A stretch of DNA of 64,000 nt, taken from positions 186,001-250,000 of the forward strand of contig NZ_WRXM01000001.1 in the NCBI RefSeq assembly GCF_010119205.1, written 5' to 3'. The notes beneath the pieces were generated by a model that was not told where the DNA came from, searched no databases, and saw nothing but the letters and a program-made list of their open reading frames with translations. The position numbers were made by a program, and so were the translations under genes. This DNA is from Haloarcula limicola (GTDB taxonomy: Archaea; Halobacteriota; Halobacteria; Halobacteriales; Haloarculaceae). This document shows, piece after piece, positions 1 through 64,000 of this stretch. The first letter of the stretch is position 1. Every line of letters starts with the position of its first letter.

Positions 1-1651
1 GTCCGACCCGAGCGAGACGGAGGCCTTCCAGCAGGTGTGCGCGGAGTTGGTCGACCGCATCCTCGCCGGCGAGGTCGAGCGCGACGACGTCGAGCAGGCG
101 AAGGTGGACGTCTGTCGGGAGTACTCCGCGCCGAAGGTCCCGAAGAACTCCGAGCTGCTGGATTACGCGCCGCAGGAACACCGCGAAGTGCTCGAAGAGG
201 TGCTCCAGCGCAAACCGGTCAGGACGGCCTCGGGTGTCTCGCCCATCGCCATCATGACCTCGCCGCACCGGTGTCCCCACGGGAAGTGCCTCTACTGCCC
301 GGGCGGTCCGGACTCGGAGTTCTCCTCCGCGCAGTCCTACACCGGTCACGAACCCGCCGCGGCCCGCGGCGAGCAGAACGACTACGACCCGTACGGGCAG
401 GTCACGCTCCGCCTGAACCAGCTACGGGAGATCGGCCACCCGGTCGACAAGGCCGAACTCATCGTCATGGGCGGGACGATGACCGCCCGGAGCCACGACT
501 ATCAGGAGTGGTTCGTCAAGCGGGCGCTGGAGGCGATGAACGACTTCGACGTGGACGCCGAGCCGACGCCGGCCGAGGACGTGAGCTTCGCCGAGGACCC
601 CGAGGAGTACGAGTTCAAGTATTTAGAGGACGTCATCGAGGAGAACGAGACGGCCGACGTTCGCAACGTCGCCACGACGTTCGAGACCAAGCCCGACTGG
701 TGTGACCCCGAACAGATCGACCGGATGCTCGACCTCGGCGCGACGAAGGTCGAGGTCGGCGTCCAGACGACGTTCGAGCGCATCAACCGCGAGATGCACC
801 GCGGCCACGGCGTCCAGGCGAGTATCGACGCCAACCGCCGCCTGCGGGACTCGGCGTTCAAGGTCGGCTTCCACATGATGCCCGGCCAACCCGGCATGTC
901 CAAGGAGATGTGCTTAGAGGACTTCCGGCGCATCTTCTCGGAGTCGCAGTGGAAGCCCGACTACCTCAAAATCTATCCGACGCTCGTCGTGCCGGGGACG
1001 GTCACCTACGACTGGTGGCAGAAGAACGACTTCGACCCCCTGGGCAATCAGGAGGCCGCCGAACTCGTCGCCGAGATCAAGGACATGATTCCCCGGTACA
1101 CCCGTCTCCAGCGGGTCCAGCGGGACATCCCGGCGGACTTCATCGAGGGCGGCGTCTGGAAGTCCAACCTCCGCCAGCTCGCGTGGAAGGAGATGGACAA
1201 GCACGGCTGGTCCTGTGACTGCATCCGCTGTCGGGAGGCGGGCCACAGCGAGAACGACGCCGAGAACGTCTCCCTCGACGTGATGACCTACGAGGCCTGC
1301 GGCGGGACGGAACATTTCATCTCTTTCGAGGACTTCGAGAACGACGTGCTGGTGGGCTTCTGCCGGCTTCGGTTCCCGAACGATCCGGTCCGCGAGGAGC
1401 TACAGGACGCCGCGCTCGTCCGCGAACTTCACGTCTACGGGAACTCGGTCGGACTCGGACAGGCGGCGGGCGACGACGACCACCAGCACCGCGGTTACGG
1501 CAAGCGGCTGCTGGCGAAAGCCGAGGAGTTGGCCCGCGACGCCGGATTCTCGAAGCTCGCGGTCATCTCCGGCATCGGCGTCCGGGAGTACTACCGGAAC
1601 AAGCTCGACTACGAGCAGGACGGGCCGTACGTCTCGAAGCGGTTGGAGTGA
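1..1651 (+). CDS. elp3: Elp3-type tRNA uridine(34) modification enzyme (radical SAM/GNAT), 5'-truncated by the window
   Basis: Archaeal Elp3 makes the carboxymethyl modification at U34 of tRNA from acetyl-CoA, using a radical SAM core and a GNAT domain. The frame is open from base 2 and reads SDPSETEAFQQ before the first in-window start-like codon (GTG at 35), so the true start lies upstream. Visible motifs are the cysteine cluster CPHGKCLYCPGG for the Fe-S cluster, a VEVGVQT stretch of the radical SAM barrel, a CDCIRCRE zinc site, and a C-terminal acetyl-CoA loop (HRGYGKRLL). The C-terminus ends in YVSKRLE. It is probably monocistronic, with converging genes on the other strand downstream. 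Its last bases are partly repeated about 120 bases downstream. The family assignment is very secure. Confidence 0.95.
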   Translation, partial: SDPSETEAFQQVCAELVDRILAGEVERDDVEQAKVDVCREYSAPKVPKNSELLDYAPQEHREVLEEVLQRKPVRTASGVSPIAIMTSPHRCPHGKCLYCPGGPDSEFSSAQSYTGHEPAAARGEQNDYDPYGQVTLRLNQLREIGHPVDKAELIVMGGTMTARSHDYQEWFVKRALEAMNDFDVDAEPTPAEDVSFAEDPEEYEFKYLEDVIEENETADVRNVATTFETKPDWCDPEQIDRMLDLGATKVEVGVQTTFERINREMHRGHGVQASIDANRRLRDSAFKVGFHMMPGQPGMSKEMCLEDFRRIFSESQWKPDYLKIYPTLVVPGTVTYDWWQKNDFDPLGNQEAAELVAEIKDMIPRYTRLQRVQRDIPADFIEGGVWKSNLRQLAWKEMDKHGWSCDCIRCREAGHSENDAENVSLDVMTYEACGGTEHFISFEDFENDVLVGFCRLRFPNDPVREELQDAALVRELHVYGNSVGLGQAAGDDDHQHRGYGKRLLAKAEELARDAGFSKLAVISGIGVREYYRNKLDYEQDGPYVSKRLE

Positions 1652-1803
1652 GAGCGGCCCGAACGACGCGAGGGCCGATTTTTCGCCCACGTTTTCGAGG
1701 CGTGGTGGCCGCAGGCAATCCGAGGGCGAGAAAGATGGCTGCGACGGCCCGTACGTCTCGAAGCGACTGAGATAGATACGAACAGGAGTTCCGTCAAACC
1801 CTC

Positions 1804-2181
1804 CTACCTTCGAAGATAATAGTACGTGAGCGGGACCAGGGCGACGAACAGGAACAGCGTGAAGGCGGTCTCCGAGAGCGGATCCGGCGGTGCGATCGCC
1901 GTTCCGGCGACGGTCGCGCCGAGACTGCTTACCGCGAACAGCCACGCGATACGCTCTCGCTGGGCCACGGGTCTCGCTCGTTCGCGTGCCCGTCGAACGC
2001 TGACGAGGTAGTAGATGCCGATGGGCCAGAAGAGGACCGCCCCGACCCCCCAGAGCGCGGGAAGGGAACTACCGCGAGCGGCGGAATCGGCGTAGAACCA
2101 GTATCCCGTCGAGAGCCACGCCACCGCGAAGAGCGCGAGACGGACGAGAACCCCCGCGTAGAGCAGCGTCGATAGAGACAC
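1804..2181 (-). CDS. Small multi-pass membrane protein, unknown function
   Basis: The 125-residue protein starts at a GTG (VSLSTLLYAG). The frame is open further upstream, but that extension is arginine-rich shadow sequence of the neighbouring gene, so the GTG is preferred. Four hydrophobic segments are visible: an N-terminal one around LVRLALFAVAW, one at ALWGVGAVLFWPIGIYYLV, one at WLFAVSSLGATVAG, and a C-terminal one ending LVPLTYYYLRR. A basic loop (VRRARERARP) lies in the middle. I do not recognise a family. It follows another small membrane-protein gene on the same strand after a gap of about 98 bases, so co-transcription is possible. Confidence 0.6.
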   Translation of the reverse strand: MSLSTLLYAGVLVRLALFAVAWLSTGYWFYADSAARGSSLPALWGVGAVLFWPIGIYYLVSVRRARERARPVAQRERIAWLFAVSSLGATVAGTAIAPPDPLSETAFTLFLFVALVPLTYYYLRR

Positions 2182-2279
2182 GATTCGCGACTCGTCTCCC
2201 CGGGTTATCTGCTTTCCGTCGGTCTCCCGGAACTGCCGTTGGACGCGACCCCCTCGCGCCGAACGCGAGCCTCGTCGAT

Positions 2280-2654
2280 TCACAGCCTGCCGTACTTCTC
2301 GGCCAGCCCCACCACGCCGAACAACACCGCGCTCAGACCGCCGAGGACGACCAGCGCGGCGTAGACGACGCCCGCGAGTCCGCTCGGCCCACCGGTCAGT
2401 CCGCCGAAGATAGCGATGCCGACGACGATGTCGCCGAGACCGCTGCAGTCGTGGAGGTCCAGATGGCGGCCGCCGACCGAGAGCGTGCGCTCCGTCGAAG
2501 CGAGGAGGAAGAGCGAACCCGCGAGCGCGAGCGAGCCGGCGAACACCGCCGCTCCGAGACCGGCGGTGAGCGAGGCCGGGCCGAAGACCACCGCGAGGCC
2601 GGCGACGCCGGCCAGACAGCACAGTCCCGCCAGCAGGTTGGTGCGATTCGCCAC
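2280..2654 (-). CDS. Small four-helix membrane protein, unknown function
   Basis: This 124-residue hydrophobic protein begins at GTG (reads ANRTNLLAGLCC) and consists almost entirely of four transmembrane stretches. A short polar middle (TERTLSVGGRHLDLHDCSG) could face one side of the membrane. The end is EKYGRL. It lies back-to-back with the SRPBCC gene on the other strand, about 60 bases apart, and just upstream of a second small membrane-protein gene. No motif gives a function. It is likely real because hydrophobic periodicity and haloarchaeal codon use run through the whole frame, while overlapping frames are arginine-rich shadows. Confidence 0.7.
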   Translation of the reverse strand: MANRTNLLAGLCCLAGVAGLAVVFGPASLTAGLGAAVFAGSLALAGSLFLLASTERTLSVGGRHLDLHDCSGLGDIVVGIAIFGGLTGGPSGLAGVVYAALVVLGGLSAVLFGVVGLAEKYGRL

Positions 2655-2713
2655 GCGGGGGAGTCGGGTCGAAGCCGGAAAGCCGATGCGGCTCGGGGAC
2701 TCAGCGTCGGAGC

Positions 2714-3175
2714 ATGCCCCGCATCCAGCGAGAGACGCGGATCGACGCGCCGCGCGAGCGGGTGTTCGACCTCGCGCGGCACGTCGAGGCTCACGTCGCC
2801 ACGATGCCCGACGAGGAGGCCGTCGCGGGGACGGGACTGCTCGGTCCCGGCGACCGCGTGACCTTCCGCGCGCCGCAGTTCGGCGTCCCGTTCGAGCTCG
2901 CCGCGGAGGTCGTCGGGTTCGATCGACCGCGACGGTTCCGCGACGTCCAGCGGTCGGGCGTCTTCGGCTCGCTCTCGCACGAGCACACCTTCGAGGAAGT
3001 CGAGGGCGGGACGCTCATGCGCGACGACGTTCGCTTCTCGATGCCGTTCGGACCGCTCGGTCGACTCGGCGCGCCGGTCGCGCGCTGGCGACTCCGACGG
3101 CTCGTCGACTATCACGCGAAGGCGCTGAAACGGCTCGCCGAGGGCGAGAACTGGCGACGGTACCTCGACGACTGA
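2714..3175 (+). CDS. SRPBCC (START/polyketide-cyclase-like) ligand-binding protein
   Basis: The 153-residue protein shows the SRPBCC pattern. It opens with IQRETRIDAPRERVFDLARHVE, the classic first strand and helix. A central hydrophobic sheet follows (VTFRAPQFGVPFELAAEVVGFDRP), then the HEHTFEEVEGGTLMRDDVRF hairpin. A long C-terminal helix rich in Arg and Leu ends in LAEGENWRRYLDD. Members bind hydrophobic ligands in a helix-grip cavity; the ligand here cannot be inferred. The ATG at 2714 starts directly at the first strand, so no N-terminal extension is needed. It converges on the Tat-exported protein gene, whose stop lies 10 bases beyond its own. A second, diverged SRPBCC protein is encoded at 48537-48959. 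Confidence 0.85.
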   Translation: MPRIQRETRIDAPRERVFDLARHVEAHVATMPDEEAVAGTGLLGPGDRVTFRAPQFGVPFELAAEVVGFDRPRRFRDVQRSGVFGSLSHEHTFEEVEGGTLMRDDVRFSMPFGPLGRLGAPVARWRLRRLVDYHAKALKRLAEGENWRRYLDD

Positions 3176-3184
3176 CCGGGCCGG

Positions 3185-4012
3185 TCACCGCGGGGTGAAG
3201 GTCGCGGCGGCGTGTTCGAGGAGTTCCTCGGCCACCACGTCGATGCCGAGAATATCTTCGCCGGGCGTGTACTCCGTCTCGAACCCGGCGGGCTCTGCTG
3301 GCGGGCCGCCGCGCTGGCCCCGCGGCGGCGGGCCGTGGGCGTAGACGCCGTGGGGGTTCGGATACGTCCAGACGTGCATCATACACGGCGTGCGACACGG
3401 TAGTCTGAAGCCGCTGTCGGCCCCGCCGGCGTATAGGGTCTGGTACTTCCACCACGCGTAGCGACCCGGTAAGCCGACGTGATGGTGCCACGGCGAACAG
3501 CGCGCTTCGTCGTCCTCGTCGTCCCCGTAGACGGACGGCGGGTCGACCGGTTCGCCGTTCTCCGTGGCGACGAACATCACGCCGAGCGGCCGCCACCACT
3601 TGTTGTCCACCATGATCGAAGCCGGACGGGCGGCGTCGAGGAACGTGTCGTCGCTGATGTACGACGGATTGAGCCAGTGGGAGTAGCCGAAGCCATCGGT
3701 GCCCCGGAGCAGGTCGAAGTAGGGGACGAATCCGTCCTCGAGGAGCGCTCCCACCGTCGAGAAGTCGTCGTCCAGCGCGGCCGCGACCTCGTCGCGGAGC
3801 TCCTTCGTCCGAGGATGGTCGTCGGCGCAGCCGGCCTTCGTCGCCGAATCGCAGTCCACCATCTTCGGTTCTCTCGTCGCGTCGGGACAGTCCTGGCTGA
3901 ACAGGGACGACCCCCGCCCCATCCGCGCCGTTCCCGAGAGGCCGGCGACGCCGCCGGACGCCCGCAGGACGTCGCGGCGGGAGAACTCTCCTTCGTTCGG
4001 GTCTCTCGTCAT
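3185..4012 (-). CDS. Tat-exported protein of unknown function, rich in Cys, His and Trp
   Basis: The 275-residue protein starts at the ATG at 4012, reading MTRDPNEGEFSRRDVLRASG. The SRRDVL motif followed by a short Gly/Ala-rich stretch is a twin-arginine signal, the usual export route for folded proteins in haloarchaea. An in-frame ATG 15 bases upstream is less natural. The mature part has several cysteines (SQDCPDATREPKMVDC, KAGC, CSPWHHHVGLPG, CRTPCMMHVW) and many Trp, His and Tyr residues. This suggests a disulfide-stabilised or metal-binding extracellular domain. A loop rich in Gly and Pro precedes the C-terminal helix. I do not recognise the family. The gene stands alone, divergent from the MBL hydrolase. 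Confidence 0.75.
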   Translation of the reverse strand: MTRDPNEGEFSRRDVLRASGGVAGLSGTARMGRGSSLFSQDCPDATREPKMVDCDSATKAGCADDHPRTKELRDEVAAALDDDFSTVGALLEDGFVPYFDLLRGTDGFGYSHWLNPSYISDDTFLDAARPASIMVDNKWWRPLGVMFVATENGEPVDPPSVYGDDEDDEARCSPWHHHVGLPGRYAWWKYQTLYAGGADSGFRLPCRTPCMMHVWTYPNPHGVYAHGPPPRGQRGGPPAEPAGFETEYTPGEDILGIDVVAEELLEHAAATFTPR

Positions 4013-4194
4013 GCGCTTTGTTCTCAACAGTCACGATGGCATCAACAATCGGTGCTTATCGAGTCCGGCCCCGCGATAAGGGCGTCTTATCGAACTATCT
4101 GATCTCGCCGTCGCACACGAGTCGAGCGGATTTTTGGAAGATATTGACTACCACGATTCGGCGTCGTTTTCCGGGTTCGGCCCCACAGAAAGGT

Positions 4195-4905
4195 ATGGTA
4201 CGGCGACTTCGCGAGGGGGTGTGGCTGCTGGAACTCGGTCTCGTCCCGCCGTTCATGTCCAACGCCTATCTCGTCGACGGGTCGGCGCTCGACGGCGAGA
4301 GCGACGGTCTGACGCTCGTAGATACGGGGCTCTGGTGGAACGAACCGCCGATAGCCGACGAACTCGATGGGGTCGGATACGATCCCGAAGATGTCGACCG
4401 AGTGCTCGTGACACACTACGACCTCGACCACGTCGGCGGCTTGAACCGGTTGGCTCCCGAGTTCGACGGCCCAGTGTACGTCGGCCGGGAGGACCTGGCG
4501 CTGCTGGCCGGCGGGACCGACCCACCGCTGTTTCACCACAAGGGGCTGTTCCACCGGGCGAGCAGACAGCTATCGCGGCTCCCCGACGTGGACTGGCGAC
4601 CGCTCTCGGAGGGCGACACCGTCGCGGGCTTCACCGCCTATCACACGCCGGGGCACAACCCCGGGCACCTCGCCTACTACCACGAGGCGGCCTCGACGGC
4701 GTTTCTCGGCGACCTCGTCTGGGAGGAGGACGGGGCGCTGACCACGCCGTTCTGGGGGGACTCCTACGACATGGGTCGTCTGCGCGAGAGCGTGCGCGGT
4801 CTCGCGTCGCGGATGCCCGCCTTCGACGTGGCGGCGATGGGCCACGGCGACCCGCTCCTCGCGGGCGGGTCAGACGCGCTCCGGGCGCTCGCCGCGAGCG
4901 TCTGA
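4195..4905 (+). CDS. MBL-fold metallo-hydrolase with HxDxDH motif
   Basis: The 236-residue metallo-beta-lactamase-fold hydrolase starts at ATG 4195, reading MVRRLREGVWLLEL. The frame stays open about 180 bases further upstream, but that part is unlike the family. The metal-site signature reads THYDLDHVGG, so the usual second His of HxHxDH is Asp. Later ligands are present: HTPGHNPGH, FLGDLVW (bridging Asp) and a final MGHGDP. The family hydrolyses thioesters, lactones or phosphoesters; the substrate here is not predictable. The gene lies 65 bases before a FAD oxidoreductase on the same strand. The second MBL enzyme in this window (12465-13226) has the canonical HHHLDH. Confidence 0.88.
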   Translation: MVRRLREGVWLLELGLVPPFMSNAYLVDGSALDGESDGLTLVDTGLWWNEPPIADELDGVGYDPEDVDRVLVTHYDLDHVGGLNRLAPEFDGPVYVGREDLALLAGGTDPPLFHHKGLFHRASRQLSRLPDVDWRPLSEGDTVAGFTAYHTPGHNPGHLAYYHEAASTAFLGDLVWEEDGALTTPFWGDSYDMGRLRESVRGLASRMPAFDVAAMGHGDPLLAGGSDALRALAASV

Positions 4906-4970
4906 GCGCGGGCCGGCGGCTCGCCGACGCTTGGGTGAGTTATTTACTCGGGCCGTCCTTCCCTCTAGGC

Positions 4971-6005
4971 ATGACGGCGACGCTGGCGGTCGTCGGTGCC
5001 GGTGCGGCCGGTGCCGCGGCGACGTACGCACTCCGTGACGCACCGGTCGAGGTGACGGTCCTCGAGAAGAGCCGCGGCGTCTGCGGCCGCGCGGCCACCC
5101 GACGGAACGGGGGCTGCGTCTACGAGTACGGCGCGAACTACCTCAAGGACGACGACGACCGCGTCACCGAACTGGTGACCGACGAACTGCCCACCGACGG
5201 CCTCGTCGACGTCGATGACCCGATCTACGCCTTCGAGCGCGACGGCGAGATTCACGAGGGGAGAGACGCCGACGAACACAAGTGGACCTACGAGGCGGGC
5301 ATCACGCAGCTCGCCAAGCGGCTGTTCGCCGAGACGGACGCCGAGATTCGCCACGAGGTCCGCGTCGAGACGCTGGAGCGGGTCGGCGACGGCTGGCGCA
5401 TCTCCGACGACGAGGGGACCGACTGCGGGCGGTACGACGGCGTCTTGCTGACGCCGCCGGCCCCGCAGACGGCGGACATCCTCGGACAGGCGGAGTGGAA
5501 CCACGACGACCGCCGCTCGATCCGCCAGACCGTCGCGTCGGTCCCCTACCGAACCGTCGTCGCCGGCGTCCTGCACTACCCCTTCGAACTCGACGTGCCG
5601 TGGTACGCCGCCGTCAACGCCGACAAGGACCACGACATCGGCTGGGTCGGCCGCGAGGAGTGCAAGGCCGGCCACGTCCCCGACGGCGAGTCGCTGCTGT
5701 TGGTCCAGATGAATGAGGGCTGGTCGGTCGCCAACTACGACGAACGGCCGGACGCCCTTCTCGACCGGATCGCCCAGCGGACGGCGCACTTACTGGACGA
5801 CGACCGGCTGACCGACCCCGACTGGACCGACCACCAGCACTGGCGGTACTCCCAGTCGGAGGCGACCGTCGACCACGACGAGATCGCGGTGGCGCGAGAC
5901 CACGACCTCTTCTTCGCCGGCGATTGGGTGGCCGAGGAGTCGCGTCTGCACGCGGCGTTGCGGAACGGGCTCGACACGGGCGAGACCATCGCAGCCGCGC
6001 TCTGA
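4971..6005 (+). CDS. Renalase-like FAD/NAD(P)-dependent oxidoreductase
   Basis: The 344-residue flavoprotein starts at ATG 4971, reading MTATLAVVGAGAAGAAATYAL, which contains the dinucleotide-binding GxGxxG loop right after the first strand. An acidic strand end (VTVLEKSRGVCGRAATR) binds the FAD ribose, as in renalase and monoamine-oxidase-type enzymes. A C-terminal second FAD motif reads DLFFAGDWVAEESRLHAALRNGLDTG. The middle domain has the KWTYEAGITQLAKRL segment typical of this family. The reaction is unknown; archaeal members may oxidise reduced-pyridine-nucleotide side products. It is followed after 63 bases by rqcH on the same strand. Family confidence is high, substrate confidence low. 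Confidence 0.88.
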   Translation: MTATLAVVGAGAAGAAATYALRDAPVEVTVLEKSRGVCGRAATRRNGGCVYEYGANYLKDDDDRVTELVTDELPTDGLVDVDDPIYAFERDGEIHEGRDADEHKWTYEAGITQLAKRLFAETDAEIRHEVRVETLERVGDGWRISDDEGTDCGRYDGVLLTPPAPQTADILGQAEWNHDDRRSIRQTVASVPYRTVVAGVLHYPFELDVPWYAAVNADKDHDIGWVGREECKAGHVPDGESLLLVQMNEGWSVANYDERPDALLDRIAQRTAHLLDDDRLTDPDWTDHQHWRYSQSEATVDHDEIAVARDHDLFFAGDWVAEESRLHAALRNGLDTGETIAAAL

Positions 6006-6068
6006 ACCCCCGCCATCGAGTTCGAGCGGTCCCGACAAGCCTTTGCGTCGCCGCCGACAGCCATCGAC

Positions 6069-8240
6069 ATGGACGAAAAGCGGGAGCTGACGAGCGTCGA
6101 CCTCGCGGCGCTCGAGAGCGAACTCTCCGACTATATCGGGGCCAAGCTCGATAAGGCCTACCTCTACGCCGACGACGACGTGGTCCGGCTGAAGATGCGG
6201 GACTTCGACCGGGGACGAGTCGAGTTCATCATCGAACTGGGCGACGTCAAGCGCGCTCACGTCGCCGCGACCGAACACGTTCCGGACGCACCCGGCCGCC
6301 CGCCGGACTTCGCCATGATGCTCCGGAACCGCCTGTCAGGTGCCGATCTCGCCCGCGTCGAGCAGTTCGAGTTCGACCGCATCCTCGAACTGGAGTTCGA
6401 CCGCGAGGACGCCTCGACCACCATCGTCGCGGAGCTGTTCGGCGACGGGAACGTCGCGGTGCTGGACGAACACGGCGAGGTCATCGACTGTCTGGACACG
6501 GTTCGACTCAAGTCGCGCACCGTCGCGCCGGGGACGCCCTACGAGTTCCCCTCGGCGCGGTTCAACCCGCTCACGGTCGACTACGAGGGGTTCGCCGCGC
6601 GTATCCGCGAGTCCGACGCCGACGTCGTCCGCACCCTCGCCACACAGCTGAACTTCGGCGGGCTCTACGGCGAGGAGCTCTGTTCGCGGGCCGATATCGA
6701 GTACAACCTCCCCGTCGAAGAGCTGACCGACGAGCAGCTGGAGCGGCTGTACGAGGTCGTCTCGGAACTCGCGACGCGGCTGCGCGAGGGAGACCTCGAC
6801 CCGCGCGTGTACTACGAATCCACCGGAGACGGCGACGGTGACGGCGACTCCGACGACGCCGACGCCGGGGACGGCAGCGAGAACCGCCGGCGCGTCGACG
6901 TGACGCCGATCCCGCTCGTCGAGTACGAACACCTCTATAGCGAGCAGTTCGAGGATTTCAACGACGCGCTCGACGACTACTTCTTCAACTTCCAGCGGGA
7001 GGAGCAGGTCGAGGGCGGCGAGCCCAAACGGCCGGACTTCGAGGCCGAGGTCTCGAAGTACGAGCACATCATCCAGCAACAGGAGGAGGCCATCGAGGAC
7101 TTCGAGGCCGACGCGGAGGCCGAACGCGAGAAGGCGGAACTCCTCTACGCGAACTACGACCTCGTCGACGAGGTGCTCTCGACGGTGCAGGGCGCGCGGG
7201 CCGAGGACGTCCCGTGGGCCGAGATCGAGGCGACCTTCGAGGAGGGGGCCGAGCAGGGCATCCCGGCCGCGGAGGCCGTCGTCGGCGTCGACGGCACCGA
7301 GGGGACCGTGACGCTCGACATCGACGGGACGCGGGTCACGGTGGACGCCCACACCGGCGTCGAGAAGAACGCCGACGAGCTGTACAAGGAGGCCAAGCGC
7401 ATCGAGGGCAAGAAGGAGGGCGCACAGGCGGCCATCGAGGACACCCGCGAGGACCTAGAGGCCGTCCAAGAGCGCCGTGAGGAGTGGGAGGCCGAAGATA
7501 GCGAGACCGAAGTCGAGAGCGACGACGAGGCCGAGGACGACGAGCCGACCGACTGGCTGAACGAGCCCTCGATTCCCGTCCGCTCGAACGAGCAGTGGTA
7601 CGAGCAGTTCCGCTGGTTCCACACCTCCGACGGCTACCTCGTCATCGGCGGTCGGGACGCCGACGACAACGAGGAACTGGTCCAGAAGTACCTCGAACGC
7701 GGTGACAAGTTCTTCCACGCGCAGGCCCACGGCGGTCCGGTCACCGTCCTCAAGGCCACCGGCCCGAGCGAACCCGCGAAGGAAGTCGAGTTCCCCCAGT
7801 CATCCCTCGACGAGGCGGCCCAATTCGCCGTCTCCTACTCCTCGGTCTGGAAGGACGGCCGGTTCGCCGGCGACGTGTACATGGTAGACCCCGATCAGGT
7901 GTCGAAGACGCCCGAGAGCGGCGAATACTTGGAGAAGGGCGGGTTCGCGGTACGGGGCGACCGGACCTACTTCGAGGACACGGAAGCGAGCGTCGCCGTC
8001 GGCATCACCTGCGACGACGAGACGCGCGTCGTCGGTGGTCCGCCGGCGGCGATTCGCCCGCAGGCGGCGACGAGCATCACCGTCGAACCGGGCCAGTACG
8101 CCCAGAACGACATCGCCAAGATGCTCTACCGGGAGTTCAAATCGCGCTTCGCCGACGAGACGTTCGTCCGGAAGGTCGCCAGCCCCGACCGGATCCAGGA
8201 GTTCCTGCCGCCCGGCGGGAGTCGGATGGTCGAGGAGTAG
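6069..8240 (+). CDS. rqcH: Ribosome-rescue protein RqcH (NFACT family)
   Basis: The 723-residue protein is an archaeal RqcH/Rqc2/NEMF homologue. RqcH binds the large ribosomal subunit with a stuck peptidyl-tRNA and, in bacteria, adds C-terminal Ala tails. The N-terminal NFACT-N domain (about 1-210) carries the Asp-Arg pair of the family (FDRILELEF, D103-R104). The middle is helical and acidic with predicted coiled coils (about 315-370 and 430-490), including an Asp/Glu-rich insert at 490-500. The C-terminal NFACT-R domain (about 510-690) has the SDGYLVIGGRDADDNEELVQKYL signature. The C-terminal NFACT-C part seems reduced to about 30 residues. The Pelota gene lies under 2 kb downstream on the same strand. 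Confidence 0.95.
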   Translation: MDEKRELTSVDLAALESELSDYIGAKLDKAYLYADDDVVRLKMRDFDRGRVEFIIELGDVKRAHVAATEHVPDAPGRPPDFAMMLRNRLSGADLARVEQFEFDRILELEFDREDASTTIVAELFGDGNVAVLDEHGEVIDCLDTVRLKSRTVAPGTPYEFPSARFNPLTVDYEGFAARIRESDADVVRTLATQLNFGGLYGEELCSRADIEYNLPVEELTDEQLERLYEVVSELATRLREGDLDPRVYYESTGDGDGDGDSDDADAGDGSENRRRVDVTPIPLVEYEHLYSEQFEDFNDALDDYFFNFQREEQVEGGEPKRPDFEAEVSKYEHIIQQQEEAIEDFEADAEAEREKAELLYANYDLVDEVLSTVQGARAEDVPWAEIEATFEEGAEQGIPAAEAVVGVDGTEGTVTLDIDGTRVTVDAHTGVEKNADELYKEAKRIEGKKEGAQAAIEDTREDLEAVQERREEWEAEDSETEVESDDEAEDDEPTDWLNEPSIPVRSNEQWYEQFRWFHTSDGYLVIGGRDADDNEELVQKYLERGDKFFHAQAHGGPVTVLKATGPSEPAKEVEFPQSSLDEAAQFAVSYSSVWKDGRFAGDVYMVDPDQVSKTPESGEYLEKGGFAVRGDRTYFEDTEASVAVGITCDDETRVVGGPPAAIRPQAATSITVEPGQYAQNDIAKMLYREFKSRFADETFVRKVASPDRIQEFLPPGGSRMVEE

Positions 8241-8289
8241 CGCGTCACTGCTTCTACTGTCGGTCGAAGTATAGCACGGCTCACGCACG

Positions 8290-8298
8290 TTTATATAC
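8290..8298 (+). promoter_or_regulatory. TATA box of the first DUF4013 gene
   Basis: The box reads tttatatac in a locally AT-rich stretch after the rqcH stop. It predicts transcription from about 8320, leaving a leader of roughly 60 bases. A Shine-Dalgarno-like aggag (8369-8373) sits 6 bases before the ATG at 8380. A leadered transcript with a ribosome-binding site is unusual among haloarchaeal genes, where leaderless starts dominate. Confidence 0.55.
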
Positions 8299-8379
8299 TT
8301 GTTGGTCGTATTATACGAATAGATACGGACAGAGGCATGTCGGGGGAAGGGGGCCTCGAAGTCGTATCAGGAGATACCA

Positions 8380-9081
8380 ATGTTTCAAGAAGCCATAAAC
8401 TACCCACGGAACAGCGACAGCGCACTGAAGAACGTCGTCATCGGCGGGTTACTGCTCGTCTTTAGCGTCCTGCTCGTCCCGACGTTCCTCGTGATGGGGT
8501 ACGTCGTCCGGTCCCTGCGGTCGATACTCGGCGGCGTCGAGGAGCCGCCGGAGTTCGACGAGTGGGGCGAGCTGCTCGTCGACGGCCTGAAGGCGTTCGC
8601 CATCGGGTTCGCCTACTCGCTGCTACCCGTCGTCATCGTCGCGGTCGCGGTGTTCGCGGGCGGCCTCACCCTCGGCCTCGGCGGGAACGGAGGCGGGAGC
8701 GGACTGGCCGTCGGCCTCATCTTCCTGGTGACCGCGCTCCTCGTGACCGTCGTCTCGCTGGCCATCGCGTACGTGATCCCCGCGGCCATCGTGGCCTGGG
8801 TCCGCACCGACAGCCTCGGCGCGGCGTTCTCGCCCCGCGAGCTCCGCTCGCTGGCCTTCAGCCGCACCTACGCGACCGGGTGGCTCGTCGCCTTCGGTAT
8901 CAGCCTCCTCGCCAGCGTGATCATCGGCGCGCTCAACGCCGTCGTCGTCGGCGCGGTGCTCGTCCCCTTCGTGGTATTCTACGCGAACGTCGCGGGGGTT
9001 CACGCCATCGGGTCGGCGGTTCGGGAGATGCCCGCCGTCGAAGACGGGCCCGACGCGCCCGCCGGACAGCCCGTCGCCTGA
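8380..9081 (+). CDS. DUF4013 membrane protein, paralogue 1
   Basis: The 233-residue integral membrane protein opens with a short amphipathic segment (MFQEAINYPRNSDSALKNVVIGG) and has about five to six transmembrane helices. A conserved cytosolic-type motif reads PPEFDEWGELLVDGLKAF. A second motif before the last helices (GAAFSPRELRSLAFSRTYATGWLVAF) is shared almost word for word with the next gene. These are hallmarks of DUF4013. The function of the family is unknown. A leadered start with a good SD (aggag) supports ATG 8380. The gene sits between rqcH and pelA with its paralogue, in one orientation, which may mean co-regulation with ribosome rescue but could be chance. Confidence 0.88.
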   Translation: MFQEAINYPRNSDSALKNVVIGGLLLVFSVLLVPTFLVMGYVVRSLRSILGGVEEPPEFDEWGELLVDGLKAFAIGFAYSLLPVVIVAVAVFAGGLTLGLGGNGGGSGLAVGLIFLVTALLVTVVSLAIAYVIPAAIVAWVRTDSLGAAFSPRELRSLAFSRTYATGWLVAFGISLLASVIIGALNAVVVGAVLVPFVVFYANVAGVHAIGSAVREMPAVEDGPDAPAGQPVA

Positions 9082-9305
9082 GCGGACGAACGCACACGTC
9101 GATTTTTGGTGCGTACGGGAGGAGCGAGTTTTCATCACGGACGTCTATTCGGCCCTACCTCGCCCGTACCCGGTATGCGACGTGCGACTTCTCCTCAGTG
9201 GGTGTTTATCCCCTTAGAAGACGAAGTACGTACCGTTACTGCCACAGCGGGTCACTGCCGACCGTTTTCGGGTCAGAGCGACGCTGGCGGTGACGGTGAT
9301 AACCC

Positions 9306-10040
9306 ATGTTAGAAGACGCACTCAGATTCCCGTGGAACGGCGAGAAGAAGGGCGAGACGCTACTCGTCGGCGGGCTGTTGAGCCTGCTCGGCTTCCTGTT
9401 CGTCCCGCTCCTGTTCGTCTACGGCTATCTCGTCCGAGTCATCCGAGCGGTGGCCGCCGGCGAGACCGACCGGCCGCCGGTGTTCGACGACTGGGGCGAA
9501 CTGCTCGTCGACGGCGTCGTCGCGTTCGTCATCTCGCTCGCGTACCTGGTGGTCCCGACGGTGGCTATCGCGTTCGTCGGCGGGCTGTTCCTCTTTCCCG
9601 TGGTCGTCGTCGAGGGGAGCGCCGCCGGTGCCGTCGGCCCGCGCTCCGGGCTCCTCGCGGTCGGCGGCCTATTGCTGGCCCTGCTCGCGCTGTCGACGTC
9701 GTTCCTGCTGTTGCTGGCCGCGGCCTACCTCGCGCCGGCGGGCGTCGCCGCGTTCGCTCGTACCGGGCGCTTCGGGGCGGCGTTCTCGCCGTCGCACCTG
9801 CGGACGGTCGGCGGTGACCGCCGCTACGCGACCGGCTGGCTCGTCGCCGTCGTCGTCGGCTTCCTCGCACAGGTCGTCGCCGGTGCCGTGGGTGCGACCG
9901 GTCTCGGTGCGCTCCTGGTGCCGTTCGTCCTGTTCTACGGCTCCGTCGCCAGCGCGTACGCCATCGGCGTGGGCGTCTCGGAACTCGGACTGGCGGCCGA
10001 GACCGACGAGGAGTCCACCGCCAGTCAGCCCGCGGTGTGA
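9306..10040 (+). CDS. DUF4013 membrane protein, paralogue 2
   Basis: The 244-residue protein is a tandem paralogue of the preceding gene. The N-terminus (MLEDALRFPWNGEKKGETLLVGGLLS), the PPVFDDWGELLVDGVVAF motif and the GAAFSPSHLRTVGGDRRYATGWLVA segment align in order. It has five to six hydrophobic segments, with more Val and Ala than paralogue 1. ATG 9306 is preceded by a weak ggtgat. The 224 bases between the two paralogues hold no gene, only a possible promoter (gtttatcc near 9210). Its stop lies 40 bases before pelA. The function is unknown. Confidence 0.88.
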   Translation: MLEDALRFPWNGEKKGETLLVGGLLSLLGFLFVPLLFVYGYLVRVIRAVAAGETDRPPVFDDWGELLVDGVVAFVISLAYLVVPTVAIAFVGGLFLFPVVVVEGSAAGAVGPRSGLLAVGGLLLALLALSTSFLLLLAAAYLAPAGVAAFARTGRFGAAFSPSHLRTVGGDRRYATGWLVAVVVGFLAQVVAGAVGATGLGALLVPFVLFYGSVASAYAIGVGVSELGLAAETDEESTASQPAV

Positions 10041-10079
10041 ATAGCAGGGCACTTGTGAGCGGCGAGTCGAGAGGGAGAC

Positions 10080-11147
10080 ATGCAGATCAAGAGCCGGGAG
10101 GCCACCGGCGAGGGTCGGGAGCGCGTCGAGGTGGTCCCCGAGACGCTCGACGACCTCTGGCACCTCTCGTACGTCATCGAACCCGGGGACCGGGTCTCCG
10201 GTGACACCACGCGGCGCATCCAGCGCAACGACGACAACCTCCGGGACTCCGGCGGCGAGCGCGAGCCCATGTGGCTGGCCATCGAAGTCACGGACGTCGA
10301 GTTCGCGAAGTTCGCCAACCGCCTCCGGGTCGGCGGCGAGATAATCGAGTGCTCCCGCGAGGACCAACTGGGTTTTCACCACACCCTCAACGTCGAGGAA
10401 CACACGGAACTGACCATCGAGAAGCGGTGGAAACCAGACCAGAACGACCGGCTCGAAGAGGCCGTCGAGGCCACCGAGAACCCCGACGTGGTCATCGCCA
10501 CCGTCGAGGAGGGCGAGGCGCACGTCCACACCGTCGCCCAGTACGGGACCGAGGAACGCGCCGTCATCACCTCGACGACGGGGAAAGGCGAGTACGCCCG
10601 GCCCCGCGACGAACTGTTCGGCGAGCTCGCGAAGGTGCTGAAACGGCAGGACGTGGACGCCTACATCCTCGCCGGTCCCGGCTTCACGAAGCAGGACGCG
10701 CTGGATCACTTCGAGGAGGAGATCCCGGAGGTAGCCGAGCAGATAACCGTCGTCGACACCGCGGGCGTCGGCGACCGCGGCGTCCACGAGGTGCTGAAAC
10801 GCGGTGCCGTTGAGGACGTCCAACAGCAGACCCGCATCGCCGAGGAGGCGGACCTCATCGACGAGCTGATGGCCCGCATCGGCGAGGGGAGCGAGGTCGC
10901 CTACGGCCCCGAGGAAGTCGCCAAGGCCGCCGACTTCGGCGCGATCGAGACGCTGCTGGTGCTGGACGAACGCCTCCGACTGGAGCGGGCCGGCGAGGGC
11001 GACTGGGACGTCGACGTCGACGAGATAATCGAGACGAGCGAGCAGAAGGGCGGCGACGTGACCGTCTTCTCGGCGGAGTTCGCCCCCGGTCAGCAACTGG
11101 CGAACCTCGGCGGGATCGCCGCGCTACTTCGATACAGACTCGACTGA
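10080..11147 (+). CDS. pelA: mRNA surveillance protein Pelota
   Basis: The 355-residue archaeal Pelota resembles eRF1 without the GGQ loop. It enters the A site of stalled ribosomes with aEF1A (and ABCE1) to split them. The N-terminal Sm-like domain carries the family signature [29 protein letters not shown] in two runs (breaks after GEG). The central domain (about 135-260) contains [16 protein letters not shown] and [14 protein letters not shown]. The C-terminal domain ends ALLRYRLD. There is no GGQ, as expected. The start is supported by a gaggga motif 8-13 bases upstream. Together with rqcH it gives two consecutive steps of ribosome rescue: splitting and nascent-chain handling. Confidence 0.96.
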
Positions 11148-11280
11148 TCTCGATGGCGAAAACCGACTGCAAAGCCGACTGTCGCCCGACGTTTCGGGAG
11201 TATCGTTTCTTGTAATCGCCCGAAACGGTTTTTTATTACCCTCTCCTTTCGCTTACAATCACGCCGTGAGGGAGTAGTCG

Positions 11281-12438
11281 ATGTCATTCGAGGAACAACC
11301 GGACTTCGCGAGGCAGGTGGCCGATCTGAACAAGTACGGCCAGGCGCTCAACCGCTGTGAGAGCGTCGAGGAAGTGGTCTCGCTCACGCTGGAGGCCATG
11401 TCGCTCCTCTTCCAGTTCTCGTACTCGACGTTCGTCGAAGTCCGGGACGGCGAACCGCTCGTCGTCCACAGCACGAATCCCCGACTGACGCAGGGCGACC
11501 GACCGAGCGCCGTCGCTCGGCGGGCGTTCGACGACGGCGAGACGGTCGTCGCGACCGACGAGGAGGCAGGCATGACGCCCGACTCGGACGTGACGGCGAC
11601 GCTCGCCGTCCCGGCACAAGTGGGCGGGGACGTGACGGCGGTTCTGGTCACCCGCTCGACCACCGTGAGTTCCTTCGGCGAGGAACACAGCCGACCGCTG
11701 GAGATCCTGGCCTCCCACGCCGCGACGGCGATCAGCAACATCCGCTCGCGCGAGCGACTCGAACGGGCCAGACAGGACTTGGAGACGCGCAAGGAGATGA
11801 TAGAGATGTACGACCGGCTCCTGCGCCACGACCTCGGCAACGACCTGCAGGTCATCGCCGGGTTCGCCGACGCCGTCGCGACGGAGGTCGAGGGTCAGAC
11901 CGAGGAGTACGCCGGCAATATACAGCGGGCCGCCCGCAGCTCCGCCGACCTCATCGAACGCGTCGGCTCGCTCGTCTCGACGCTCGAACAGCAGGACGAG
12001 CCCGAACCCCGGCCCCTCGGGTCGATACTCGATAGGACCGTCACCGAAGTCGAGGCGAACTACGACTCGCTGACCGTCGACTTCGATCGGTCGGCCTTCG
12101 AGTACCGGGTCTTCGCCGGCGAACTCCTCGACTCCGTGTTCACCAACCTCGTCTCGAACGCCGCCGTCCACAACGAGGGCGACGTACGCGTGGTCATCAG
12201 CGTCGAGGAGTCCGGCTCCGACGAGATCGTCGTTCGGTTCGCCGACGACGGCGCGGGCGTCCCCGAACACCTCCGCGAGGAGATCTTCGAGATGGGGGCG
12301 AAAGGCCCGGAGAGCGACGGGAGCGGCTTCGGACTCGGGTTCGTCCGGGCGCTGACCGAATCCTACGGCGGCGACGTCTCCGTCGACGAGAGCGAGTCCG
12401 GCGGTGCCGAGTTCCGGGTCACGCTCGAGCGAGTCTGA
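11281..12438 (+). CDS. GAF-domain sensor histidine kinase
   Basis: The 385-residue cytosolic histidine kinase has an N-terminal GAF-like sensor (about 25-155). A helix links it to the dimerisation domain, whose H-box MYDRLLRHDLGNDLQVIAGF has the phospho-acceptor at H183. The ATPase domain follows, with N-box NLVSNAAVHN, G1 DDGAGVP and G2 GSGFGLGF. This HisKA/HATPase type is abundant in haloarchaea. There are no transmembrane segments, so it senses an internal signal. No response regulator is adjacent; the neighbours are pelA upstream and a converging MBL gene downstream. A TATA-like tttttatta lies near 11230, 50 bases before the ATG. Confidence 0.93.
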   Translation: MSFEEQPDFARQVADLNKYGQALNRCESVEEVVSLTLEAMSLLFQFSYSTFVEVRDGEPLVVHSTNPRLTQGDRPSAVARRAFDDGETVVATDEEAGMTPDSDVTATLAVPAQVGGDVTAVLVTRSTTVSSFGEEHSRPLEILASHAATAISNIRSRERLERARQDLETRKEMIEMYDRLLRHDLGNDLQVIAGFADAVATEVEGQTEEYAGNIQRAARSSADLIERVGSLVSTLEQQDEPEPRPLGSILDRTVTEVEANYDSLTVDFDRSAFEYRVFAGELLDSVFTNLVSNAAVHNEGDVRVVISVEESGSDEIVVRFADDGAGVPEHLREEIFEMGAKGPESDGSGFGLGFVRALTESYGGDVSVDESESGGAEFRVTLERV

Positions 12439-12464
12439 CTCCGCGGCGGGCCGCCGTCTCACCG

Positions 12465-13226
12465 TTAGAACTCGTCGACGGTGATGGAGAGGCCGTCCTC
12501 CGCGAAGCGAACGTCGCCCTCGTAGCGGTCGCCGACCGATTCCAGCATCTCGTCGTGTCGCCCCTCGGTGTGCGGATAGAGGTGCGTCAGGTAGACCCGG
12601 CCCACGTCGGCGTCGGCCGCCGCGAGCGCGTCGCCCAGCGACGACGGCGTCGGGTGGTTCGAGACGTCGACGTCGTCGGGGAACGAGCAGTCGTGGACGA
12701 AGACGGCCGCGCCGTCGGCGAACTCCACGAGGTCGGTAAAGGCCTCCGAGTCGCCGCTGAACGCGATCGTCGGCCCGCCGTTCCCGTCCCTGAGCCGATA
12801 GGCGAAACACTGCATCGAGTGGCGCGTCTCGAATCGATCGCCGTCGAATCCCGCCAGCGAGAACGCCTCGTCTTCGATGTCGCGCAGCGTCAGGTCCAGT
12901 CGGTCCTGCATGTACTCGTGGACCGAGAGGGAGTCACGGACGAGCGATTCCGTCCCCGGCGGCCCGGCGATCGTCAGGTCCGTCTCGCCGGCCAGCCAGC
13001 GGGCCTTCATCAGCACGTCGAGGTCGGAGACGTGGTCGAGGTGGTGATGGGTCAACAGGACGGTGTCGACGCCCTCGTAGCCCCGGTCGGTGCGGGCGAG
13101 CGCGGAGAGGACGCCGCTGCCGCAGTCGATGAGTAGCGCGTCGGAGCCCGATTCGAGGAGATAGCCGGACTGAGCGCGCGTGCCGGTCGGCATGGCGCTG
13201 CCGGTCCCGAGGAACGTGAGTCGCAT
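12465..13226 (-). CDS. MBL-fold metallo-hydrolase, RNase Z-like architecture
   Basis: The 253-residue MBL hydrolase starts at ATG 13226 (MRLTFLGTGSAMPTGTRAQSG). That is the usual first strand of RNase Z-like and arylsulfatase-like proteins; eight upstream in-frame residues are not family-like. It has canonical TGSAMP, LIDCGSG, the zinc motif THHHLDHVSD, AFSGDSE, FVHDCSF and a late THLYPHTEG. The exosite arm characteristic of true tRNase Z is not obvious, so tRNA 3' processing is possible but not shown. Other candidates are phosphodiesterases or ligand hydrolases of the same fold. A perfect palindrome ends three bases upstream of the start codon. Confidence 0.88.
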   Translation of the reverse strand: MRLTFLGTGSAMPTGTRAQSGYLLESGSDALLIDCGSGVLSALARTDRGYEGVDTVLLTHHHLDHVSDLDVLMKARWLAGETDLTIAGPPGTESLVRDSLSVHEYMQDRLDLTLRDIEDEAFSLAGFDGDRFETRHSMQCFAYRLRDGNGGPTIAFSGDSEAFTDLVEFADGAAVFVHDCSFPDDVDVSNHPTPSSLGDALAAADADVGRVYLTHLYPHTEGRHDEMLESVGDRYEGDVRFAEDGLSITVDEF

Positions 13227-13541
13227 ACCCGACCCGTCGGGTCGGAGCACAAAGGAAGTGCTGTCGCGTCAGCGGGGGCGGGCGGTCCGCGATGGAGGGC
13301 GGGGGGGAGAGGGGAGACCGCACAGGGCCGCGTCAGCGGCGAGGTGGGCAGGCTGATGGCCGCCAACGGGGACCGGTGGAAGTCCGACAGGGCGGAGATC
13401 CCACCTGACAGGGCGGACAGCGGCAGACCGGCGCGCCCCGTGACGGCGCATCCGATACTTCCACGGGGAATATAAAAAGTGCATCTGAGGCTCAAAGCGC
13501 GTTTTGAACGACCGAAAACCCGCTCACAGCGCGCGGTTCGA
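13227..13541. other. Intergenic region with a minus-strand promoter but no credible protein
   Basis: The 315 bases between the MBL start and the winged-helix gene hold no convincing protein. On the minus strand a clear TATA box (rc of aatataaaaag, 13469-13479) predicts a transcript start near 13448. An ATG at 13451 opens 60 codons to 13269, but that product is rich in Arg and Pro with almost no acidic residues, unlike haloarchaeal proteins. The transcript would be about 70% GC and contains the repeated string ccgccctgtc (twice within 13380-13430 on that strand). It could be a structured non-coding RNA or a long leader for the MBL gene. I could not match it to SRP RNA or RNase P RNA. Confidence 0.4.
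13229..13245. promoter_or_regulatory. Perfect palindrome at the MBL gene start
   Basis: The arms ccgacccg and cgggtcgg are 8 bases each around a single T. The element ends 3 bases from the MBL start codon at 13226. It could be an operator or, if transcribed in a leader, a hairpin hiding the start codon. Either reading is inference. Confidence 0.45.
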
Positions 13542-14342
13542 CTATCGGTAGTTGCTGTAGGCCCACATCGCCGCGACGATGGCGACGACCAGCAGCCCGC
13601 CGAGGAAGAACGCCAGTCCCGGCGCGATCTCGGCCCCGCCGCTCCCGGCGGCGGTCACGGCGGCTTCGGTGCCCTGCGCGACCACCTCCGGGGCCTCGGT
13701 CGCCCGTTCGGTCGCTTCCGCCCCCCGACTCGGCGTCGGCGTCGCCTCCGCGATGCTGAACCCGCCGCCGTCGCCGCTCTGGGTCGGAGCCGGCGTATCG
13801 GCGGCCGGTGCCGGGGTCGCCGTCCCCTGCCCGGCCGCGCCGCCGGCCGACCCGGCGTCGCCGCCATCGGCACCGCCGGAGGAGGACATCCCGAACGGAA
13901 TCGGGACGTTACCGAGCAGGATCTGGACGAGGACGCTGGCGGCGGTGAGCAGGCCCACGACGGGGACCAGCCGCGCGAGCAGCGACCGCAGGGAGCGCTT
14001 GCGGTCCTGCGTGCCGACGAACAGCACGAGCGGGTCCTCCGGCGGTTCGAAGACCTTCATCTCCTGGCCCTTCTCGGAGTACTGGGTGCCGGCGACGGCG
14101 ATGAGTTCCTCGTCTTCGAGCTTTTCGAGGTGGTAGGACACCTTCTGGATAGACATGCCGAGCCGGTCGGCCAGTTCGGAGGGCGTACCCGGTTCCTCGT
14201 AGACCGTGTTGAGTATCTCGCGAGCCGTTTCGGAGGAGAGCGCGTCGAGGACAGCGGAGACGTCTTCGTCGACACCGACGAGTTGGAGTTCCCCGTCCTG
14301 TGACGCACTCGCGTCGGGGCCACGCGAGGGCAGCAAGGACAT
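13542..14342 (-). CDS. Membrane-anchored winged-helix (ArsR-like) transcriptional regulator
   Basis: The 266-residue protein starts at ATG 14342 (MSLLPSRGPDASASQ). An N-terminal winged helix (about 25-105) contains LDALSSETAREILNTVYEEP and the recognition helix region SELADRLGMSIQKVSYHLEKLEDEEL, as in ArsR-type regulators. A first membrane segment follows (LLARLVPVVGLLTAASVLVQ), then a low-complexity linker rich in Gly, Ser, Ala, Thr and Pro. The protein ends in a second membrane segment (APGLAFFLGGLLVVAIVAAMWAYSNYR). The linker is therefore probably outside the cell, with the DNA-binding domain inside. This design fits a one-component surface sensor. Target genes are not predictable. Confidence 0.85.
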   Translation of the reverse strand: MSLLPSRGPDASASQDGELQLVGVDEDVSAVLDALSSETAREILNTVYEEPGTPSELADRLGMSIQKVSYHLEKLEDEELIAVAGTQYSEKGQEMKVFEPPEDPLVLFVGTQDRKRSLRSLLARLVPVVGLLTAASVLVQILLGNVPIPFGMSSSGGADGGDAGSAGGAAGQGTATPAPAADTPAPTQSGDGGGFSIAEATPTPSRGAEATERATEAPEVVAQGTEAAVTAAGSGGAEIAPGLAFFLGGLLVVAIVAAMWAYSNYR

Positions 14343-14514
14343 AACCGACTCAGTGAGCCCCAGCGTAATGAATCTCCGGGAGACTCCGACCGCGATTTGA
14401 GTGTCGCTCCGACGCGGTAATCCGACGCTATTCGAGCGGGCCGAACCGGCCGACGGACCGATGGTGCCGGAACCCACTTGACCGCACGGCCCCTCCTCCG
14501 GACCAGAGGCCACG

Positions 14515-17253
14515 ATGGGAGGACGAGAGCGACTCGCGGCGACGGCCCCGGCGTTCGACCCGGCGTCCGTCGCCATCGACGACTCGGACGTGCTGGAGTT
14601 GCTAGACCCGGTCGTCCAGGAGTGGTGGGTCGAGCAGTTCGGTGAGTTCGTGCCCGGCAACGGCGGCTTCTTCACGCCGCCGCAGAAGGAGGCCGTCCCG
14701 CTCATCCACGAGGGGGAGAACGCGCTCATCTGTGCGCCAACCGGGAGTGGGAAGACGCTCGCCTCCTTCACCGGCATCATCAACGAGCTGTTCGGGAAGG
14801 CCCGCGAGGACGACCTCGACAACTCCGTCTACTGCCTGTACGTCTCGCCGCTGAAGTCGCTGGCCAACGACATCCACCGGAATCTGGAGGTCCCGCTCGC
14901 CGACGTCACGGAGAAACTGGACGAACGCGGCGAGGACGTGGAAATCCGTCACGCGATTCGCCACGGCGACACGAGCGACAGCGAGCGCCAGGCGATGTTG
15001 GAGACGACGCCGCACATCCTCAACACGACGCCCGAAACGCTGGCCATCCTGCTCAACTCCCCGAAGTTCAGGGAGAAACTGGAGACGGTAGAGTACGTCG
15101 TCGTCGACGAGATCCACAGCCTCGCGGAGAACAAGCGGGGAACCCACCTCTCGGTGTCGCTCGAACGGCTGGAGGCGATGGCCGAGGGGTCGCCGACGCG
15201 GATCGGCTGCTCGGCCACCGTCGAGCCGCTCTCCACCGTCGCCGAGTTCCTCGTCGGCCGCGAGGAGCCCGGCGGGGAGTCCCGCCCGTACGAGCTCGTC
15301 GACACGCGCTTCTCCCGGGACTTCGACGTGGAGCTCTCCTGTCCGACCGACGACCTCATCGACACGCCCAGCGGCGTCGTGACCGACCGGTTCTACCGGC
15401 AGCTACACGACCACGTCCAGAGCCACACGAACACGCTGATCTTCACGAACACCCGGTCTGGGGCCGAGCGAGTGCTCCAGAACCTCCGCGAGAAGTTCGA
15501 CGCCTACGACGAGGACAACTCCGGCTGTCACCACGGCTCGCTCTCGAAGGAGAAGCGCCACGAGATCGAGGAGGCGCTGAAAGCGGGGACGCTCGACGTC
15601 GTCACCACCTCGACGAGTCTCGAACTGGGCATCGACATGCCTCACATCGACCTCGTGGTGCAGGTCGGCTCGCCGAAGTCCGTCGCCTCGCTGCTCCAGC
15701 GCATCGGGCGGGCAGGCCACCAGCTCGGCCAGACCGTCGAGGGCCGCGTCGTCGCGCTCGACCGGGACGAACTCGTCGAGTGCGCGGTGATGCTCAAGAA
15801 GGCCGAGGAGGGGTTCGTCGACCGGGTGTTCATCCCCGAGAACGCACAGGACGTGGCGACACAGCAGGTCTACGGCATGGCCATCAACCGGGTTCGTCCC
15901 GAGCGGGAGATCCGCGGTATCCTCGGGCGAGCGTACCCCTACCGGAACTACGGCGACGAGGAGTGGGAACAGCTCATGCGGTACATGACCGCCGATTACC
16001 CGGGAATGGAGGAGAAGAACGTCTACGCGAAGGTCTGGCGCGACGCGAACGACCCGCCGGACGGCGAGTACCACTACGACGAGTACGAGGTTGGCGAACC
16101 GCTCATGGGCAAGCGCGGCCGCCTCGCCCGGGTCATCTACATGACGAACATCGGCACGATTCCGGACTCGTTCACCTGTGACGTGAAGACCCGGTCGAGC
16201 GGCGAGTGGGTCGGCCAACTGGACGAGTCCTACCTCGACACCTTAGAGCAAGGCGACGTGTTCGTCCTCGGGGGTGCGAACTACGAGTACCGCTACCGGC
16301 GCGGCTCGAAAGTGTACGTCGACCCGACGAGCGCCCGGCCGACGGTCCCCTCCTGGTTCTCCGAGCGACTGCCCCTCTCCTACGACCTCGGGCGGGAGAT
16401 ACTCGCGTTCCAGCGCGACCTCCTCGACAGGCTCGAACGCGGCGGGATGTCGGCGGTCCGCAACTGGCTGCGGGAGATGCCATTAGACGAGAACAGCGTC
16501 AGGGCGATCGCCCGGATGTTCGGCCAGCAGGTGGCCTACGCCGGCAGCGAGAGCGTCGCCACGGACGACCGACTCGTCGTCGAGACCGTCTTGGACCACG
16601 ATCAGTACGAGCGCCACTACCACGTCCACTCCAACTACGGCCGGCGGTTCAACGACGGGTTCTCCCGCCTGCTGGCCTACCAGATGGCGCAAGCGGCCAA
16701 CGCCAACGTGCAGGTGGCCGTCGCCGACAACGGCTTCACCCTCTCGATGCCGCTGAACCGCAAGGTGGACATTCAGCGGATTATCGAGGGTCTCGACCCG
16801 ACCGAGGCCCGAGCGGACCTGCGGGCGAGCCTCGACGGGACGGACCTGCTCCAGCGGTACTTCCGCATCAACGCCACGCGCTCGCTGATGATACTCAAGC
16901 GCTACAAGGGCTACGAGAAGTCCGCCAGCCAACAGCAGGTCTCCTCCGAGATGCTGCTCGGGTTCGCCGAGGACCTCGGCGAGTTCGCGGTCGTCGAGGA
17001 GACGTACCGAGAGATTCTAGAGGACAAACTCAATGTCGCCGGCATCGAGGACGTCCTGCGGGATATCGAACGCGGGGCCGTCGACGTGAGAACGATACGG
17101 GTCGACTCACCGACGCCGCGGGCGTTCGGATTGGCGACGCTCTTGGCGAGCGACGTGGTGCTCGCGGAGGACGAGTCGGCCGTCCTCGAAGCGTTCCACG
17201 AGCGGGTCCTCGACGAGATCGACGGCGACGGCGCCGCGGCGGTCGACGATTGA
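14515..17253 (+). CDS. Lhr-type ATP-dependent DEAD/H-box helicase
   Basis: The 912-residue superfamily 2 helicase has Q-motif-like FFTPPQKEAVPLI, Walker A APTGSGKT (K80), Walker B VVDEIHS (D198-H201) and motif III GCSAT. Motifs IV-VI follow (LIFTNTRSGAERV, TTSTSLELGIDMP, QRIGRAGHQ). The long C-terminal part (about 440-912) with winged-helix and Lhr-specific domains is typical of the Lhr family (Lhr2-like in archaea). These enzymes translocate on single-stranded DNA and unwind DNA or RNA-DNA hybrids in repair. ATG 14515 is the first start; no strong SD is seen. It diverges from the winged-helix regulator with 172 bases between. Confidence 0.92.
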   Translation: MGGRERLAATAPAFDPASVAIDDSDVLELLDPVVQEWWVEQFGEFVPGNGGFFTPPQKEAVPLIHEGENALICAPTGSGKTLASFTGIINELFGKAREDDLDNSVYCLYVSPLKSLANDIHRNLEVPLADVTEKLDERGEDVEIRHAIRHGDTSDSERQAMLETTPHILNTTPETLAILLNSPKFREKLETVEYVVVDEIHSLAENKRGTHLSVSLERLEAMAEGSPTRIGCSATVEPLSTVAEFLVGREEPGGESRPYELVDTRFSRDFDVELSCPTDDLIDTPSGVVTDRFYRQLHDHVQSHTNTLIFTNTRSGAERVLQNLREKFDAYDEDNSGCHHGSLSKEKRHEIEEALKAGTLDVVTTSTSLELGIDMPHIDLVVQVGSPKSVASLLQRIGRAGHQLGQTVEGRVVALDRDELVECAVMLKKAEEGFVDRVFIPENAQDVATQQVYGMAINRVRPEREIRGILGRAYPYRNYGDEEWEQLMRYMTADYPGMEEKNVYAKVWRDANDPPDGEYHYDEYEVGEPLMGKRGRLARVIYMTNIGTIPDSFTCDVKTRSSGEWVGQLDESYLDTLEQGDVFVLGGANYEYRYRRGSKVYVDPTSARPTVPSWFSERLPLSYDLGREILAFQRDLLDRLERGGMSAVRNWLREMPLDENSVRAIARMFGQQVAYAGSESVATDDRLVVETVLDHDQYERHYHVHSNYGRRFNDGFSRLLAYQMAQAANANVQVAVADNGFTLSMPLNRKVDIQRIIEGLDPTEARADLRASLDGTDLLQRYFRINATRSLMILKRYKGYEKSASQQQVSSEMLLGFAEDLGEFAVVEETYREILEDKLNVAGIEDVLRDIERGAVDVRTIRVDSPTPRAFGLATLLASDVVLAEDESAVLEAFHERVLDEIDGDGAAAVDD

Positions 17254-17280
17254 AAATCGCCACGGCGCCGTCCCGACGGC

Positions 17281-17922
17281 TCACGTCCCGCGAGTGACTT
17301 CCCGCTCGACGAGTTTCTCTAACCCGCGCCGCAACCGTTGGGAGGCGGCGTTCGTGCTGATACCGACGCGGTCGGCCACCTCTCCCAGAGTATGTTCGCG
17401 CGGGACGTTCCAGTAGCCCATGTCGAGCGCCGCCATGACGCACTCCGTCTGCGCGCCGGTCAGCTCCCTATCCTCGTCGGGGATCGACGGGTTGTAGAGA
17501 CGACGGAGGCGGATGTCCACGTCGTTCGCGCCGCACTGCTCTCGAAACGAGGTGAGGTCCGAGCGGGACAGGAACTGCAGGCGGAACTCCCACTCGTCCT
17601 CGTCGCCGTCGGCGGTCAGCACCTGGACGTCGTTCGCTATCATCGACTGAATGAGGCCGTTGATCTCCGAGCTCCACCGGATCTCGAACAGCGAGCGCTC
17701 GTCGGCGTCGGTGACGACGCGGACGTCCTTCGTCAGCGAGTCCGCTCGGATAGTCCCCTCTACCTCTTCTAGCGGCGCGTTCGCGACCCAGACGAGCGGC
17801 ATCACCCCGTCCTGAAGCGGGACGATGCGCTCGATCTCGATGTCGATGTCCGGATACTCGTCGAGTAAGTTCCCGAGCGCGAAGTCCTCCGACGGGACCG
17901 TTATATCTGAGATGACGACCAT
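17281..17922 (-). CDS. HTH_10 (bacterio-opsin-activator-like) transcriptional regulator A
   Basis: The 213-residue regulator has the common haloarchaeal two-part layout. An N-terminal alpha/beta domain (about 1-140, MVVISDITVPSEDFALGNLL) is followed by a C-terminal HTH_10 domain. The HTH reads LTGAQTECVMAALDMGYWNVPRE and then LGEVADRVGISTNAASQRLRRG. It resembles the divergently transcribed neighbour at 18244 in length and order, so the two look like an old divergent duplication. A TATA-like agtataagc lies about 34 bases before the ATG. The gene converges with the Lhr helicase, whose stop lies 27 bases away. The ligand or signal is unknown. Confidence 0.9.
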   Translation of the reverse strand: MVVISDITVPSEDFALGNLLDEYPDIDIEIERIVPLQDGVMPLVWVANAPLEEVEGTIRADSLTKDVRVVTDADERSLFEIRWSSEINGLIQSMIANDVQVLTADGDEDEWEFRLQFLSRSDLTSFREQCGANDVDIRLRRLYNPSIPDEDRELTGAQTECVMAALDMGYWNVPREHTLGEVADRVGISTNAASQRLRRGLEKLVEREVTRGT

Positions 17923-18243
17923 CTGCTGTGGGCAACTCTCGGAGGCGGCCGCTTATACTTCCGGGTCGGGTTGAACAAGGCTACCGTTACATGTGAGAGC
18001 AAAATACTTACTGAGTTCCTGCATACATAATATCGAACTCTATAGGCCGTGAAAAACGAGCGCATATCATATCAACATGCAATATATATTCGATCCGTCA
18101 CGCACGAACGGTAGTCGAACCGGATCTGCCGAACGCGATGCCTGTATCCCGACGAATCCCGCCGCGAGAGACCGTCGTACGACTCGAACGTTCGACCGAG
18201 CGCAGGAAACTCGACGGAGCGGTGTCCCGGAGGGAGAGACTAC
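17923..18243. promoter_or_regulatory. AT-rich divergent promoter region between two HTH_10 regulators
   Basis: The 321-base region contains an AT-rich island (about 17990-18095) that stands out in this GC-rich window, with gcatatcatatcaac and aatatatatt. The minus-strand promoter is the agtataagc (read on minus) near 17953-17961. On the plus strand aatatatatt (18082-18091) predicts transcription near 18115 and a leader of about 130 bases before the ATG at 18244, which has an SD-like ggaggga. The long plus-strand leader could hold regulatory structure. No protein is supported in it. Confidence 0.5.
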
Positions 18244-18933
18244 ATGCCCACGATAGTCAGAGCCACCGTTCCGGCCACGGAGGTCGCACTGGCCGAGACT
18301 TTCGCGGCGCTCCCGACGCTCGAAGTCGAAGCCGAGCGCGTCGTCAAGAGCGGCGAGAAGGTCGTGATGCCGCTCCTGTGGATCCGAAACGCCGGCGTGG
18401 AGGAGTTCGAAAGCGCCTGCGCGGAGGATCCGACGATCGACGACCTGGAGCTATTGGCGGACTTCGGCGACGAACTGCTCTATCGGATGCACTGGATCGA
18501 ACAGGTCGGCCTCCTCCTCCAGATGCTGACGAACGGGCAAGCGACCATCCTGAACGCCTTCGGAACGGAGGAACAGTGGCACCTCCGGATGCTCTACCCG
18601 TCGCGGGACCACCTCTCTCAGACGAAGGAGTTCTGCGTCGAACACGAACTGGAGTTCACCGTCGACGCGATCCGAGAGATGGAGGGCGACCCCTCGGGCC
18701 GCTACGGCCTGACGACGGAACAGTACGAGACGCTCGTGACGGCGGTCAGGCGCGGCTACTTCGAGGTGCCCCGGGACATCAACTTAGAGGAGTTGGCCGA
18801 CGAACTGGGCGTCTCCCACCAAGCCGTCTCGGAGTGTCTCCGCCGCGGGACCGAAGCGCTCATCGAGGACACGCTCCTCGTCGGCTTCCCCGAACAGGAG
18901 ACCCAACCACCGAGCCCCCTCGAAGGCGACTGA
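18244..18933 (+). CDS. HTH_10 (bacterio-opsin-activator-like) transcriptional regulator B
   Basis: The 229-residue regulator has an N-terminal alpha/beta sensor-like domain (MPTIVRATVPATEVALAETF to about residue 150). The C-terminal HTH_10 domain reads LTTEQYETLVTAVRRGYFEVPR and then LEELADELGVSHQAVSECLRRG. It is the divergent counterpart of the gene at 17281-17922. The ATG is preceded by ggaggga with good spacing, so it is probably translated from a leadered mRNA. The C-terminus adds a short Pro/Glu tail. No cofactor motif is evident. The downstream PH-domain gene begins 77 bases later and could be read through. Confidence 0.9.
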   Translation: MPTIVRATVPATEVALAETFAALPTLEVEAERVVKSGEKVVMPLLWIRNAGVEEFESACAEDPTIDDLELLADFGDELLYRMHWIEQVGLLLQMLTNGQATILNAFGTEEQWHLRMLYPSRDHLSQTKEFCVEHELEFTVDAIREMEGDPSGRYGLTTEQYETLVTAVRRGYFEVPRDINLEELADELGVSHQAVSECLRRGTEALIEDTLLVGFPEQETQPPSPLEGD

Positions 18934-19010
18934 GGGGCGGTCTGCCGGTGAGCCACCGAGCCGAACGTTACGGCAACTGTTAACGGCACCTCGGCCCACG
19001 GGGTACGTAT

Positions 19011-19472
19011 ATGGAGTCGTTGCACCCGCGAGTGAGGCTGCTGTGGGCCGGACGAACGGCCCTCAGCGTCTCCCTGCTGGCGGGAATCGCCTTCCTCGTG
19101 AACCGATTCGCCGTCTCGCTCCCGCTCACCGCCGTCGTCGTCTGCTGGGGTCTGCTGGTCTCGCTCGGGGCCGTCCACGCGGTGCTCGCCCATCGCATCT
19201 GGCGCTTCGAGCTGCAGGACGACGCGCTGTTTCTCGTCCGCGGCGTCCTGACTCGCACCGACACGTCCGTCCCGTACGTCCGAGTCCAGCACGTCGACAC
19301 GACCCGCGGGCCGATCGAGCGGTCCGCGGGCCTCGCCAGCGTCGTCGTCTACACCGCCGGTTCCCGGGGTGCCGACATCACGATTCCGGGCCTGCGACCG
19401 GAGCGGGCGACAGAACTACGCGAGCGACTTCGGGACCTCGCCATCGAGAGCGAGGCGACCGACGCCGTATGA
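19011..19472 (+). CDS. Bacterial PH domain (YdbS-type) membrane protein, small subunit
   Basis: The 153-residue protein has two N-terminal transmembrane helices (about 18-36 and 40-60) followed by a bacterial PH domain (bPH_2, about 68-145). The domain contains RFELQDDALFLVRGVLTRTD and TSVPYVRVQHVDTTRGPIERSAGL. The arrangement matches YdbS, which is always paired with a larger YdbT partner, here the next gene. The stop overlaps the next start in an ATGA, a strong sign of translational coupling. The function of the pair is unknown; in Bacillus YdbST relates to resistance against certain bacteriocins. Confidence 0.88.
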   Translation: MESLHPRVRLLWAGRTALSVSLLAGIAFLVNRFAVSLPLTAVVVCWGLLVSLGAVHAVLAHRIWRFELQDDALFLVRGVLTRTDTSVPYVRVQHVDTTRGPIERSAGLASVVVYTAGSRGADITIPGLRPERATELRERLRDLAIESEATDAV

Positions 19473-21088
19473 GGCGGCTCCACCCGCTGAGCGCCGTCCG
19501 GCGGACCGTCGTCGCGGCGGCGCAGGGGGCCTTCTTCGCGTTCTTCGTCGGCACCGCTCTCGCCGGTACGGCGGCCTTCCCCGCGTGGACGATTCCCCTG
19601 CTCGCGCCGGCGGGCGCGGTGGTCGCCGCCGCGTTCGCGCTGGCGCGGTACTACCGGTTTCAGTACGAGATCGAGGGCGATACGCTCGCCGTCGAATCGG
19701 GCGTCCTCGCCCGGCAGTCCCGCGAGATCCCGCTCGGGCGGATCCAGAACGTCGACGTCAAACAGGGCGTGGTGAACCGACTGCTCGGCCTCTCGGTCGT
19801 GGCCTTCGAGACGGCCGGCGGCAGCGCGACCGAGGCGACGCTTGACGCCGTCGACGAGGGGGAGGCCGACCGGCTCCGCCGCCTCGTCCAGCGCCGCGAC
19901 CGAGAGACCGCGGAGCGCGACGATTCGGCCGCCGAACGGGAGAACGCGGCCGCGCCCGCCGCCGGGGAATCGACGACCCCGCGAGATGCGGACTCCCGGC
20001 GACCGGTCCCCGAGACCGACGAACCGACGGAGGAGCTGTTCGCGTTCACGTGGCGCGACCTGTTGACCTACGCCGTCGTCTCCGTCCGGCCGGCCGCGCC
20101 GGCGCTCACGCTCGCCGGGCTCCCGCTGGGCGGGGACCTCGTGGCCGCGGTGTTCCGGTTCAACCTCGCCGTCCTCGGGAGCGACGCCGCGCCGTCGCTG
20201 TCGATACTGGAGACGTTCGGTCCGCCGCGGCTGGTCGCGCTCGTCGCCCTCACGCTCGCGGAGTTCCTGCTGACCGCGCTCGTCGTCAGCGTCGTCCTGA
20301 CGGTCGTGGAGTACCACGACTTCCGCCTGTTCCAGGAGGGCGACGACCTCCGCTATCAGCGGGGGCTGCTCCGGCGCTACAGCGGGACGATCCCGCTCTC
20401 GAAGGTCCAGACCGTCACGATCAGGGAGAACGTCCTGATGCGTCGCTTCGGCTACGCGACGCTCGTCGTCGAGACGGCGGGATACAGCGGCGGGAACGAC
20501 CAGTCCTCCCAGGGCGTCGCCGTGCCGATGGCCCCGCGGGAGACGGTATACGAACTCGCCCGCGACGTCGAACCGTTCGGCGACCTCTCGTTCGAGCGCC
20601 CGCCGACGCGCGCCCGGCGGCGGTACGCGATCCGGTTCGCCGTCGCCTTCGGCGTCCTGACCGTCGCCGGGTACGCCGCCGACCGATTCGTCCTCGAAAC
20701 CGGTTACTGGTGGGCGTTGCTCGGTCTCCTCGTCTTCGTCCCGCCGGCCGCGCACCTCCGGTGGCGACACCGCGGCTTCGCGCTGGACGACGACGTGCTG
20801 GCGACGCGGTCGGGGTTCTGGCGACGGACCACTCGCGTCGCGCCGTACTACCGCATTCAGACGGTCTTCGTCGGTCGCTCGCCGTTCCAGCGACGCCGCC
20901 GCCTCGCGACCGTGACCGCCGACACCGCGAGCACGGCGAGCGTCTTCGGCGGGTCGGCGGCGGCCTACGACGTGGACGACGACCGGGCGACCGAACTCCG
21001 GGATACGCTCCGCTCGCGGCTGTACGCCGACTTGCTGGCGAGAAAGCGGGACGCGGGGACGACGACCAGCGAGTCAGTCGATCAGTAG
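19469..21088 (+). CDS. Bacterial PH domain (YdbT-type) membrane protein, large subunit
   Basis: The 539-residue partner of the preceding gene starts at ATG 19469 in the ATGA overlap. It carries three membrane-hairpin plus bPH_2 units. Unit 1 ends REIPLGRIQNVDVKQGVVNRLLGLSV in two parts. A charged linker (about 135-190, rich in Arg, Glu, Asp) precedes unit 2 (TIPLSKVQTVTIRENVLMRRFG). Unit 3 reads TRVAPYYRIQTVFVGRSPFQRR. The repeated motif polar-x-x-R/K-I/V-Q-x-V is the PH-domain core strand. The whole should form a two-protein membrane complex with four PH domains exposed in the cytosol. Neighbours give no pathway. Confidence 0.88.
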   Translation: MRRLHPLSAVRRTVVAAAQGAFFAFFVGTALAGTAAFPAWTIPLLAPAGAVVAAAFALARYYRFQYEIEGDTLAVESGVLARQSREIPLGRIQNVDVKQGVVNRLLGLSVVAFETAGGSATEATLDAVDEGEADRLRRLVQRRDRETAERDDSAAERENAAAPAAGESTTPRDADSRRPVPETDEPTEELFAFTWRDLLTYAVVSVRPAAPALTLAGLPLGGDLVAAVFRFNLAVLGSDAAPSLSILETFGPPRLVALVALTLAEFLLTALVVSVVLTVVEYHDFRLFQEGDDLRYQRGLLRRYSGTIPLSKVQTVTIRENVLMRRFGYATLVVETAGYSGGNDQSSQGVAVPMAPRETVYELARDVEPFGDLSFERPPTRARRRYAIRFAVAFGVLTVAGYAADRFVLETGYWWALLGLLVFVPPAAHLRWRHRGFALDDDVLATRSGFWRRTTRVAPYYRIQTVFVGRSPFQRRRRLATVTADTASTASVFGGSAAAYDVDDDRATELRDTLRSRLYADLLARKRDAGTTTSESVDQ

Positions 21089-21250
21089 CCTCGAAAGCGC
21101 GTCGGAACGGCGGTGAGAAAGCGATAGCGCGTGCGGGAGATCGTCTCGCCTCGGGCCGCCTCGTCGGTCGGTTCGTCGGATAGATCGGCTGTTCGTATCG
21201 GCGGCTATCGATCGGGTTTACGGACGGTTAGCGGAACCGGGCGCGCCGAT

Positions 21251-21352
21251 TCACTCGACGTGTTCCGCCCCGCAGCTCCGGCAGGAGAAGACGGTCTCTT
21301 CTGACAGCTCCTGTTCGACTGCCAACGGGAAATCACACTCTGGACAGTTCAT
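21251..21352 (-). CDS. 33-residue zinc-ribbon microprotein
   Basis: This very short gene reads MNCPECDFPLAVEQELSEET and then VFSCRSCGAEHVE. The two knuckles CPEC and CRSC are 20 residues apart, enough for one zinc ribbon. The acidic composition fits haloarchaea, where such small zinc-finger proteins are common. A TATA box (rc of taaaattata, 21382-21391) lies about 35 bases upstream, and two direct repeats of 11 bases fill the space between it and the start codon. The Dna2-like gene ends 69 bases upstream on the same strand and could share a transcript. Function may be protein-protein or nucleic-acid binding; none is proven. Confidence 0.72.
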   Translation of the reverse strand: MNCPECDFPLAVEQELSEETVFSCRSCGAEHVE

Positions 21353-21391
21353 CGTACACCTACGTATGGCGTACACCTACCTAAAATTATA
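21353..21391 (-). promoter_or_regulatory. Promoter with paired 11-base direct repeats before the zinc-ribbon microprotein
   Basis: On the plus strand cgtacacctac occurs at 21353-21363 and again at 21370-21380, a period of 17 bases. The repeats fill the gap between the minus-strand TATA box and the ATG. They overlap the predicted transcript start near 21360, so a bound regulator would block initiation. This operator reading is inference. Confidence 0.5.
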
Positions 21392-21420
21392 CCTTGCAAA
21401 AACGCACTTCGGATAAGTGG

Positions 21421-24249
21421 TCACTCGGCCCACTCGACCATCCGGCGGTAGACGTCGTCAGCGGCGAGTGCGTCGCGGTCACCGACGAGGACGAGCGATT
21501 TCTTCGCCCGCGTGAGCGCCACGTTGATCCGCCGGTAGTCCTCGAAGATGGGGCCGTCGAGCGTCCCGGTGGCGACGAAGGAGACGACGATGACTTCCTT
21601 GCTCGACCCCTGGAACCGGTCGACGGTGTCGACGGCGACGTCGGGGAGGCGGCGGTCGAGTTCCGCCACCTGCGCGCGGAACGGCGCGATGACGCCGATG
21701 TCGTCGGCCGGGACGCCGGCCTCGCGGTACGCCGACACCACCTCGGCGACGGTGTCCGCCTCGTCGGGATTGGTGTTGCCGACCTGCGACCCGTCCGGGT
21801 CGACGAAGGCGACGCGGTCGCGGAGGTTCGCCGGAAGCGAATCCAGCGAGACGCCCGGCAGGTCGTCGATGCGCTGGGCTGCCACCTCGCCGGTCGCCGG
21901 ACGTAACTGCCCGTCGTAGAACTCCCGGGAGGCGAACGCCTGGATGCGCTGGGCCATCCGGTACTGGCGGTCGAGCATCACGCCGGCCTCGGGCGAGGCT
22001 TCTATGAGCCGCTGGAATAACGACCGCGAGAGCGTCTCGTCCTCGGACTGGACGACCGGCGGGAGCTGCTGGTGGTCGCCGACGAGGACGAACCGGTCGG
22101 CGAGCGTCGTCGCCGCCAGCGTCCCGGGTTCGGTCAACTGCCCGGCCTCGTCGACGACGGCCACGTCGAACGATTGGCTCTGCAGGGCCGTCCCACCGCA
22201 GGTGGCCGTCGTCGCGGCGACGACCTGTGCGTCCCGGAGCGTCCCCGCGCACTTGTCGGGATCGCCGGACTGCTCCAACCGATACTTCTGCATGTCCTCG
22301 CGGACGCCGCTCTCGGTGCCGACGCGGACGATGTCGGTGAACCCCTGCTCCTCTAGGGCCTCGATGGCGTTGTCCACCGCCCGGTTGGTGAACGCCGACA
22401 GGAGGATCCGGTCGCCGCGTTCAACCAAGGCCCGTAACATCCGCGCCAGCGTGTAGGTCTTCCCCGTACCCGGCGGCCCGTGAACCAGCGCGAAGTCCTC
22501 GGCCCCGACGGCGAGTCTGACCGCCTCGTCCTGGGCGGGGTTGTTGTCGATGAACGTCTCCTCGATGGGTTCGAACTCCGGGTCCCGCCGCCCGAACAGC
22601 ACGTCCTTTTGTTCCGGGGCTTGCGTAAGTAGGGCGTCGTGGAGCGCGTTCTGGAGGCGGTCGGTCGTCAGTTCGGAGGGGTAGACGTCCAGTCGGCGCA
22701 GGTCGAGTGGCTCGTCCGCCGTCACCACTATCTCCTCGCCACTCACGGCTTCACCGTTCGCGTTTTCCGAGGCACTTCGCGCCTCGCCGAGCCGTTCGAC
22801 CCGCGCCAGCTCCGCGTCCCCGGTCACGGGGTCGCCGTCGCTGGCCAGCACGAGGTTGCCTTCCCGGATCTTCGAGACGGCTCCGGTCCCCTTCGCGCGC
22901 AGTTCCCAGCGGCCGCCGTCGAGTTCGGTGCGGCCGGCGGGTTCGAGGTCCACCAGCGCGCGGTCGTCGGCGGCCCGCTCCTCGGGCGTCTGTTCCCACA
23001 GTTTGGCGTACTCGCGGTGGACCGCGCGGCGCTCGGCCTCGATGGCGTCGTAGAAGCGCTCGAAGTACTCCCGTTCGTCCTCGGGGATGGCGACGCCGAC
23101 CTGTCCGGCCTTCGACTCCTGGTCGAGGCGGCCCGAAACCGCCATACAGGTGTCCTGCTCGAAGCAGTACTCGCACTTGGCGTTGGCCTCGTACCCCGTC
23201 GGGACGCCGGTGTCGTACTCCATCGCGGCGATCTCGTTGCGCGTCCGGATCACGTACTGGAGCAGCCCCGACCCGATGGAGAACTCCTTGGCCGGCGAGA
23301 GGTCGCCGCTCTCCTCGTTGCGGTCGACGGCGGCGTTCTTCGTATAGAGGAGCGTCCCGGTATCCGGTGCGGCCTCCAAGGGACTCCGGGTACCGCCGTC
23401 GCTGGCCATCACGTCGCTCGCGGCGAGCGTGTTCGCGGCGCGCTCGCCGAGCATCAGGGCGTAGGCCGTCGCCTGGATCTTGTCCTGAAAGCGCGGTTCG
23501 CGCTTGGTGTTCTTCCCGGTCTTGAGCTCGACGGGCATCCCCCGGCGGACGGCGTCGGCCCGCCCCTTCATGCCGAAGCGCTCGGAGATGAGCGTCATCT
23601 CGGAGCGCCACTCACTCTCCGCGGGACTGAAGTCCCGCTCCGAGCTGTCAGCGGCGGTCGCCGCTCTGTCTTCCTCCGTCAGCGTCCCCTGATTAAGCCA
23701 CCCCTCGATGGCCTTCGCGTGGTCGCGGACGTCGCCGGCCACCTCGTCGGCCTCCCGGCCCAACAGGCCGATGTCCAGCCCCGCCTGCTCGATCTGTTCG
23801 TCGATCGCCGTCTCCACGTCCCGGCCCCGCAGTAAGTCCCCGAAGACCTCGTGGACGACCGTCCCCTTCACCAGCGGGTAAGCGAGGTCCGCGCCGTCGA
23901 GCTTGCGGAGGTAGTACATCCGGGGGCACTGCACCCACGCGCGGACGTCGGTCACGTCCACGAGGAAGTCCGGTTCGACCACGATCGCCGAGTCGCCGCC
24001 GACCGAGTACTGCGTCTCGCCCCGGTACTGGCGCTCGTCGGGGTCGTAGACGGCCAGTTCCATCCCGGCTTCGAGGTACTCCGCCGTCTCCGTCCACTTT
24101 CCCCACAGCGTGACCGTCGTCGGCTCACCGGCCCCGCGTTCGGGCCGGAGCGTCACCTCACAGAGCTCGCTCTCGCCGTACTGCGTGCTCACGGTCTTCG
24201 GCTCCTCGACTCCCACCACGACGCCGCGCAGTTGCACGCGACTGTCCAC
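21421..24249 (-). CDS. Dna2-like Fe-S nuclease-helicase (PD-(D/E)XK nuclease plus superfamily 1B helicase)
   Basis: The 942-residue protein uses a GTG at 24249 (VDSRVQLRGVVVGVEEPK), placed at the first OB-fold strand; the frame remains open upstream into the DUF2237 gene. An OB-like part (1-95) is followed by a Fe-S nuclease with cysteines C108, C359, C362 and C368 around the catalytic D232 and E241-x-K243 (GRADAV, VELKTGK). The helicase has GPPGTGKT (591-598), DEAG (700-703), GDHQQLPP, LDRQYRM, VDRFQGSSKEV and INVALTRAK. This is the Dna2 domain order, acting on flaps and at stalled forks; archaeal members may act in end resection. The DUF2237 gene ends 26 bases upstream. Confidence 0.9.
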   Translation of the reverse strand: MDSRVQLRGVVVGVEEPKTVSTQYGESELCEVTLRPERGAGEPTTVTLWGKWTETAEYLEAGMELAVYDPDERQYRGETQYSVGGDSAIVVEPDFLVDVTDVRAWVQCPRMYYLRKLDGADLAYPLVKGTVVHEVFGDLLRGRDVETAIDEQIEQAGLDIGLLGREADEVAGDVRDHAKAIEGWLNQGTLTEEDRAATAADSSERDFSPAESEWRSEMTLISERFGMKGRADAVRRGMPVELKTGKNTKREPRFQDKIQATAYALMLGERAANTLAASDVMASDGGTRSPLEAAPDTGTLLYTKNAAVDRNEESGDLSPAKEFSIGSGLLQYVIRTRNEIAAMEYDTGVPTGYEANAKCEYCFEQDTCMAVSGRLDQESKAGQVGVAIPEDEREYFERFYDAIEAERRAVHREYAKLWEQTPEERAADDRALVDLEPAGRTELDGGRWELRAKGTGAVSKIREGNLVLASDGDPVTGDAELARVERLGEARSASENANGEAVSGEEIVVTADEPLDLRRLDVYPSELTTDRLQNALHDALLTQAPEQKDVLFGRRDPEFEPIEETFIDNNPAQDEAVRLAVGAEDFALVHGPPGTGKTYTLARMLRALVERGDRILLSAFTNRAVDNAIEALEEQGFTDIVRVGTESGVREDMQKYRLEQSGDPDKCAGTLRDAQVVAATTATCGGTALQSQSFDVAVVDEAGQLTEPGTLAATTLADRFVLVGDHQQLPPVVQSEDETLSRSLFQRLIEASPEAGVMLDRQYRMAQRIQAFASREFYDGQLRPATGEVAAQRIDDLPGVSLDSLPANLRDRVAFVDPDGSQVGNTNPDEADTVAEVVSAYREAGVPADDIGVIAPFRAQVAELDRRLPDVAVDTVDRFQGSSKEVIVVSFVATGTLDGPIFEDYRRINVALTRAKKSLVLVGDRDALAADDVYRRMVEWAE

Positions 24250-24275
24250 GTTCGGCTCGGGAAAAACGCTATCGG

Positions 24276-24683
24276 TCAGTTCGAGTGGCCGTTCGACGCC
24301 GCGCTCTGGGTCTCGCCGCCGTCGTGTTCGTGCGCTTCGAGCGTCGAGCGGGAAATGTCTTCCAGCACGTCCTCGCTGGTCGCTTCGAGGACGACCGGCG
24401 GCGCGCGGTCGGCCAACTCGGCCTCCATCCACCGCGGGACGCAGACGCACCAGCGGTTGCCCGGTTCCAGACCCGGGAAGTCGAGGTCGGGCCGGGGCGT
24501 GACGAGGTCGTTGCCCTGCCCCTTGCTGTACTGGAGGAACTCCTCGGTCATCACCGCGCAGATCTCGTGGCGACCCGGGTCTCGCTGGAGCGGATAGCAG
24601 TAGCCGTCCCGCATGGCCCCGGTCATCGGGTCCGTCCCGCAGGGGGCTAACTCCCCGCCCAGTACGTTCGCTTCACTCTCCAT
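24276..24683 (-). CDS. DUF2237 family protein
   Basis: The 135-residue protein starts at ATG 24683 (MESEANVLGGELAPCGTDPM). It carries the whole DUF2237 signature: LGGELAPCGTDPMTGAMRDGYC, then ICAVMTEEFLQYSKGQGNDL, then FPGLEPGNRWCVCVPRW and a terminal helix. The four conserved cysteines suggest metal or redox chemistry, but no reaction is established. A tail after residue 110 (LEAHEHDGGETQSAASNGHSN, 21 residues, low complexity) is extra. It precedes the Dna2-like gene by 26 bases, so the two are probably one transcript. The family is also found in bacteria and some eukaryotes. Confidence 0.9.
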   Translation of the reverse strand: MESEANVLGGELAPCGTDPMTGAMRDGYCYPLQRDPGRHEICAVMTEEFLQYSKGQGNDLVTPRPDLDFPGLEPGNRWCVCVPRWMEAELADRAPPVVLEATSEDVLEDISRSTLEAHEHDGGETQSAASNGHSN

Positions 24684-24839
24684 ATTTCTAGGCTGCGGTC
24701 GTCGACTTAAAGAAATTCTGTACGGCTCTCCGAGACGATCGGCGGACTGCGACGGTGCGGCGATGTCGCGCTCGCGAGCGGCAAGAGTTCGCACGGACCG
24801 ATGCCTTCATTCTGACCCGTCGCCAACGTCCAGGCGACA

Positions 24840-25385
24840 ATGCGCGTTCGTGACTGGCAGGACATCATCGAGGACGTGATGGACAGCGGTGCCGACCCCG
24901 GGGGCTGGCGGGCGGTCGGGGGCGACCGCGCGAGCGGGATCGGCGAGGACCTCTACGTCGGCCATCCGAGCGCGGGCGTCTACCAACTCAAGACCTACGC
25001 GAAGAACCCCTTCGAGGTACAGGGGGTCGGCTCGCGGGTCGCCCGACGCATCGACGAGGACATCGACCCGCTGTTCCCCGAGGAGGGGTCGGGCCTCTTC
25101 GGCGTCCAGCAGGCCCCCGACGACGAGAGCGACGCCGAGGAGAAGGCCAAGAACCTGGAGGCGGTCCTCGAGACGCACGCGGACGCGCCGACGACGCCCA
25201 GAGCGATGTTGGAGGACATCATGGACGCCGTCGATTCGCCGGCCTACGGCCCGATGGAGTTCGACCAGTACGAGCGACCCGACCGGATGGACGACCTGAC
25301 CGACACGTTCGAGGAGGCCGAGGAGCTGCTCGATACGGAGTTCGAGGATATCATCGACGAAGACGTGGACAGGGGGTTCTACTGA
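24840..25385 (+). CDS. Conserved acidic protein of unknown function
   Basis: The 181-residue, very acidic soluble protein starts at ATG 24840 (MRVRDWQDIIEDVMDSGADP). An N-terminal half with mixed alpha/beta pattern (YVGHPSAGVYQLKTYAKNPFEVQGVGSRVARRIDED) resembles a small ligand- or protein-binding domain. An Asp/Glu-rich middle (APDDESDAEEKAKNLEAV) and two C-terminal helices follow. I do not recognise a named domain with certainty. It diverges from DUF2237 with 156 bases between. The next gene, a two-helix membrane protein, starts 37 bases after the stop, so a short operon is likely. Confidence 0.75.
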   Translation: MRVRDWQDIIEDVMDSGADPGGWRAVGGDRASGIGEDLYVGHPSAGVYQLKTYAKNPFEVQGVGSRVARRIDEDIDPLFPEEGSGLFGVQQAPDDESDAEEKAKNLEAVLETHADAPTTPRAMLEDIMDAVDSPAYGPMEFDQYERPDRMDDLTDTFEEAEELLDTEFEDIIDEDVDRGFY

Positions 25386-25422
25386 TGACCGCGACGCGCG
25401 GTACCGACGCGGGTGGGGTCTG

Positions 25423-25749
25423 ATGGTCGGCCCGTCCGTCACCGCGGCCGACCGCGAGCGGTTCCTCAAGCAGTTGAAGCTCGGGTTCGCCCTGCTGGTC
25501 GGCGGGTCGATGGCCTTGGTCACGCTCTACGGCGGCGCGGGACTGCCGATGGTCCTGGGGATCGGCGTCGGTGCGACCGTCGTCGGCGGCGTCCTCGCGG
25601 AGTTCACGTTCCCCGACAGCATCGCCGAGACCCCCTACGACGACAGCGGGGAACGGGGGCCGAAACCCGGGACTCGAACCAAGCGACGACGCGCTCGCGA
25701 GGACGACGAGGGGGAACAACCCGCCCGAACCGACGGCGACGGCCGGTGA
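25423..25749 (+). CDS. Two-helix membrane protein with charged tail
   Basis: The 108-residue protein has a short N-terminal helix (TAADRERFLKQLKLGF). Two transmembrane segments follow: LLVGGSMALVTLYGG and MVLGIGVGATVVGGVLAEF. The last 45 residues are a hydrophilic tail with mixed basic and acidic runs. ATG 25423 is a natural start. It lies 37 bases after the acidic protein gene and about 80 bases before the Lrp-type regulator. The function is unknown. The tail is Arg/Asp-rich and probably disordered. Confidence 0.72.
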   Translation: MVGPSVTAADRERFLKQLKLGFALLVGGSMALVTLYGGAGLPMVLGIGVGATVVGGVLAEFTFPDSIAETPYDDSGERGPKPGTRTKRRRAREDDEGEQPARTDGDGR

Positions 25750-25828
25750 GGCCCGAGCCGCGAGCGGGGGCGTCGGGACGGCGCGCCGACCACGAACTTT
25801 TGTACCGCGTCCGCCGTAAGCGCACCGT

Positions 25829-26323
25829 ATGGCCGACTCGGAGTACCCGCTCGACGAGTTAGACCGGCGCATCATCCACGCGCTCCAACGGGACGCTCGC
25901 CACACGTCCGCCAGCGAGATCGCGGAGACGCTGGACGTCTCGGCCCGCACCGTCCGCAACCGCATCGCCAAACTCGAAGAGGGGGGCGTCATCCGCGGGT
26001 ACGACGTCGACGTCGACTACGAGGCCGCGGGATACCAGTTACACACGCTCATCGTCTGTACCGCGCCGATTCACGAGCGAGAGGAGATAGCGAAGCGCGC
26101 GCTCGACGTGGAGGGCGTCGTCGCCATCCGGGAGGTGATGACCGGTGCCGACAACGTCCACGTCGAAGTGGTCGGTGCCGACGGGAACGACCTGAGTCGG
26201 ATCGGCCGCGACCTCAACGACATCGGTCTCGAAGTGGTCGACGAGGACCTGATCCGCAACGAGTACACGCGCCCGTTCCACCTGTTCGACGCCGACGCGA
26301 CCGGTGACGGCGGGGAAGAGTAG
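25829..26323 (+). CDS. Lrp/AsnC family transcriptional regulator
   Basis: The 164-residue regulator has the N-terminal helix-turn-helix of the family (LDELDRRIIHALQRDARHTS, then SEIAETLDVSARTVRNRIAKLEEGGVIRGY). The C-terminal RAM ligand-binding domain follows (about 75-155, YQLHTLIVCTAP to VEVVGADGNDLSRIG). Archaeal Lrp-type proteins form dimers to octamers and respond to amino acids. An amino-acid-type APC transporter lies downstream (26909), separated by the RCK-like gene, so a link to amino-acid uptake is plausible but not shown. The C-terminal tail after the RAM domain is short and acidic. Confidence 0.92.
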   Translation: MADSEYPLDELDRRIIHALQRDARHTSASEIAETLDVSARTVRNRIAKLEEGGVIRGYDVDVDYEAAGYQLHTLIVCTAPIHEREEIAKRALDVEGVVAIREVMTGADNVHVEVVGADGNDLSRIGRDLNDIGLEVVDEDLIRNEYTRPFHLFDADATGDGGEE

Positions 26324-26448
26324 TTCCACAACTTCGATATTTGGGACATCAATTTTCCGATACGGAACCGATTGCTAGGTGTTTATGCCGGTCCGGAATC
26401 TATACTGCGTATCGGCGATAGCGACCACCGCCGTCGTCGAACCCATCC

Positions 26449-26907
26449 ATGACGCGCAGAACGATCCTCCGAGACACGCTCGCTCGTACCGCCGGACCGC
26501 CGACGCTCCTCGTCGTCAGCGACTCGCACGCCGGGTCGATGCTCGCGTCGGCGTTCGAACCGACCGCCGACGTCCGTCTCGTCACCGACCACCGGAGCGC
26601 TGCCGGGCAGTTGCCCGACGGCGTCCAGGTGACAGTCGGTGACGTGACGTCGCTGGAGACGCTCGCGGACGCGGTAGACGCCGACGCCGCGGTCGTCGCG
26701 CTGCGACGGGACAGACAGGCGGTGCTGGTCACCCAGTTGCTCCGCACGCACTTCGACCTCGAGACGGTCGTCGCGGTGCTCAACGACCCGCAGCGACGGG
26801 AGGCGGTGGCGGACATCGCCACGACCGTCGTCTGCGGATCGACGCTCCTCGCGACGGAACTGCGGCGGGAGATCGAGCGCTCGCTCCCCGCATTCGAACC
26901 CGCCTGA
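26449..26907 (+). CDS. RCK-N/TrkA-N-like nucleotide-binding protein
   Basis: The 152-residue protein looks like a stand-alone regulatory Rossmann domain. It has a first strand TLLVVSDSHAGSMLASAF, where the usual GxGxxG is replaced by SDSHAGS. The order VRLVTDHRSAAGQL, VQVTVGDVTSLETLADAVDADAAVVALRRDRQAVL, LETVVAVLNDPQRRE follows the TrkA-N pattern. The acid-x-D-V-T segment is the typical fourth strand. It ends one base before the start of the APC permease gene, so the two are surely co-transcribed. It may sense a nucleotide and gate that permease. The loss of the canonical Gly loop leaves NAD binding uncertain. Confidence 0.82.
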   Translation: MTRRTILRDTLARTAGPPTLLVVSDSHAGSMLASAFEPTADVRLVTDHRSAAGQLPDGVQVTVGDVTSLETLADAVDADAAVVALRRDRQAVLVTQLLRTHFDLETVVAVLNDPQRREAVADIATTVVCGSTLLATELRREIERSLPAFEPA

Positions 26908-26908
26908 G

Positions 26909-29083
26909 ATGGTGAAGGACCTCGAACGAGACCTCGGTCTCCCGTCCGTCCTCGCCATCAGCATCGGCGCGATGATCGGCAGCGGCATCTTCATCCTGCC
27001 GGCGCTGGCGCTCGAGATCGCCGGTCCGGCCGTGATCCTCGCGTACGCCCTCGCCGGGATCCTCGTCGTGCCGGCGGCCCTCTCGAAGTCCGAGATGGCC
27101 ACCGCCATGCCGGAGGCCGGCGGGAGCTACATCTACATCGAGCGCGGCATGGGGCCGCTGCTCGGGACGATAGCCGGCCTGGGAACGTGGTTCTCCCTCT
27201 CGTTCAAGGGCGCGCTCGCGCTCGTCGGCGGCGTCCCCTACCTCCTGTTGCTGTTCGACCTCCCGCTGAAGCCCGTCGCGCTGGGGCTGGCGGCGGTGCT
27301 GATCCTGATAAACGTCTTCGGGGCCAAGCAGACCGGCCGGCTCCAGGTCGCCATCGTCGTCGTCATGCTGGCGGCGCTCGGCTGGTTCACCGCCGGGAGC
27401 GTGTCCGGCGTCCAATCGGCGAACTACGCCGGCTTCCTCGACGCCGGCCTCGGCGGCGTGCTGGCCGCGACCGGGCTCGTGTTCGTCTCCTACGCCGGCG
27501 TCACCAAGGTGGCGAGCGTCGCCGAGGAAGTCGAGGACCCGGGGCGGAACATCCCGCTGGGCATCCTCGGATCGCTCGCGTTCACCACGGTGCTGTACGT
27601 GGCCATCGTGGCGGTGTTAGTCGGGATCACGGACCCGGGGAGCGTCGCCGGGTCGCTCACGCCGGTCGCCGTCGCCGCCGAGGTGACGCTCGGGTCGGCG
27701 GGCGTCGTCGCCATCATCGCCGCGGCCATCCTCGCGTTGGTCTCGACGGCCAACGCCGGCATCCTCTCCTCGTCGCGCTACCCCTTCGCGATGAGCCGGG
27801 ACCGGCTCGCGCCGCCGTCGCTGGCCGCCGTCAGCGACCGGTTCGGCACGCCGGTCGCCGCCATCACGCTCACGGGCGTCGTCCTGCTGCTCCTGATCGC
27901 GTTCGTCCCGATCCTCGAGATCGCGAAGCTGGCCAGCGCCTTCCAGATACTGGTGTTCGCGCTCATCAACGCGGCCCTCGTCGCCTTCCGCGAGGGGAGC
28001 GCCGACTACGACCCCGAGTTCACGTCGCCGCTGTACCCGTGGACGCAGATCGCCGGGGTCGTCACCGGCGGCCTCCTCCTCACGCAGATGGGGACCGTCG
28101 CGCTCGCCGGCGCGGTCGTCATCACGCTCGCGAGCGTCGTCTGGTACCTCGTCTACGTCCGTCCGCGGGTCCGCCGGGAGGGCGCGGCGACGGACGCCAT
28201 CCGCCGGCAGGTCGGTCGGAACGCGCTCACCGACGTCGAGTCAGCAGCGGCGGACGCCACCCGCGAAGTGCTCGTCGCGTTCACCAAGGCCGTAGACGAG
28301 GACAGGGAGCGAGCGCTGGTCGAACTGGCCGCGGACGTCGTCCGGCCGGACGGCGGTCGCGTGGTCGCCGTCCGGTTCGAGGAGATCCCCGACCAAGCTC
28401 CCCTCATCGAGGACGCGGCCGACCAGTCGTCGGCTGACCTCGCGTTCGAGACGCGGATGGCGGCGCTCGGCGAGGAGCTGGCGGTCGACGTGGAGGCCGA
28501 CGAGATAGTGAGTCACGACACGAAACACGCCGTCGTCAACTTCGCAGCCGACCGGGGCATGGACACGATACTGGCCGAACACGAACCGCTCCGGCTTCGG
28601 TCGCGCCTGTTCGCCGACCCGATCGACTGGGTCGTCCGGCACGCCCCCTGTGACGTCCTCCTCGTGGACAATCTCGGCTACGACCGGCCGAGACAGGTCA
28701 CGGTGGCGGGCGAGGGCGGACCGCACCCGCCGCTTGCGGTGACCGTCGCCGAGGCCGTCGCCGAATCGAACGGGGGGAACGTCTCGCTCTGGTACCCCGC
28801 CGACGGCTCCGAGGAACACAGGGAGACGATCGACGACTACCAGTCGTCCATCTCAGAGCTGCTCTCGGTCCCCGTACAGACTGAATCGCTCCGTAGCGAC
28901 GGTGGGCGACTGCCGCGGCCGGACCTCCTCGTGCATCGGGGGGCCGACCGCCGGCTCAGAGCGGCGCTGTTCGACGGCGGCCCGCCCTCGCCGAGTCCGG
29001 GGTGTACGACCGTCACCGTCTATCCGCACGACTCCCGTCGGCCGTCGCTGGCGCGTCGCATCCTCGAACGGGCCGTCTTCTAA
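26909..29083 (+). CDS. APC-family amino-acid permease fused to universal-stress-protein domains
   Basis: The 724-residue protein has an N-terminal APC permease (about 1-430, twelve helices) opening with LGLPSVLAISIGAMIGSGIF, the substrate-binding G-S/A-G segment of helix 1. It includes the conserved FVSYAGVTKVASVAEEVEDP. The C-terminal 290 residues contain two USP-like domains (around 450-600 and 600-715), with VNFAADRGMDTILAEH and DPIDWVVRHAPCDVLLVDN typical of USP. Such CAT-USP fusions are common in haloarchaea. The substrate is probably an amino acid or a polyamine. ATG 26909 lies two bases after the upstream stop. The gene ends 38 bases before the converging FemAB-like gene. Confidence 0.9.
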   Translation: MVKDLERDLGLPSVLAISIGAMIGSGIFILPALALEIAGPAVILAYALAGILVVPAALSKSEMATAMPEAGGSYIYIERGMGPLLGTIAGLGTWFSLSFKGALALVGGVPYLLLLFDLPLKPVALGLAAVLILINVFGAKQTGRLQVAIVVVMLAALGWFTAGSVSGVQSANYAGFLDAGLGGVLAATGLVFVSYAGVTKVASVAEEVEDPGRNIPLGILGSLAFTTVLYVAIVAVLVGITDPGSVAGSLTPVAVAAEVTLGSAGVVAIIAAAILALVSTANAGILSSSRYPFAMSRDRLAPPSLAAVSDRFGTPVAAITLTGVVLLLLIAFVPILEIAKLASAFQILVFALINAALVAFREGSADYDPEFTSPLYPWTQIAGVVTGGLLLTQMGTVALAGAVVITLASVVWYLVYVRPRVRREGAATDAIRRQVGRNALTDVESAAADATREVLVAFTKAVDEDRERALVELAADVVRPDGGRVVAVRFEEIPDQAPLIEDAADQSSADLAFETRMAALGEELAVDVEADEIVSHDTKHAVVNFAADRGMDTILAEHEPLRLRSRLFADPIDWVVRHAPCDVLLVDNLGYDRPRQVTVAGEGGPHPPLAVTVAEAVAESNGGNVSLWYPADGSEEHRETIDDYQSSISELLSVPVQTESLRSDGGRLPRPDLLVHRGADRRLRAALFDGGPPSPSPGCTTVTVYPHDSRRPSLARRILERAVF

Positions 29084-29121
29084 CCCGCGGGCCCTCGCTC
29101 GCGGCTTCTCTCCCGTCGCGT

Positions 29122-30225
29122 CTACGACTCGGAGTTAGAGTGTTTCAGGTAGAGCGATCGCCCCCTGTGGAGGACGTCCCACAGCGAGTTGCCGCCGCGC
29201 TCCCAGACGAGCGTCGGAACGAGCTGCCCGCCGAACCCCTCCTTGTACCGGAACAGGCCGTTCTCGTAGTCCGGTTTCGTCGTCCCGAGGTCGTAGGTCT
29301 CGTAGCCGTTGTCGATCCCCCAGCGGACGACGTAGTCGTAGAGCAGTTCCGAGACGTGATGATCGAAGAACTCGCGAGGAATCGCGGAGATATACCCGTG
29401 GACGGAGGACTGCTCGTCGTCAAGTATCTCAAGCAGGCCGCCGGCGTACTCGCCGTCGACGCGCGCGGTGACCAACAGCAGTCGGTCCGCCATCCCGAGC
29501 AGCGACTCGAAGAACTCGCGCGGGAACGCGGAGACGCCGAGTTCGTCCATCACCCGCACGTATGTCCGATAGAACCGCCCGAGCGTGTCGCTCGTCACCG
29601 CCTCCTCGATCACCTCGGCGTCGCCCTCCCGCCCGCGTTCGATACCTTTGCGCCTCGACCGGCTCATCCCCGAGAGAATGTCCTCGTACGGGCGTGAGAG
29701 GTGTAACAGGAACCGACAGCGCCGCCGGTTCGGCTCGTAATCGTGACTCTGAAAGAGCGTGTTGTAGCGGAGGTAACTGGTGTCGAGCGCGCGTATCTCG
29801 TGGACGACGGTCCGGCCGGTGCAGTAGTCGGCCACCGTCTCGAGCATCGCGGGGAGGACGGTGTCCGTATCTGTCGTCGCCAGCGGGCCCCCGAAACCGG
29901 GTTCGACCGAGACCAGTCGTCGGAGCGGCGAACGGTCGACGCCCTCTAAGGGCTCGAGGAAGTTCGGAAAGAGACCGATCGGATTCCCGTCCTTCTCGAC
30001 GAAGAGATGCCGCGGCGCGTGGCCGAGACCGTTCTCGACGGCTTCGAGCCACTCGTGGCGGTGGAAGACGCTCCCTCTCGAGGACTGGTCGACGACGGCG
30101 TTCCAGCGGTCGGGCGAGACCTCGCTGATCGACCCGAGAACGCGCAAATCGTGTCTGAACTGTTCGTCTGTCCCCGTCGCCCGTCCCAAACGTAGTCCAG
30201 ATGCGATGCGACTAGAGAGTGGCAT
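29122..30225 (-). CDS. FemAB/GNAT-like peptidyl or glycan transferase
   Basis: The 367-residue soluble protein belongs to the FemAB-like double-GNAT superfamily. The first GNAT part (about 35-190) starts ISEVSPDRWNAVVDQSSRGSVFHRHEWL; the second (200-350) has YAGGLLEILDDEQSSVHGYI and LYDYVVRWGIDNGYETYDLG. It ends with the family-like NGLFRYKEGFGG. In bacteria such enzymes attach amino acids to peptidoglycan. Haloarchaea lack murein, so a surface glycan, lipid or protein acceptor is more likely. The gene is flanked by convergent APC and co-oriented metalloprotease genes and stands outside any glycosylation cluster. Confidence 0.82.
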   Translation of the reverse strand: MPLSSRIASGLRLGRATGTDEQFRHDLRVLGSISEVSPDRWNAVVDQSSRGSVFHRHEWLEAVENGLGHAPRHLFVEKDGNPIGLFPNFLEPLEGVDRSPLRRLVSVEPGFGGPLATTDTDTVLPAMLETVADYCTGRTVVHEIRALDTSYLRYNTLFQSHDYEPNRRRCRFLLHLSRPYEDILSGMSRSRRKGIERGREGDAEVIEEAVTSDTLGRFYRTYVRVMDELGVSAFPREFFESLLGMADRLLLVTARVDGEYAGGLLEILDDEQSSVHGYISAIPREFFDHHVSELLYDYVVRWGIDNGYETYDLGTTKPDYENGLFRYKEGFGGQLVPTLVWERGGNSLWDVLHRGRSLYLKHSNSES

Positions 30226-30347
30226 CTACGTAGCGGCCACACGACCGGTCAGTAATGTTATGGTGAGCTTTCAGCCGGTAAGCCCCTCCGGACCGGCCTC
30301 GCGCCGTCACGGCGGCGAGACGGGCGTCGACCGGCGGAAACGTCGGC

Positions 30348-31298
30348 TTACGGGTCGACGCGACGTACCCAGAGCGACGGATTCTCGATCTCGTCGTCAG
30401 TCGGGAGCGTCTCGGGCGAGTCCCAGACGCGTCCGGCGGCCGCGACACCGCGAGCGTCGGCGACGGCCTCGAAGAACGCCTTTCCGCGCTCGTACTGCCG
30501 GCGTTTCATCCCGAGGCCGAGCAGCCGGCGGACGAGTTCCGCGACGGGGCCGCGTCCCTGTCGGCGTTCGTCGACCTTCCGCCGCAGGTCGTCGTACTCG
30601 TCGTCGAAGGCGCGGTCCATCAGCAGCTCCGCGTACCCCTCGACGGCGGTCATCGTCGTGTCCAGTTCGCCGAGCGAGGCACGATCTAAGTTGCCGTCGC
30701 TGAGGCGCTCGATGGCCTCCTCCATCTTCTCCTCCATGTGCTCGGAGAGCCACGGCGCGGCCCCGAACTCCGCGGCGTGCGTCACCTCGTGGAAGGCGAT
30801 CCAGCGCCGGAAGCGGTCCTGGTCCACGTCGAGTTGGGCGGCGACCTTCCGGATGTTCGGGCGCACGAAATAGAGCGCGTGGTCGTCGCCGTCGGCCAGC
30901 AGGAGCGGGTCGTACTGGCCGAGGACGTTGTTCGCGAGAAACGAGAGGGCGAAGGCCATCGAGCCGGTGTTGACGACGCGGGCGATTCCGGGGATGAACT
31001 GCGCCTGCTGCTCGATCGGGGCCATCACCCGCTCGAAGGTCGCCACGTTCGCGTCTATCCAGTGGTGACGGTGTTGGATCTCGACCGTGTCCGGGAGGTC
31101 GAAGTCGAGCCCGCCGACCTCGCGAACGCGGTCGCGAGCGTCGCGGACGTCGCTCGCGTACCCCCTGCGCTCGTCGGCGGAGACGTCGAGGTCGCCCGGG
31201 TCCGTCGCCTCCTTGGCGGCGGCCGTGACGGCGCTCCAGTCCAATGGCCCGTCGCCGGACGCGCCCGCGACGGCGCGGACGCTGTGATACAATCCCAT
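30348..31298 (-). CDS. Zinc-dependent metalloprotease, DUF2342 type
   Basis: The 316-residue protein carries HEVTHAAEF (the HExxH zinc motif) and a downstream EGYAELLMD, the expected third-ligand helix of the DUF2342/coenzyme-F420-associated metallopeptidase family. An N-terminal helical region (FERVMAPIEQQAQF, VVNTGSMAFALSFLANNVLGQYDPLL) is typical of that family. No signal peptide is seen, so it is cytosolic. The natural substrate is unknown. It lies 67 bases downstream of a small membrane-protein gene on the same strand and upstream of the FemAB-like gene. Confidence 0.88.
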   Translation of the reverse strand: MGLYHSVRAVAGASGDGPLDWSAVTAAAKEATDPGDLDVSADERRGYASDVRDARDRVREVGGLDFDLPDTVEIQHRHHWIDANVATFERVMAPIEQQAQFIPGIARVVNTGSMAFALSFLANNVLGQYDPLLLADGDDHALYFVRPNIRKVAAQLDVDQDRFRRWIAFHEVTHAAEFGAAPWLSEHMEEKMEEAIERLSDGNLDRASLGELDTTMTAVEGYAELLMDRAFDDEYDDLRRKVDERRQGRGPVAELVRRLLGLGMKRRQYERGKAFFEAVADARGVAAAGRVWDSPETLPTDDEIENPSLWVRRVDP

Positions 31299-31365
31299 AT
31301 CCGGGAAACGGGGCGGCGATGCATAGGCCTTCTCCCCGCGTGCACAGATCGGTCGTCGCGCGGCT

Positions 31366-31641
31366 TCAGACGTCGCCGAAGTCGTCGTCGAAGTCGTCGC
31401 CGAACTCCTCGTCCAGTTCGTCGTCCCCGCCCAGCAGTTTCTTCTTCGCGACGACGGCGACGACGAGCAGCGCGACGAGGACGAAGACCGCGAACAGTCC
31501 CGAGCGGCCGCCCGCTTCGTCGTCTTCGAACTCTTCCGCTTCTACGTCCTCCTCGTCGTCTTCGTCGATTCCGAAGCCGGACGTGCCGGCGGTGAACTCC
31601 GAACCGTCCAGGTTCAGCTCCAGGAGTGTGAATTTCGCCAT
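31366..31641 (-). CDS. Small acidic single-pass membrane protein
   Basis: The 91-residue protein begins MAKFTLLELNLDGSEFTAG. A strongly acidic region (IDEDDEEDVEAEEFEDDEAGG) precedes one transmembrane helix (LFAVFVLVALLVVAVVA), a short basic stop (KKKLL) and an acidic tail ending FDDDFGDV. By the positive-inside rule the basic KKK side is cytosolic, with the acidic N-part outside. The gene comes just before the DUF2342 metalloprotease on the same strand. The function is unknown; haloarchaeal examples are common. A start at ATG 31641 fits a minimal N-terminus. Confidence 0.78.
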   Translation of the reverse strand: MAKFTLLELNLDGSEFTAGTSGFGIDEDDEEDVEAEEFEDDEAGGRSGLFAVFVLVALLVVAVVAKKKLLGGDDELDEEFGDDFDDDFGDV

Positions 31642-31793
31642 ACTGATACGTCGGCCCGACGACTCTTATCCGTTGTGCTGTCGGAGCGATCGGCCCGTTT
31701 CTCGTCCGTTGGTGCCCCCGTGTAACGGCCATCGCGACTTTCAATCGCTCCGACGGCCCCGTAATTCATAGTCGCCGACACCGTATCCCGGGT

Positions 31794-32852
31794 ATGGAGG
31801 AACGACGACGCGAGTTCTTGGAGTCGCTGTTGACCACGCCGGGTCCCTCCGGCTACGAGGCCGACAGCCAGCGCGTGTGGGTGGACTACGTGAGCGAGTT
31901 CGCAGACGAGGTCAGGACCGACGACTACGGCAACGCCGTCGCCACGCTCCGCGGCAGCGACACGTCGGTCGCGCTGGCGGGCCACGGCGACGAGATCGGC
32001 TTCATCGTCCGGGACCTGACCGACGACGGGTTCGTCCGTCTCGAGCGCATCGGCGGGTCGGACAAGACCGTCTCCCGCGGCCAACACGTCACCGTCCACA
32101 CTGCCGACGGCCCGGTCTCGGGCGTCGTCGGCCAGACCGCGATCCACCTCCGGGAGGGCGAGGAGGAGAGCGTCCCCGAAGTGGCCGAACAGCACGTCGA
32201 CGTGGGCGCCGAAGACGGCGAGGAACTCGAATCGCTCGTCGACCGCGGCGACCCGGTCACGTTCACGCAGACCGTCTCGGAGCTGGCGAACGGCCGGCTC
32301 GCCGCTCGCGGGATGGACAACCGAGTCGGCATCTGGGCGGCCGCCGAGGGCCTGCGCCGCGCGGCGGAACGGGGCGTCGACGCCACCGTTCACGCCGTCT
32401 CGACGGTCCAGGAGGAAGTCGGCCTGCAGGGCGCGAAGATGGTCGGATTCGACCTCGACCCGGACGCGGTCGTGGCGGTGGACGTCACGCACGCGCCCGA
32501 CTCGCCGGACTCGCCGAGCGACCGCTCGACCGGCGTCGAACTCGGCGGCGGCCCGGTCGTCTCCCGAGGCAGCGCCAACCACCCGGTCGTGGTCGAGTCG
32601 CTCCGCGAGACGGGGACCGACGAGGAGATCGACGTCCAGCTACAGGCGACCGGTATCCGGACCGGCACCGACGCCGACGCCTTCTACACCGCGCGCGGCG
32701 GCATCCCGGCGGTCAGCGTCGGCCTCCCGAACCGCTACATGCACACCCCGGTCGAGGTCATCGATCCGGCCGACCTCGACGCGCTGGCGGACCTGCTCGC
32801 GGGATTCGCCGCCCGCGCGACCGACGACGCCCCCTTCTCCGTCGATGTGTAG
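31794..32852 (+). CDS. M42 family metalloaminopeptidase
   Basis: The 352-residue enzyme is an M42-type (TET-like) dinuclear zinc aminopeptidase. Features in order: LLTTPGPSGYEADSQRVW, AGHGDEIGFIV (first metal His), a PA-like inserted domain, ARGMDNRVGIW (bridging Asp), VQEEVGLQGAK (catalytic and metal Glu), VDVTHAPDSPD, and the final histidine in NRYMHTPVEVID. In archaea these form dodecameric shells that degrade peptides downstream of the proteasome. ATG 31794 starts right at the conserved MEERRREFLESLL helix. It is divergent from the small acidic membrane protein. Confidence 0.93.
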   Translation: MEERRREFLESLLTTPGPSGYEADSQRVWVDYVSEFADEVRTDDYGNAVATLRGSDTSVALAGHGDEIGFIVRDLTDDGFVRLERIGGSDKTVSRGQHVTVHTADGPVSGVVGQTAIHLREGEEESVPEVAEQHVDVGAEDGEELESLVDRGDPVTFTQTVSELANGRLAARGMDNRVGIWAAAEGLRRAAERGVDATVHAVSTVQEEVGLQGAKMVGFDLDPDAVVAVDVTHAPDSPDSPSDRSTGVELGGGPVVSRGSANHPVVVESLRETGTDEEIDVQLQATGIRTGTDADAFYTARGGIPAVSVGLPNRYMHTPVEVIDPADLDALADLLAGFAARATDDAPFSVDV

Positions 32853-32998
32853 ACGCGAGGCACCGGCGGCTCGGCGCGGTCGCTCGCGCGTACGGAACCG
32901 CGCTACCGGCGACGCGGGCGACGTGATCGGGGCCGCTCCCCGGTCTCACGCGCCGCCGATAGAGTACCGCCATCGGGCTCGGAGGCGAAGTCAATAGC

Positions 32999-34141
32999 AT
33001 GGAGTGGACACCGTCCAAGAGCCGCGCGGCGTGGTGGGTCCTCGGCCTGTTCGTCGTCGTCTTACTGGCGTGGGTGTTCACCAACTACGCCGGCGCGTTC
33101 GTCCTCGGCCTGTTCCTCTACTACGTGACTCGGCCGGCACACCGGCGGCTGCAGTCCCGGTTCCGACCGACCATCGCCGCGGTGGTCTCGCTGCTCGTCC
33201 TCGCCGTTCCGGTGGTCCTCCTCGTGGGCTATACGCTCGCCGTCGCGGCACAGGAACTGGGCAACCTGGCACAGACGGTCGATCTCGGCCCGCTGGCGGG
33301 GTTCATCGAACCGTACCTCGACGTCTCCACGATCGTTCAGGACCCCGAGGTGCTGCTCGAAAACCCGGACGTCGTCAGCGCCGGACAGGTGTTCGCGACC
33401 GGTATCCTCGCGTACCTCCCGCTGGTCGGGGCGGCGCTCATCGACCTGTTTCTGGCGCTCACCGTCGCCTACTACCTCCTGCGGGACGGACCGCGGCTCA
33501 GCCGGTGGCTCCGGAACACGCTCGGCGGCAACTCGGCCGTCTTCGACGAGTACGTCGACCTGGTCGACGAGGACCTCGGGAGCGTCTTCTTCGGGAACAT
33601 CCTCAACGCGTTCGTCGTCGCCATCGTCGCGGTGGTCCTCTACTCCACGCTGGACGCCGTCGCGCCCGCCGGCGGCATCCCGTATCCGGCGCTCGTCGGC
33701 GTCCTCGCGGGCGCGGCGAGCCTGATCCCGGTCGTCGGCATGAAACTGGTGTATATCCCGGTGGCGCTCGGTCTCTTCGGCCGGGCGTTCCTCAACGGCG
33801 AACCGCTGTGGTTCCCGACGGTGTTCGTCGTCGCCACCGTGGTCATCGTCGACTTCATCCCCGACCTCCTGCTCCGGCCGTACGTCTCCGGGCGCAACCT
33901 CCACGTCGGCCTCGTGATGATCGCGTACATCATCGGGCCGACGCTGTTCGGGTGGTACGGCCTCTTCCTCGGCCCGCTGTTGCTCGTCGTGGTCTATCAC
34001 TTCGCGCGGCTGATCGTCCCGACGCTGACCGGCAACGAAGGGGCCGAGCGGACGCCGACGCCGCCAGCGGACGCGGCGGGTATCCGCGCCGCCGAGCCGT
34101 CGGCGAGGGACGAGGGAGCCACCGAGGGCGACGCCACGTAG
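32999..34141 (+). CDS. AI-2E (PerM) family membrane transporter
   Basis: The 380-residue protein has about eight transmembrane helices in the AI-2E/PerM layout. Helix-pairs at the N-terminus (WWVLGLFVVVLLAWVFTNY) are followed by a soluble loop with LAQTVDLGPLAGFIEPYLDV. The signature C-terminal region has GIPYPALVGVLAGAASLIPVVGMKLVYIP and LHVGLVMIAYIIGPTLFGWYG. Bacterial relatives export autoinducer-2 or act as Na+/H+ antiporters. A Na+/H+ exchange role would suit a halophile, but the substrate is unknown. It is followed after about 80 bases by the lsm operon with its own TATA box. Confidence 0.9.
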   Translation: MEWTPSKSRAAWWVLGLFVVVLLAWVFTNYAGAFVLGLFLYYVTRPAHRRLQSRFRPTIAAVVSLLVLAVPVVLLVGYTLAVAAQELGNLAQTVDLGPLAGFIEPYLDVSTIVQDPEVLLENPDVVSAGQVFATGILAYLPLVGAALIDLFLALTVAYYLLRDGPRLSRWLRNTLGGNSAVFDEYVDLVDEDLGSVFFGNILNAFVVAIVAVVLYSTLDAVAPAGGIPYPALVGVLAGAASLIPVVGMKLVYIPVALGLFGRAFLNGEPLWFPTVFVVATVVIVDFIPDLLLRPYVSGRNLHVGLVMIAYIIGPTLFGWYGLFLGPLLLVVVYHFARLIVPTLTGNEGAERTPTPPADAAGIRAAEPSARDEGATEGDAT

Positions 34142-34192
34142 ATCGCGCGGACGACGGGCGATTCCCCGCTATCGGGCGAAGCAAGCGGTACG

Positions 34193-34198
34193 TTTAAG
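34193..34198 (+). promoter_or_regulatory. TATA box of the lsm-rpl37e-purF operon
   Basis: The box tttaag lies 27 bases before the lsm ATG at 34223, so the lsm mRNA should be leaderless. The three genes that follow overlap or lie within 10 bases, and this is the only clear promoter. Confidence 0.6.
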
Positions 34199-34222
34199 CG
34201 GCAGACACTATCTCAACCGTAC

Positions 34223-34405
34223 ATGAGTGGACGACCGCTGGACGTACTCGAAGCGTCGCTCGGCGAGGACGTCACCGTACAACTGAAGGGCGGCGAGCTG
34301 TTCGAGGGCGAGCTCACCGGGTACGACCAGCACATGAACCTCGTCATCGAAGACGAAGACACAACGATTATACGCGGGGATAACGTCGTCTCGATTAACC
34401 CATGA
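34223..34405 (+). CDS. lsm: LSm (Sm-like archaeal) RNA-binding protein
   Basis: The 60-residue protein is the haloarchaeal Lsm, a short-loop Sm fold forming a heptameric ring that binds U-rich RNA and takes part in small-RNA biology. The Sm1 motif reads [27 protein letters not shown]; the Sm2 motif is shortened to [12 protein letters not shown]. Both are typical of this group. The stop overlaps the start of rpl37e in an ATGA. A leaderless start is implied by the TATA box 27 bases upstream. Confidence 0.95.
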
Positions 34406-34575
34406 CTGGCGCAGGAACACCGAGCCAAGGGAAGAAGAACACCACGACACACACGAAGTGTCGCCGGTGTGGCGAGAAATCGTATCACACGAAGAAGAAG
34501 GTCTGCTCGTCGTGCGGCTTCGGCAAGTCGGCGAAACGACGTGACTACGAGTGGCAGTCGAAAGCCGGCGAATAA
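34402..34575 (+). CDS. rpl37e: 50S ribosomal protein L37e
   Basis: The 57-residue basic zinc-ribbon ribosomal protein reads [20 protein letters not shown] and continues with [20 protein letters not shown]. The knuckles CRRC and CSSC bind zinc. It is too short for a 60-residue ORF cutoff. The start ATG overlaps the lsm stop by four bases, giving translational coupling. L37e sits at the exit-tunnel side of the large subunit. The lsm-rpl37e pair is conserved in archaea. The purF start lies 9 bases after its stop. Confidence 0.96.
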
Positions 34576-34584
34576 CTCTCCATC

Positions 34585-36027
34585 ATGCACGAGAAGTGCG
34601 GCGTTGTCGGCATCTCTCTCGAAGACCGTAACGCCGCCCGCCCCCTCTACTACTCTCTCTACGCGCTCCAGCATCGCGGACAGGAGTCCGCCGGTATCGT
34701 CACCCACGACGGTTTCCAACAGCACAGCCACGTCGAGATGGGACTGGTCGGCGACGCCTTCGGTCCCGGCGACCTCCAGTCGCTGAACGGGGCCAACGGG
34801 ATCGGTCACGTCCGCTATCCCACCGCGGGCAGCGTCAACGCCTGCTGTGCCCAGCCCTTCTCCGTCTCCTTCAAATCCGGTTCGCTGGGCCTCTCGCACA
34901 ACGGGAACCTCGTCAACGCCGACGAGATCGGCGACGAACTGGCGGACCTCGGCCACGCCTTCACGAGCGACGGCGACACCGAAGTCATCGCCCACGACCT
35001 CGCGCGCAACCTCCTAGAGGAGGACCTCGTCCGCGCCGTCAAGCGGACGATGGAGCGCATCCACGGCTCCTATTCGCTGACCATCATGCACGACGAGACG
35101 GTGCTCGGCGTGCGAGACCCGCAGGGCAACCGCCCGCTGTGTATCGGCGAACTGGAAGACGGCTACGTGCTGGCCTCCGAGTCGGCCGCCATCGACACGC
35201 TCGACGGCGAGCTCATCCGGGACGTGAAGCCCGGCGAACTGGTCGTCCTCCATCCGGACGGCACCGGGTACGACACCTACCAACTGATCGAGCAGCAGAA
35301 CACGGCTCACTGCTTCTTCGAACACGTCTACTTCGCCCGGCCGGACTCGACGATCGACGACAGTCTCGTCTACGAAGTCCGCCGCGAACTGGGCCGCAAG
35401 CTCTGGGAAGAGTCGGGCGTCGAATCGGACGTGGTGCTTCCAGTCCCCGACTCCGGGCGCGCGTTCGCCTCCGGCTACGCCGAGGCCGCGCAGGACGACG
35501 GTTCGGATATCGAGTTCGCGGAGGGCCTGATGAAGAACCGCTACGTCGGTCGGACGTTCATCATGCCGACGCAGGACGAGCGGGAACGCGCCGTCCGCCT
35601 GAAGCTCAACCCGATCAAATCGACCATCGAGGGGAAGACCGTCACCATCATCGACGACTCCATCGTCCGCGGAACGACCTCGACGCAGCTCATCCAGCTG
35701 CTGAAAGACGCCGGCGCGGAGGAAGTCAACGTCCGTATCGGCGCGCCACCCATCGTCGCGCCCTGTTACATGGGCATCGACATGGCCTCCCGCGACGAAC
35801 TCATCGCCGGCAACCAGTCCGTCGAGGAGATCCGCGAGGAGATCGAGGCCGACTCGCTGTCGTATCTCTCGATCGACGCCATCGCCGACACGCTCGAGAC
35901 CAGTCGGGCAGACCTCTGTCTGGGCTGTGTCACCGGCGAGTACCCGTACGACATCGAGGGCGAGGAGACCGACCGCGACGTCGTCCGTCCCGACATCGGT
36001 GGGGAACCGACGCCGGCTGACGATTAG
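34585..36027 (+). CDS. purF: Amidophosphoribosyltransferase
   Basis: The 480-residue enzyme makes phosphoribosylamine from PRPP and glutamine, the first step of purine synthesis. The N-terminus MHEKCGVVG indicates a four-residue propeptide before catalytic Cys5. The Ntn glutaminase motifs (YALQHRGQESAGI, GIGHVRYPTAG) are followed by the PRPP site TIIDDSIVRGTTS. Cysteines in AHCFFEHVYF, APCYMGID and LCLGCVTGEYP match the four Fe-S ligands of the Bacillus-type enzyme, so an oxygen-sensitive 4Fe-4S cluster is expected. It is the last gene of the lsm operon. A hairpin-rich non-coding region follows. Confidence 0.96.
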   Translation: MHEKCGVVGISLEDRNAARPLYYSLYALQHRGQESAGIVTHDGFQQHSHVEMGLVGDAFGPGDLQSLNGANGIGHVRYPTAGSVNACCAQPFSVSFKSGSLGLSHNGNLVNADEIGDELADLGHAFTSDGDTEVIAHDLARNLLEEDLVRAVKRTMERIHGSYSLTIMHDETVLGVRDPQGNRPLCIGELEDGYVLASESAAIDTLDGELIRDVKPGELVVLHPDGTGYDTYQLIEQQNTAHCFFEHVYFARPDSTIDDSLVYEVRRELGRKLWEESGVESDVVLPVPDSGRAFASGYAEAAQDDGSDIEFAEGLMKNRYVGRTFIMPTQDERERAVRLKLNPIKSTIEGKTVTIIDDSIVRGTTSTQLIQLLKDAGAEEVNVRIGAPPIVAPCYMGIDMASRDELIAGNQSVEEIREEIEADSLSYLSIDAIADTLETSRADLCLGCVTGEYPYDIEGEETDRDVVRPDIGGEPTPADD

Positions 36028-36030
36028 GGT

Positions 36031-36154
36031 GGTTCGAGCGTAGCGAGAACCTCCTTTCTCACGAGCGGGGAGGAACGACCCGCGAGCAGTAGCGAGGGGC
36101 GCGAACAGAGAGGGACCGACGGTCCCTCAGGCAGCCGGGCGGCATCGCCGCCCG
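36031..36154. terminator. Series of strong hairpins after purF
   Basis: Three hairpins follow the purF stop. At 36031-36051 the arms are ggttc/gaacc; at 36110-36128 gagggacc/ggtccctc with a 3-base loop; at 36136-36154 cgggcggc/gccgcccg with a 3-base loop. There is also a possible long pairing of ctcctttc (36051-36058) with gaaaggag (about 36160-36167). They might end or protect the purF transcript. No T-run follows, so a bacterial-type terminator is not claimed. The remaining bases to 36299 hold no gene. Confidence 0.5.
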
Positions 36155-36299
36155 ACGATGAAAGGAGCGGCCCTCGAAACTGCGAACGGTAAGTGAACCG
36201 CGGAGCAGCAGCCAGACAGATCGCTATTCACGGCTCACTACGTTCGCCGTTCGTATCAATCGAGAGCCGCGCTCCGCTCAGTCGCGCGGCCCTCGCCGT

Positions 36300-36857
36300 T
36301 CACCACACCAGATACAGCATCGCGTAGACGACGATGCCGAGCGAGAAGGAGACCAACCAGAGCCCGGCCGCCAGCTTTCCGGCCTTCGGGTGGTTCGTCG
36401 CCGGGAGCTCCGCGACCGGATAGCTCGCGGCCAGCAACAGGGTGTAGTACACCATCGGGATGGCGACGATCGCCAGCAGAATGTGGACGGCGAGCAGCGG
36501 GAGGTAGACGAACGACTCGACGGCGGCGGGGCCAGCGAAGTCCGTCGGTCCCTCCAGCGTGATGCGGTAGAGGTACAGAATCAAGAAGGCTCCGAACAGG
36601 CCGAACGCCGCGACCATCAGGCGGCGGTGGCGCTCGACGTCGCCGTTCCGTATCGCGCGGATACCCGTGACGATGGTCACGATCGCGGCGGCGCTGATAG
36701 CGGCGTTGAGATGCGGGATCGCCGCGAGGGCGGACTCCGGAGCGCGCGGGAGGACGCGAGGCGGGATCGCGCCGAGGACGGCCCCGAAGACGAGCGCCAG
36801 CGAGACCGCGGTCAGGATGCCCGTCAGCTCGGGGACGCGGTCCCGTGTCCGATTCAT
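36300..36857 (-). CDS. DUF420 membrane protein
   Basis: The 185-residue protein starts at ATG 36857 (MNRTRDRVPELTGILTAVSL). It has five transmembrane helices in the DUF420 pattern. Conserved histidines lie at IPHLNAAISAAAIVTI, NGDVERHRRLMVAAFGLFG, LLAVHILLAIVAIPMVYYTL and ATNHPKAGKLAAGLWLVSFS. The histidines could hold metal or heme; members are often encoded near cytochrome oxidase genes, where an assembly or copper-related role has been proposed. Here the oxidase genes begin 1.1 kb away, beyond one unrelated gene, so the association is visible but not operonic. Confidence 0.88.
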   Translation of the reverse strand: MNRTRDRVPELTGILTAVSLALVFGAVLGAIPPRVLPRAPESALAAIPHLNAAISAAAIVTIVTGIRAIRNGDVERHRRLMVAAFGLFGAFLILYLYRITLEGPTDFAGPAAVESFVYLPLLAVHILLAIVAIPMVYYTLLLAASYPVAELPATNHPKAGKLAAGLWLVSFSLGIVVYAMLYLVW

Positions 36858-37052
36858 ATTCCGACGTTGGTGACGCCCGATAATGTGGGTTGTGACACGA
36901 GGCGGAGACGCCGAGCACGGCGTCGTATTCGGAATCTTATCGCCGTTCGCTGGCTGCAACGGTCCGAAACGATCGCTCACAAGAGTCGGTAATCCGATAT
37001 TATGTCTCTGCCGGACTCATTTACAATACTCTATTAGGCCGGACAGTGGTCC

Positions 37053-37973
37053 GTGCAATCACTACTCAAACGCGGCTACTACGGGTACGTGGGACTCGCG
37101 ATGTCGGTCCTCTCACGATACCCGCTGGGGACGAACGTCTTCGAGCGCGACTGGGACGCGTTGATAATCCTCGATACCTGTCGGGTGGACGCGCTGCGAG
37201 AAGTGGCGTGGGAGTACGACTTCGTCGACGAGGTCGAGTCTATCTGGTCGGTCGGCTCCGCCTCGGCCGAGTGGATGGCCCAGACGTTCACCGAGAAGTA
37301 CCGCTCGGAGATCGCGGACACGGCGCTCGTCTCGGCGAACGCGTTCACGCAGCGCGTCCTCGCCGAGCGGGAGTTCCCGGAGGACGGCCGGGGCGTCTCG
37401 AGCACCGACTGGAAGACGCTCCGCCCGGAAGACTTCCGCTACGTCGATCAGCCGTGGATGTACGCCGATCCGCCCCCGGTCGGTCTGACGCTCCCGCGAC
37501 CGGTCACCGAGCGGGCGATCGCCGTCGGGCGCGAGATCGATCCCGAGCGGCTCGTCGTCCACTACGAACAGCCCCATCATCCCTTCACCGCACGGGCGAT
37601 CGCCGAGGGTCGCGAGACGCTCGAACCGTGGGAGGGCGAGCCGTTCGACTACCTCAAGAACGGCGGGGACTTCCAGAAGGTGTGGGACGCGTATCTGGAC
37701 AACCTCCGCTGGGTCTTAGACGAGGTGGAACTGCTGCTGGAGAACCTCGACGCCGAGACGGTCGTCCTGAGCGCGGACCACGGCAACGCCTACGGCGAGT
37801 GGGGGATGTACATGCACCGGTACGCCGTCCCCATCCCCGAGGTCAGGCGGGTGCCGTGGGCGGAGACGACGGCGACCGACGAGCGGACCTTCGAACCGAC
37901 GCTCTCGCCGCCGAAAGAACGGCGGGACTCCGATACGACGGAGCACCTCCGGCAACTGGGTTATCTGGCGTGA
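37053..37973 (+). CDS. Sulfatase/phosphatase-like hydrolase fold protein
   Basis: The 306-residue protein starts at GTG 37053. A TATA-like tttaca centred about 28 bases upstream makes a leaderless start likely. It shows the alkaline-phosphatase-superfamily order: a first metal-ligand strand WDALIILDTCRVDALREV, a middle with HYEQPHHPF, and the late metal motif VVLSADHGNAYGEWG. The sulfatase formylglycine motif C-x-P-x-R is absent; the Cys in DTCRVD is at the position where many haloarchaeal relatives have Thr or Cys. Substrates may be surface sulfate or phosphate esters. Its last 13 bases overlap the 3' end of coxB on the other strand. Confidence 0.8.
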   Translation: MQSLLKRGYYGYVGLAMSVLSRYPLGTNVFERDWDALIILDTCRVDALREVAWEYDFVDEVESIWSVGSASAEWMAQTFTEKYRSEIADTALVSANAFTQRVLAEREFPEDGRGVSSTDWKTLRPEDFRYVDQPWMYADPPPVGLTLPRPVTERAIAVGREIDPERLVVHYEQPHHPFTARAIAEGRETLEPWEGEPFDYLKNGGDFQKVWDAYLDNLRWVLDEVELLLENLDAETVVLSADHGNAYGEWGMYMHRYAVPIPEVRRVPWAETTATDERTFEPTLSPPKERRDSDTTEHLRQLGYLA

Positions 37974-38791
37974 GCCCGCGGCGGAGCGGAGATGCGCGCC
38001 GCGTCGGTCCCCGTGGCGGACGTCGCAGTGCCGTTCGCCGACGTCGCGGTGCCGTTACTCGCGGTTCCGTTCGCCGAAGGCGCATTCCGCTGTCGTTGGA
38101 CCCAGTCGTCGTACTCGGACTGATTGAGAACGATGACGGTCCCGTCCATCCGACTGTGACCCGAGCCGCACAGCTCCGCGCAGTGGAGCCGATAGGACCC
38201 CGTCTGCGTGGGTTTGGTCCGCGCGATCGTCGTCTGCCCGGGGAAGATGTCCTGCTTGACGCCGAGCTGTGGAATGTACAGCGAGTGGATGACTCTCGAG
38301 GATTCGAGCCTGAACGTCACGTTCTCGTTTTTCGGGAGGACGAGGCGAGACTGCGTGGTGACGTTCGACTCGGGGTAGTGGAACTCCCAGCCCCACTGGT
38401 AGGCCAGCACTTCGACTTCCATGCCGTCGGCCGCTTGTCCGCCGGCGTCGGTCGGCCCGGCGGCCGCGGGAGTGATGTAGGGGTTCAACAGGACGAAGAA
38501 GGCGGAGACGCCGACGAATATCAGTATCGCGCCGGTCGCGGCGGTCCACGTGATCTCCAGCGCGGGGTCGTCAACGGTCGGTTTCGGCCGGTCGTTGTTC
38601 CGGAACCGATAGATCGCGTAGACGAGCGTCAACTCGACGAACAGCGTCAGCGGAAGCGCGACGTACAGCAACTGCTCGTTCAGGTCGTCGATGGCCGCCC
38701 GATTGACCGACTGGGCGGCCGCGGGCGAGGAGAAGGCGACGGCTCCGAGAGCGAGGACACACAGCCACGCGACGGCACGACTGAGACGCAT
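37961..38791 (-). CDS. coxB: Cytochrome c oxidase subunit II (CuA subunit)
   Basis: The 276-residue subunit starts at ATG 38791 (MRLSRAVAWLCVLALGAVAF). It has a cleavable or anchoring N-terminal signal, then two membrane helices (LLYVALPLTLFVELTLVYAIY and GAILIFVGVSAFFVLL). The cupredoxin domain has the complete CuA site: VIHSLYIP, then HCAELCGSGHSRMDG with both cysteines, His and Met. The C-terminal tail is a low-complexity Asn-Gly-Thr-Ala repeat (NGTATSANGTATSATG). It has several Asn-x-Thr sequons, so N-glycosylation on the outer surface is possible. It diverges from coxA; the two starts lie about 190 bases apart. Confidence 0.95.
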   Translation of the reverse strand: MRLSRAVAWLCVLALGAVAFSSPAAAQSVNRAAIDDLNEQLLYVALPLTLFVELTLVYAIYRFRNNDRPKPTVDDPALEITWTAATGAILIFVGVSAFFVLLNPYITPAAAGPTDAGGQAADGMEVEVLAYQWGWEFHYPESNVTTQSRLVLPKNENVTFRLESSRVIHSLYIPQLGVKQDIFPGQTTIARTKPTQTGSYRLHCAELCGSGHSRMDGTVIVLNQSEYDDWVQRQRNAPSANGTASNGTATSANGTATSATGTDAARISAPPRAHAR

Positions 38792-38977
38792 TGCACACAC
38801 CTTACCGCGGGCCACTCAAATAGCTTGGCGACTCCGGGACGGCACCGGAATTCTCCATCGAAAATCGACAGGTTCGCCGCGTCGTCGCGTGGTTTTATGA
38901 GCGTGGCACCGTCAGTGTGAACCAATGAGTTGCCCGACCGCGTCGCCGTCGACCGCCCCGTGGCTCCCCGCCGACCG

Positions 38978-41254
38978 ATGCTGAACAGAGCAGTCGTCGA
39001 GGGGTCCGCGCTGGCGCTCCTCGCTCTCGGGATATTCGCCCTCTGGTTCAGCGCCCGCCGTAGCGTCCGCCCGGAGAGCGACGGCGGGTACACCACCAGC
39101 GAGGAGATCCGCTTCGAGATCGACCGCCTCCAGTCGGGAGTGTACCGCTGGCTGACGACGACGAACCACCGCGACATCGGGATCCTCTACATCGTCTTCG
39201 GCACCGTCGCCGCCCTCTGGGGCGGGATGGACGCGATGATGCTCCGCACTGAGCTCGTCACCGCCCAGGCGGACATCTGGACGCCGGAGACCTACAACGC
39301 GCTGTTTACGACCCACGGGCTAACGATGCTGATATTCTTCGTCCTGCCCGTCTTCTTCGGCATCGGGAACTACATGCTCCCGCTGCTCATCGGGGCCGAC
39401 GACATGGCGTTCCCACGCGTGAACGCCATCGGTTTCTGGCTGTTGCCGCCCGCGCTCCTGATGGTGCGGATGGGCCTGCTGGTGCAGGTCGGCGGACAGA
39501 TTCTCAGCCTGTTCCTGCCACAGGACACCATCCAGTTCTTCCTCACCGTCCGCGAGGTCAGCGTCGGCTGGACGCTCTACGCCCCGCTGTCGGTCCAACA
39601 GCCGAACCCGCAGATCGACCTGCTGCTACTCGGCCTGCACCTCTCCGGCATCGCCACGACCGTCGGGGCGATAAACTTCATCGTGACCATCGTCTACGAG
39701 CGAACCGAGGACGTCACGTGGGCGAACTTGGACATCTTCTCGTGGAACATGCTCGTCACGAGCGCGCTCGCGCTGTTCGCGTTCCCGCTGCTCGGAAGCG
39801 CGCTCGTGATGCTCCTCTTGGACCGGAACCTCGGCACGACGTTCTTCGCCACGGAGGGCGGCGGTCCCATCCTCTGGCAACACCTCTTCTGGTTCTGGGG
39901 TCACCCCGAGGTGTACATCCTCTTCTTGCCCGCGGCGGGGCTGATGAGCACGCTCTTGCCGAAGTTCGTCGGTCGGAAGCTGTTCGGCTACCAGTTCATC
40001 GTCTACTCGACGATGGGGATGGGCGTGCTCTCCTTCGGCGTCTGGGCTCACCACATGTTCACCTCGGCCGTCGATCCACGGCTCAAGGCGTCGTTCATGG
40101 CGATCTCGATCGCCATCGCCGTCCCCAGCGCCATCAAGACGTTCAACTGGATCACGACGATGTGGGACGGCGACATACGCCTCTCAGCGCCGTTCATCCT
40201 CTGTGCGGGCAGCATCGGGACGTTCATCATCGGCGGCGTGACGGGCGTCTTCCTCGCGGTCATTCCCATCGACGTCCTCTATCACGGGACCTACTACGTC
40301 GTCGGACACTTCCACCTCATCGTCGTCGGCATCATCCCCTTCATGATGATCGCCGCGAGCTACTACTGGTATCCGCTCATCACCGGCCGGTGGTACGATA
40401 CCCGGATGGCGAAGTTCCAGGCGGCGCTACTCATCTTCGGGTCGTTCGTGACGTTCATGACGCTGCTGGTCATCGGCGGGCTGGGGCTGCCGCGGCGGCA
40501 GGCCACTTACCCCGTCGAGTACCAGTTCGCTCAGCAGATCGCGACGGTCGGCGCGTACGTCATCGGCCTGAGCGCGCTGCTGTGGCTCTACAACATGCTG
40601 GTCTCCTACTGGAAGGGCGACGTCGTCCAGACGACGGACCCGTGGGACCTGAAAGCGACCAACCAGTTCACCCGGGAGTGGCAGTGGTTCGAAGAGCGGA
40701 TGATGGAGAAATACGATCTCGAACCGTCCGAACCCGAGAGCACTCGGCGCTCGTACGCGCCGGATATGACGCCCATCGGTCTGCTCGGCGGCGTCGGCAC
40801 CGTCGCGGAGAACGTCTACCGGAACGCGTGGATGGCGGCCGCCGGCGGTATCGTCGGCACGCTCCTGATGACCGGGGGTCTGGGCACGGCGGCGTACGTC
40901 GGCGTGCTCGATCCGGCCTCCTTCAGCGAGATCGCCGAACTCGTCGGTCTCCCGGCGACGCCGCTCATCGGTGCGCTGTTGTTCCTCGTCGGCGGTGCCG
41001 TCACGTGGCCGCTGCTCTTTCTGGCGTTCTCGGACTACCTCCCGGGCCGCCTCCTGTTCGAGACGGGGCTGGTCTTCGCGACGCTCATCTCGACCGGGTT
41101 CGCCATCGCGTTCTACACCGGCCAGCAGGGGCTGGCCTTTATTGGCTACCTCGGTTTCGTCCTCGTCGCCCACTGGGCGTACGGACTGGGACTGACGGTC
41201 ACCTTCCAGTACCTCCGGTCGCGCCGGCGGAACGCACACGAGATGGAGGCGTAA
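38978..41254 (+). CDS. coxA: Heme-copper oxidase subunit I with C-terminal membrane extension
   Basis: The catalytic subunit is 758 residues from ATG 38978; TTG 38930 or GTG 38960 in the same frame are alternatives. The A-type oxidase core shows heme ligand TTHGLTMLIFF, the CuB/Tyr motif FWFWGHPEVYILF, the His pair WAHHMFTS, and VVGHFHLIVVG for heme ligands. The core ends near residue 590. The last 165 residues add at least four more helices (AENVYRNAWMAAAGGIVGTL to VAHWAYGLGLTVTFQYL), which ordinary subunit I lacks and which resemble haloarchaeal DUF6789-like domains (recalled from memory). The stop is followed after one base by a small membrane-protein gene. Confidence 0.93.
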   Translation: MLNRAVVEGSALALLALGIFALWFSARRSVRPESDGGYTTSEEIRFEIDRLQSGVYRWLTTTNHRDIGILYIVFGTVAALWGGMDAMMLRTELVTAQADIWTPETYNALFTTHGLTMLIFFVLPVFFGIGNYMLPLLIGADDMAFPRVNAIGFWLLPPALLMVRMGLLVQVGGQILSLFLPQDTIQFFLTVREVSVGWTLYAPLSVQQPNPQIDLLLLGLHLSGIATTVGAINFIVTIVYERTEDVTWANLDIFSWNMLVTSALALFAFPLLGSALVMLLLDRNLGTTFFATEGGGPILWQHLFWFWGHPEVYILFLPAAGLMSTLLPKFVGRKLFGYQFIVYSTMGMGVLSFGVWAHHMFTSAVDPRLKASFMAISIAIAVPSAIKTFNWITTMWDGDIRLSAPFILCAGSIGTFIIGGVTGVFLAVIPIDVLYHGTYYVVGHFHLIVVGIIPFMMIAASYYWYPLITGRWYDTRMAKFQAALLIFGSFVTFMTLLVIGGLGLPRRQATYPVEYQFAQQIATVGAYVIGLSALLWLYNMLVSYWKGDVVQTTDPWDLKATNQFTREWQWFEERMMEKYDLEPSEPESTRRSYAPDMTPIGLLGGVGTVAENVYRNAWMAAAGGIVGTLLMTGGLGTAAYVGVLDPASFSEIAELVGLPATPLIGALLFLVGGAVTWPLLFLAFSDYLPGRLLFETGLVFATLISTGFAIAFYTGQQGLAFIGYLGFVLVAHWAYGLGLTVTFQYLRSRRRNAHEMEA

Positions 41255-41255
41255 G

Positions 41256-41771
41256 ATGGCGGACGAGCAACCCGAGTCGGTCCTGTTCACCTATCTCGCG
41301 CCGTTCGTCGGCGTCCTGCTGGTCGCCGTCGGCATCGGTGCGGCGGTACCGGGCGGCTACGCGCTCATCCAGGGCGACATCGCCGGCTGTGGGAACCCGA
41401 GCATCGCCGTCGAGAGCCCCGAGGAGACGGCCGGACAGTTCGGCAACGCCACGTCCCCGAACCTGGCCCGGTTCCAGTACGAGGAGCTCTCGTCGGCCGA
41501 GCAGACGGCGTTCAGCGAGGCGATCGACGACCCCGTCGGCGAGGCGAAAGTGAAGGGGGAGTTCCCCCACGCCGCCGAGTTCCGCAACGGGTCGATCGTC
41601 ACCTACGAGGGCGAACAGCACTACGTCACCGTCGTCGCAGAGCACCCGTGTTACGCCGCCGCGCCGCTCCAGTTCCCCCTCGGCGTGTTCGCCATCGCGT
41701 TCGGGACGCTCGCGATCCTGTCGCCGCCGCTGTACCGGAAGATGGTCGCGCTGGAAGAACAGGCCGGCTGA
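41256..41771 (+). CDS. Oxidase-locus membrane protein of unknown function
   Basis: The 171-residue protein has one helix near each end (LFTYLAPFVGVLLVAVGIGAAV and PLQFPLGVFAIAFGTLAILSP), with a 100-residue loop between. The loop is acidic, contains two Asn-x-Ser/Thr-type sequons and two cysteines (CGNPSIAV, HPCYAA), and is probably extracellular. The gene starts one base after the coxA stop, so it is co-translated with coxA. This tight coupling suggests an accessory or small structural subunit of the oxidase. I do not recognise a named family with certainty. It converges on coxC with 6 bases between stops. Confidence 0.85.
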   Translation: MADEQPESVLFTYLAPFVGVLLVAVGIGAAVPGGYALIQGDIAGCGNPSIAVESPEETAGQFGNATSPNLARFQYEELSSAEQTAFSEAIDDPVGEAKVKGEFPHAAEFRNGSIVTYEGEQHYVTVVAEHPCYAAAPLQFPLGVFAIAFGTLAILSPPLYRKMVALEEQAG

Positions 41772-41777
41772 GCGGCG

Positions 41778-42596
41778 CTATATCGACGCGCCGACGTACA
41801 GCACGAGGACGAGGAAGATCCAGACGGCGTCGACGAAGTGCCAGTACAGCGACGTCGTCTGGATGGCGGTGTCGCGCTCCGCAGAGTAGTGGCCCTTGAG
41901 CGCCCGCCCGAAGGCGATACCGATGAGGAGGACGCCGAGCGCGACGTGGAGGCCGTGCAGTCCAGTCAGGCCGAAGAAGGCGCTTCCGAGAATCCCCGTC
42001 GAGAGGGTAAAGCCCTCCGCGACGAGCAGCTCGTAGTACTCGTAGGCCTGCCCGCCGAGGAAGACGACTCCGAGCAGTAGCGTCGCGCCCATGAGCCCGA
42101 GAAACCGCCGTCTGTTCCCCGATTCCAGCGCCTCGTGGCCGTAGTGCAGCGTGAAGCTGCTCGCCACCAGCAACGCGGTGTTGATAATGACGAGCGACCC
42201 CAGGAGTGACGGGAGGTGCTCGGGCGGCCACGCGCCGACGCGGATGAACGCGTAGTAGACGAACCCCGCCGAGAACGTCGCCACGTCCGAGACCAGAAAC
42301 AGTATCATCCCCATCCGCAGGACGCCCGAGTCGCCGCCGTGCGAGCGGCGGTAGTCCGCGATGAACGCCTCGTTGGCCCACCCGGCGAGCCCGCCGAGGA
42401 GACCGAGCGCGCCGACGGCGACGAGGGCGACCGGGATGACCGACGGCACCAGATTCTGCCCCATGAAGTAGAGACCAGCGCCGAGATACAGCGCGCCGGC
42501 CCCGATCGCCGCCGGCAGCGGCCAGCGGCTCTCGTGGGCGTGTTCCTCCTCCTCGTCGCCTGCGTGCTCGCTCGCCACTTCGGTGGCCTCGGCCAT
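41778..42596 (-). CDS. coxC: Heme-copper oxidase subunit III
   Basis: The 272-residue protein has seven helices in the subunit III pattern. An N-terminal acidic tail (SEHAGDEEEEHAHESRWPLP) is followed by FLVSDVATFSAGFVYYAFI, FEYYELL-like AYEYYELLVAEGFTLSTGI, the signature FFGLTGLHGLHVALGVLLIG, and the final helix ETAIQTTSLYWHFVDAVWIF-like segment (reads DTAIQTTSLYWHFVDAVWIF). It has its own leaderless promoter: ttatttaa on the minus strand lies about 28 bases before the ATG at 42596. It faces the coxA transcript tail to tail. Confidence 0.94.
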   Translation of the reverse strand: MAEATEVASEHAGDEEEEHAHESRWPLPAAIGAGALYLGAGLYFMGQNLVPSVIPVALVAVGALGLLGGLAGWANEAFIADYRRSHGGDSGVLRMGMILFLVSDVATFSAGFVYYAFIRVGAWPPEHLPSLLGSLVIINTALLVASSFTLHYGHEALESGNRRRFLGLMGATLLLGVVFLGGQAYEYYELLVAEGFTLSTGILGSAFFGLTGLHGLHVALGVLLIGIAFGRALKGHYSAERDTAIQTTSLYWHFVDAVWIFLVLVLYVGASI

Positions 42597-42618
42597 GTCA
42601 CACGCTGGGGGTGCTGTC

Positions 42619-42628
42619 GTTAAATAAC
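42619..42628 (-). promoter_or_regulatory. TATA box of coxC
   Basis: Read on the minus strand the box is gttatttaac, centred 28 bases before the coxC ATG at 42596. It implies a leaderless coxC mRNA transcribed separately from coxA and coxB. Confidence 0.6.
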
Positions 42629-42699
42629 TGGTCGGAACGGGCGCGGGCCGTCGGCGTCGCGGGGTTTTGTCTGTCGGGTGCCGTCAAAAAGTGATGATA

Positions 42700-42890
42700 C
42701 GAGAGGACTGCATATCGGCCGGGAGTGGCCTCTGTGCCACGACCCGGGGAAAGGCAGGCCTGCCTGAGAGCATCCGGCGGCGGAGCCGCCGGTTCCCCGG
42801 AATCGCCGGCGGCGATTCCGGCCTTTTTAGCGTAGATTTTTGCACGGGGGTTGAGGGCGCAGAGCGCCCGATGCCCCCGTGTAAAAAGGT
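42700..42890. other. Hairpin-rich intergenic region, candidate structured RNA or paired terminators
   Basis: Between the coxC promoter and the cdc48 stop several stems are stacked. There is gtggc/gccac at 42725-42740 and an outer stem ccggggaa (42744-42751) with ttccccgg (42793-42800). The outer stem encloses two hairpins, the palindrome ggcaggcctgcc (42753-42764) and ccggcggc/gccgccgg (42774-42792). Next is ggaatcgcc/ggcgattcc (42799-42819), followed by ttttt on the plus strand. A second element has ttttt, then cacggggg/cccccgtg with an inner gggcgc/gcgccc stem (42843-42881), then aaaaa. The second would terminate cdc48; the first could be a separate folded RNA. Confidence 0.45.
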
Positions 42891-42891
42891 A

Positions 42892-45165
42892 CTATTGGAA
42901 CGTCCGGCTGACCTTCTCGTCGTCGCCCAGCGAGGGCTCCGCGGTGTCGAAGCGCTGTTCGATCTCGTCGTAGCGCTCGCGGGTCTCCTCGGTGACGCTG
43001 GGGCCGACCTCGTCGAGCGCGTGCTCGAAGTGGTCCATCGTCACGCGGACGTTCGAGACCGAGTCGCCGATGTCCTCGGGGTCGACGTTGTTGATGAACT
43101 CGCGGGTCGCGGCCATCGACGCCTCGCGGCAGACCGCCTCGATGTCGGCACCGACGTAGCCCTCGGTCCGGCGGGCGAGGCTGTCGAGGTCGATGCCCTC
43201 GGCCAGCGGTTTATCGCGGGTGTGCACGCCGAAGATGGCGCGCCGGGCGGCCTCGTCGGGCACCGGCACGTGGACGTGGCGGTCCAGGCGTCCCGGGCGC
43301 AGGAGCGCGTCGTCGATGAGGTCGGGCCGGTTGGTCGTGGCGACCACGACGACGTCCTCCATCTCCTCGATGCCGTCGAGTTCGGTCAGCAGCTGCGAGA
43401 CGACCCGTTCGCCGACGCCGGAGTCGAACCCGCCGCTCCCGCGCTCACCGGCGATGGAGTCGATCTCGTCGAAGAACACCACCGTCGGGGCGTTCTCGCG
43501 GGCCTTGCTGAACACCTCGCGGACGCCCTTCTCGGACTCGCCGACGAACTTGTTCAGCAGTTCCGGCCCCTTCACGGAGATGAAGTTCGACTGGGCCTCG
43601 TTGGCGACGGCCTTCGCCAGCAGGGTCTTCCCCGTGCCCGGCGGGCCGTACAGCAGGACGCCCTTCGCGGCTTCGAGGTCCATCGACTCGAACACCTCGG
43701 TGTATTCGAGCGGCCACTGGATGGTCTCGCGGAGCCGCTCCTTGGTGTCCTCTAAGCCGCCGACGGAGTCCCACGTGACGTCGGGGACCTCGACGAACAC
43801 CTCGCGGAGCGCGGAGGGCTCGATGCCCTTCATCGCGTCCCTGAAGTCGTCCTCGGTGACCTCCAGTTTCTCGAGCACCTCGGCGTCGATCTCGTCGGAT
43901 TCGAGGTCGAGCTCCGGGCGGATGCGCCGGAGCGCGTTCATCGCGCCCTCCTTGGTCAACTGTTCGAGGTCGGCACCGACGAAGCCGTGCGTGCTCTCGG
44001 CGTAGCCGTCCAGGTCGATGTCGTCGGCGACGGGCATCCCGCGGGTGTGGACCTGCAGGATCTCTTTGCGTCCTTCCTTGTCCGGGACGCCGATCTCGAT
44101 CTCGCGGTCGAAGCGGCCCCCGCGGCGCAGCGCGGGGTCGATGGCGTCGACGCGGTTGGTCGCGCCGATGACGATGACCTGGCCGCGCTCTTCGAGGCCG
44201 TCCATCAGCGAGAGCAGCTGGGCCACGACGCGCCGTTCCACGTCGCCCTGGGTCTCGCCGCGCTTGGGGGCGATGGAGTCGATCTCGTCGATGAAGACGA
44301 TGGCCGGGGCCTGCTCCTCGGCCTCCTCGAAGATCTCGCGGAGCTGCTCCTCGCTCTCGCCGTAGTACTTCGACATGATCTCCGGGCCGGAGATGGTCGT
44401 GAAGTAGGCGTCTATCTCGTTGGCGACGGCCTTCGCCATGAGGGTCTTCCCCGTGCCCGGCGGGCCGTGCAGGAGGACGCCCTTCGGCGGTTCGATGCCG
44501 AGCTGCTGGAACAGCTCGGGGTGGCGCATCGGCAGCTCGATCATCTCGCGGACCTGTTCGAGCTCGTCGTCGAGGCCGCCGATGTCCTCGTAGGCCACGT
44601 CGGGCGACTCGCGATCGGACGTGCCCTCCTCGCCGCCGCGGATCTGTTCGGCGGGCTTCTCGCTGACCTGGATATCAGTCGAGTCCGTGACTACGACCGT
44701 TCCGGAGGGGTCGGTCTCGGCGATCTTCAGCGGGATCTTCTGGCCCGACATCGACGAGAGCGGGCCGAGCCCGAAGCTCACGGGGACGGTCTGGCCCTGG
44801 GTGACGGCCTGCCCGCTGAGGTTGTTCCGGATCATGGGACCGACGTTCCCGCGGACCCGGAGGTTCTGCGGGAGTGCGACGGTGATGGCCGTCGCCGGCT
44901 TCACGTCGGCCTTCTCGACGGTGACGCTGTCGTCGATACCGACGCCGGCCTCCTGGCGGAGTTGCCCGTCGATGCGGACGATGCCGTTAGCCTCGTCCTC
45001 GGGGTAACCGGGCCAGACGCGCGCGACGGCGCGCTGCCCCTGCTTGCCTTCGAGAACGATGTAGTCGCCGTTCTCGAGGTCCATCTCGCTCATCGCGGCC
45101 CGGTCGATGGCCGCGAGTCCGCGCCCTGCGTCCTTCTGCTTGAGTGGTTTGACGGTGAGTTTCAT
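42892..45165 (-). CDS. cdc48: Cdc48/p97-type AAA+ unfoldase
   Basis: The 757-residue protein is an archaeal Cdc48 (VAT-like). An N-domain (about 1-190, [21 protein letters not shown]) is followed by two AAA+ modules. D1 has [27 protein letters not shown] and a second-region [22 protein letters not shown]2 has [27 protein letters not shown] and [19 protein letters not shown]. It unfolds proteins for the proteasome and remodels complexes. Its start codon shares one base with the stop of the upstream small gene, so the pair is translationally coupled. The C-terminal tail ends SRTFQ. Confidence 0.96.
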
Positions 45166-45413
45166 CAGATATCACTCTCCTCGTCCGACACTTCGATAGT
45201 GAGGACGCCGTTGTTGATAAACGCTCGTGCCTCGGCGGCCTCGGGGAGTTCCCGCTCGTACTGCTCGTCGTCGCGGACGACGATGACCGTGCCGTCGACG
45301 ACGTCCACGCTGGCGTCGTCGGCGGCTCCCACGTCCGCCGCGAGCACGACGCCGTCTTCGTACTCGAACCGGCGGAGGGGCGTCTCGTCGAACAACTGCT
45401 GTTCTGAATTCAT
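45165..45413 (-). CDS. Small Hsp20-like (DUF7127-type) protein co-transcribed with cdc48
   Basis: The 82-residue acidic protein begins [20 protein letters not shown] and has the beta-rich pattern of a truncated alpha-crystallin core: [43 protein letters not shown]. The [10 protein letters not shown] ending matches the small heat-shock strand with the I/V-x-N-G-V-L motif. Length is about half a normal Hsp20, and the C-terminal I-x-I tail is missing. The stop and the cdc48 start share one base (TGATG). A TATA box 29 bases upstream makes it leaderless. It may be an adaptor or chaperone partner for Cdc48. The family name is recalled from memory. Confidence 0.88.
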
Positions 45414-45438
45414 CCTAACCCTGAGTAAGTTAGATAAC

Positions 45439-45446
45439 TATATAAA
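45439..45446 (-). promoter_or_regulatory. TATA box of the Hsp20-like/cdc48 operon
   Basis: The minus strand reads tttatata, centred 29 bases before the ATG at 45413, so the mRNA should begin at or next to the start codon. Confidence 0.6.
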
Positions 45447-45561
45447 CTTATCGCCGACATTCGCTATACGGAAGCCCTCCATAGAAATAGATGCTTGAAT
45501 GCGGTTCACACTGAGTTCGTGTCCTGCGTTCTTTTATCTGTCGGGCACGTTCGCACGGCGT

Positions 45562-46353
45562 ATGAAAACGGTCGCCCACGATGGACGGACGACGGCGTAT
45601 CGGGTAGTCGAGGGCGAGGGATCGGGACACACCGCTCTCTACGTCCACGGTAGCGGCGGGACTCACCGGGTATGGGCCAATCAGTACGCGCCAGACGGTC
45701 CCGTCCGTCCGGCCGCCGCGATCGACCTGAGCGGGCACGGGGAGTCCGAGGACGTGGAGACGCCGCCGGGGACAGACACTTTGACCGCGTACGCGAGCGA
45801 TGTCGTCGCCGTCGCCCGGGAAGTGGACGCGAACGTCCTCGTCGGCAACTCGTTGGGCGGGGCCGTCGCCCAGTGGGTGGCGCTGGAGACCGACTGGCGA
45901 CCTGACGCGCTCGTGTTAGCGGGCTCGGGACCGTCACTCCCGGTCTACGACGCGCTCAGGGAGTGGCTGGACGGCGACTTCGACCGGGCCGTCGAGTTCC
46001 TCCACGGCCGGGACCGACTCTTCCACTCAACGGACGAGACGCTCCTCTCCCGGTCGCGAGAACAGATGCGAGCGGTCGGCCGGGCCGTCACGCGTCGGGA
46101 CTTCCTGACGTGCCACGAGTTCGACGTCACCGACCGCCTCGGCGGGATCGACGCGCCGACGCTCGCGCTGTGCGGCGAACACGACAAACTCACGCCGCGG
46201 GACTACCACGAGCTGCTGGCCGCCGAGATCCCGGGCGGGGAGTTCGCGGTCGTCCCCGACGCCGCGCACCTCGCCATGCTCGAACGGCCGGCGGTCTTCA
46301 ACGAGGCCGTCGCCGACTTCCTGCGGTCCCGTCCGGGTGTCGGCGAGGACTGA
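45562..46353 (+). CDS. Alpha/beta-fold hydrolase
   Basis: The 263-residue enzyme starts at ATG 45562 (MKTVAHDGRTTAYRVVEGEG); an upstream in-frame ATG at 45499 adds a stretch unlike the family. It shows the oxyanion strand ALYVHGSGGTHRVW, the nucleophile elbow LVGNSLGGAVAQW (GNSLG rather than GxSxG with Gly-first), a late acidic residue in LALCGEHDKLTPRDYHELL, and the catalytic His in VVPDAAHLAMLERP. This is a complete Ser-Asp-His hydrolase. The substrate (ester, lactone or lipid) is not predictable. It diverges from the cdc48 operon and ends 25 bases before a converging gene. Confidence 0.9.
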   Translation: MKTVAHDGRTTAYRVVEGEGSGHTALYVHGSGGTHRVWANQYAPDGPVRPAAAIDLSGHGESEDVETPPGTDTLTAYASDVVAVAREVDANVLVGNSLGGAVAQWVALETDWRPDALVLAGSGPSLPVYDALREWLDGDFDRAVEFLHGRDRLFHSTDETLLSRSREQMRAVGRAVTRRDFLTCHEFDVTDRLGGIDAPTLALCGEHDKLTPRDYHELLAAEIPGGEFAVVPDAAHLAMLERPAVFNEAVADFLRSRPGVGED

Positions 46354-46378
46354 CCCGTCTCGGCCGCTCGGGACTTCA

Positions 46379-47074
46379 TCAGTAGTACCGCGGCGAGAAC
46401 GCGAAGAACAGCAGGGCGATACCGAGCATGATGCGCGGGCCGGCCCGTCCGAACGCCGTCGGCGCGACGACAGAGAGGAACAGCACCACGCCCATCGGCA
46501 CGACCGTCTTCACCCCGGGTTTGGGGTAGTCGAACGGCGCGACCTGCGCGACCGCCAGGACGGTGACCGCCGCGGCGAGTAGCACGGGGCTCGTGATACC
46601 GGCGAGATAGGCGGTGGCCAGAACGATCGCGCCGAGCGAGTTCGGCATTCCCGGTCGCTCGTTAGGCCCGTCGAAGTACGTCGAGTAGAAGGCCGTGCGG
46701 ACGATGGAGAGGACTGCGTAGAGCGATGCGACCACCGAGACGGCGACGAACGTCAGCGGGTCCGCGCCCGTGATATTTCCGAACCGGCCGGTCAGCAGGA
46801 CGTAGACGAACAGGCTCGGCGTGACGCCGAAGGAGACGACGTCCGTGATGGAGTCGAGCAGCGGCCCGACCTCGGAGCTGTCGCCGTTCCGGGCGACGAT
46901 ACCGTCCAACGCGTCGACGATGACCGAGAGCAGGAGGAGGCGAGCGGCGAGATGGAGGTCGGTGAAGGCGACGGCCCCGGCGACGAACCCGACGACGGCG
47001 TTGACCAGCGTCACGCCGTCGGCGACACTGAGTCGGCGCTGTACCTCGAATCCCATGCCTGCCCGGTCGGACAC
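46379..47074 (-). CDS. CDP-alcohol phosphatidyltransferase (archaetidylserine synthase type)
   Basis: The 231-residue membrane enzyme carries the CDP-alcohol transferase signature VDALDGIVARNGDSSEVGPL continuing LDSITD, with the four metal-binding aspartates. About seven helices are present, as in PssA-like enzymes. In haloarchaea this family condenses CDP-archaeol with serine (or glycerol phosphate or inositol); the LDSITDVVSFGVTPS motif points to the serine branch. The start at 47074 or an in-frame ATG 18 bases downstream (MGFEVQRRLS) are both possible. It converges with the alpha/beta hydrolase and follows the DUF457-type gene on the same strand after 28 bases. Confidence 0.9.
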   Translation of the reverse strand: MSDRAGMGFEVQRRLSVADGVTLVNAVVGFVAGAVAFTDLHLAARLLLLSVIVDALDGIVARNGDSSEVGPLLDSITDVVSFGVTPSLFVYVLLTGRFGNITGADPLTFVAVSVVASLYAVLSIVRTAFYSTYFDGPNERPGMPNSLGAIVLATAYLAGITSPVLLAAAVTVLAVAQVAPFDYPKPGVKTVVPMGVVLFLSVVAPTAFGRAGPRIMLGIALLFFAFSPRYY

Positions 47075-47102
47075 CGCCTACATGAAAGAGTCGAAACGAA
47101 GT

Positions 47103-47768
47103 TCACTCCTCGGGGAGGTCGTAGCCGACGACGAAGCGGGCGGCCGTCGCCAGCGTCCCAGTGACGAGGACGTACAGCTGCCAGCCGCCGCGGACGACGG
47201 GGAAGATCCGGTCCACGTTCTCCGGCTCCGCCCGTCCGGGATTGGGGTCGACGCCGGTGTCCATCTGGACGGTGCTCGTGTTGCCGATCGACTTCAACGA
47301 GGGACTGCTCCCGCCGCCGGAATTGGGTTTCCACTCCACGAACGTCTGGACGATGCCGCGCCGGGTCGAGAGTTCGAGTCGCCCCCTGAACACGTAGAAC
47401 TCGTCGTGGATCGGCCAGAGGAGGTTCGCACCGCCGGTGACGGTGTCGAAGAGGACGTGGCCGACGGCGTAGACGACGATGCAGAACCACGCGACGCGGA
47501 CGCCGTAGGCCCCCCACCGCGTACGCACGTACGATTCGTCTCGCCAGTAGAGGTCGGCCGCGAGGACGAGCGCGAGTATCGCGGGGATGACGAGGTTCGT
47601 CGTCGCGGTCCGATGGCCCGCTCGCGAGAACAGCGCGATGAACGCGTCGATGTCGGGAATCGTCACGACGACGAGCGAGAGGAGGAGCGACCGCCTATCG
47701 AACGCCGCGCCGAGCAGCGTCGCCGCCAGCAGACCGACGAACGCGTAGTGGACGACCAGCGATGGCAT
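47103..47768 (-). CDS. DUF457/YdjM-type membrane-bound metal-dependent hydrolase
   Basis: The 221-residue protein begins MPSLVVHYAFVGLLAATLLG. It has the family histidine and acidic motifs in the membrane: VHYAFVG, VTIPDIDAFIALFSRAGHR (metal-ligand candidates D, D and H) and VVYAVGHVLFD. About four to five helices are followed by an extracellular loop rich in Ser, Gly and Pro (WKPNSGGGSSPSLKS) and a last helix. Annotated family members are called metal-dependent hydrolases, but the activity is not established for most. It lies just upstream of the phosphatidyltransferase gene, so lipid metabolism is an attractive but unproven context. Confidence 0.85.
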   Translation of the reverse strand: MPSLVVHYAFVGLLAATLLGAAFDRRSLLLSLVVVTIPDIDAFIALFSRAGHRTATTNLVIPAILALVLAADLYWRDESYVRTRWGAYGVRVAWFCIVVYAVGHVLFDTVTGGANLLWPIHDEFYVFRGRLELSTRRGIVQTFVEWKPNSGGGSSPSLKSIGNTSTVQMDTGVDPNPGRAEPENVDRIFPVVRGGWQLYVLVTGTLATAARFVVGYDLPEE

Positions 47769-47926
47769 ACGTTCACTGTTGTCACGACGGTGATGAGCGT
47801 TGCGGCGCTCCGGACGGAATAGATTTATGATGGCTCTGTGAGAGCGCTCGAACGGGTACGCACATATGGGTGTAGGGGGTATCCCGGGGACTCGTCAGTC
47901 ACCCGGCCGGAGCGGGTGGTATCGCC

Positions 47927-48469
47927 GTGCGTAGCGACGAGGACGCCGTCGGCGTCGCCGACGGGCTCGGGCTGGAGACGGGCCAACAGGCGCTGTTATC
48001 GATCGACTCGATGCAGTCGCCGCTCAGAGAGTTGCCGCCGAGTGCCTACGCCAACCTGCTGGTCGTCGCATCGACGACACCGGCGACCGTCGCCGGCGAA
48101 CTGTCGGCGGCGGGAGCCGACTTACGCACCGTGGGTCAGATCCCGATCTCGGGGTCGGAGTCGAACTACGACGGGCCGATGTGGACCTGTGACCCGCTCG
48201 TCCCCGACGACCTGACCGGGTTGAGCATGCGTCTCTCTCGCGGTCTCGACGCGCTGGGTGCGGGACGCGGCTGGGTGCTCTTCGAGAACCTCAACGTCTT
48301 CCTGCTGTACGCCAGCGAGGACCGCGTCGTCCGCTTCCTCGACCACGCCGCGACGCTGGCCCGCGAGCGCGACATCCGCGGCGTGTACGCGCTCGTCAGG
48401 GACGCCGTCGACGACGAGACGTACGCCCGACTCAGGCGGACGGTCGACGTCGAGCGAGACTGCCGTTGA
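47927..48469 (+). CDS. Haloarchaeal DUF835/DUF7504-like protein (degenerate KaiC-like fold)
   Basis: The 180-residue soluble protein starts at GTG 47927. Its pattern is alternating strands and helices (ANLLVVASTTPATVAGEL, WVLFENLNVFLLYASEDRVVRFLDHAATLARERDIRGVYALV). This resembles the C-terminal half of RecA/KaiC-like domains without a Walker A, as in haloarchaeal signalling accessory proteins. Related domains occur with histidine kinases and HTH regulators. No partner gene is adjacent. Upstream ORF extensions in other frames are not supported. The family name is given from memory; the degenerate-ATPase interpretation is inference. Confidence 0.75.
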   Translation: MRSDEDAVGVADGLGLETGQQALLSIDSMQSPLRELPPSAYANLLVVASTTPATVAGELSAAGADLRTVGQIPISGSESNYDGPMWTCDPLVPDDLTGLSMRLSRGLDALGAGRGWVLFENLNVFLLYASEDRVVRFLDHAATLARERDIRGVYALVRDAVDDETYARLRRTVDVERDCR

Positions 48470-48536
48470 CTGCTGAGTGATGACACTCGTCGATCGTCTC
48501 GCGGCCGTTCCGAGTCGTTCGAATCACCGTTCTCGG

Positions 48537-48959
48537 TTACTGCAGTTCGGTCGCGCGCCGACGGAGACCGACGTTCATCTGCTCGAACCCGCGAACCAGT
48601 CGCCGGTCGAACCGGTCCGCGAGACGGGCCGCGAGGGGACCGTCGACGGTCTCTCGCTGGACGAACCGACAGCCGCCGGCCGTCGGTTCGAGCGGGAACC
48701 GGTGCTCGGCGTCGACGCCGAACAGCGTCGACCGCCAGCTGAGCTCTCGCCGCGGGTCGACGACCGTGATCTCCGGAGCGAACGACACCGTCGGCAGTCC
48801 CGGGACCGAGAGCCTCGCGTCGACCGTTTCGCCGACGGCGAACTCGCCGCGAACCGACAGCAGCGTGTTCCAGCGGCGATACGCGGAGACGTCGGTCAGC
48901 ACCTCCCAGACCGTGGCTGGTGTCGCGGGAACGTCGATACCGGCCGCGATCTCCGTCAT
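48537..48959 (-). CDS. SRPBCC family protein
   Basis: The 140-residue protein starts at ATG 48959 (MTEIAAGIDVPATPATVWEVL). The helix-grip fold is clear: first strand IAAGIDVPATPATVWEVLTD, the helix VSAYRRWNTLLSVRG, a beta hairpin series (VSFAPEITVVDPRRELSWRST, HRFPLEPTAGGCRFVQRETV), and the long C-terminal helix RLADRFDRRLVRGFEQMNV. This is closer to polyketide-cyclase/dehydrase proteins (DYW-like bulk) than the copy at 2714-3175. It has no operon partner on the same strand nearby. The ligand is unknown. Confidence 0.87.
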   Translation of the reverse strand: MTEIAAGIDVPATPATVWEVLTDVSAYRRWNTLLSVRGEFAVGETVDARLSVPGLPTVSFAPEITVVDPRRELSWRSTLFGVDAEHRFPLEPTAGGCRFVQRETVDGPLAARLADRFDRRLVRGFEQMNVGLRRRATELQ

Positions 48960-49099
48960 ACCCACTCTTAGCGACGGTCCGGTGAAAAGCCTCTCGCGTC
49001 TTTCGGATAGTGGGGCTAACGCGACCGATCGGAGACGCTCCGCAGCGGGCGACTCGGTGCCTGAAAACAATTAAGACCCGCCCGCTCCAGCACAGGCGT

Positions 49100-49405
49100 A
49101 TGGATAAGGAGAGCATCCCACAGGAGATAACCACGCTCGTCGGGCGCGAGGTTTACTCGAACAACGGGGTCTTCGTCGGCGAAGTCGAGGACCTCCGGTT
49201 GGACCTCGACCGACACGAGATCACGGGGCTGGCGCTGTACCAGCTGAACACCGAGCTGTTCGACGCCGAGACCCAGTCCGCCCGCGGCGTCATCGTCCCC
49301 TACCGCTGGGTGCAGGCCGTCGGCGACGTCATCATCATCAACGACGTCGTCGAACGCCTCCACCAGCCCGAGACCGAGGAAGACGAAGAAGAGGTCGCCG
49401 CCTAA
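49100..49405 (+). CDS. PRC-barrel domain protein
   Basis: The 101-residue protein starts at ATG 49100 (MDKESIPQEITTLVGREVYS) and consists of one PRC barrel: VGREVYSNNGVFVGEVEDLRLDLDRHEITGLAL in two blocks, then VIVPYRWVQAVGDVIIINDVVERL and an acidic tail. In archaea such single-domain proteins are widespread; a link to cell division (CdpB-type) has been shown for some PRC proteins, and to RNA metabolism for others. Which applies is unclear. Its stop overlaps the 3' end of the converging DHH gene by 4 bases. Confidence 0.9.
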   Translation: MDKESIPQEITTLVGREVYSNNGVFVGEVEDLRLDLDRHEITGLALYQLNTELFDAETQSARGVIVPYRWVQAVGDVIIINDVVERLHQPETEEDEEEVAA

Positions 49406-50862
49406 CTCCCGTTCGTTCCCTCGCTGCTCGAACTATCGACGCCCATCGCCTCGAACAGTTTTCGCTTGACCGCCTCTTCCGTGAGGTCGAGTAGCGTATC
49501 GCGATTGTCGTCGTTCGTCTCCAGCCCCGTGAAGATACCGAGCGGAATCTCGACGCTCGCGTCCGTCGAGTGACCCGCCGTCTCGCCCATCTCGCCGAAG
49601 GCGTCGGCGAGGACTTTCCCGATGTTCATGCGGATGTCCTTCGACCGAGCCGCCAAGTAGATGGTGTCGTCGGCGATGGCGAAGACGGCCGTAGTCGTGA
49701 TGCCTTCGAGGTTGAGCAGATGTTGTGCGGCCTGCGAGAGCGCGTCGCGGTCACGGATGAACCCGGCGTTCGAGACGAGGTGACTGCCCTGCACCTCGCG
49801 GTTCCGGATGGCCTCGGCGAGGACGTCGAGCGTCTCCGGGCTCATCGACGGCGACTCGACCTGCTCGAGCGTGTCGTGGTCCGCGAACGGATAGAGGTAC
49901 GCCGCGGCGGTCAGGTCCGCCGGCGTCGTGTCGCGCTTGAAGTCCAGCGTCTCGGCGCGAATGCCGTACAGGAGGGCGGTGGCGACGGTCTGATCCAGCG
50001 TGAGGTCGAGTTCCTGAATGTACTTCGTCAGGATGGTCGAGGTGGCCGAGACGTTCGGCCGGATGTCCGAGAACGTGGCGTCGTGTTCGTCTTCGTGCTC
50101 GTAGTGGTCGATGATGACGTCGACGCTGTCGACGTCCGGTTCGCCACCCTTCGCCACGTCGACCAGCGCGAACGTGTCGTAGTCGGCCAAGTCGACGGAC
50201 TCCCGAGAGGCGAGTTCGATACCGAGCAAGTTGACGAACGCCCGGTTCTCCTGATGGCCGATCTCCCCCTCGTAGATGATGTCCGCCTCGACCTCGCGGC
50301 TCTCCGCGATGGCTCGAAGCGCCGCGGCCGACGCGATGGAGTCCGGGTCGGGCGAGCGGTGGATGAGGATCGCCATCCGGTCTTCGGTGGCGTCGATGAC
50401 GTCGCTCAGCTGCGACGCCTTGAACTCCAACTCGCCGGTTTCGAGCGCACGGAGCGCCGAGTCGGCGATGACCGTCGAGGGGTTGATGACCACGTCGGCA
50501 CCCAACTCGGTGAGTTCGTCGCCCGAGACCGGGTCGTCGGCGCGGGCGACGATGAACTGCTCGCCGTCGGCGCTCCGGATGTTCTCGACGGCCTCGGCGT
50601 TGGCGTCGACGTCCGAGGACATGATGAGGACGACGTCGCGGTCGCGCAGCGTCTCGACGACGTCGGGCTCGCGGATGTCGGCCTGCTGGGCGTTGAGGTC
50701 CTGGTCGCGCAGCGCCTCTACCCGGCCGTCGTCGGCGTCGAGGATGAGGACGTCCTTCCCCTCGTCGACGAGTTCCTCCGCCACGGCGTGGCCGACGCTC
50801 CCACACCCCAGGATGGCGTACGTAGACATCGAGGCCATCGTAATGCCGCTGGCTGCACTCAT
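49402..50862 (-). CDS. DHH-family phosphoesterase fused to an N-terminal RCK/TrkA-N domain
   Basis: From ATG 50862 the protein has 486 residues; MSTYAILGCGSVGHAVAEEL at 50829 is the core start. The first 130 residues are a TrkA-N Rossmann domain with intact GxGxxG and an acidic strand end (LILDADDG). The DHH part follows: IHRSPDPDSIASAAALRAI, VDLADYDTFALVDVAKGG, VIIDHYEHEDEH (DHx motif) and a DHHA1 domain with FGEMGETAGHSTDASVEIPL. It probably cleaves c-di-AMP, nanoRNA or similar under nucleotide control. The TATA box 29 bases before 50862 favours that leaderless start. Confidence 0.9.
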   Translation of the reverse strand: MSAASGITMASMSTYAILGCGSVGHAVAEELVDEGKDVLILDADDGRVEALRDQDLNAQQADIREPDVVETLRDRDVVLIMSSDVDANAEAVENIRSADGEQFIVARADDPVSGDELTELGADVVINPSTVIADSALRALETGELEFKASQLSDVIDATEDRMAILIHRSPDPDSIASAAALRAIAESREVEADIIYEGEIGHQENRAFVNLLGIELASRESVDLADYDTFALVDVAKGGEPDVDSVDVIIDHYEHEDEHDATFSDIRPNVSATSTILTKYIQELDLTLDQTVATALLYGIRAETLDFKRDTTPADLTAAAYLYPFADHDTLEQVESPSMSPETLDVLAEAIRNREVQGSHLVSNAGFIRDRDALSQAAQHLLNLEGITTTAVFAIADDTIYLAARSKDIRMNIGKVLADAFGEMGETAGHSTDASVEIPLGIFTGLETNDDNRDTLLDLTEEAVKRKLFEAMGVDSSSSEGTNGS

Positions 50863-50888
50863 TGGCTCTTGATGTGGCCGGGACACAC

Positions 50889-50894
50889 TTATAT
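50889..50894 (-). promoter_or_regulatory. TATA box of the DHH-RCK gene
   Basis: On the minus strand gatataagtg (rc of 50886-50895) lies centred about 29 bases before the ATG at 50862, supporting a leaderless start there rather than at 50829. Confidence 0.55.
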
Positions 50895-51017
50895 CACACC
50901 GTCTCTGCCACCGGTGGCCGCAGACCCGGAACGCCGCTCGCAGACCGATCGAGCCGCCGGTGTCCCCCGATTCGAAAGGAAACGTATTTACAAAGCCCCC
51001 CGCAACCTGTGTGTGCA

Positions 51018-51091
51018 GGGCCGGTAGCTCAGTCTGGCAGAGCGACGGCCTCTTAAGCCGTCGGTCGAGGGTTCAAATCCCTTCCGGCCCG
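51018..51091 (+). tRNA. tRNA-Lys (CTT)
   Basis: The 74-base cloverleaf has acceptor stem gggccgg/ccggccc (51018-51024 with 51084-51090), D-arm gctc...gagc, and anticodon stem acggc/gccgt. The loop ctcttaa holds anticodon CTT at 51052-51054. The T-arm is gaggg-ttcaaat-ccctt and the discriminator is G. CCA is not encoded and there is no intron. A TATA-like gtatttaca (50984-50992) lies about 30 bases upstream, and a short T-run follows. Copies of its T-arm/acceptor end recur downstream (see the repeat entry). Confidence 0.96.
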
Positions 51092-51480
51092 CTTTTGCTC
51101 CGAACAGTTCGTGAGGAGCGACGCGGCCACGGAGGGTTTGAAACAAGTCAGTCGCGCACAGCGAACGGCGAAGCCGTGAGTGAGCACGTCTGATAGTGGT
51201 TCAAATCCCTTCCGGCCCGTATTCTTGCGCCGCGAACAAATGCGTGAGCGGTGCGAATTCGACGGTGAAGGGATTTAAATCAGGGAACAGCTCTGCTGTG
51301 ACCGTGGTTCAAATCCCTTCCGGCCCGCTTCTGCTCCGAACAGTTCGTGAGGAGCGACGCGGCTACGGAGGTTTGAACGAGAGTACGAAGGACGTGCAGG
51401 CAATTCAAATCCCGAAAGACGCCGTCGGCGTCTTTCGACCCTCGCGAACGCTACGCGTTTGCTCAGCCCCTTCCGGCCCG
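51070..51480. repeat. Alternating direct and inverted copies of the tRNA-Lys 3' end
   Basis: The 22 bases 51070-51091 (tRNA T-loop to discriminator) recur without a mismatch at 51198-51219 and 51306-51327. A fourth copy is split by an insertion (51402-51413 plus 51467-51480). Between them lie inverted partial copies: 51131-51144, 51267-51281 (13 of 15 bases) and 51367-51378. Hairpins of the type gctccgaac/gttc...ggagc sit in the spacers. The segment 51070-51136 recurs nearly unchanged at 51306-51371. No protein is supported in this 500-base stretch. It may be a set of integration scars or a family of miniature elements that carry a tRNA end. Confidence 0.85.
51414..51436. repeat. Perfect hairpin inserted in the fourth tRNA-Lys-end copy
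   Basis: Arms gaaagacgcc and ggcgtctttc are 10 bases each around gtc. It begins the roughly 53-base segment (51414-51466) that splits the fourth copy. The rest of the insert (gcgaacgctacgcgtttgc) is a second weaker palindrome. Confidence 0.7.
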
Positions 51481-51608
51481 CTCCCCTACGTCGATTCTAC
51501 GGTTGGCCTGTTTATCCAGTGACAGCAATCGCAAGCAGGGAACTCATGCGAACTCGGGGGCAAAATCGCCGTATGGGAAGCTATCCACGATCCGCGCGAA
51601 GTGCCCAG

Positions 51609-51713
51609 ATGAAGTGCATATCCTGCAACGCGCCGGTAGTCCAGCGAGTGGACGACCGATACGTCTGCGTCGACTGCGGCGAATCGCCGATCTCGACAGA
51701 CGAGGTCGCGTAA
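51609..51713 (+). CDS. Small zinc-ribbon protein
   Basis: The 34-residue protein from ATG 51609 reads MKCISCNAPVVQRVDDRYVC and continues VDCGESPISTDEVA. Knuckles CISC and CVDC are 13 residues apart between the inner cysteines, enough for a rubredoxin-type zinc ribbon. In-frame ATGs at 51573 and 51546 would add basic residues; a TATA-like tttatcc (51511-51517) would place a transcript start near 51540, just before 51546, so the 55-residue form is also possible. It follows directly after the tRNA-Lys repeat array. The function is unknown. Confidence 0.6.
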   Translation: MKCISCNAPVVQRVDDRYVCVDCGESPISTDEVA

Positions 51714-51871
51714 CTGTCGCCATCGAGTAGCGATACGGAGTCGAGCGTAAACAGAGCCGGTGCTTTCCGCGAACAGAGGTCCACGTTGTCGCTCGCTAAC
51801 GGGCGTTCCAGACCGAGTGCGACGGTTCCGCCACCCGAAGAGATTTATCCCTCTCCCGAGAGTCCCGAAAT

Positions 51872-52108
51872 ATGACGCTGCCCCTCCTCCAGATGCCGGG
51901 CGCGCCGGAACTGATAATCATTCTGCTGATCTTCGTCGTCGGGCTGGTGATTCTCGTCGGCGCGACCTACTGGGTGTACAACGACGCGCAGAGCCGTGGG
52001 AACGACAACGCGGCCCTCTGGGCCGTCCTGACCGCGCTGGGGTTCTTTATCGGGCTCGTCCCCGGTCTCCTCGTCATCGTCATCTATCTCGTTGTCGGCC
52101 GCGAATAG
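51872..52108 (+). CDS. Two-helix small membrane protein
   Basis: The 78-residue protein has helix 1 (ELIIILLIFVVGLVILVGATYWVY), a polar hairpin (NDAQSRGNDNAALWAV) and helix 2 (LTALGFFIGLVPGLLVIVIYLVV). The WVYNDAQSRGNDNAALW loop occurs in many small archaeal and bacterial membrane proteins with a PLD-nuclease-N-like hairpin. A TATA box (tttat, 51844-51848) lies 26 bases before the ATG, so it is leaderless. Its stop lies 6 bases from the stop of the converging GNAT gene. No function is known. Confidence 0.82.
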   Translation: MTLPLLQMPGAPELIIILLIFVVGLVILVGATYWVYNDAQSRGNDNAALWAVLTALGFFIGLVPGLLVIVIYLVVGRE

Positions 52109-52114
52109 CTCCGC

Positions 52115-52552
52115 TCAGTCGAGGGGTTTCACCATCTCGACGTGCGGAATCCCCGCTTCTTCGAACTCCTCACCGACGGCTTCGTAGCCGAGGCGCTCGT
52201 AGAACCCTCGAACCTGCGTCTGCCCGTGCAGTTTAGCCTCGGTCGCGCCGCGGTCCCCGGCCACCGTCTCGACGGCGTCCATGACGCGAACGCCCAGCCC
52301 CTCGCCGCGGTAGTCGGCGAGGACGGCGACCCGCTCGACTTTCGCAGTCGCCTCTCCGACGAGTCGGAGGCGGGCGGTCGCCACCGGTTCGTCACCGTCC
52401 GTCAGCAGGACGTGCGTGGCGACGCCGTCCTTGTCGTCCATCTCCTCGGCCTCGGAGACGCCCTGTTCCTCGATGAAGACGGTGCGGCGAACCGACCGCG
52501 CCCGGTCGCCGAGCGCGCCGTCGGAACCGACGTAACAGTCGTACGCAGTCAT
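52115..52552 (-). CDS. GNAT family N-acetyltransferase (ElaA/YjcF-like)
   Basis: The 145-residue enzyme starts at ATG 52552 (MTAYDCYVGSDGALGDRARS). It shows RRTVFIEEQGVSEAEEMDDKDGVATHVLL, characteristic of the ElaA/YjcF GNAT branch. The acetyl-CoA loop follows (VERVAVLADYRGEGLGVRVMDAVE), then AKLHGQTQVRGFYERLGYEAVGEEFEEAGIPH. It acetylates an amine of unknown identity. It stands alone, converging with the two-helix protein gene and diverging from the acidic 74-residue protein. Confidence 0.92.
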   Translation of the reverse strand: MTAYDCYVGSDGALGDRARSVRRTVFIEEQGVSEAEEMDDKDGVATHVLLTDGDEPVATARLRLVGEATAKVERVAVLADYRGEGLGVRVMDAVETVAGDRGATEAKLHGQTQVRGFYERLGYEAVGEEFEEAGIPHVEMVKPLD

Positions 52553-52647
52553 GGCCGACGGTAACCGGCCGGCCGCGGAGTATCTTGCGCTCGACGGGGA
52601 CGACGCGCCGAAAACGCCTATGTGTTGGCGGGACAACGTGCGTCCGT

Positions 52648-52872
52648 ATGTCCCACGAGTACGCCAGCGACCACGAACACGACGTGTCCGTCGAGTACCT
52701 CTACCCCGCGGATTCGGACGTACTGGACATCTACGAGCGCGACGACCGTCTCTACGTCGAGGTGGCGACGGTCTGTCCGGAGTGCAGCGAGACGCTGGCG
52801 CTGACCGCGCCCGTCGAGTCGATCTCTGAGGTGGACGTAGACCTGCCGCTGGACGAGGAGTACTACGACTGA
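52648..52872 (+). CDS. Small acidic protein with a CPEC knuckle
   Basis: The 74-residue, very acidic protein starts at ATG 52648 (MSHEYASDHEHDVSVEYLYP). An upstream in-frame ATG would add basic residues. It is beta-rich and contains a single CPEC pair (VATVCPECSETLALTAPVE); with only two cysteines a zinc site would need the N-terminal histidines (HEHD) or a dimer. It ends PLDEEYYD. The neighbours (GNAT, guaB) give no functional hint. I do not recognise a named family with certainty. Confidence 0.75.
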   Translation: MSHEYASDHEHDVSVEYLYPADSDVLDIYERDDRLYVEVATVCPECSETLALTAPVESISEVDVDLPLDEEYYD

Positions 52873-52926
52873 ACGATTCGAGAACGATTCGAGCGGGCGA
52901 GGTGAACCGCCGGAAGGCGAGTCCGG

Positions 52927-54411
52927 TTAGCTCTCGGGGCTGTAGTTGGGCGCTTCGTCCGTGATCATCACGTCGTGGGGATGGCTCTCCTGCTGGCCCG
53001 CCGCGGAGACCCGGACGAACTCGGAGCGCTCCTTGAACTCCGGAATCGTCTCGGCACCGACGTAGCCCATGCCGGACTGCATCCCGCCGACGAGCTGGTG
53101 GAGCTCGGATTCGAGCGACCCCTTGTACGGCGTCGCGGCCTCGACGCCCTCGGGGACGTACTCCTCGTTCTCGTCGTCCTCCTTGAGGTAGCGCTCGCCG
53201 CCGCCCTCGTTCATCGCGCCGACGCTGCCCATCCCGCGGTACTGCTTGTACTTTTTGCCGTTCATCGTGATGACGCGGCCCGGAGCCTCGTCCGTGCCGG
53301 CGAAGTACGACCCGAGCATCACCGCGTCGGCACCGGCGGCGATAGCCTTGATGGCGTCGCCGGAGTAGCGGATGCCGCCGTCGGCGATGACCGGCACGTC
53401 CCGCTCGCTGGCCACGTCGGCGACCTGTGCGACCGCGGAGATCTGGGGCATCCCGGAGCCGGTGACGACGCGAGTCGTACAGATCGAGCCGGGGCCGATG
53501 CCGACCTTGACGCCGTCGGCGAAGTCGACGACGGCCTCCGCGGCCTCGCGGGTGCCGATGTTGCCGACGACGACGTCGGCGTCGACTTCGGCCTTTATCT
53601 CGCGGGCGCTGTCGATGACGTTGGCGTTGTGCGCGTGAGCGCAGTCGATGAAGAGGATGTCCGCACCGGCCTCGTCGGCGATCTGAGCGCGGTCGACCTC
53701 GAACGGGCCGACGGCGGCCCCGGCACGGAGTTTGCCGTCGTCGTCGCGGGCGGCCTCGTCGTACTCGCGGCGCTGGAGGACGCCCTTCATCGTCACGAGC
53801 CCGACGAGTCGGTTGTCGTCGTCGACGATGGGGACGCGCTCGATCTTGTGGTCGTACATCAGCTCGAGCGCCTCGCGGGGGCTCACGTCCTCGGGGGCGG
53901 TGATGACCTCGTCGGTCATGGCCTCGGTGACCGCGTCGGACTCACCGACTTCGAGATACGGGCGGATGTCGGTCCCGGAGATGACGCCGAGCACTTCGCC
54001 GTTCGCTTCGTCGACGACGGGCGCGCCGGAGACGCCCGCTCGCTCCATCATCTCGTCGACCTCTCGCACCGTCTGCTCGGGGCTGGCGGTGACGACGTCG
54101 CGGATGATGAGCTCGTCGGCGCGCTTGACGCGTTCGATCTCGGCGGCCATCTCGTCCGCGTCCATGTTGCGGTGGAGGACGCCGAGGCCGCCCTGTCGGG
54201 CCATGGCGATCGCCATGTCGCTCTCGGTGACGGTGTCCATCGCCGCCGTCAGTACTGGAACGTTGAGCTGCACGCTCTTCGAGACCCGTGTCGCGGTGTC
54301 GGCCTCGTCGGGCTCGACGCGGGACTCCTTCGGTCGCAGCAGTACGTCGTCGAAGGTCAGCGCCTCCGGAACGCGGAGTTTCTCTGAGAAAGGCTCGGAA
54401 TCGTTCGCCAT
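52927..54411 (-). CDS. guaB: Inosine-5'-monophosphate dehydrogenase
   Basis: The 494-residue enzyme oxidises IMP to XMP with NAD+ for GMP synthesis. It starts at ATG 54411 ([20 protein letters not shown]). The TIM barrel ([38 protein letters not shown]) is interrupted by two CBS domains (about 105-225), with [15 protein letters not shown] and [17 protein letters not shown]. The catalytic Cys lies in [15 protein letters not shown], with the phosphate site [16 protein letters not shown] and the flap [11 protein letters not shown]. All key residues are present. The CBS pair usually binds adenine or guanine nucleotides for feedback. Confidence 0.96.
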
Positions 54412-54609
54412 GTAAATCGTCCAGTACGGCCGGCCAAAAACGTTGCGAGACTCGACAGGAGTGGGGTTCGCTGACACACGAGGGTGTTCAGCAAACCCCT
54501 CCGAATCGATACAGTTGTCCAGTTCGATGTGCCTGTTTCGCACGTTTCACGGGGTGTGGGGGCGGTTCTCACACAACGTTTAATACTCTACTGAAAGATA
54601 GTTATATAC
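54412..54609. promoter_or_regulatory. Upstream region of guaB and of the DUF5794 transcript
   Basis: It holds no gene. The guaB side has a weak promoter (cgatttac before the ATG). On the plus strand a TATA box gtttaata (54578-54585) lies 28 bases before an ATG at 54610, and a second AT-rich gttatatac (54601-54609) touches that ATG. The short direct pair ggggttcgctgac/gtgttcagcaaacccc is a partial inverted repeat (54463-54508). Confidence 0.45.
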
Positions 54610-54783
54610 ATGCGTCCCTTCGAATCCACCTCTGTGGCCACCGACCGGCAAGCGCTGTGCTCGACGGCGGCTGAGAATACATTTCGGGGTGGGTTCGGCA
54701 AGCAGAAACGGTGTGTCCGCGGCTCTCGGGACGACGCGGGAGACACCCACCGGGTACCGGGATATCCCCGACTCGCCCACTAG
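54610..54783 (+). CDS. Possible 57-residue leaderless microprotein directly upstream of DUF5794
   Basis: The frame runs from ATG 54610 to TAG 54781-54783, and the DUF5794 ATG follows with no gap (TAGATG). It begins MRPFESTSVATDRQALCSTA and ends YPRLAH. The TATA box at 54578-54585 is 28 bases before the ATG, the normal haloarchaeal leaderless distance, and no other promoter for DUF5794 is visible. Against it: the product is basic, and third-position GC (about 70%) is lower than in neighbouring genes. It may be a real microprotein, a leader peptide or chance. Confidence 0.3.
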   Translation: MRPFESTSVATDRQALCSTAAENTFRGGFGKQKRCVRGSRDDAGDTHRVPGYPRLAH

Positions 54784-55671
54784 ATGAGCAGCTCCAGACA
54801 CCCGGTCGCCCTCGACATCGAGCGGCGGGTCGGTCGCGGCGGCCGACTGCTGGCGACCGTCATGGCCCTGCCGTTAGTCGACGGGATCTTCCCGGTGCTC
54901 GTCCTCGCGGGCGCGCTCTCGACGTGGACCGGCATGCTCGAAGTCGGCCTGCTGGTGTTCGGCGGGTCGGCGATGGTCGCCGTCGTGCTGGCCGAGATGG
55001 AGGGCGGCCCCCGCGAACAGGCCCGAGCGGTGCTCCTCATCGGGGCCGTCCTCGTGCCGCTCGCGGTCGTCGAAGCGGCCATCGCACCGACGATCGCCGG
55101 CGTCGTCCAGCTCCCCGTCTTCCAGCGGTTCGCCGGCATCGTCATCCTCGCCATCGCCGCCCAGACCGCGAGCGCTCGGATCGGCGAGATACTGCCGCGA
55201 CCGGCGGTCATCGTCGGTCTCGGCCTGCTCGCCAGCGTCGACCCGTCCGGCGCGACGCTGGTCGTCGAGGCCAACCCGGAGACGCTCGCCCGGGCCGCGG
55301 CCACCGCCGGCGTCGGCGTCGGGTTCGCGCTCCTCGTCGCGCTGGCCAGTCCGTGGCTCCGCAACGCCGTCGACATCGACCGCTTCCGCTTCGGGAGCGC
55401 CGTCGCGCTCGGCATCCTCGCGCTCTCCGTGCTCGGACTGGTCCCCACGGAGGCGCCGGTCGCGCTCGCGGCGCTGGCCGTCACGGGCCTCCTCTCGTTC
55501 GACCCGGACAACGCCCGCGAGCGCCACAGCGAGTACCGCCCCGACGCGGTGGACCTGACCGCCGCCTTCGCCGACGGCGGCGCCTCGCAGGGCGTCGCCG
55601 CCGACGAACAGACCGACGAGGGCGAGACCGTCGAGTACGACGCCAATCAGGAGCGCGCCCCGTGGCTCTGA
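54784..55671 (+). CDS. DUF5794 membrane protein
   Basis: The 295-residue protein has about seven transmembrane helices, starting SRHPVALDIERRVGRGGRLL with the first helix VMALPLVDGIFPVLVLAGAL. Conserved-looking motifs are LAEMEGGPREQARAVLLIG, ASARIGEILPRPAVIVGLGLL and ASVDPSG. The C-terminal 65 residues are hydrophilic and acidic and probably cytosolic. I recognise the haloarchaeal DUF5794 pattern (from memory); its function is unknown. A DUF5795 gene follows 39 bases downstream in the same orientation, and the numbers reflect that these families were defined as neighbours. Confidence 0.85.
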   Translation: MSSSRHPVALDIERRVGRGGRLLATVMALPLVDGIFPVLVLAGALSTWTGMLEVGLLVFGGSAMVAVVLAEMEGGPREQARAVLLIGAVLVPLAVVEAAIAPTIAGVVQLPVFQRFAGIVILAIAAQTASARIGEILPRPAVIVGLGLLASVDPSGATLVVEANPETLARAAATAGVGVGFALLVALASPWLRNAVDIDRFRFGSAVALGILALSVLGLVPTEAPVALAALAVTGLLSFDPDNARERHSEYRPDAVDLTAAFADGGASQGVAADEQTDEGETVEYDANQERAPWL

Positions 55672-55710
55672 ACGGGAAGGCTTAGGCCTCTCACGCTCGG
55701 CGGGTTCGAC

Positions 55711-55938
55711 ATGGCCGACAACCGCGTCGTGCAAGGGCGAATGCAGACTCCCGAGAGCCTCGCCGAACTCGTCGAGGGAGAGAGTGTCATGGACGCCGAA
55801 CCGATCGAGGACGCCGACCGCGAGTGCCCGGAGTGCGGCGGCAACGTCCTCGAAGTGGGCTACATGCCTTCTGCGATGGAGTTCGTCACGGGCTACAAGT
55901 GCCAGGACTGCGACTGGTCCGAGGTCGACCGCGACTGA
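55711..55938 (+). CDS. DUF5795 zinc-ribbon protein
   Basis: The 75-residue protein begins MADNRVVQGRMQTPESLAEL and ends with a zinc ribbon: RECPECGGNVLEVGYMPSAM, then EFVTGYKCQDCDWSEVDRD. The knuckles CPEC and CQDC are complete. The middle is acidic. It lies 39 bases after DUF5794 and about 55 bases before tRNA-Trp, with which it may be close-packed but not co-transcribed, since the tRNA has its own TATA box. The function is unknown. Confidence 0.86.
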   Translation: MADNRVVQGRMQTPESLAELVEGESVMDAEPIEDADRECPECGGNVLEVGYMPSAMEFVTGYKCQDCDWSEVDRD

Positions 55939-55992
55939 CCGCCGTCTGCCAATCGAAATCCCTTTAGTGCAACTGCTCAAACGACGGAGTGC

Positions 55993-56173
55993 GGGGTCGT
56001 GGCCTAGTCCGGGAAGGCGGCTGACTCCAGAGGCCACGCGCCTGGGACGAAACTCCAAGGGCTGATATACTGAGCGGCCGGCTGATCACCGGTTCGCGAC
56101 GATGACCCTCTGGAGTTCCGAGGCGCAGGACGGAGATATCAGCCGATCGGGGGTTCAAATCCCTCCGACCCCA
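55993..56173 (+). tRNA. tRNA-Trp (CCA) with a 107-base intron
   Basis: Exon 1 (55993-56030) gives acceptor ggggtcg, the D-arm and the anticodon stem gctga with loop ctccag; the anticodon CCA is 56027-56029. Exon 2 (56138-56173) gives the rest of the stem (tcagc), the T-arm ggggg-ttcaaat-ccctc, acceptor cgacccc and discriminator A. The mature tRNA is 74 bases. The intron sits after position 37, the standard archaeal site. A TATA-like tttag is centred 28 bases upstream. CCA is not encoded. The intron is also a guide RNA (next entry). Confidence 0.96.
56031..56137 (+). ncRNA. Box C/D guide RNA inside the tRNA-Trp intron (targets C34 and U39)
   Basis: Two guides are visible. Guide 1, ggctgatat, ends one base before a ctga (D' box) and pairs with atatcagcc at the intron/exon 2 junction; the fifth base upstream of the D' box falls on U39. 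Guide 2, cctctggagt, ends one base before ccga (D box) and pairs with actccagagg at the anticodon; the fifth base falls on C34. A box C'-like gatga precedes guide 2; the first box C is less clear (gacgaa). Halophilic tRNA-Trp introns are known to guide these two 2'-O-methylations, and the derived targets agree exactly. Confidence 0.9.
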
Positions 56174-56289
56174 CTATCTCTGCGCGCTCACACTTCGTGA
56201 GCGCGCTGTATCGTTGTCGAGGAGGGATTTGAACCACGCGAGACGAACGAAGTGAGTCTCGCAGTCGGGTGAATAATCCCTCCGACCCA
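56152..56289. repeat. Direct and inverted copies of the tRNA-Trp 3' end
   Basis: Bases 56221-56235 (ggagggatttgaacc) are a perfect 15-base inverted copy of the tRNA-Trp T-arm at 56152-56166. A direct copy of the T-arm/acceptor end lies at 56275-56288 (14 of 14 bases, aatccctccgaccc). A strong hairpin gcgcgctcac/gtgagcgcgc (56182-56206) lies between tRNA and inverted copy. The order tRNA end, hairpin, inverted copy, direct copy is the same as after tRNA-Lys. No gene is supported from 56174 to 56377. Confidence 0.8.
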
Positions 56290-56377
56290 TTGCTCGCATC
56301 CGACGTCCGAAACAGCACCGAGAGCGATTCTACCGACTGATTAGTTCCGCCGGGCTCTCGCTAGCGAAGCCGAGCGA

Positions 56378-57802
56378 TCAAGACTCCTGATCGTCGGTCT
56401 CGTCCGGGAGAACGTCCACGATATCGCCGTCGACGTCTTCGTCGAGATCTCCGTCCGAATCCGCATATCCGTAAGCTAATCCGGCCGCACCACCGAGGAG
56501 GCCGGCTTGCTGTGGGTCGTCGAACTCGCCCGTCTGATTGGCATATCGCGTCGCCATCTTCTGGCCCTCGATCACGGCCTCGATATCGACTTCCGAGAGC
56601 CACTTCGCGTACGCTTCGTCGAGTTCGCCGTGGTCCATCTGGCTCAGATATTCGGCCATGCCCAGCGTGGCACCGGCCCCATGGCTACCGGCACCTGGCG
56701 TGGACGCGAGCTGCGAGCTCCGGTCCTTTGCGTTCACGGCGAGCTGTAACGGCTCGATTCTGGCCGCCAGCGAGCGGGGATTCGCGCTGGCGTACGCACC
56801 AGTCGCCGCGCCGCCGGCCAGAAGCGCGGCGATCCCGGCGGTCGTAGAGAAGGGGGCCGATACCGCCGCGGTGCCGAACCCGAGCACGGCCCCTAACGAG
56901 TACTTCCCCACGTCCTTCGGGTCGGCGTTGCTCGCGGTACGGGCCAGCCGCTGCCGAAGGCCCGCTACGTCGACTGACGGCTTGGCTAGCTGCGTCGTGG
57001 ACTCGGACTCCGAGATCCCCGGCTGGGAATCCCCGATCCCCGGCATCGCGGCTATCTGTCGCCCCAGGTCGGCCATCGAATCGGATTCGGCGACGGCCTG
57101 GTCGAAGTGAGTCTCTTCGGACCGTTTCCCGAACAGTGCCGCGACGGCATACAGCGCGGATTCCGCGTCGTCCGCGTCGGCGATCTCCGCGTCGATCTCG
57201 TCGTGGAACTTCGCGGCACTCGACTCCTCGGAGTCCACGCTCTCGTTCAAATCCCCGGCGATACGAGCGGCCGTCTCGAACGACTCCCGGTCGGTATCCA
57301 GAGCGAACTCGTACTGATACCCCTGTAGATCCGTAACGACGAGTTTGTCCGACCGCCAACTGGAGGAGCTATCGACTCCGACAGTCTCGACGAAGGGGAC
57401 CTCGACGAGTTGCGACTCCTCGTCGCGCGGAAAGACGGCGAGGACTCGTTCGTCGGTGATGAGGAGATGTCCCGAATCCAGTATTCCTGCCGAGATATTC
57501 CACGACGAGTCCGCTGTCTCTACGGTACACTTCTTGACCTCGCAGATGAACTCGGGCCGTTCGCTCCGTCTCAGATAGCCTCCCAGGGGTCTGTCGTAGG
57601 ACTCGTGTTTCGAGCGGAGGTTGTGAAAGGAGACGCTCTCGTGCCGGGCGTTCGTCGCTATTTCAGAGAAATGTCTACCCATCTCGTGGTCGTCAACGCC
57701 CTCGGCCGATGCGACTTCTTCCGGTGAGGGTGACCCACATTCGGGACAGTAGCGAGCATGTGGAACGGTCTGTTTACAGTCCCTACATAGGTAGCCGGGC
57801 AT
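56378..57802 (-). CDS. Zinc-ribbon, PH-like and membrane-domain protein of unknown function
   Basis: The 474-residue protein opens with a zinc ribbon (YLCRDCKQTVPHARYCPECGSP). A region about 85-185 (ISAGILDSGHLLITDERVLAVFPR, KLVVTDLQGYQYEFALDT) has the pattern of a bacterial PH-like (YokE/short PH) domain. A helical linker follows, then two hydrophobic segments (YSLGAVLGFGTAAVSAPFSTT and AGIAALLAGGAATGAYAS). Another Gly/Ala stretch (GLLGGAAGLAYGYAD) precedes the acidic tail. Codon use is a little less GC-rich than in neighbours. It lies directly next to the tRNA-Trp repeat, so it could be the cargo of an integrated element. The function is unknown. Confidence 0.78.
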   Translation of the reverse strand: MPGYLCRDCKQTVPHARYCPECGSPSPEEVASAEGVDDHEMGRHFSEIATNARHESVSFHNLRSKHESYDRPLGGYLRRSERPEFICEVKKCTVETADSSWNISAGILDSGHLLITDERVLAVFPRDEESQLVEVPFVETVGVDSSSSWRSDKLVVTDLQGYQYEFALDTDRESFETAARIAGDLNESVDSEESSAAKFHDEIDAEIADADDAESALYAVAALFGKRSEETHFDQAVAESDSMADLGRQIAAMPGIGDSQPGISESESTTQLAKPSVDVAGLRQRLARTASNADPKDVGKYSLGAVLGFGTAAVSAPFSTTAGIAALLAGGAATGAYASANPRSLAARIEPLQLAVNAKDRSSQLASTPGAGSHGAGATLGMAEYLSQMDHGELDEAYAKWLSEVDIEAVIEGQKMATRYANQTGEFDDPQQAGLLGGAAGLAYGYADSDGDLDEDVDGDIVDVLPDETDDQES

Positions 57803-57908
57803 AGGGAGAAAACGGCATCAGCCCACTTGTGACTTCCTCCCCGAAATGACGCGGACCCGAGAGCGGACTGAGCGACGCTCGGAAAAAATGGGTTCGCAGA
57901 CGGCGTCG

Positions 57909-58331
57909 TTATCCGTCCGCGAGGTCGAGTTGCTCGAACATCTCTCGAACGTCGAAGTACACTCGGTGTTCCTGAATCTCGCCGTCGGCGAGCCGGACCG
58001 TATCCATCCCGTGGAGTTCCATCGCGTTACCGGTCGGGGGGAACTCCCCGAACTGTCCCTCGTGTGTCCCCGTGACCGTCCACTCGGCCATGACGGTGTC
58101 GCCGCTCGCGAGCATCTCGTCGATCGTCACGTGGAAGTCCGGGAAGCCCTCGTGGAGCTCCCGGAGATACGCTTCGAGCCCGTCACGGCCTTCGACGACA
58201 GTCGGATAACTGGGGTCGTGGACCGTGATCGACTCCGAGACCACTTCGGGAATCTTCCCGTACTGCTTCTCGTTCCAGAGCTCCTGATAGTCCTGCATGA
58301 GCCCTTCGACGTCTGGTGTGGCTGTTGCCAT
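57909..58331 (-). CDS. SnoaL-like ester cyclase / NTF2-fold protein
   Basis: The 140-residue protein starts at ATG 58331 (MATATPDVEGLMQDYQELWN). The NTF2/SnoaL pattern is complete: an N-terminal helix with the polar YQELWNEKQYGKIPEVVSESI, then ITVHDPSYPTVVEGRDGLEAYL, the strand FPDFHVTIDEMLASGDTVMAEWTVTGTH, and the final sheet LHGMDTVRLADGEIQEHRVYFDV. Such proteins are cyclases, isomerases or binding proteins of small ketones. The substrate is unknown. The next gene upstream lies 200 bases away, and a TATA-like gttaatag region before the start on the minus strand suggests its own promoter. Confidence 0.88.
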   Translation of the reverse strand: MATATPDVEGLMQDYQELWNEKQYGKIPEVVSESITVHDPSYPTVVEGRDGLEAYLRELHEGFPDFHVTIDEMLASGDTVMAEWTVTGTHEGQFGEFPPTGNAMELHGMDTVRLADGEIQEHRVYFDVREMFEQLDLADG

Positions 58332-58534
58332 ACGTGTTCTCCCTGGCGAACGTTCGTCCCGATACTCTCCCGTCGCTCGGCGCGTCAGAACGTTCGTCCG
58401 GAACTTCGGACGCGGGCGTGTTAATAGTTAACACTACACATTGAACTCGTTCGGCAGCCTCCGTCGGCCGCGCAGTCGTCGGGAGGACAGGATCGCAAGG
58501 GTGCTGAGAGGGGAAAAGCGGACAGCGCCGACGC

Positions 58535-58888
58535 CTACAGCCGCTGATCGAACTGCTGTTGGAACTTCGAACGGAGTTCAGTCTCGGACGAGTGGTCGTC
58601 GTGGTCGGCGAGCGCGTCGACTATCTCGGACGCTTCGGGTCGGGAGAACTCGATTTCGTGGTCGTCGTCGCTATCGAAGACGTCGATGAACGCGTCGTCG
58701 AGAGTGTGCTCGTCGCTGTCGAAGTGCTCGTCCTTGAACCCGAACTCGCGCTGGAGGAACTCCTTGACGTTGAGTGCGCGTCGCTCGTCGCGTCCGGACT
58801 CCGCCACTCGGTGCTCGGAGAGCGCGTTGATCACTTCTCTGCCTTCGCTCTCCGTGAGTTCGATCGTTTCGGTCTCTGTGTCGCTCAT
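58535..58888 (-). CDS. Acidic helical protein of unknown function
   Basis: The 117-residue acidic protein starts at ATG 58888 (MSDTETETIELTESEGREVI). It has two similar parts: LTESEGREVINALSEHRVAES and FSRPEASEIVDALADHDDHSS share the pattern S/E-x-E-x-x-E/I-V-x-A-L-x-x-H. It may be an internal duplication of a short helix-turn. A central hydrophilic region contains KEFLQREFGFKDEHFDSDEH. No cysteines and no membrane segments are present. I do not recognise it. It diverges from the large repeat protein with 277 bases between, which hold no gene but a short palindrome (gtaatcc/ggattac near 58980-58995). Confidence 0.7.
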   Translation of the reverse strand: MSDTETETIELTESEGREVINALSEHRVAESGRDERRALNVKEFLQREFGFKDEHFDSDEHTLDDAFIDVFDSDDDHEIEFSRPEASEIVDALADHDDHSSETELRSKFQQQFDQRL

Positions 58889-59165
58889 GGTGCCTTCAGC
58901 GAGCTAGACTGGGTTCGGGGAAAAACGCGCTGTGCTTGCATGTCCCACGGGCGGCGCAGTGACCGCCGGTCCGTCGCTCGGTAATCCCGGATTACGCGAG
59001 CGGCCGGATACCGGGCGGTCGGGGGTTAGCGCGACGCTATCGTGATAGAGTCTGCCATACAAAGTGGTTCTCGCGGGAGGTTGTCGCGTAGATGGCGCAC
59101 AGCAGCGGACGCCGAGAGCGGCCGACGTTCCCGCGAGAGACGCGCGATAGGTCCGTCGACGGCCG

Positions 59166-62100
59166 ATGAACCGCGCTCTCGCCGTCGTGATCGTGCTGGT
59201 AGCTACCGCACCGATAGCGACGGCCACCGGCGGCTCGCTCGCAGCGACGACGGACTCGGGTGCTATGGACGGTGGCGATACAGACGACGGAACGGACGGC
59301 GGTAGCGGTGATGGCGAGACGACGCAGTCCGAGTCGTCGGGAAGCCGGGGGGTTCGACTCGTGGACGTCGACGAGGACCTCCGGATCAACGAGTCGGGGA
59401 CCGTCTCGGTCAAACTGGAGAACGAAGACCTCGGGGACCTCTCGGACGCGACGGTCGTGCTGCGCTCTGCGAACCCCGAGATCCGCGTCGGAAGCGGACG
59501 CAACGGCAGTCGGTTCGTCAGCGACTGGGAGGAGGGCGAACGAAAGCGCGTGAAATTTGCCGTCACGCCCACCGCGGACGCCAGCCGACAGCGCTATCCC
59601 CTCACGGTCGTCGTCCGCTATCCGGACGCCGAGGGGAACACTATCCAGTCGGCACCGCTCTCCTTCGGCGTGAAGCCCGAGCGGGAACAGGGGTTCCACG
59701 TCGACGACGTCGACGGGTCGCTCCGGGCGGGCGACGACGGCGAGATCGACGTGACCGTCGAGAACGACGGCCCCCGAGACGTCGAGCAGGCGGTGCTGGT
59801 CGTCCGCGAGACCGCCGACGGCGTGACGCCGCTGAAGTCCGAGGTCGCCCTCGGCGAGTTCGAGAAGGACGACTCGCGAACCGTCACCCTCCCGTTCCGG
59901 GTCAATCGGACCGCGAAGCCGACGACGCGGCAGTTCGAGTTCGTCCTCCGGTACACGACCAAAGACGGGGAGCGACGGGCGAGCGGTCCGCTGTTCGCCG
60001 ACGTCAAGATACGGGATCGAGAGGACGTCATCGACGTCGCGGACGTGGACTCCGACGCGCAGGTCGGCGCGCGCGGCACCGTGGCCGTCACACTCGAAAA
60101 CGAGGGTGACGAGGACCTAGCGGACGCCCGCGTGACCTTCTCCTCGCTCGACGCCGGGTTCCGCTTCGGCGACGCGCGGAACACGACGCGGTTCGTCGGC
60201 GAGTGGGAGGCCGGCGAAGAGGAGACGTTCGACCTCCCGACGCGGTTCTCGAACGACTCGGCGACCGACGAGTACCCCGTGTCGGTGACGACCCGCTACA
60301 CCGACGAGGACGGAGACACCCGGGTCGCGGACGACGTGCAGTTCGGCGTCGAACCGGACGACGAGCAGTCCTTCGACCTCGACGACGTCTCCGGGGACCT
60401 CCGGGTGGGCGACGACGGGACGATCGAGGGGACCGTGACGAACGACGGTCCGAGAGACGTCTCGGACGCGGTGTTGGTGTACCGCTCCGATATCGAGGGC
60501 GTGACGCCGCGCCAGCGCGAGGTCCCTCTCCGCGACCTCGACGAGGACGAAGATGTCGACTTCGAACTGCCGTTCCGAGTCGACGACACCGCGGAACCGA
60601 CCGACCGGCAGTTCGAGTTCGCCGTCCGCTACACGAACCGCGAAGGGGAACGGCGGACGAGCGACCCGCTGTTCGCGACGGTGCGGATACGCGAGGAAGT
60701 CGACGTGATCGAGGTGGTCGAAGTCGACTCGGCCTCGCAGGTCGGCGACCGCGGGACGGCGAGCGTGACGCTCGTCAACGACGGCGAGGAGACCCTGCGG
60801 GACGCCCGGGTGACCTTCTCCTCGCTCGACCGTTCGCTTCGCTTCGGTAACGCCTCGAACACGTCGCGATTCGTCGCCCGGTGGGAACCCGGCGAGGAGC
60901 GGACGTTCGACCTGGCGACGCGGCTCCCGGCGGAGGCCGCGACCGGCGAGTATCCGGTCTCGGTGACGACGCGTTACACCGACGAGGACGGCGACGAGCA
61001 GGTCGCGGACGACGTGCAGTTCGGGGTCACGCCCGACGCCGAACAGGGGTTCGACATCGACGATCCCGAGGGCCAGTTGCGGGTCGGACGCGACGGTACC
61101 ATCTCCGGCGTCGTCGAGAACGAGGGGCCGCAGGACGCCGAATCGGCGGTTCTCAGAGTGATTCCACCCGGCGACAATTTCGTCGCGCTCGAATCGGGGT
61201 ACGTGCTGGGAAGCTTCGATAGCGGCGAGAACGCGACCTTCGAGTTCCCGATTCGCGTCCGCGACGCGGCGCGACCGGGCCGCAAGCAGTTCGAGTTCGT
61301 CGTCGAGTACCGCAACGACGAGGGCGACGTACTGGAGAGCCGGCGGTTGGCGGCGCGCTATCGCGTCGAGGGCGCGGCCGACCAGTTCCGCGTGACGAAC
61401 GCCGAGAGCGACGTGCAGGTCGGTGAGGAGGGAACCGTCGCGCTCAGGCTGCGTTACACGGGTGAGGAGGAACTCACCGACGCGGTGGTCCAGTTACAGT
61501 CGGTGAGCGGCGACCTGACCGTGGGGGCGGGCGGCGGGGTCAACGGGAGTCGCGCGGTCGGCCAGTGGGACCCCGGCGAACGACGAACTGTCCGGTTCCA
61601 GGTGGCCGCGCCGAACGACACGGCCCCGCAGGACTACCCGTTCGACGTGCGAGTCACCTACGAGGACGAGGACGGCGACCGGCAGCGCTCGGCGGCGATC
61701 TCCCTCGCCATCAGGCCCGCCCCGGAACAGGCGTTCTCGGTCGGCGGCGTCAGCGGCGCGCTCGAAGTCGGGGCGGAGAGCGACCTCACCGGCCGGGTCG
61801 TGAACGACGGGCCGCGCGACGTCGAGAGCGTCGTCGTCGAGATCCGCTCGACGAGCGACTCGCTCGAACCGCAGGAGACGGAGTACGCCGTCGGAAACCT
61901 CTCCGCTGGCGAGTCCTCGCAGTTCCGGTTGCCCGTCGTCGTCCCGGAGGGCGCGGCGGCCATCCCGAAGCAGGCCCAGTTCGTCGTGCGCTACACGACC
62001 CCCGGCGGCGACCGGCGCGCGACCGACCCGCTCTCCTCGACGCTGTCGGTCGCGGGCGAGACCGATACGGTCCGCGTCGTCGATCTGAACGAGACGGTCC

Positions 62101-63263
62101 GGGCGGGCGAGGACGGCAACGTGACGGTGACGCTCGAAAACGCCGGTGAGGAGACCATACGGCAGGTCAGCGTCTCGCTGCGCTCACAGAGCGGCGAGCT
62201 ACGGGTTCAGGAGTCGGCGAACGCGTCGCGGTTCGTCGACGAGCTAGCGCCCGACGAGCGCCGGACGGTCTCGTATCAAGTGACGGCTCCCGAAGACGGG
62301 GGCGGCCAGCGCTACCCGCTCCGGCTCCGAGCCACCTACGAGGACGAGACGGGCGACAGCCAACCGGCCGAGAGCACGCTTCTCGGCGTGACGGCCGCGC
62401 CCGAACAGACGTTCGCCGTCGGGAACGTCTCGGGGACGCTCCGGGTCGGGTCGGAGGGGACGCTCCTGGCGACGGTCACCAACCGCGGCCCGACGACGGT
62501 CACCGACGCCGTCGTTCTCCTCTCCGCGGGGAGCGAGAACGTCGTGATTCGGGAGAACGAGTCGCCCGTGGGCCGCCTCGCGCCCGAGGAGACGGCCGCC
62601 GTCTCGTTCCCCGTCGAGGTACTGGACGAGACCGAACCCGGCGACCGCCGGGTCTCCTTCGTCGTCGAGTACCGGAACCGCGACCGCGAGAACCGCGAGA
62701 GCGACTCGCTGCCCGGCGTCGTCGACGTCGACGACCGCCGCCCGGTGTTCGAAGTCACCACCGAGAACGCCTCTATCGAGGCCGGCGACACCGAACTGGT
62801 GACGCTCAACGTCACGAACAACGCCGACGTCACGCTCACCAACGTCGACGCCCGCGTGTTCGTCGACGACCCGCTGAGCACCGACGACGAGCAGGCGTTC
62901 GTCGACCGCCTCGAACCGAACGAGACCGTCCGGTTGACGTTTGCGATAAGCGCGACCGAGAGCGCGACGCTGAAGGACTACCCGCTGCTCGTGGACTTCC
63001 AGTACGACGAGCCCGACGAGGAGACGAAGCTCTCGGACACCTATCGGGTCGCCGTCGGCATCGTCGAACCCGTCGACGACGGGCTCCCGTGGCTCCTCCT
63101 GTTGGCCGTCCTCCTCGTCCTCCTCGTCGTCGCGGCGGTGCTTTACCGCCGCCGGCGTTCGGCAGACGAGGGGAGCGCGGTCGGGGCCGACGGATCGGCC
63201 GGGACCGACGAGACGGACGACGGACCCACGACTGATACCGACTCCGAGACGACTGGGGGATGA
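59166..63263 (+). CDS. Large exported repeat protein with eleven Ig-like domains and a C-terminal membrane anchor
   Basis: The 1365-residue protein has a Sec-type signal (MNRALAVVIVLVATAPIATA). An acidic Gly/Asp-rich spacer (to about 60) is followed by eleven beta-sandwich repeats of about 112 residues in strict A-B alternation (A1-B1 to A5-B5, then A6). A units have GT/S-V-x-V-x-L-E-N and RFV-x-W-x-x-GE; B units have L-R-V/A-G-D-D-G and V-x-N-D-G-P-R-D-V. A transmembrane helix (about 1308-1327, WLLLLAVLLVLLVVAAVLY), RRRR and an acidic cytosolic tail end it. It belongs to the COG1361 S-layer-like group. The gene lies 3 bases before an RND exporter, suggesting a surface partner for it. Confidence 0.88.
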   Translation: MNRALAVVIVLVATAPIATATGGSLAATTDSGAMDGGDTDDGTDGGSGDGETTQSESSGSRGVRLVDVDEDLRINESGTVSVKLENEDLGDLSDATVVLRSANPEIRVGSGRNGSRFVSDWEEGERKRVKFAVTPTADASRQRYPLTVVVRYPDAEGNTIQSAPLSFGVKPEREQGFHVDDVDGSLRAGDDGEIDVTVENDGPRDVEQAVLVVRETADGVTPLKSEVALGEFEKDDSRTVTLPFRVNRTAKPTTRQFEFVLRYTTKDGERRASGPLFADVKIRDREDVIDVADVDSDAQVGARGTVAVTLENEGDEDLADARVTFSSLDAGFRFGDARNTTRFVGEWEAGEEETFDLPTRFSNDSATDEYPVSVTTRYTDEDGDTRVADDVQFGVEPDDEQSFDLDDVSGDLRVGDDGTIEGTVTNDGPRDVSDAVLVYRSDIEGVTPRQREVPLRDLDEDEDVDFELPFRVDDTAEPTDRQFEFAVRYTNREGERRTSDPLFATVRIREEVDVIEVVEVDSASQVGDRGTASVTLVNDGEETLRDARVTFSSLDRSLRFGNASNTSRFVARWEPGEERTFDLATRLPAEAATGEYPVSVTTRYTDEDGDEQVADDVQFGVTPDAEQGFDIDDPEGQLRVGRDGTISGVVENEGPQDAESAVLRVIPPGDNFVALESGYVLGSFDSGENATFEFPIRVRDAARPGRKQFEFVVEYRNDEGDVLESRRLAARYRVEGAADQFRVTNAESDVQVGEEGTVALRLRYTGEEELTDAVVQLQSVSGDLTVGAGGGVNGSRAVGQWDPGERRTVRFQVAAPNDTAPQDYPFDVRVTYEDEDGDRQRSAAISLAIRPAPEQAFSVGGVSGALEVGAESDLTGRVVNDGPRDVESVVVEIRSTSDSLEPQETEYAVGNLSAGESSQFRLPVVVPEGAAAIPKQAQFVVRYTTPGGDRRATDPLSSTLSVAGETDTVRVVDLNETVRAGEDGNVTVTLENAGEETIRQVSVSLRSQSGELRVQESANASRFVDELAPDERRTVSYQVTAPEDGGGQRYPLRLRATYEDETGDSQPAESTLLGVTAAPEQTFAVGNVSGTLRVGSEGTLLATVTNRGPTTVTDAVVLLSAGSENVVIRENESPVGRLAPEETAAVSFPVEVLDETEPGDRRVSFVVEYRNRDRENRESDSLPGVVDVDDRRPVFEVTTENASIEAGDTELVTLNVTNNADVTLTNVDARVFVDDPLSTDDEQAFVDRLEPNETVRLTFAISATESATLKDYPLLVDFQYDEPDEETKLSDTYRVAVGIVEPVDDGLPWLLLLAVLLVLLVVAAVLYRRRRSADEGSAVGADGSAGTDETDDGPTTDTDSETTGG

Positions 63264-63266
63264 CTC

Positions 63267-64000
63267 GTGGCGTCGCTGGATAGCGCTCTGAGTCGCGTCA
63301 ACGACGTCGTGGTCGGGCGACCGGTAACCGTCGTCGTCGCGTTCCTCCTCGTGACGGGGCTGTTCGCCCCGGGGCTGACGACCATCTCGACCGAGGCCGG
63401 GACCGAGCAGTTCACGCAGGACAGCCCCGCCCAGACGGCGTTCGACCGGGTGAACGAGGACTTCGGTCCGACGTTCGCGTTCGACGGCGGGACCACGCAG
63501 CTGATCCACCGCGGGCGGAACGTCCTCTCGAAACCCGAACTCCTGCGAATGTTGCGGATCTTGGAGCGCCTCGAATCGCGCGAGGACCTCCGAGTCGCCT
63601 CGACAAACAGCGCGGCCGGGGCCGTCGCCCGGACGCTGGACCCGTCGGCGACGACGTCCGACGAACAGATCCGGGCCGTCGAGTCGGCCTCGCCGGGGGA
63701 GATCGACCGCGCGGTGGGCGAGGCCGCCGAGGGGCCGGGCTTCCGGAGCCTCCTGAGCGAGGACTTCAACGAGGAATCTGCCCGGGCATCGGCGACGATA
63801 ACCGTCGTCCAGCACCGCATCCCCGGCGGCGTCGACGAGGCCGCGGGAATGGGCGGGGACAGCCCGCTGACGCCGATTCAACAGCGCATTCAGCGGATGG
63901 TCCAACCGGCGGGCGGAGACGTCGTCGTCTTCGGGTCGGGGCTCGTCGCGGCGGAGTTCTCGACCATCATCTTCGACTCGCTGTTCATCGTGGTCCCCGC
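63267..64000 (+). CDS. RND/MMPL superfamily exporter, 3'-truncated by the window
   Basis: The frame is open from GTG 63267 to the window end (244 codons seen). After a short N-terminus (ASLDSALSRVNDVVVGRP), the first transmembrane helix is VTVVVAFLLVTGLFAPGLTTI. A large extracytoplasmic loop (about 45-225) follows, including FTQDSPAQTAFDRVNEDFG and VVQHRIPGG. Helix 2 begins at the edge (FSTIIFDSLFIVVP). This is the start of an MMPL-type RND transporter, probably exporting lipids or hydrophobic compounds with proton motive force. An upstream ATG (63260) is blocked by a stop after seven codons. Coupling to the repeat protein is tight (3 bases). Confidence 0.88.
   Translation, partial: MASLDSALSRVNDVVVGRPVTVVVAFLLVTGLFAPGLTTISTEAGTEQFTQDSPAQTAFDRVNEDFGPTFAFDGGTTQLIHRGRNVLSKPELLRMLRILERLESREDLRVASTNSAAGAVARTLDPSATTSDEQIRAVESASPGEIDRAVGEAAEGPGFRSLLSEDFNEESARASATITVVQHRIPGGVDEAAGMGGDSPLTPIQQRIQRMVQPAGGDVVVFGSGLVAAEFSTIIFDSLFIVVP

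Follow-up and report, generated by a model that had tools for sequence, protein, structure and literature searches.

Mobile elements of archaea and bacteria classically dock at the 3' ends of tRNA genes, and, to our knowledge, the trailers of haloarchaeal tRNA genes have been little studied. In the tyrT operon of E. coli, the rtT repeats form units of 178 bp that each carry approximately 19 nt of the 3' end of tRNA-Tyr. The attC sites of integrons are imperfect palindromes that conserve structure over sequence and are strand-asymmetric, and the freshest cassette of an integron lies by a fixed anchor. Haloarchaeal elements of the SNJ2 type integrate at the tRNA 3' end with a short att site (PMC8371274). 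In addition, the SMRs of Haloquadratum are non-coding mobile repeats of ~110 bp, with inverted repeats at their termini and insertions in IS605-type elements; they show no tie to tRNAs, and deletions between short direct repeats are described alongside them (PMC3119063).

In this study, a repeat array behind tRNA-Lys(CTT) was analysed in a window of 64,000 nucleotides (the whole stretch of DNA under analysis) from the 3.9-Mb genome of Haloarcula limicola. The 8 kb surrounding the array share 89-92% nucleotide identity with Haloarcula amylovorans.

Results

The tRNA-Lys(CTT) gene, called by ARAGORN and by Infernal with RF00005, occupies positions 51018-51091 (+). Its last 22 nt (D1, 51070-51091) are repeated exactly at 51198-51219 (D2, +) and 51306-51327 (D3, +), and a fourth copy (D4, +) is split into 51402-51413 and 51466-51480. 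Inverted partial copies of the same end are found at 51131-51142 (I1, -), 51267-51281 (I2, -) and 51367-51378 (I3, -), and the spacers are occupied by hairpins with GAAC..GTGAG loops. The preliminary description of these exact, split and inverted copies and hairpin spacers was accurate and is confirmed from the sequence; its step of 55-70 bases, on the other hand, is corrected here to a true repeat of ~111 bp (median unit length ~111-113 bp; quartiles 109-124).

Unit 1 (51092-51197 with D2, which closes it; 128 bp) begins with a hairpin A of the form GCTCC-GAAC..GTGA-GGAGC, recognised from the sequence and from stem covariation and containing tandem GA, which together with its linker spans 51092-51130 (+). 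It is followed by I1, which repeats the T-loop and T-stem 3' strand of this tRNA in inverted orientation and was own-specific by permutation, and by a hairpin B of the AGTCGCGCAC..GTGAGTGAGCACGTCT family (51143-51197, +), which is shorter in the ~90% identical relative Haloarcula amylovorans (L082). The covariance model R1 matched this unit at 51092-51219 (E 1.9e-14). Unit 2 (51220-51305, closed by D3; 108 bp) contains a hairpin A of the GCGCCGCGAAC..GTGAGCGGTGC type with its linker (51220-51266, +), the inverted T-arm copy I2 (GAAGGGATTTAAATC) and a hairpin B of the AGGGAACAGCTCTGCTGTGACCGT family (51282-51305, +), and was matched by the model at 51224-51327. In unit 3, matched at 51328-51423, hairpin A (51328-51366, +) is a 96% repeat of the 51092-51138 region and is followed by the inverted T-arm copy I3 and hairpin B (51379-51401, +). 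The left half of D4 holds the T-arm part and is present too in L082, and the right half, identified from the sequence and from L082, holds the T-stem, acceptor and discriminator and ends the array. The two halves are separated by a third module, module C (51414-51465, -), which consists of two hairpins with tandem GA motifs in antisense and which also interrupts some D copies at other tRNAs.

The same window contains a second unit at 56174-56289, behind an intron-bearing tRNA-Trp. This tRNA-Trp(CCA) gene (55993-56173, +), which has a long intron, was missed by the ARAGORN window scan and was read from the sequence; the corresponding tRNA type of relatives was called as tRNA-Trp(cca)i. The unit comprises hairpin A (56174-56220, +), an I (GGAGGGATTTGAACC; 56221-56235, -) that is a 15/15 reverse complement of the tRNA's own T-arm, hairpin B (GCGAGACGAACGAAGTGAGTCTCGC; 56236-56267, +) and a D2 that reads GGTGAAT followed by AATCCCTCCGACCC (56268-56289, +). 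The covariance model matched it at 56178-56289 (E 9.4e-7).

The general order of a unit is hairpin A, the inverted T-arm I, hairpin B and then D. Hairpin A often takes the form TTTTGnnnC-GAAC..GTGA-GnnnCAAA and has a linker after it. I reads as the T-loop and T-stem 3' strand of the same tRNA in reverse complement and stops short of the acceptor. Hence, of the inverted tRNA-end copies reported earlier, the T-loop and T-stem part stands, but an own-specific anti-acceptor was not found. An origin by fold-back (zig-zag), with an anti-acceptor between A and I, was rejected after that region gave no own-specific signal, and the idea that I tracks the left or right D copy was likewise rejected, because I follows the sequence of the tRNA instead. 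Hairpin B falls into a few families, one of which is AGTCGCAGCG-..GAGCGAAGCGAG..-CGACCGTCT. D consists of the T-stem 3' strand, the acceptor 3' strand and the discriminator of the same tRNA; it reads GGTTC (or variants such as GGTGA and GCTCA), after which come AATCC, the acceptor 3' strand and the discriminator, all cognate, and the copies vary to the left of AATCC while retaining everything from there on. In effect, I, B and D together make up a T-arm whose loop has been swapped for a long hairpin.

When RNAalifold was applied to a MAFFT alignment of the units, no structure was returned owing to gaps, and a hand-set structure was used. In 41 aligned units, 83% of the cells were paired in this structure versus 26-47% when it was slid, a control that is partly favoured by the structure having been set by eye on the same units; the structure collapsed when slid by one column. 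Moreover, 65 double-change cells were counted in the stems of the 41 units versus 26 after shuffling, a control that the by-eye structure does not affect in this manner but that ignores the relatedness of the units.

These compensatory base changes on one strand are among the observations that favour a putative structured trailer RNA. Such a read-through transcript would fold into hairpin A and the extended T-arm (I-B-D), after which would come a second acceptor 3' strand and a stretch rich in T. Its putative role would be to help form the tRNA 3' end, to terminate transcription as a fail-safe or to pair with the tRNA as a small RNA, and unit turnover would be ordinary homologous recombination. 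Consistent with it, most D copies are trailed by a T-rich stretch, and tandem-GA hairpins are biased to the tRNA-sense strand (130 versus 5 antisense, with the tRNAs divided 118/117 between strands) whatever the genomic strand. The stems lie on that strand too, and the transcribed array of tRNA-end mimics proposed in the preliminary description may likewise fit this orientation. In addition, G.U exceeded A.C in the stems (20 versus 6, one-sided p 0.005, with a symmetric filter and more units), an excess that fits single-stranded DNA no better than RNA; both this count and the 130 versus 5 are inflated, the units being related and the counts not independent. The evidence from the G.U excess is graded as moderate because no asymmetry was seen in a test on an earlier gappy alignment. 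When I was set against its own tRNA, G.U cells in core positions numbered 118 and A.C cells 44, a ratio that points the same way and depends on the base composition of D. Against a trailer RNA, the unit supplies no acceptor 5' strand to make a substrate for RNase Z, and the variation described below also counts against it. Overall, we regard the trailer RNA as the strongest competing explanation, possible but somewhat doubtful. Hairpins with the same tandem-GA loops were also observed in the window at 36031-36051 (+) and 36230-36250 (-), close to where a gene ends and away from any tRNA.

The link between units and tRNA genes was strict. An own-end copy, defined as the last 20 nt with at most 4 mismatches within 800 nt, was present downstream of 21 of the 44 tRNAs of the genome and upstream of none (0/44). 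Across 43 tRNAs of the genome, direct copies matched the own tRNA at 16.4 of 22 positions versus 13.3 for the ends of other tRNAs (0/2000 permutations). The inverted copies, which the preliminary description had allowed might prove no better than chance, were likewise own-specific across the 43 tRNAs (0/2000 permutations) and so lie above it. In the upstream flanks, the 22-nt end gave no own-tRNA signal; two probes were used for the inverted copy, and a weak rise (51/2000) was seen with only one of them. At all loci examined, which were partly selected for units, a cognate copy was found downstream in 153 of 280 and upstream in 0 of 189, and the number of non-cognate ends was 0. Among the D copies, 136 were cognate and at most 3 non-cognate, and two of these were a neighbouring real tRNA-Met and a copy of that tRNA-Met. 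The covariance model found 30 units in the genome, of which 29 lie directly behind tRNAs and one behind a displaced tRNA tail. A MITE, which needs terminal inverted repeats and dispersed, target-independent copies, was rejected on this distribution.

The conserved alternation, recurrence of which at other tRNAs had been put forward as a mark of a real element, was recovered in the search of haloarchaeal genomes and tRNA downstream flanks at ~30 places in this genome and in most haloarchaea. The locus originally presented as a single tRNA-Lys array is therefore real, but the feature is genome-wide and order-wide, as its second unit in the window already indicates. Within the order, the covariance model detected units in 232 of 243 genomes, from 73 of 77 genera; across the phylum, 17 of 19 haloarchaeal genomes had units versus 0 of 101 others. 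A direct check of genomes with no match or one match yielded five without units (0 of 35 tRNAs checked), namely G094, G044 and G172 (GC 47-52%) and the GC-rich G098 and G211. The units are mostly dispensable, because some haloarchaeal genomes have none. Furthermore, the presence of a unit at the same tRNA differs among congeners, and this variation, together with whole genomes that lack units, indicates no essential role and argues against the trailer RNA.

Comparison of relatives revealed rapid turnover. At Leu(tag), genome G005 equals G011 plus one extra 112-bp unit adjoining the tRNA, beyond which 356 of 368 positions are identical. At Lys(ttt), the same downstream flank lies behind different units in G005, G011 and G015, and at Val(tac), B was swapped exactly between I and D in near-identical neighbours with A and the flanks unchanged. 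At tRNA-Lys(CTT) of Haloarcula amylovorans (L082), D1-A1-I1-B1 is joined directly to the split D4, and the whole D2-to-B3 block is missing, with the junction inside the T-arm, between T-arm copies. Breakpoints were located inside the T-arm at GGTTCAA/ATCC and GATTTGAA. The clean presence or absence of units can be equally explained by loss through homologous recombination between the 22-nt D copies, with no dedicated enzyme. Near-perfect tandem units were observed in G150 (C1:2656852-2657291, four copies of one unit at 111-bp steps) and in L027 (129-bp steps), showing recent unit duplication.

The modules differ in their mobility. At a similarity of at least 0.8 across tRNAs, 0 of 7071 pairs of A modules and 21 pairs of B modules were found; A modules stay with their tRNA and B modules are in some cases shared between tRNAs, although part of this sharing may reflect shared structural constraint. 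The fraction of exact copies was 0.63, 0.41 and 0.30 for the first, second and third copy from the tRNA, and hence decay increases away from the tRNA and the first copy is freshest; alternatively, the fall in exactness with distance could be due to gene conversion from the tRNA. A freshest copy nearest the tRNA, and a D that varies to the left of AATCC with the remainder kept, would also be expected of a Cas1/casposase-like integrase that inserts A-I-B, duplicates ~16 bp of the tRNA end and adds new copies by a leader-like tRNA. Such an integrase leaves the cognate I unexplained, and Cas1 (PF01867) is absent from this genome (G000) and from G005, G004 and the unit-rich G129 and G105, all of which have units, but present in the unit-free G094 and G044. 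We consider this origin extremely unlikely.

Four units have no adjacent tRNA; in front of each lies a tRNA tail of 13-14 nt (from Thr, Phe, Arg and Val, respectively). In the tRNA-Thr case, a tyrosine recombinase gene lies beside the displaced tail (ORF 774-1700, +, of L190, G000 C4:71500-73200) and the tRNA ~7.8 kb away, and an element of ~7.8 kb is integrated in tRNA-Thr(CGT). In congeners, units at L214, L252 and L270 are displaced from tRNA-Phe, tRNA-Arg and tRNA-Val(CAC), apparently by integrated elements. All four elements lie inside the first D copy with the whole unit pushed downstream; therefore, the units are older than the elements and are not their scars. No A, I or B features were found in the tRNA-Thr element, of which both ends were read. 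The nested excision products once suggested for the tRNA-Lys array are not supported by these two observations.

The tails left at the same place by the four elements equal in length the short att of SNJ2 (PMC8371274), and D copies retain at least that stretch, as would be expected if the units were scars or miniature attachment sites of SNJ2-like tyrosine-integrase elements that integrate at tRNA ends. This origin is very unlikely and at odds with the cases that were read, given that every one of the four elements sits between the tRNA and a complete, older unit, that unit ends did not equal the att arms of the tRNA-Thr element, and that scars would not yield a fixed A-I-B architecture with a cognate I at dozens of tRNAs. 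It is very unlikely, too, that the copies are decoy attachment sites under selection that draw integrating elements off the tRNA gene: the D copies include the att-core stretch and integrases do use tRNA ends here, but all four elements used D1, the tRNA itself, and no downstream copy.

Plasmids and phages, searched with the Lys array only, yielded no unit and one weak spacer match, and viral contigs contained no unit that looked haloarchaeal; their matches to GGATTTGAAYC..GGTTCAAATCC were rejected as bacterial-looking and weakly scoring. Among bacterial-looking viral contigs, L316-L321 carry a long hairpin from a tRNA T-arm (CATGGATTTGAACC..GGTTCAAATCCATG); its flanks are reversed in some contigs relative to others, which suggests that the site can invert.

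Discussion

Among the meanings first offered for the array, miniature elements that carry a tRNA end fit best, as the conserved alternation recurs and whole units are gained or lost cleanly. We propose, with about an even chance of being right, that the units are non-autonomous, tRNA-tethered cassettes whose gain, loss and exchange come about by recombination at sites in the T-arm. Each cassette (A-I-B-D) would be bordered by two copies of the 3' end of one tRNA, and recombination at the T-arm, where the T-loop sequence is common to nearly all tRNAs, would insert, delete or swap cassettes. A cassette joined at the T-loop would supply or replace the acceptor strand of the tRNA and only cognate cassettes would survive, which could account for the strict cognacy. 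Ordinary short-homology recombination could perform much of this turnover.

The hairpins may be kept as the folded strand would be the substrate of the recombination machinery, by analogy with integron attC sites. No recombinase linked to the units was found. A more tentative version, to which we lend limited credence, is that tRNA genes may act as anchors at which an unrecognised recombinase recombines hairpin cassettes as folded single strands at the T-arm, forming miniature-integron-like cognate arrays at tRNA loci that may number dozens in one genome.

An earlier description of the units was not found in the open-access literature, and subscription journals could hold one. As far as the open-access literature shows, the sequences point to an undescribed, fast-changing repeat family that is tied strictly to tRNA genes. 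This order-wide family is apparently unannotated even though such genomes have been sequenced for decades, and it suggests that there is a new type of recombination cassette or, alternatively, a new tRNA-linked class of RNA. In practice, the far border of a genomic island should not be placed at a second tRNA end behind a haloarchaeal tRNA on that evidence alone.

The units share with SNJ2-type elements the use of the tRNA 3' end and a common core of ~13-14 nt. Those elements, however, carry an integrase and other genes, interrupt pre-existing units and, in the case that was read, have ends without A, I or B. With the SMRs, the units have in common that they are non-coding haloarchaeal repeats of ~110 bp with deletions between short direct repeats, whereas the 47%-GC member of the order that was sampled has no tRNA units. 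Like attC sites, they are imperfect palindromes of similar length with sense-strand asymmetry, a folded site, a conserved structure and a variable terminal part (B varies most), and the freshest unit adjoins the anchor. Unlike integrons, they are anchored at a tRNA gene and contain neither an integrase gene nor an ORF in the cassette, and their boxes, GTTCRAA in D (for example GTTCAAA) and TTTGAAC or TTCGAAC in I, do not match the attC cores GTTRRRY and RYYYAAC.

The rtT repeats resemble the units in that the 3' end of a tRNA is repeated in tandem, regularly spaced, just downstream of its own gene. A cmscan of 50800-51800 against Rfam to E=5 returned the tRNA and chance matches only, with no rtT. 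Whereas rtT is known from one locus in enterics, almost all of the sampled haloarchaea have these units, which occupy dozens of tRNAs and differ further in their length of ~111 bp, two covarying hairpins, cognate inverted T-arm and exchange of modules.
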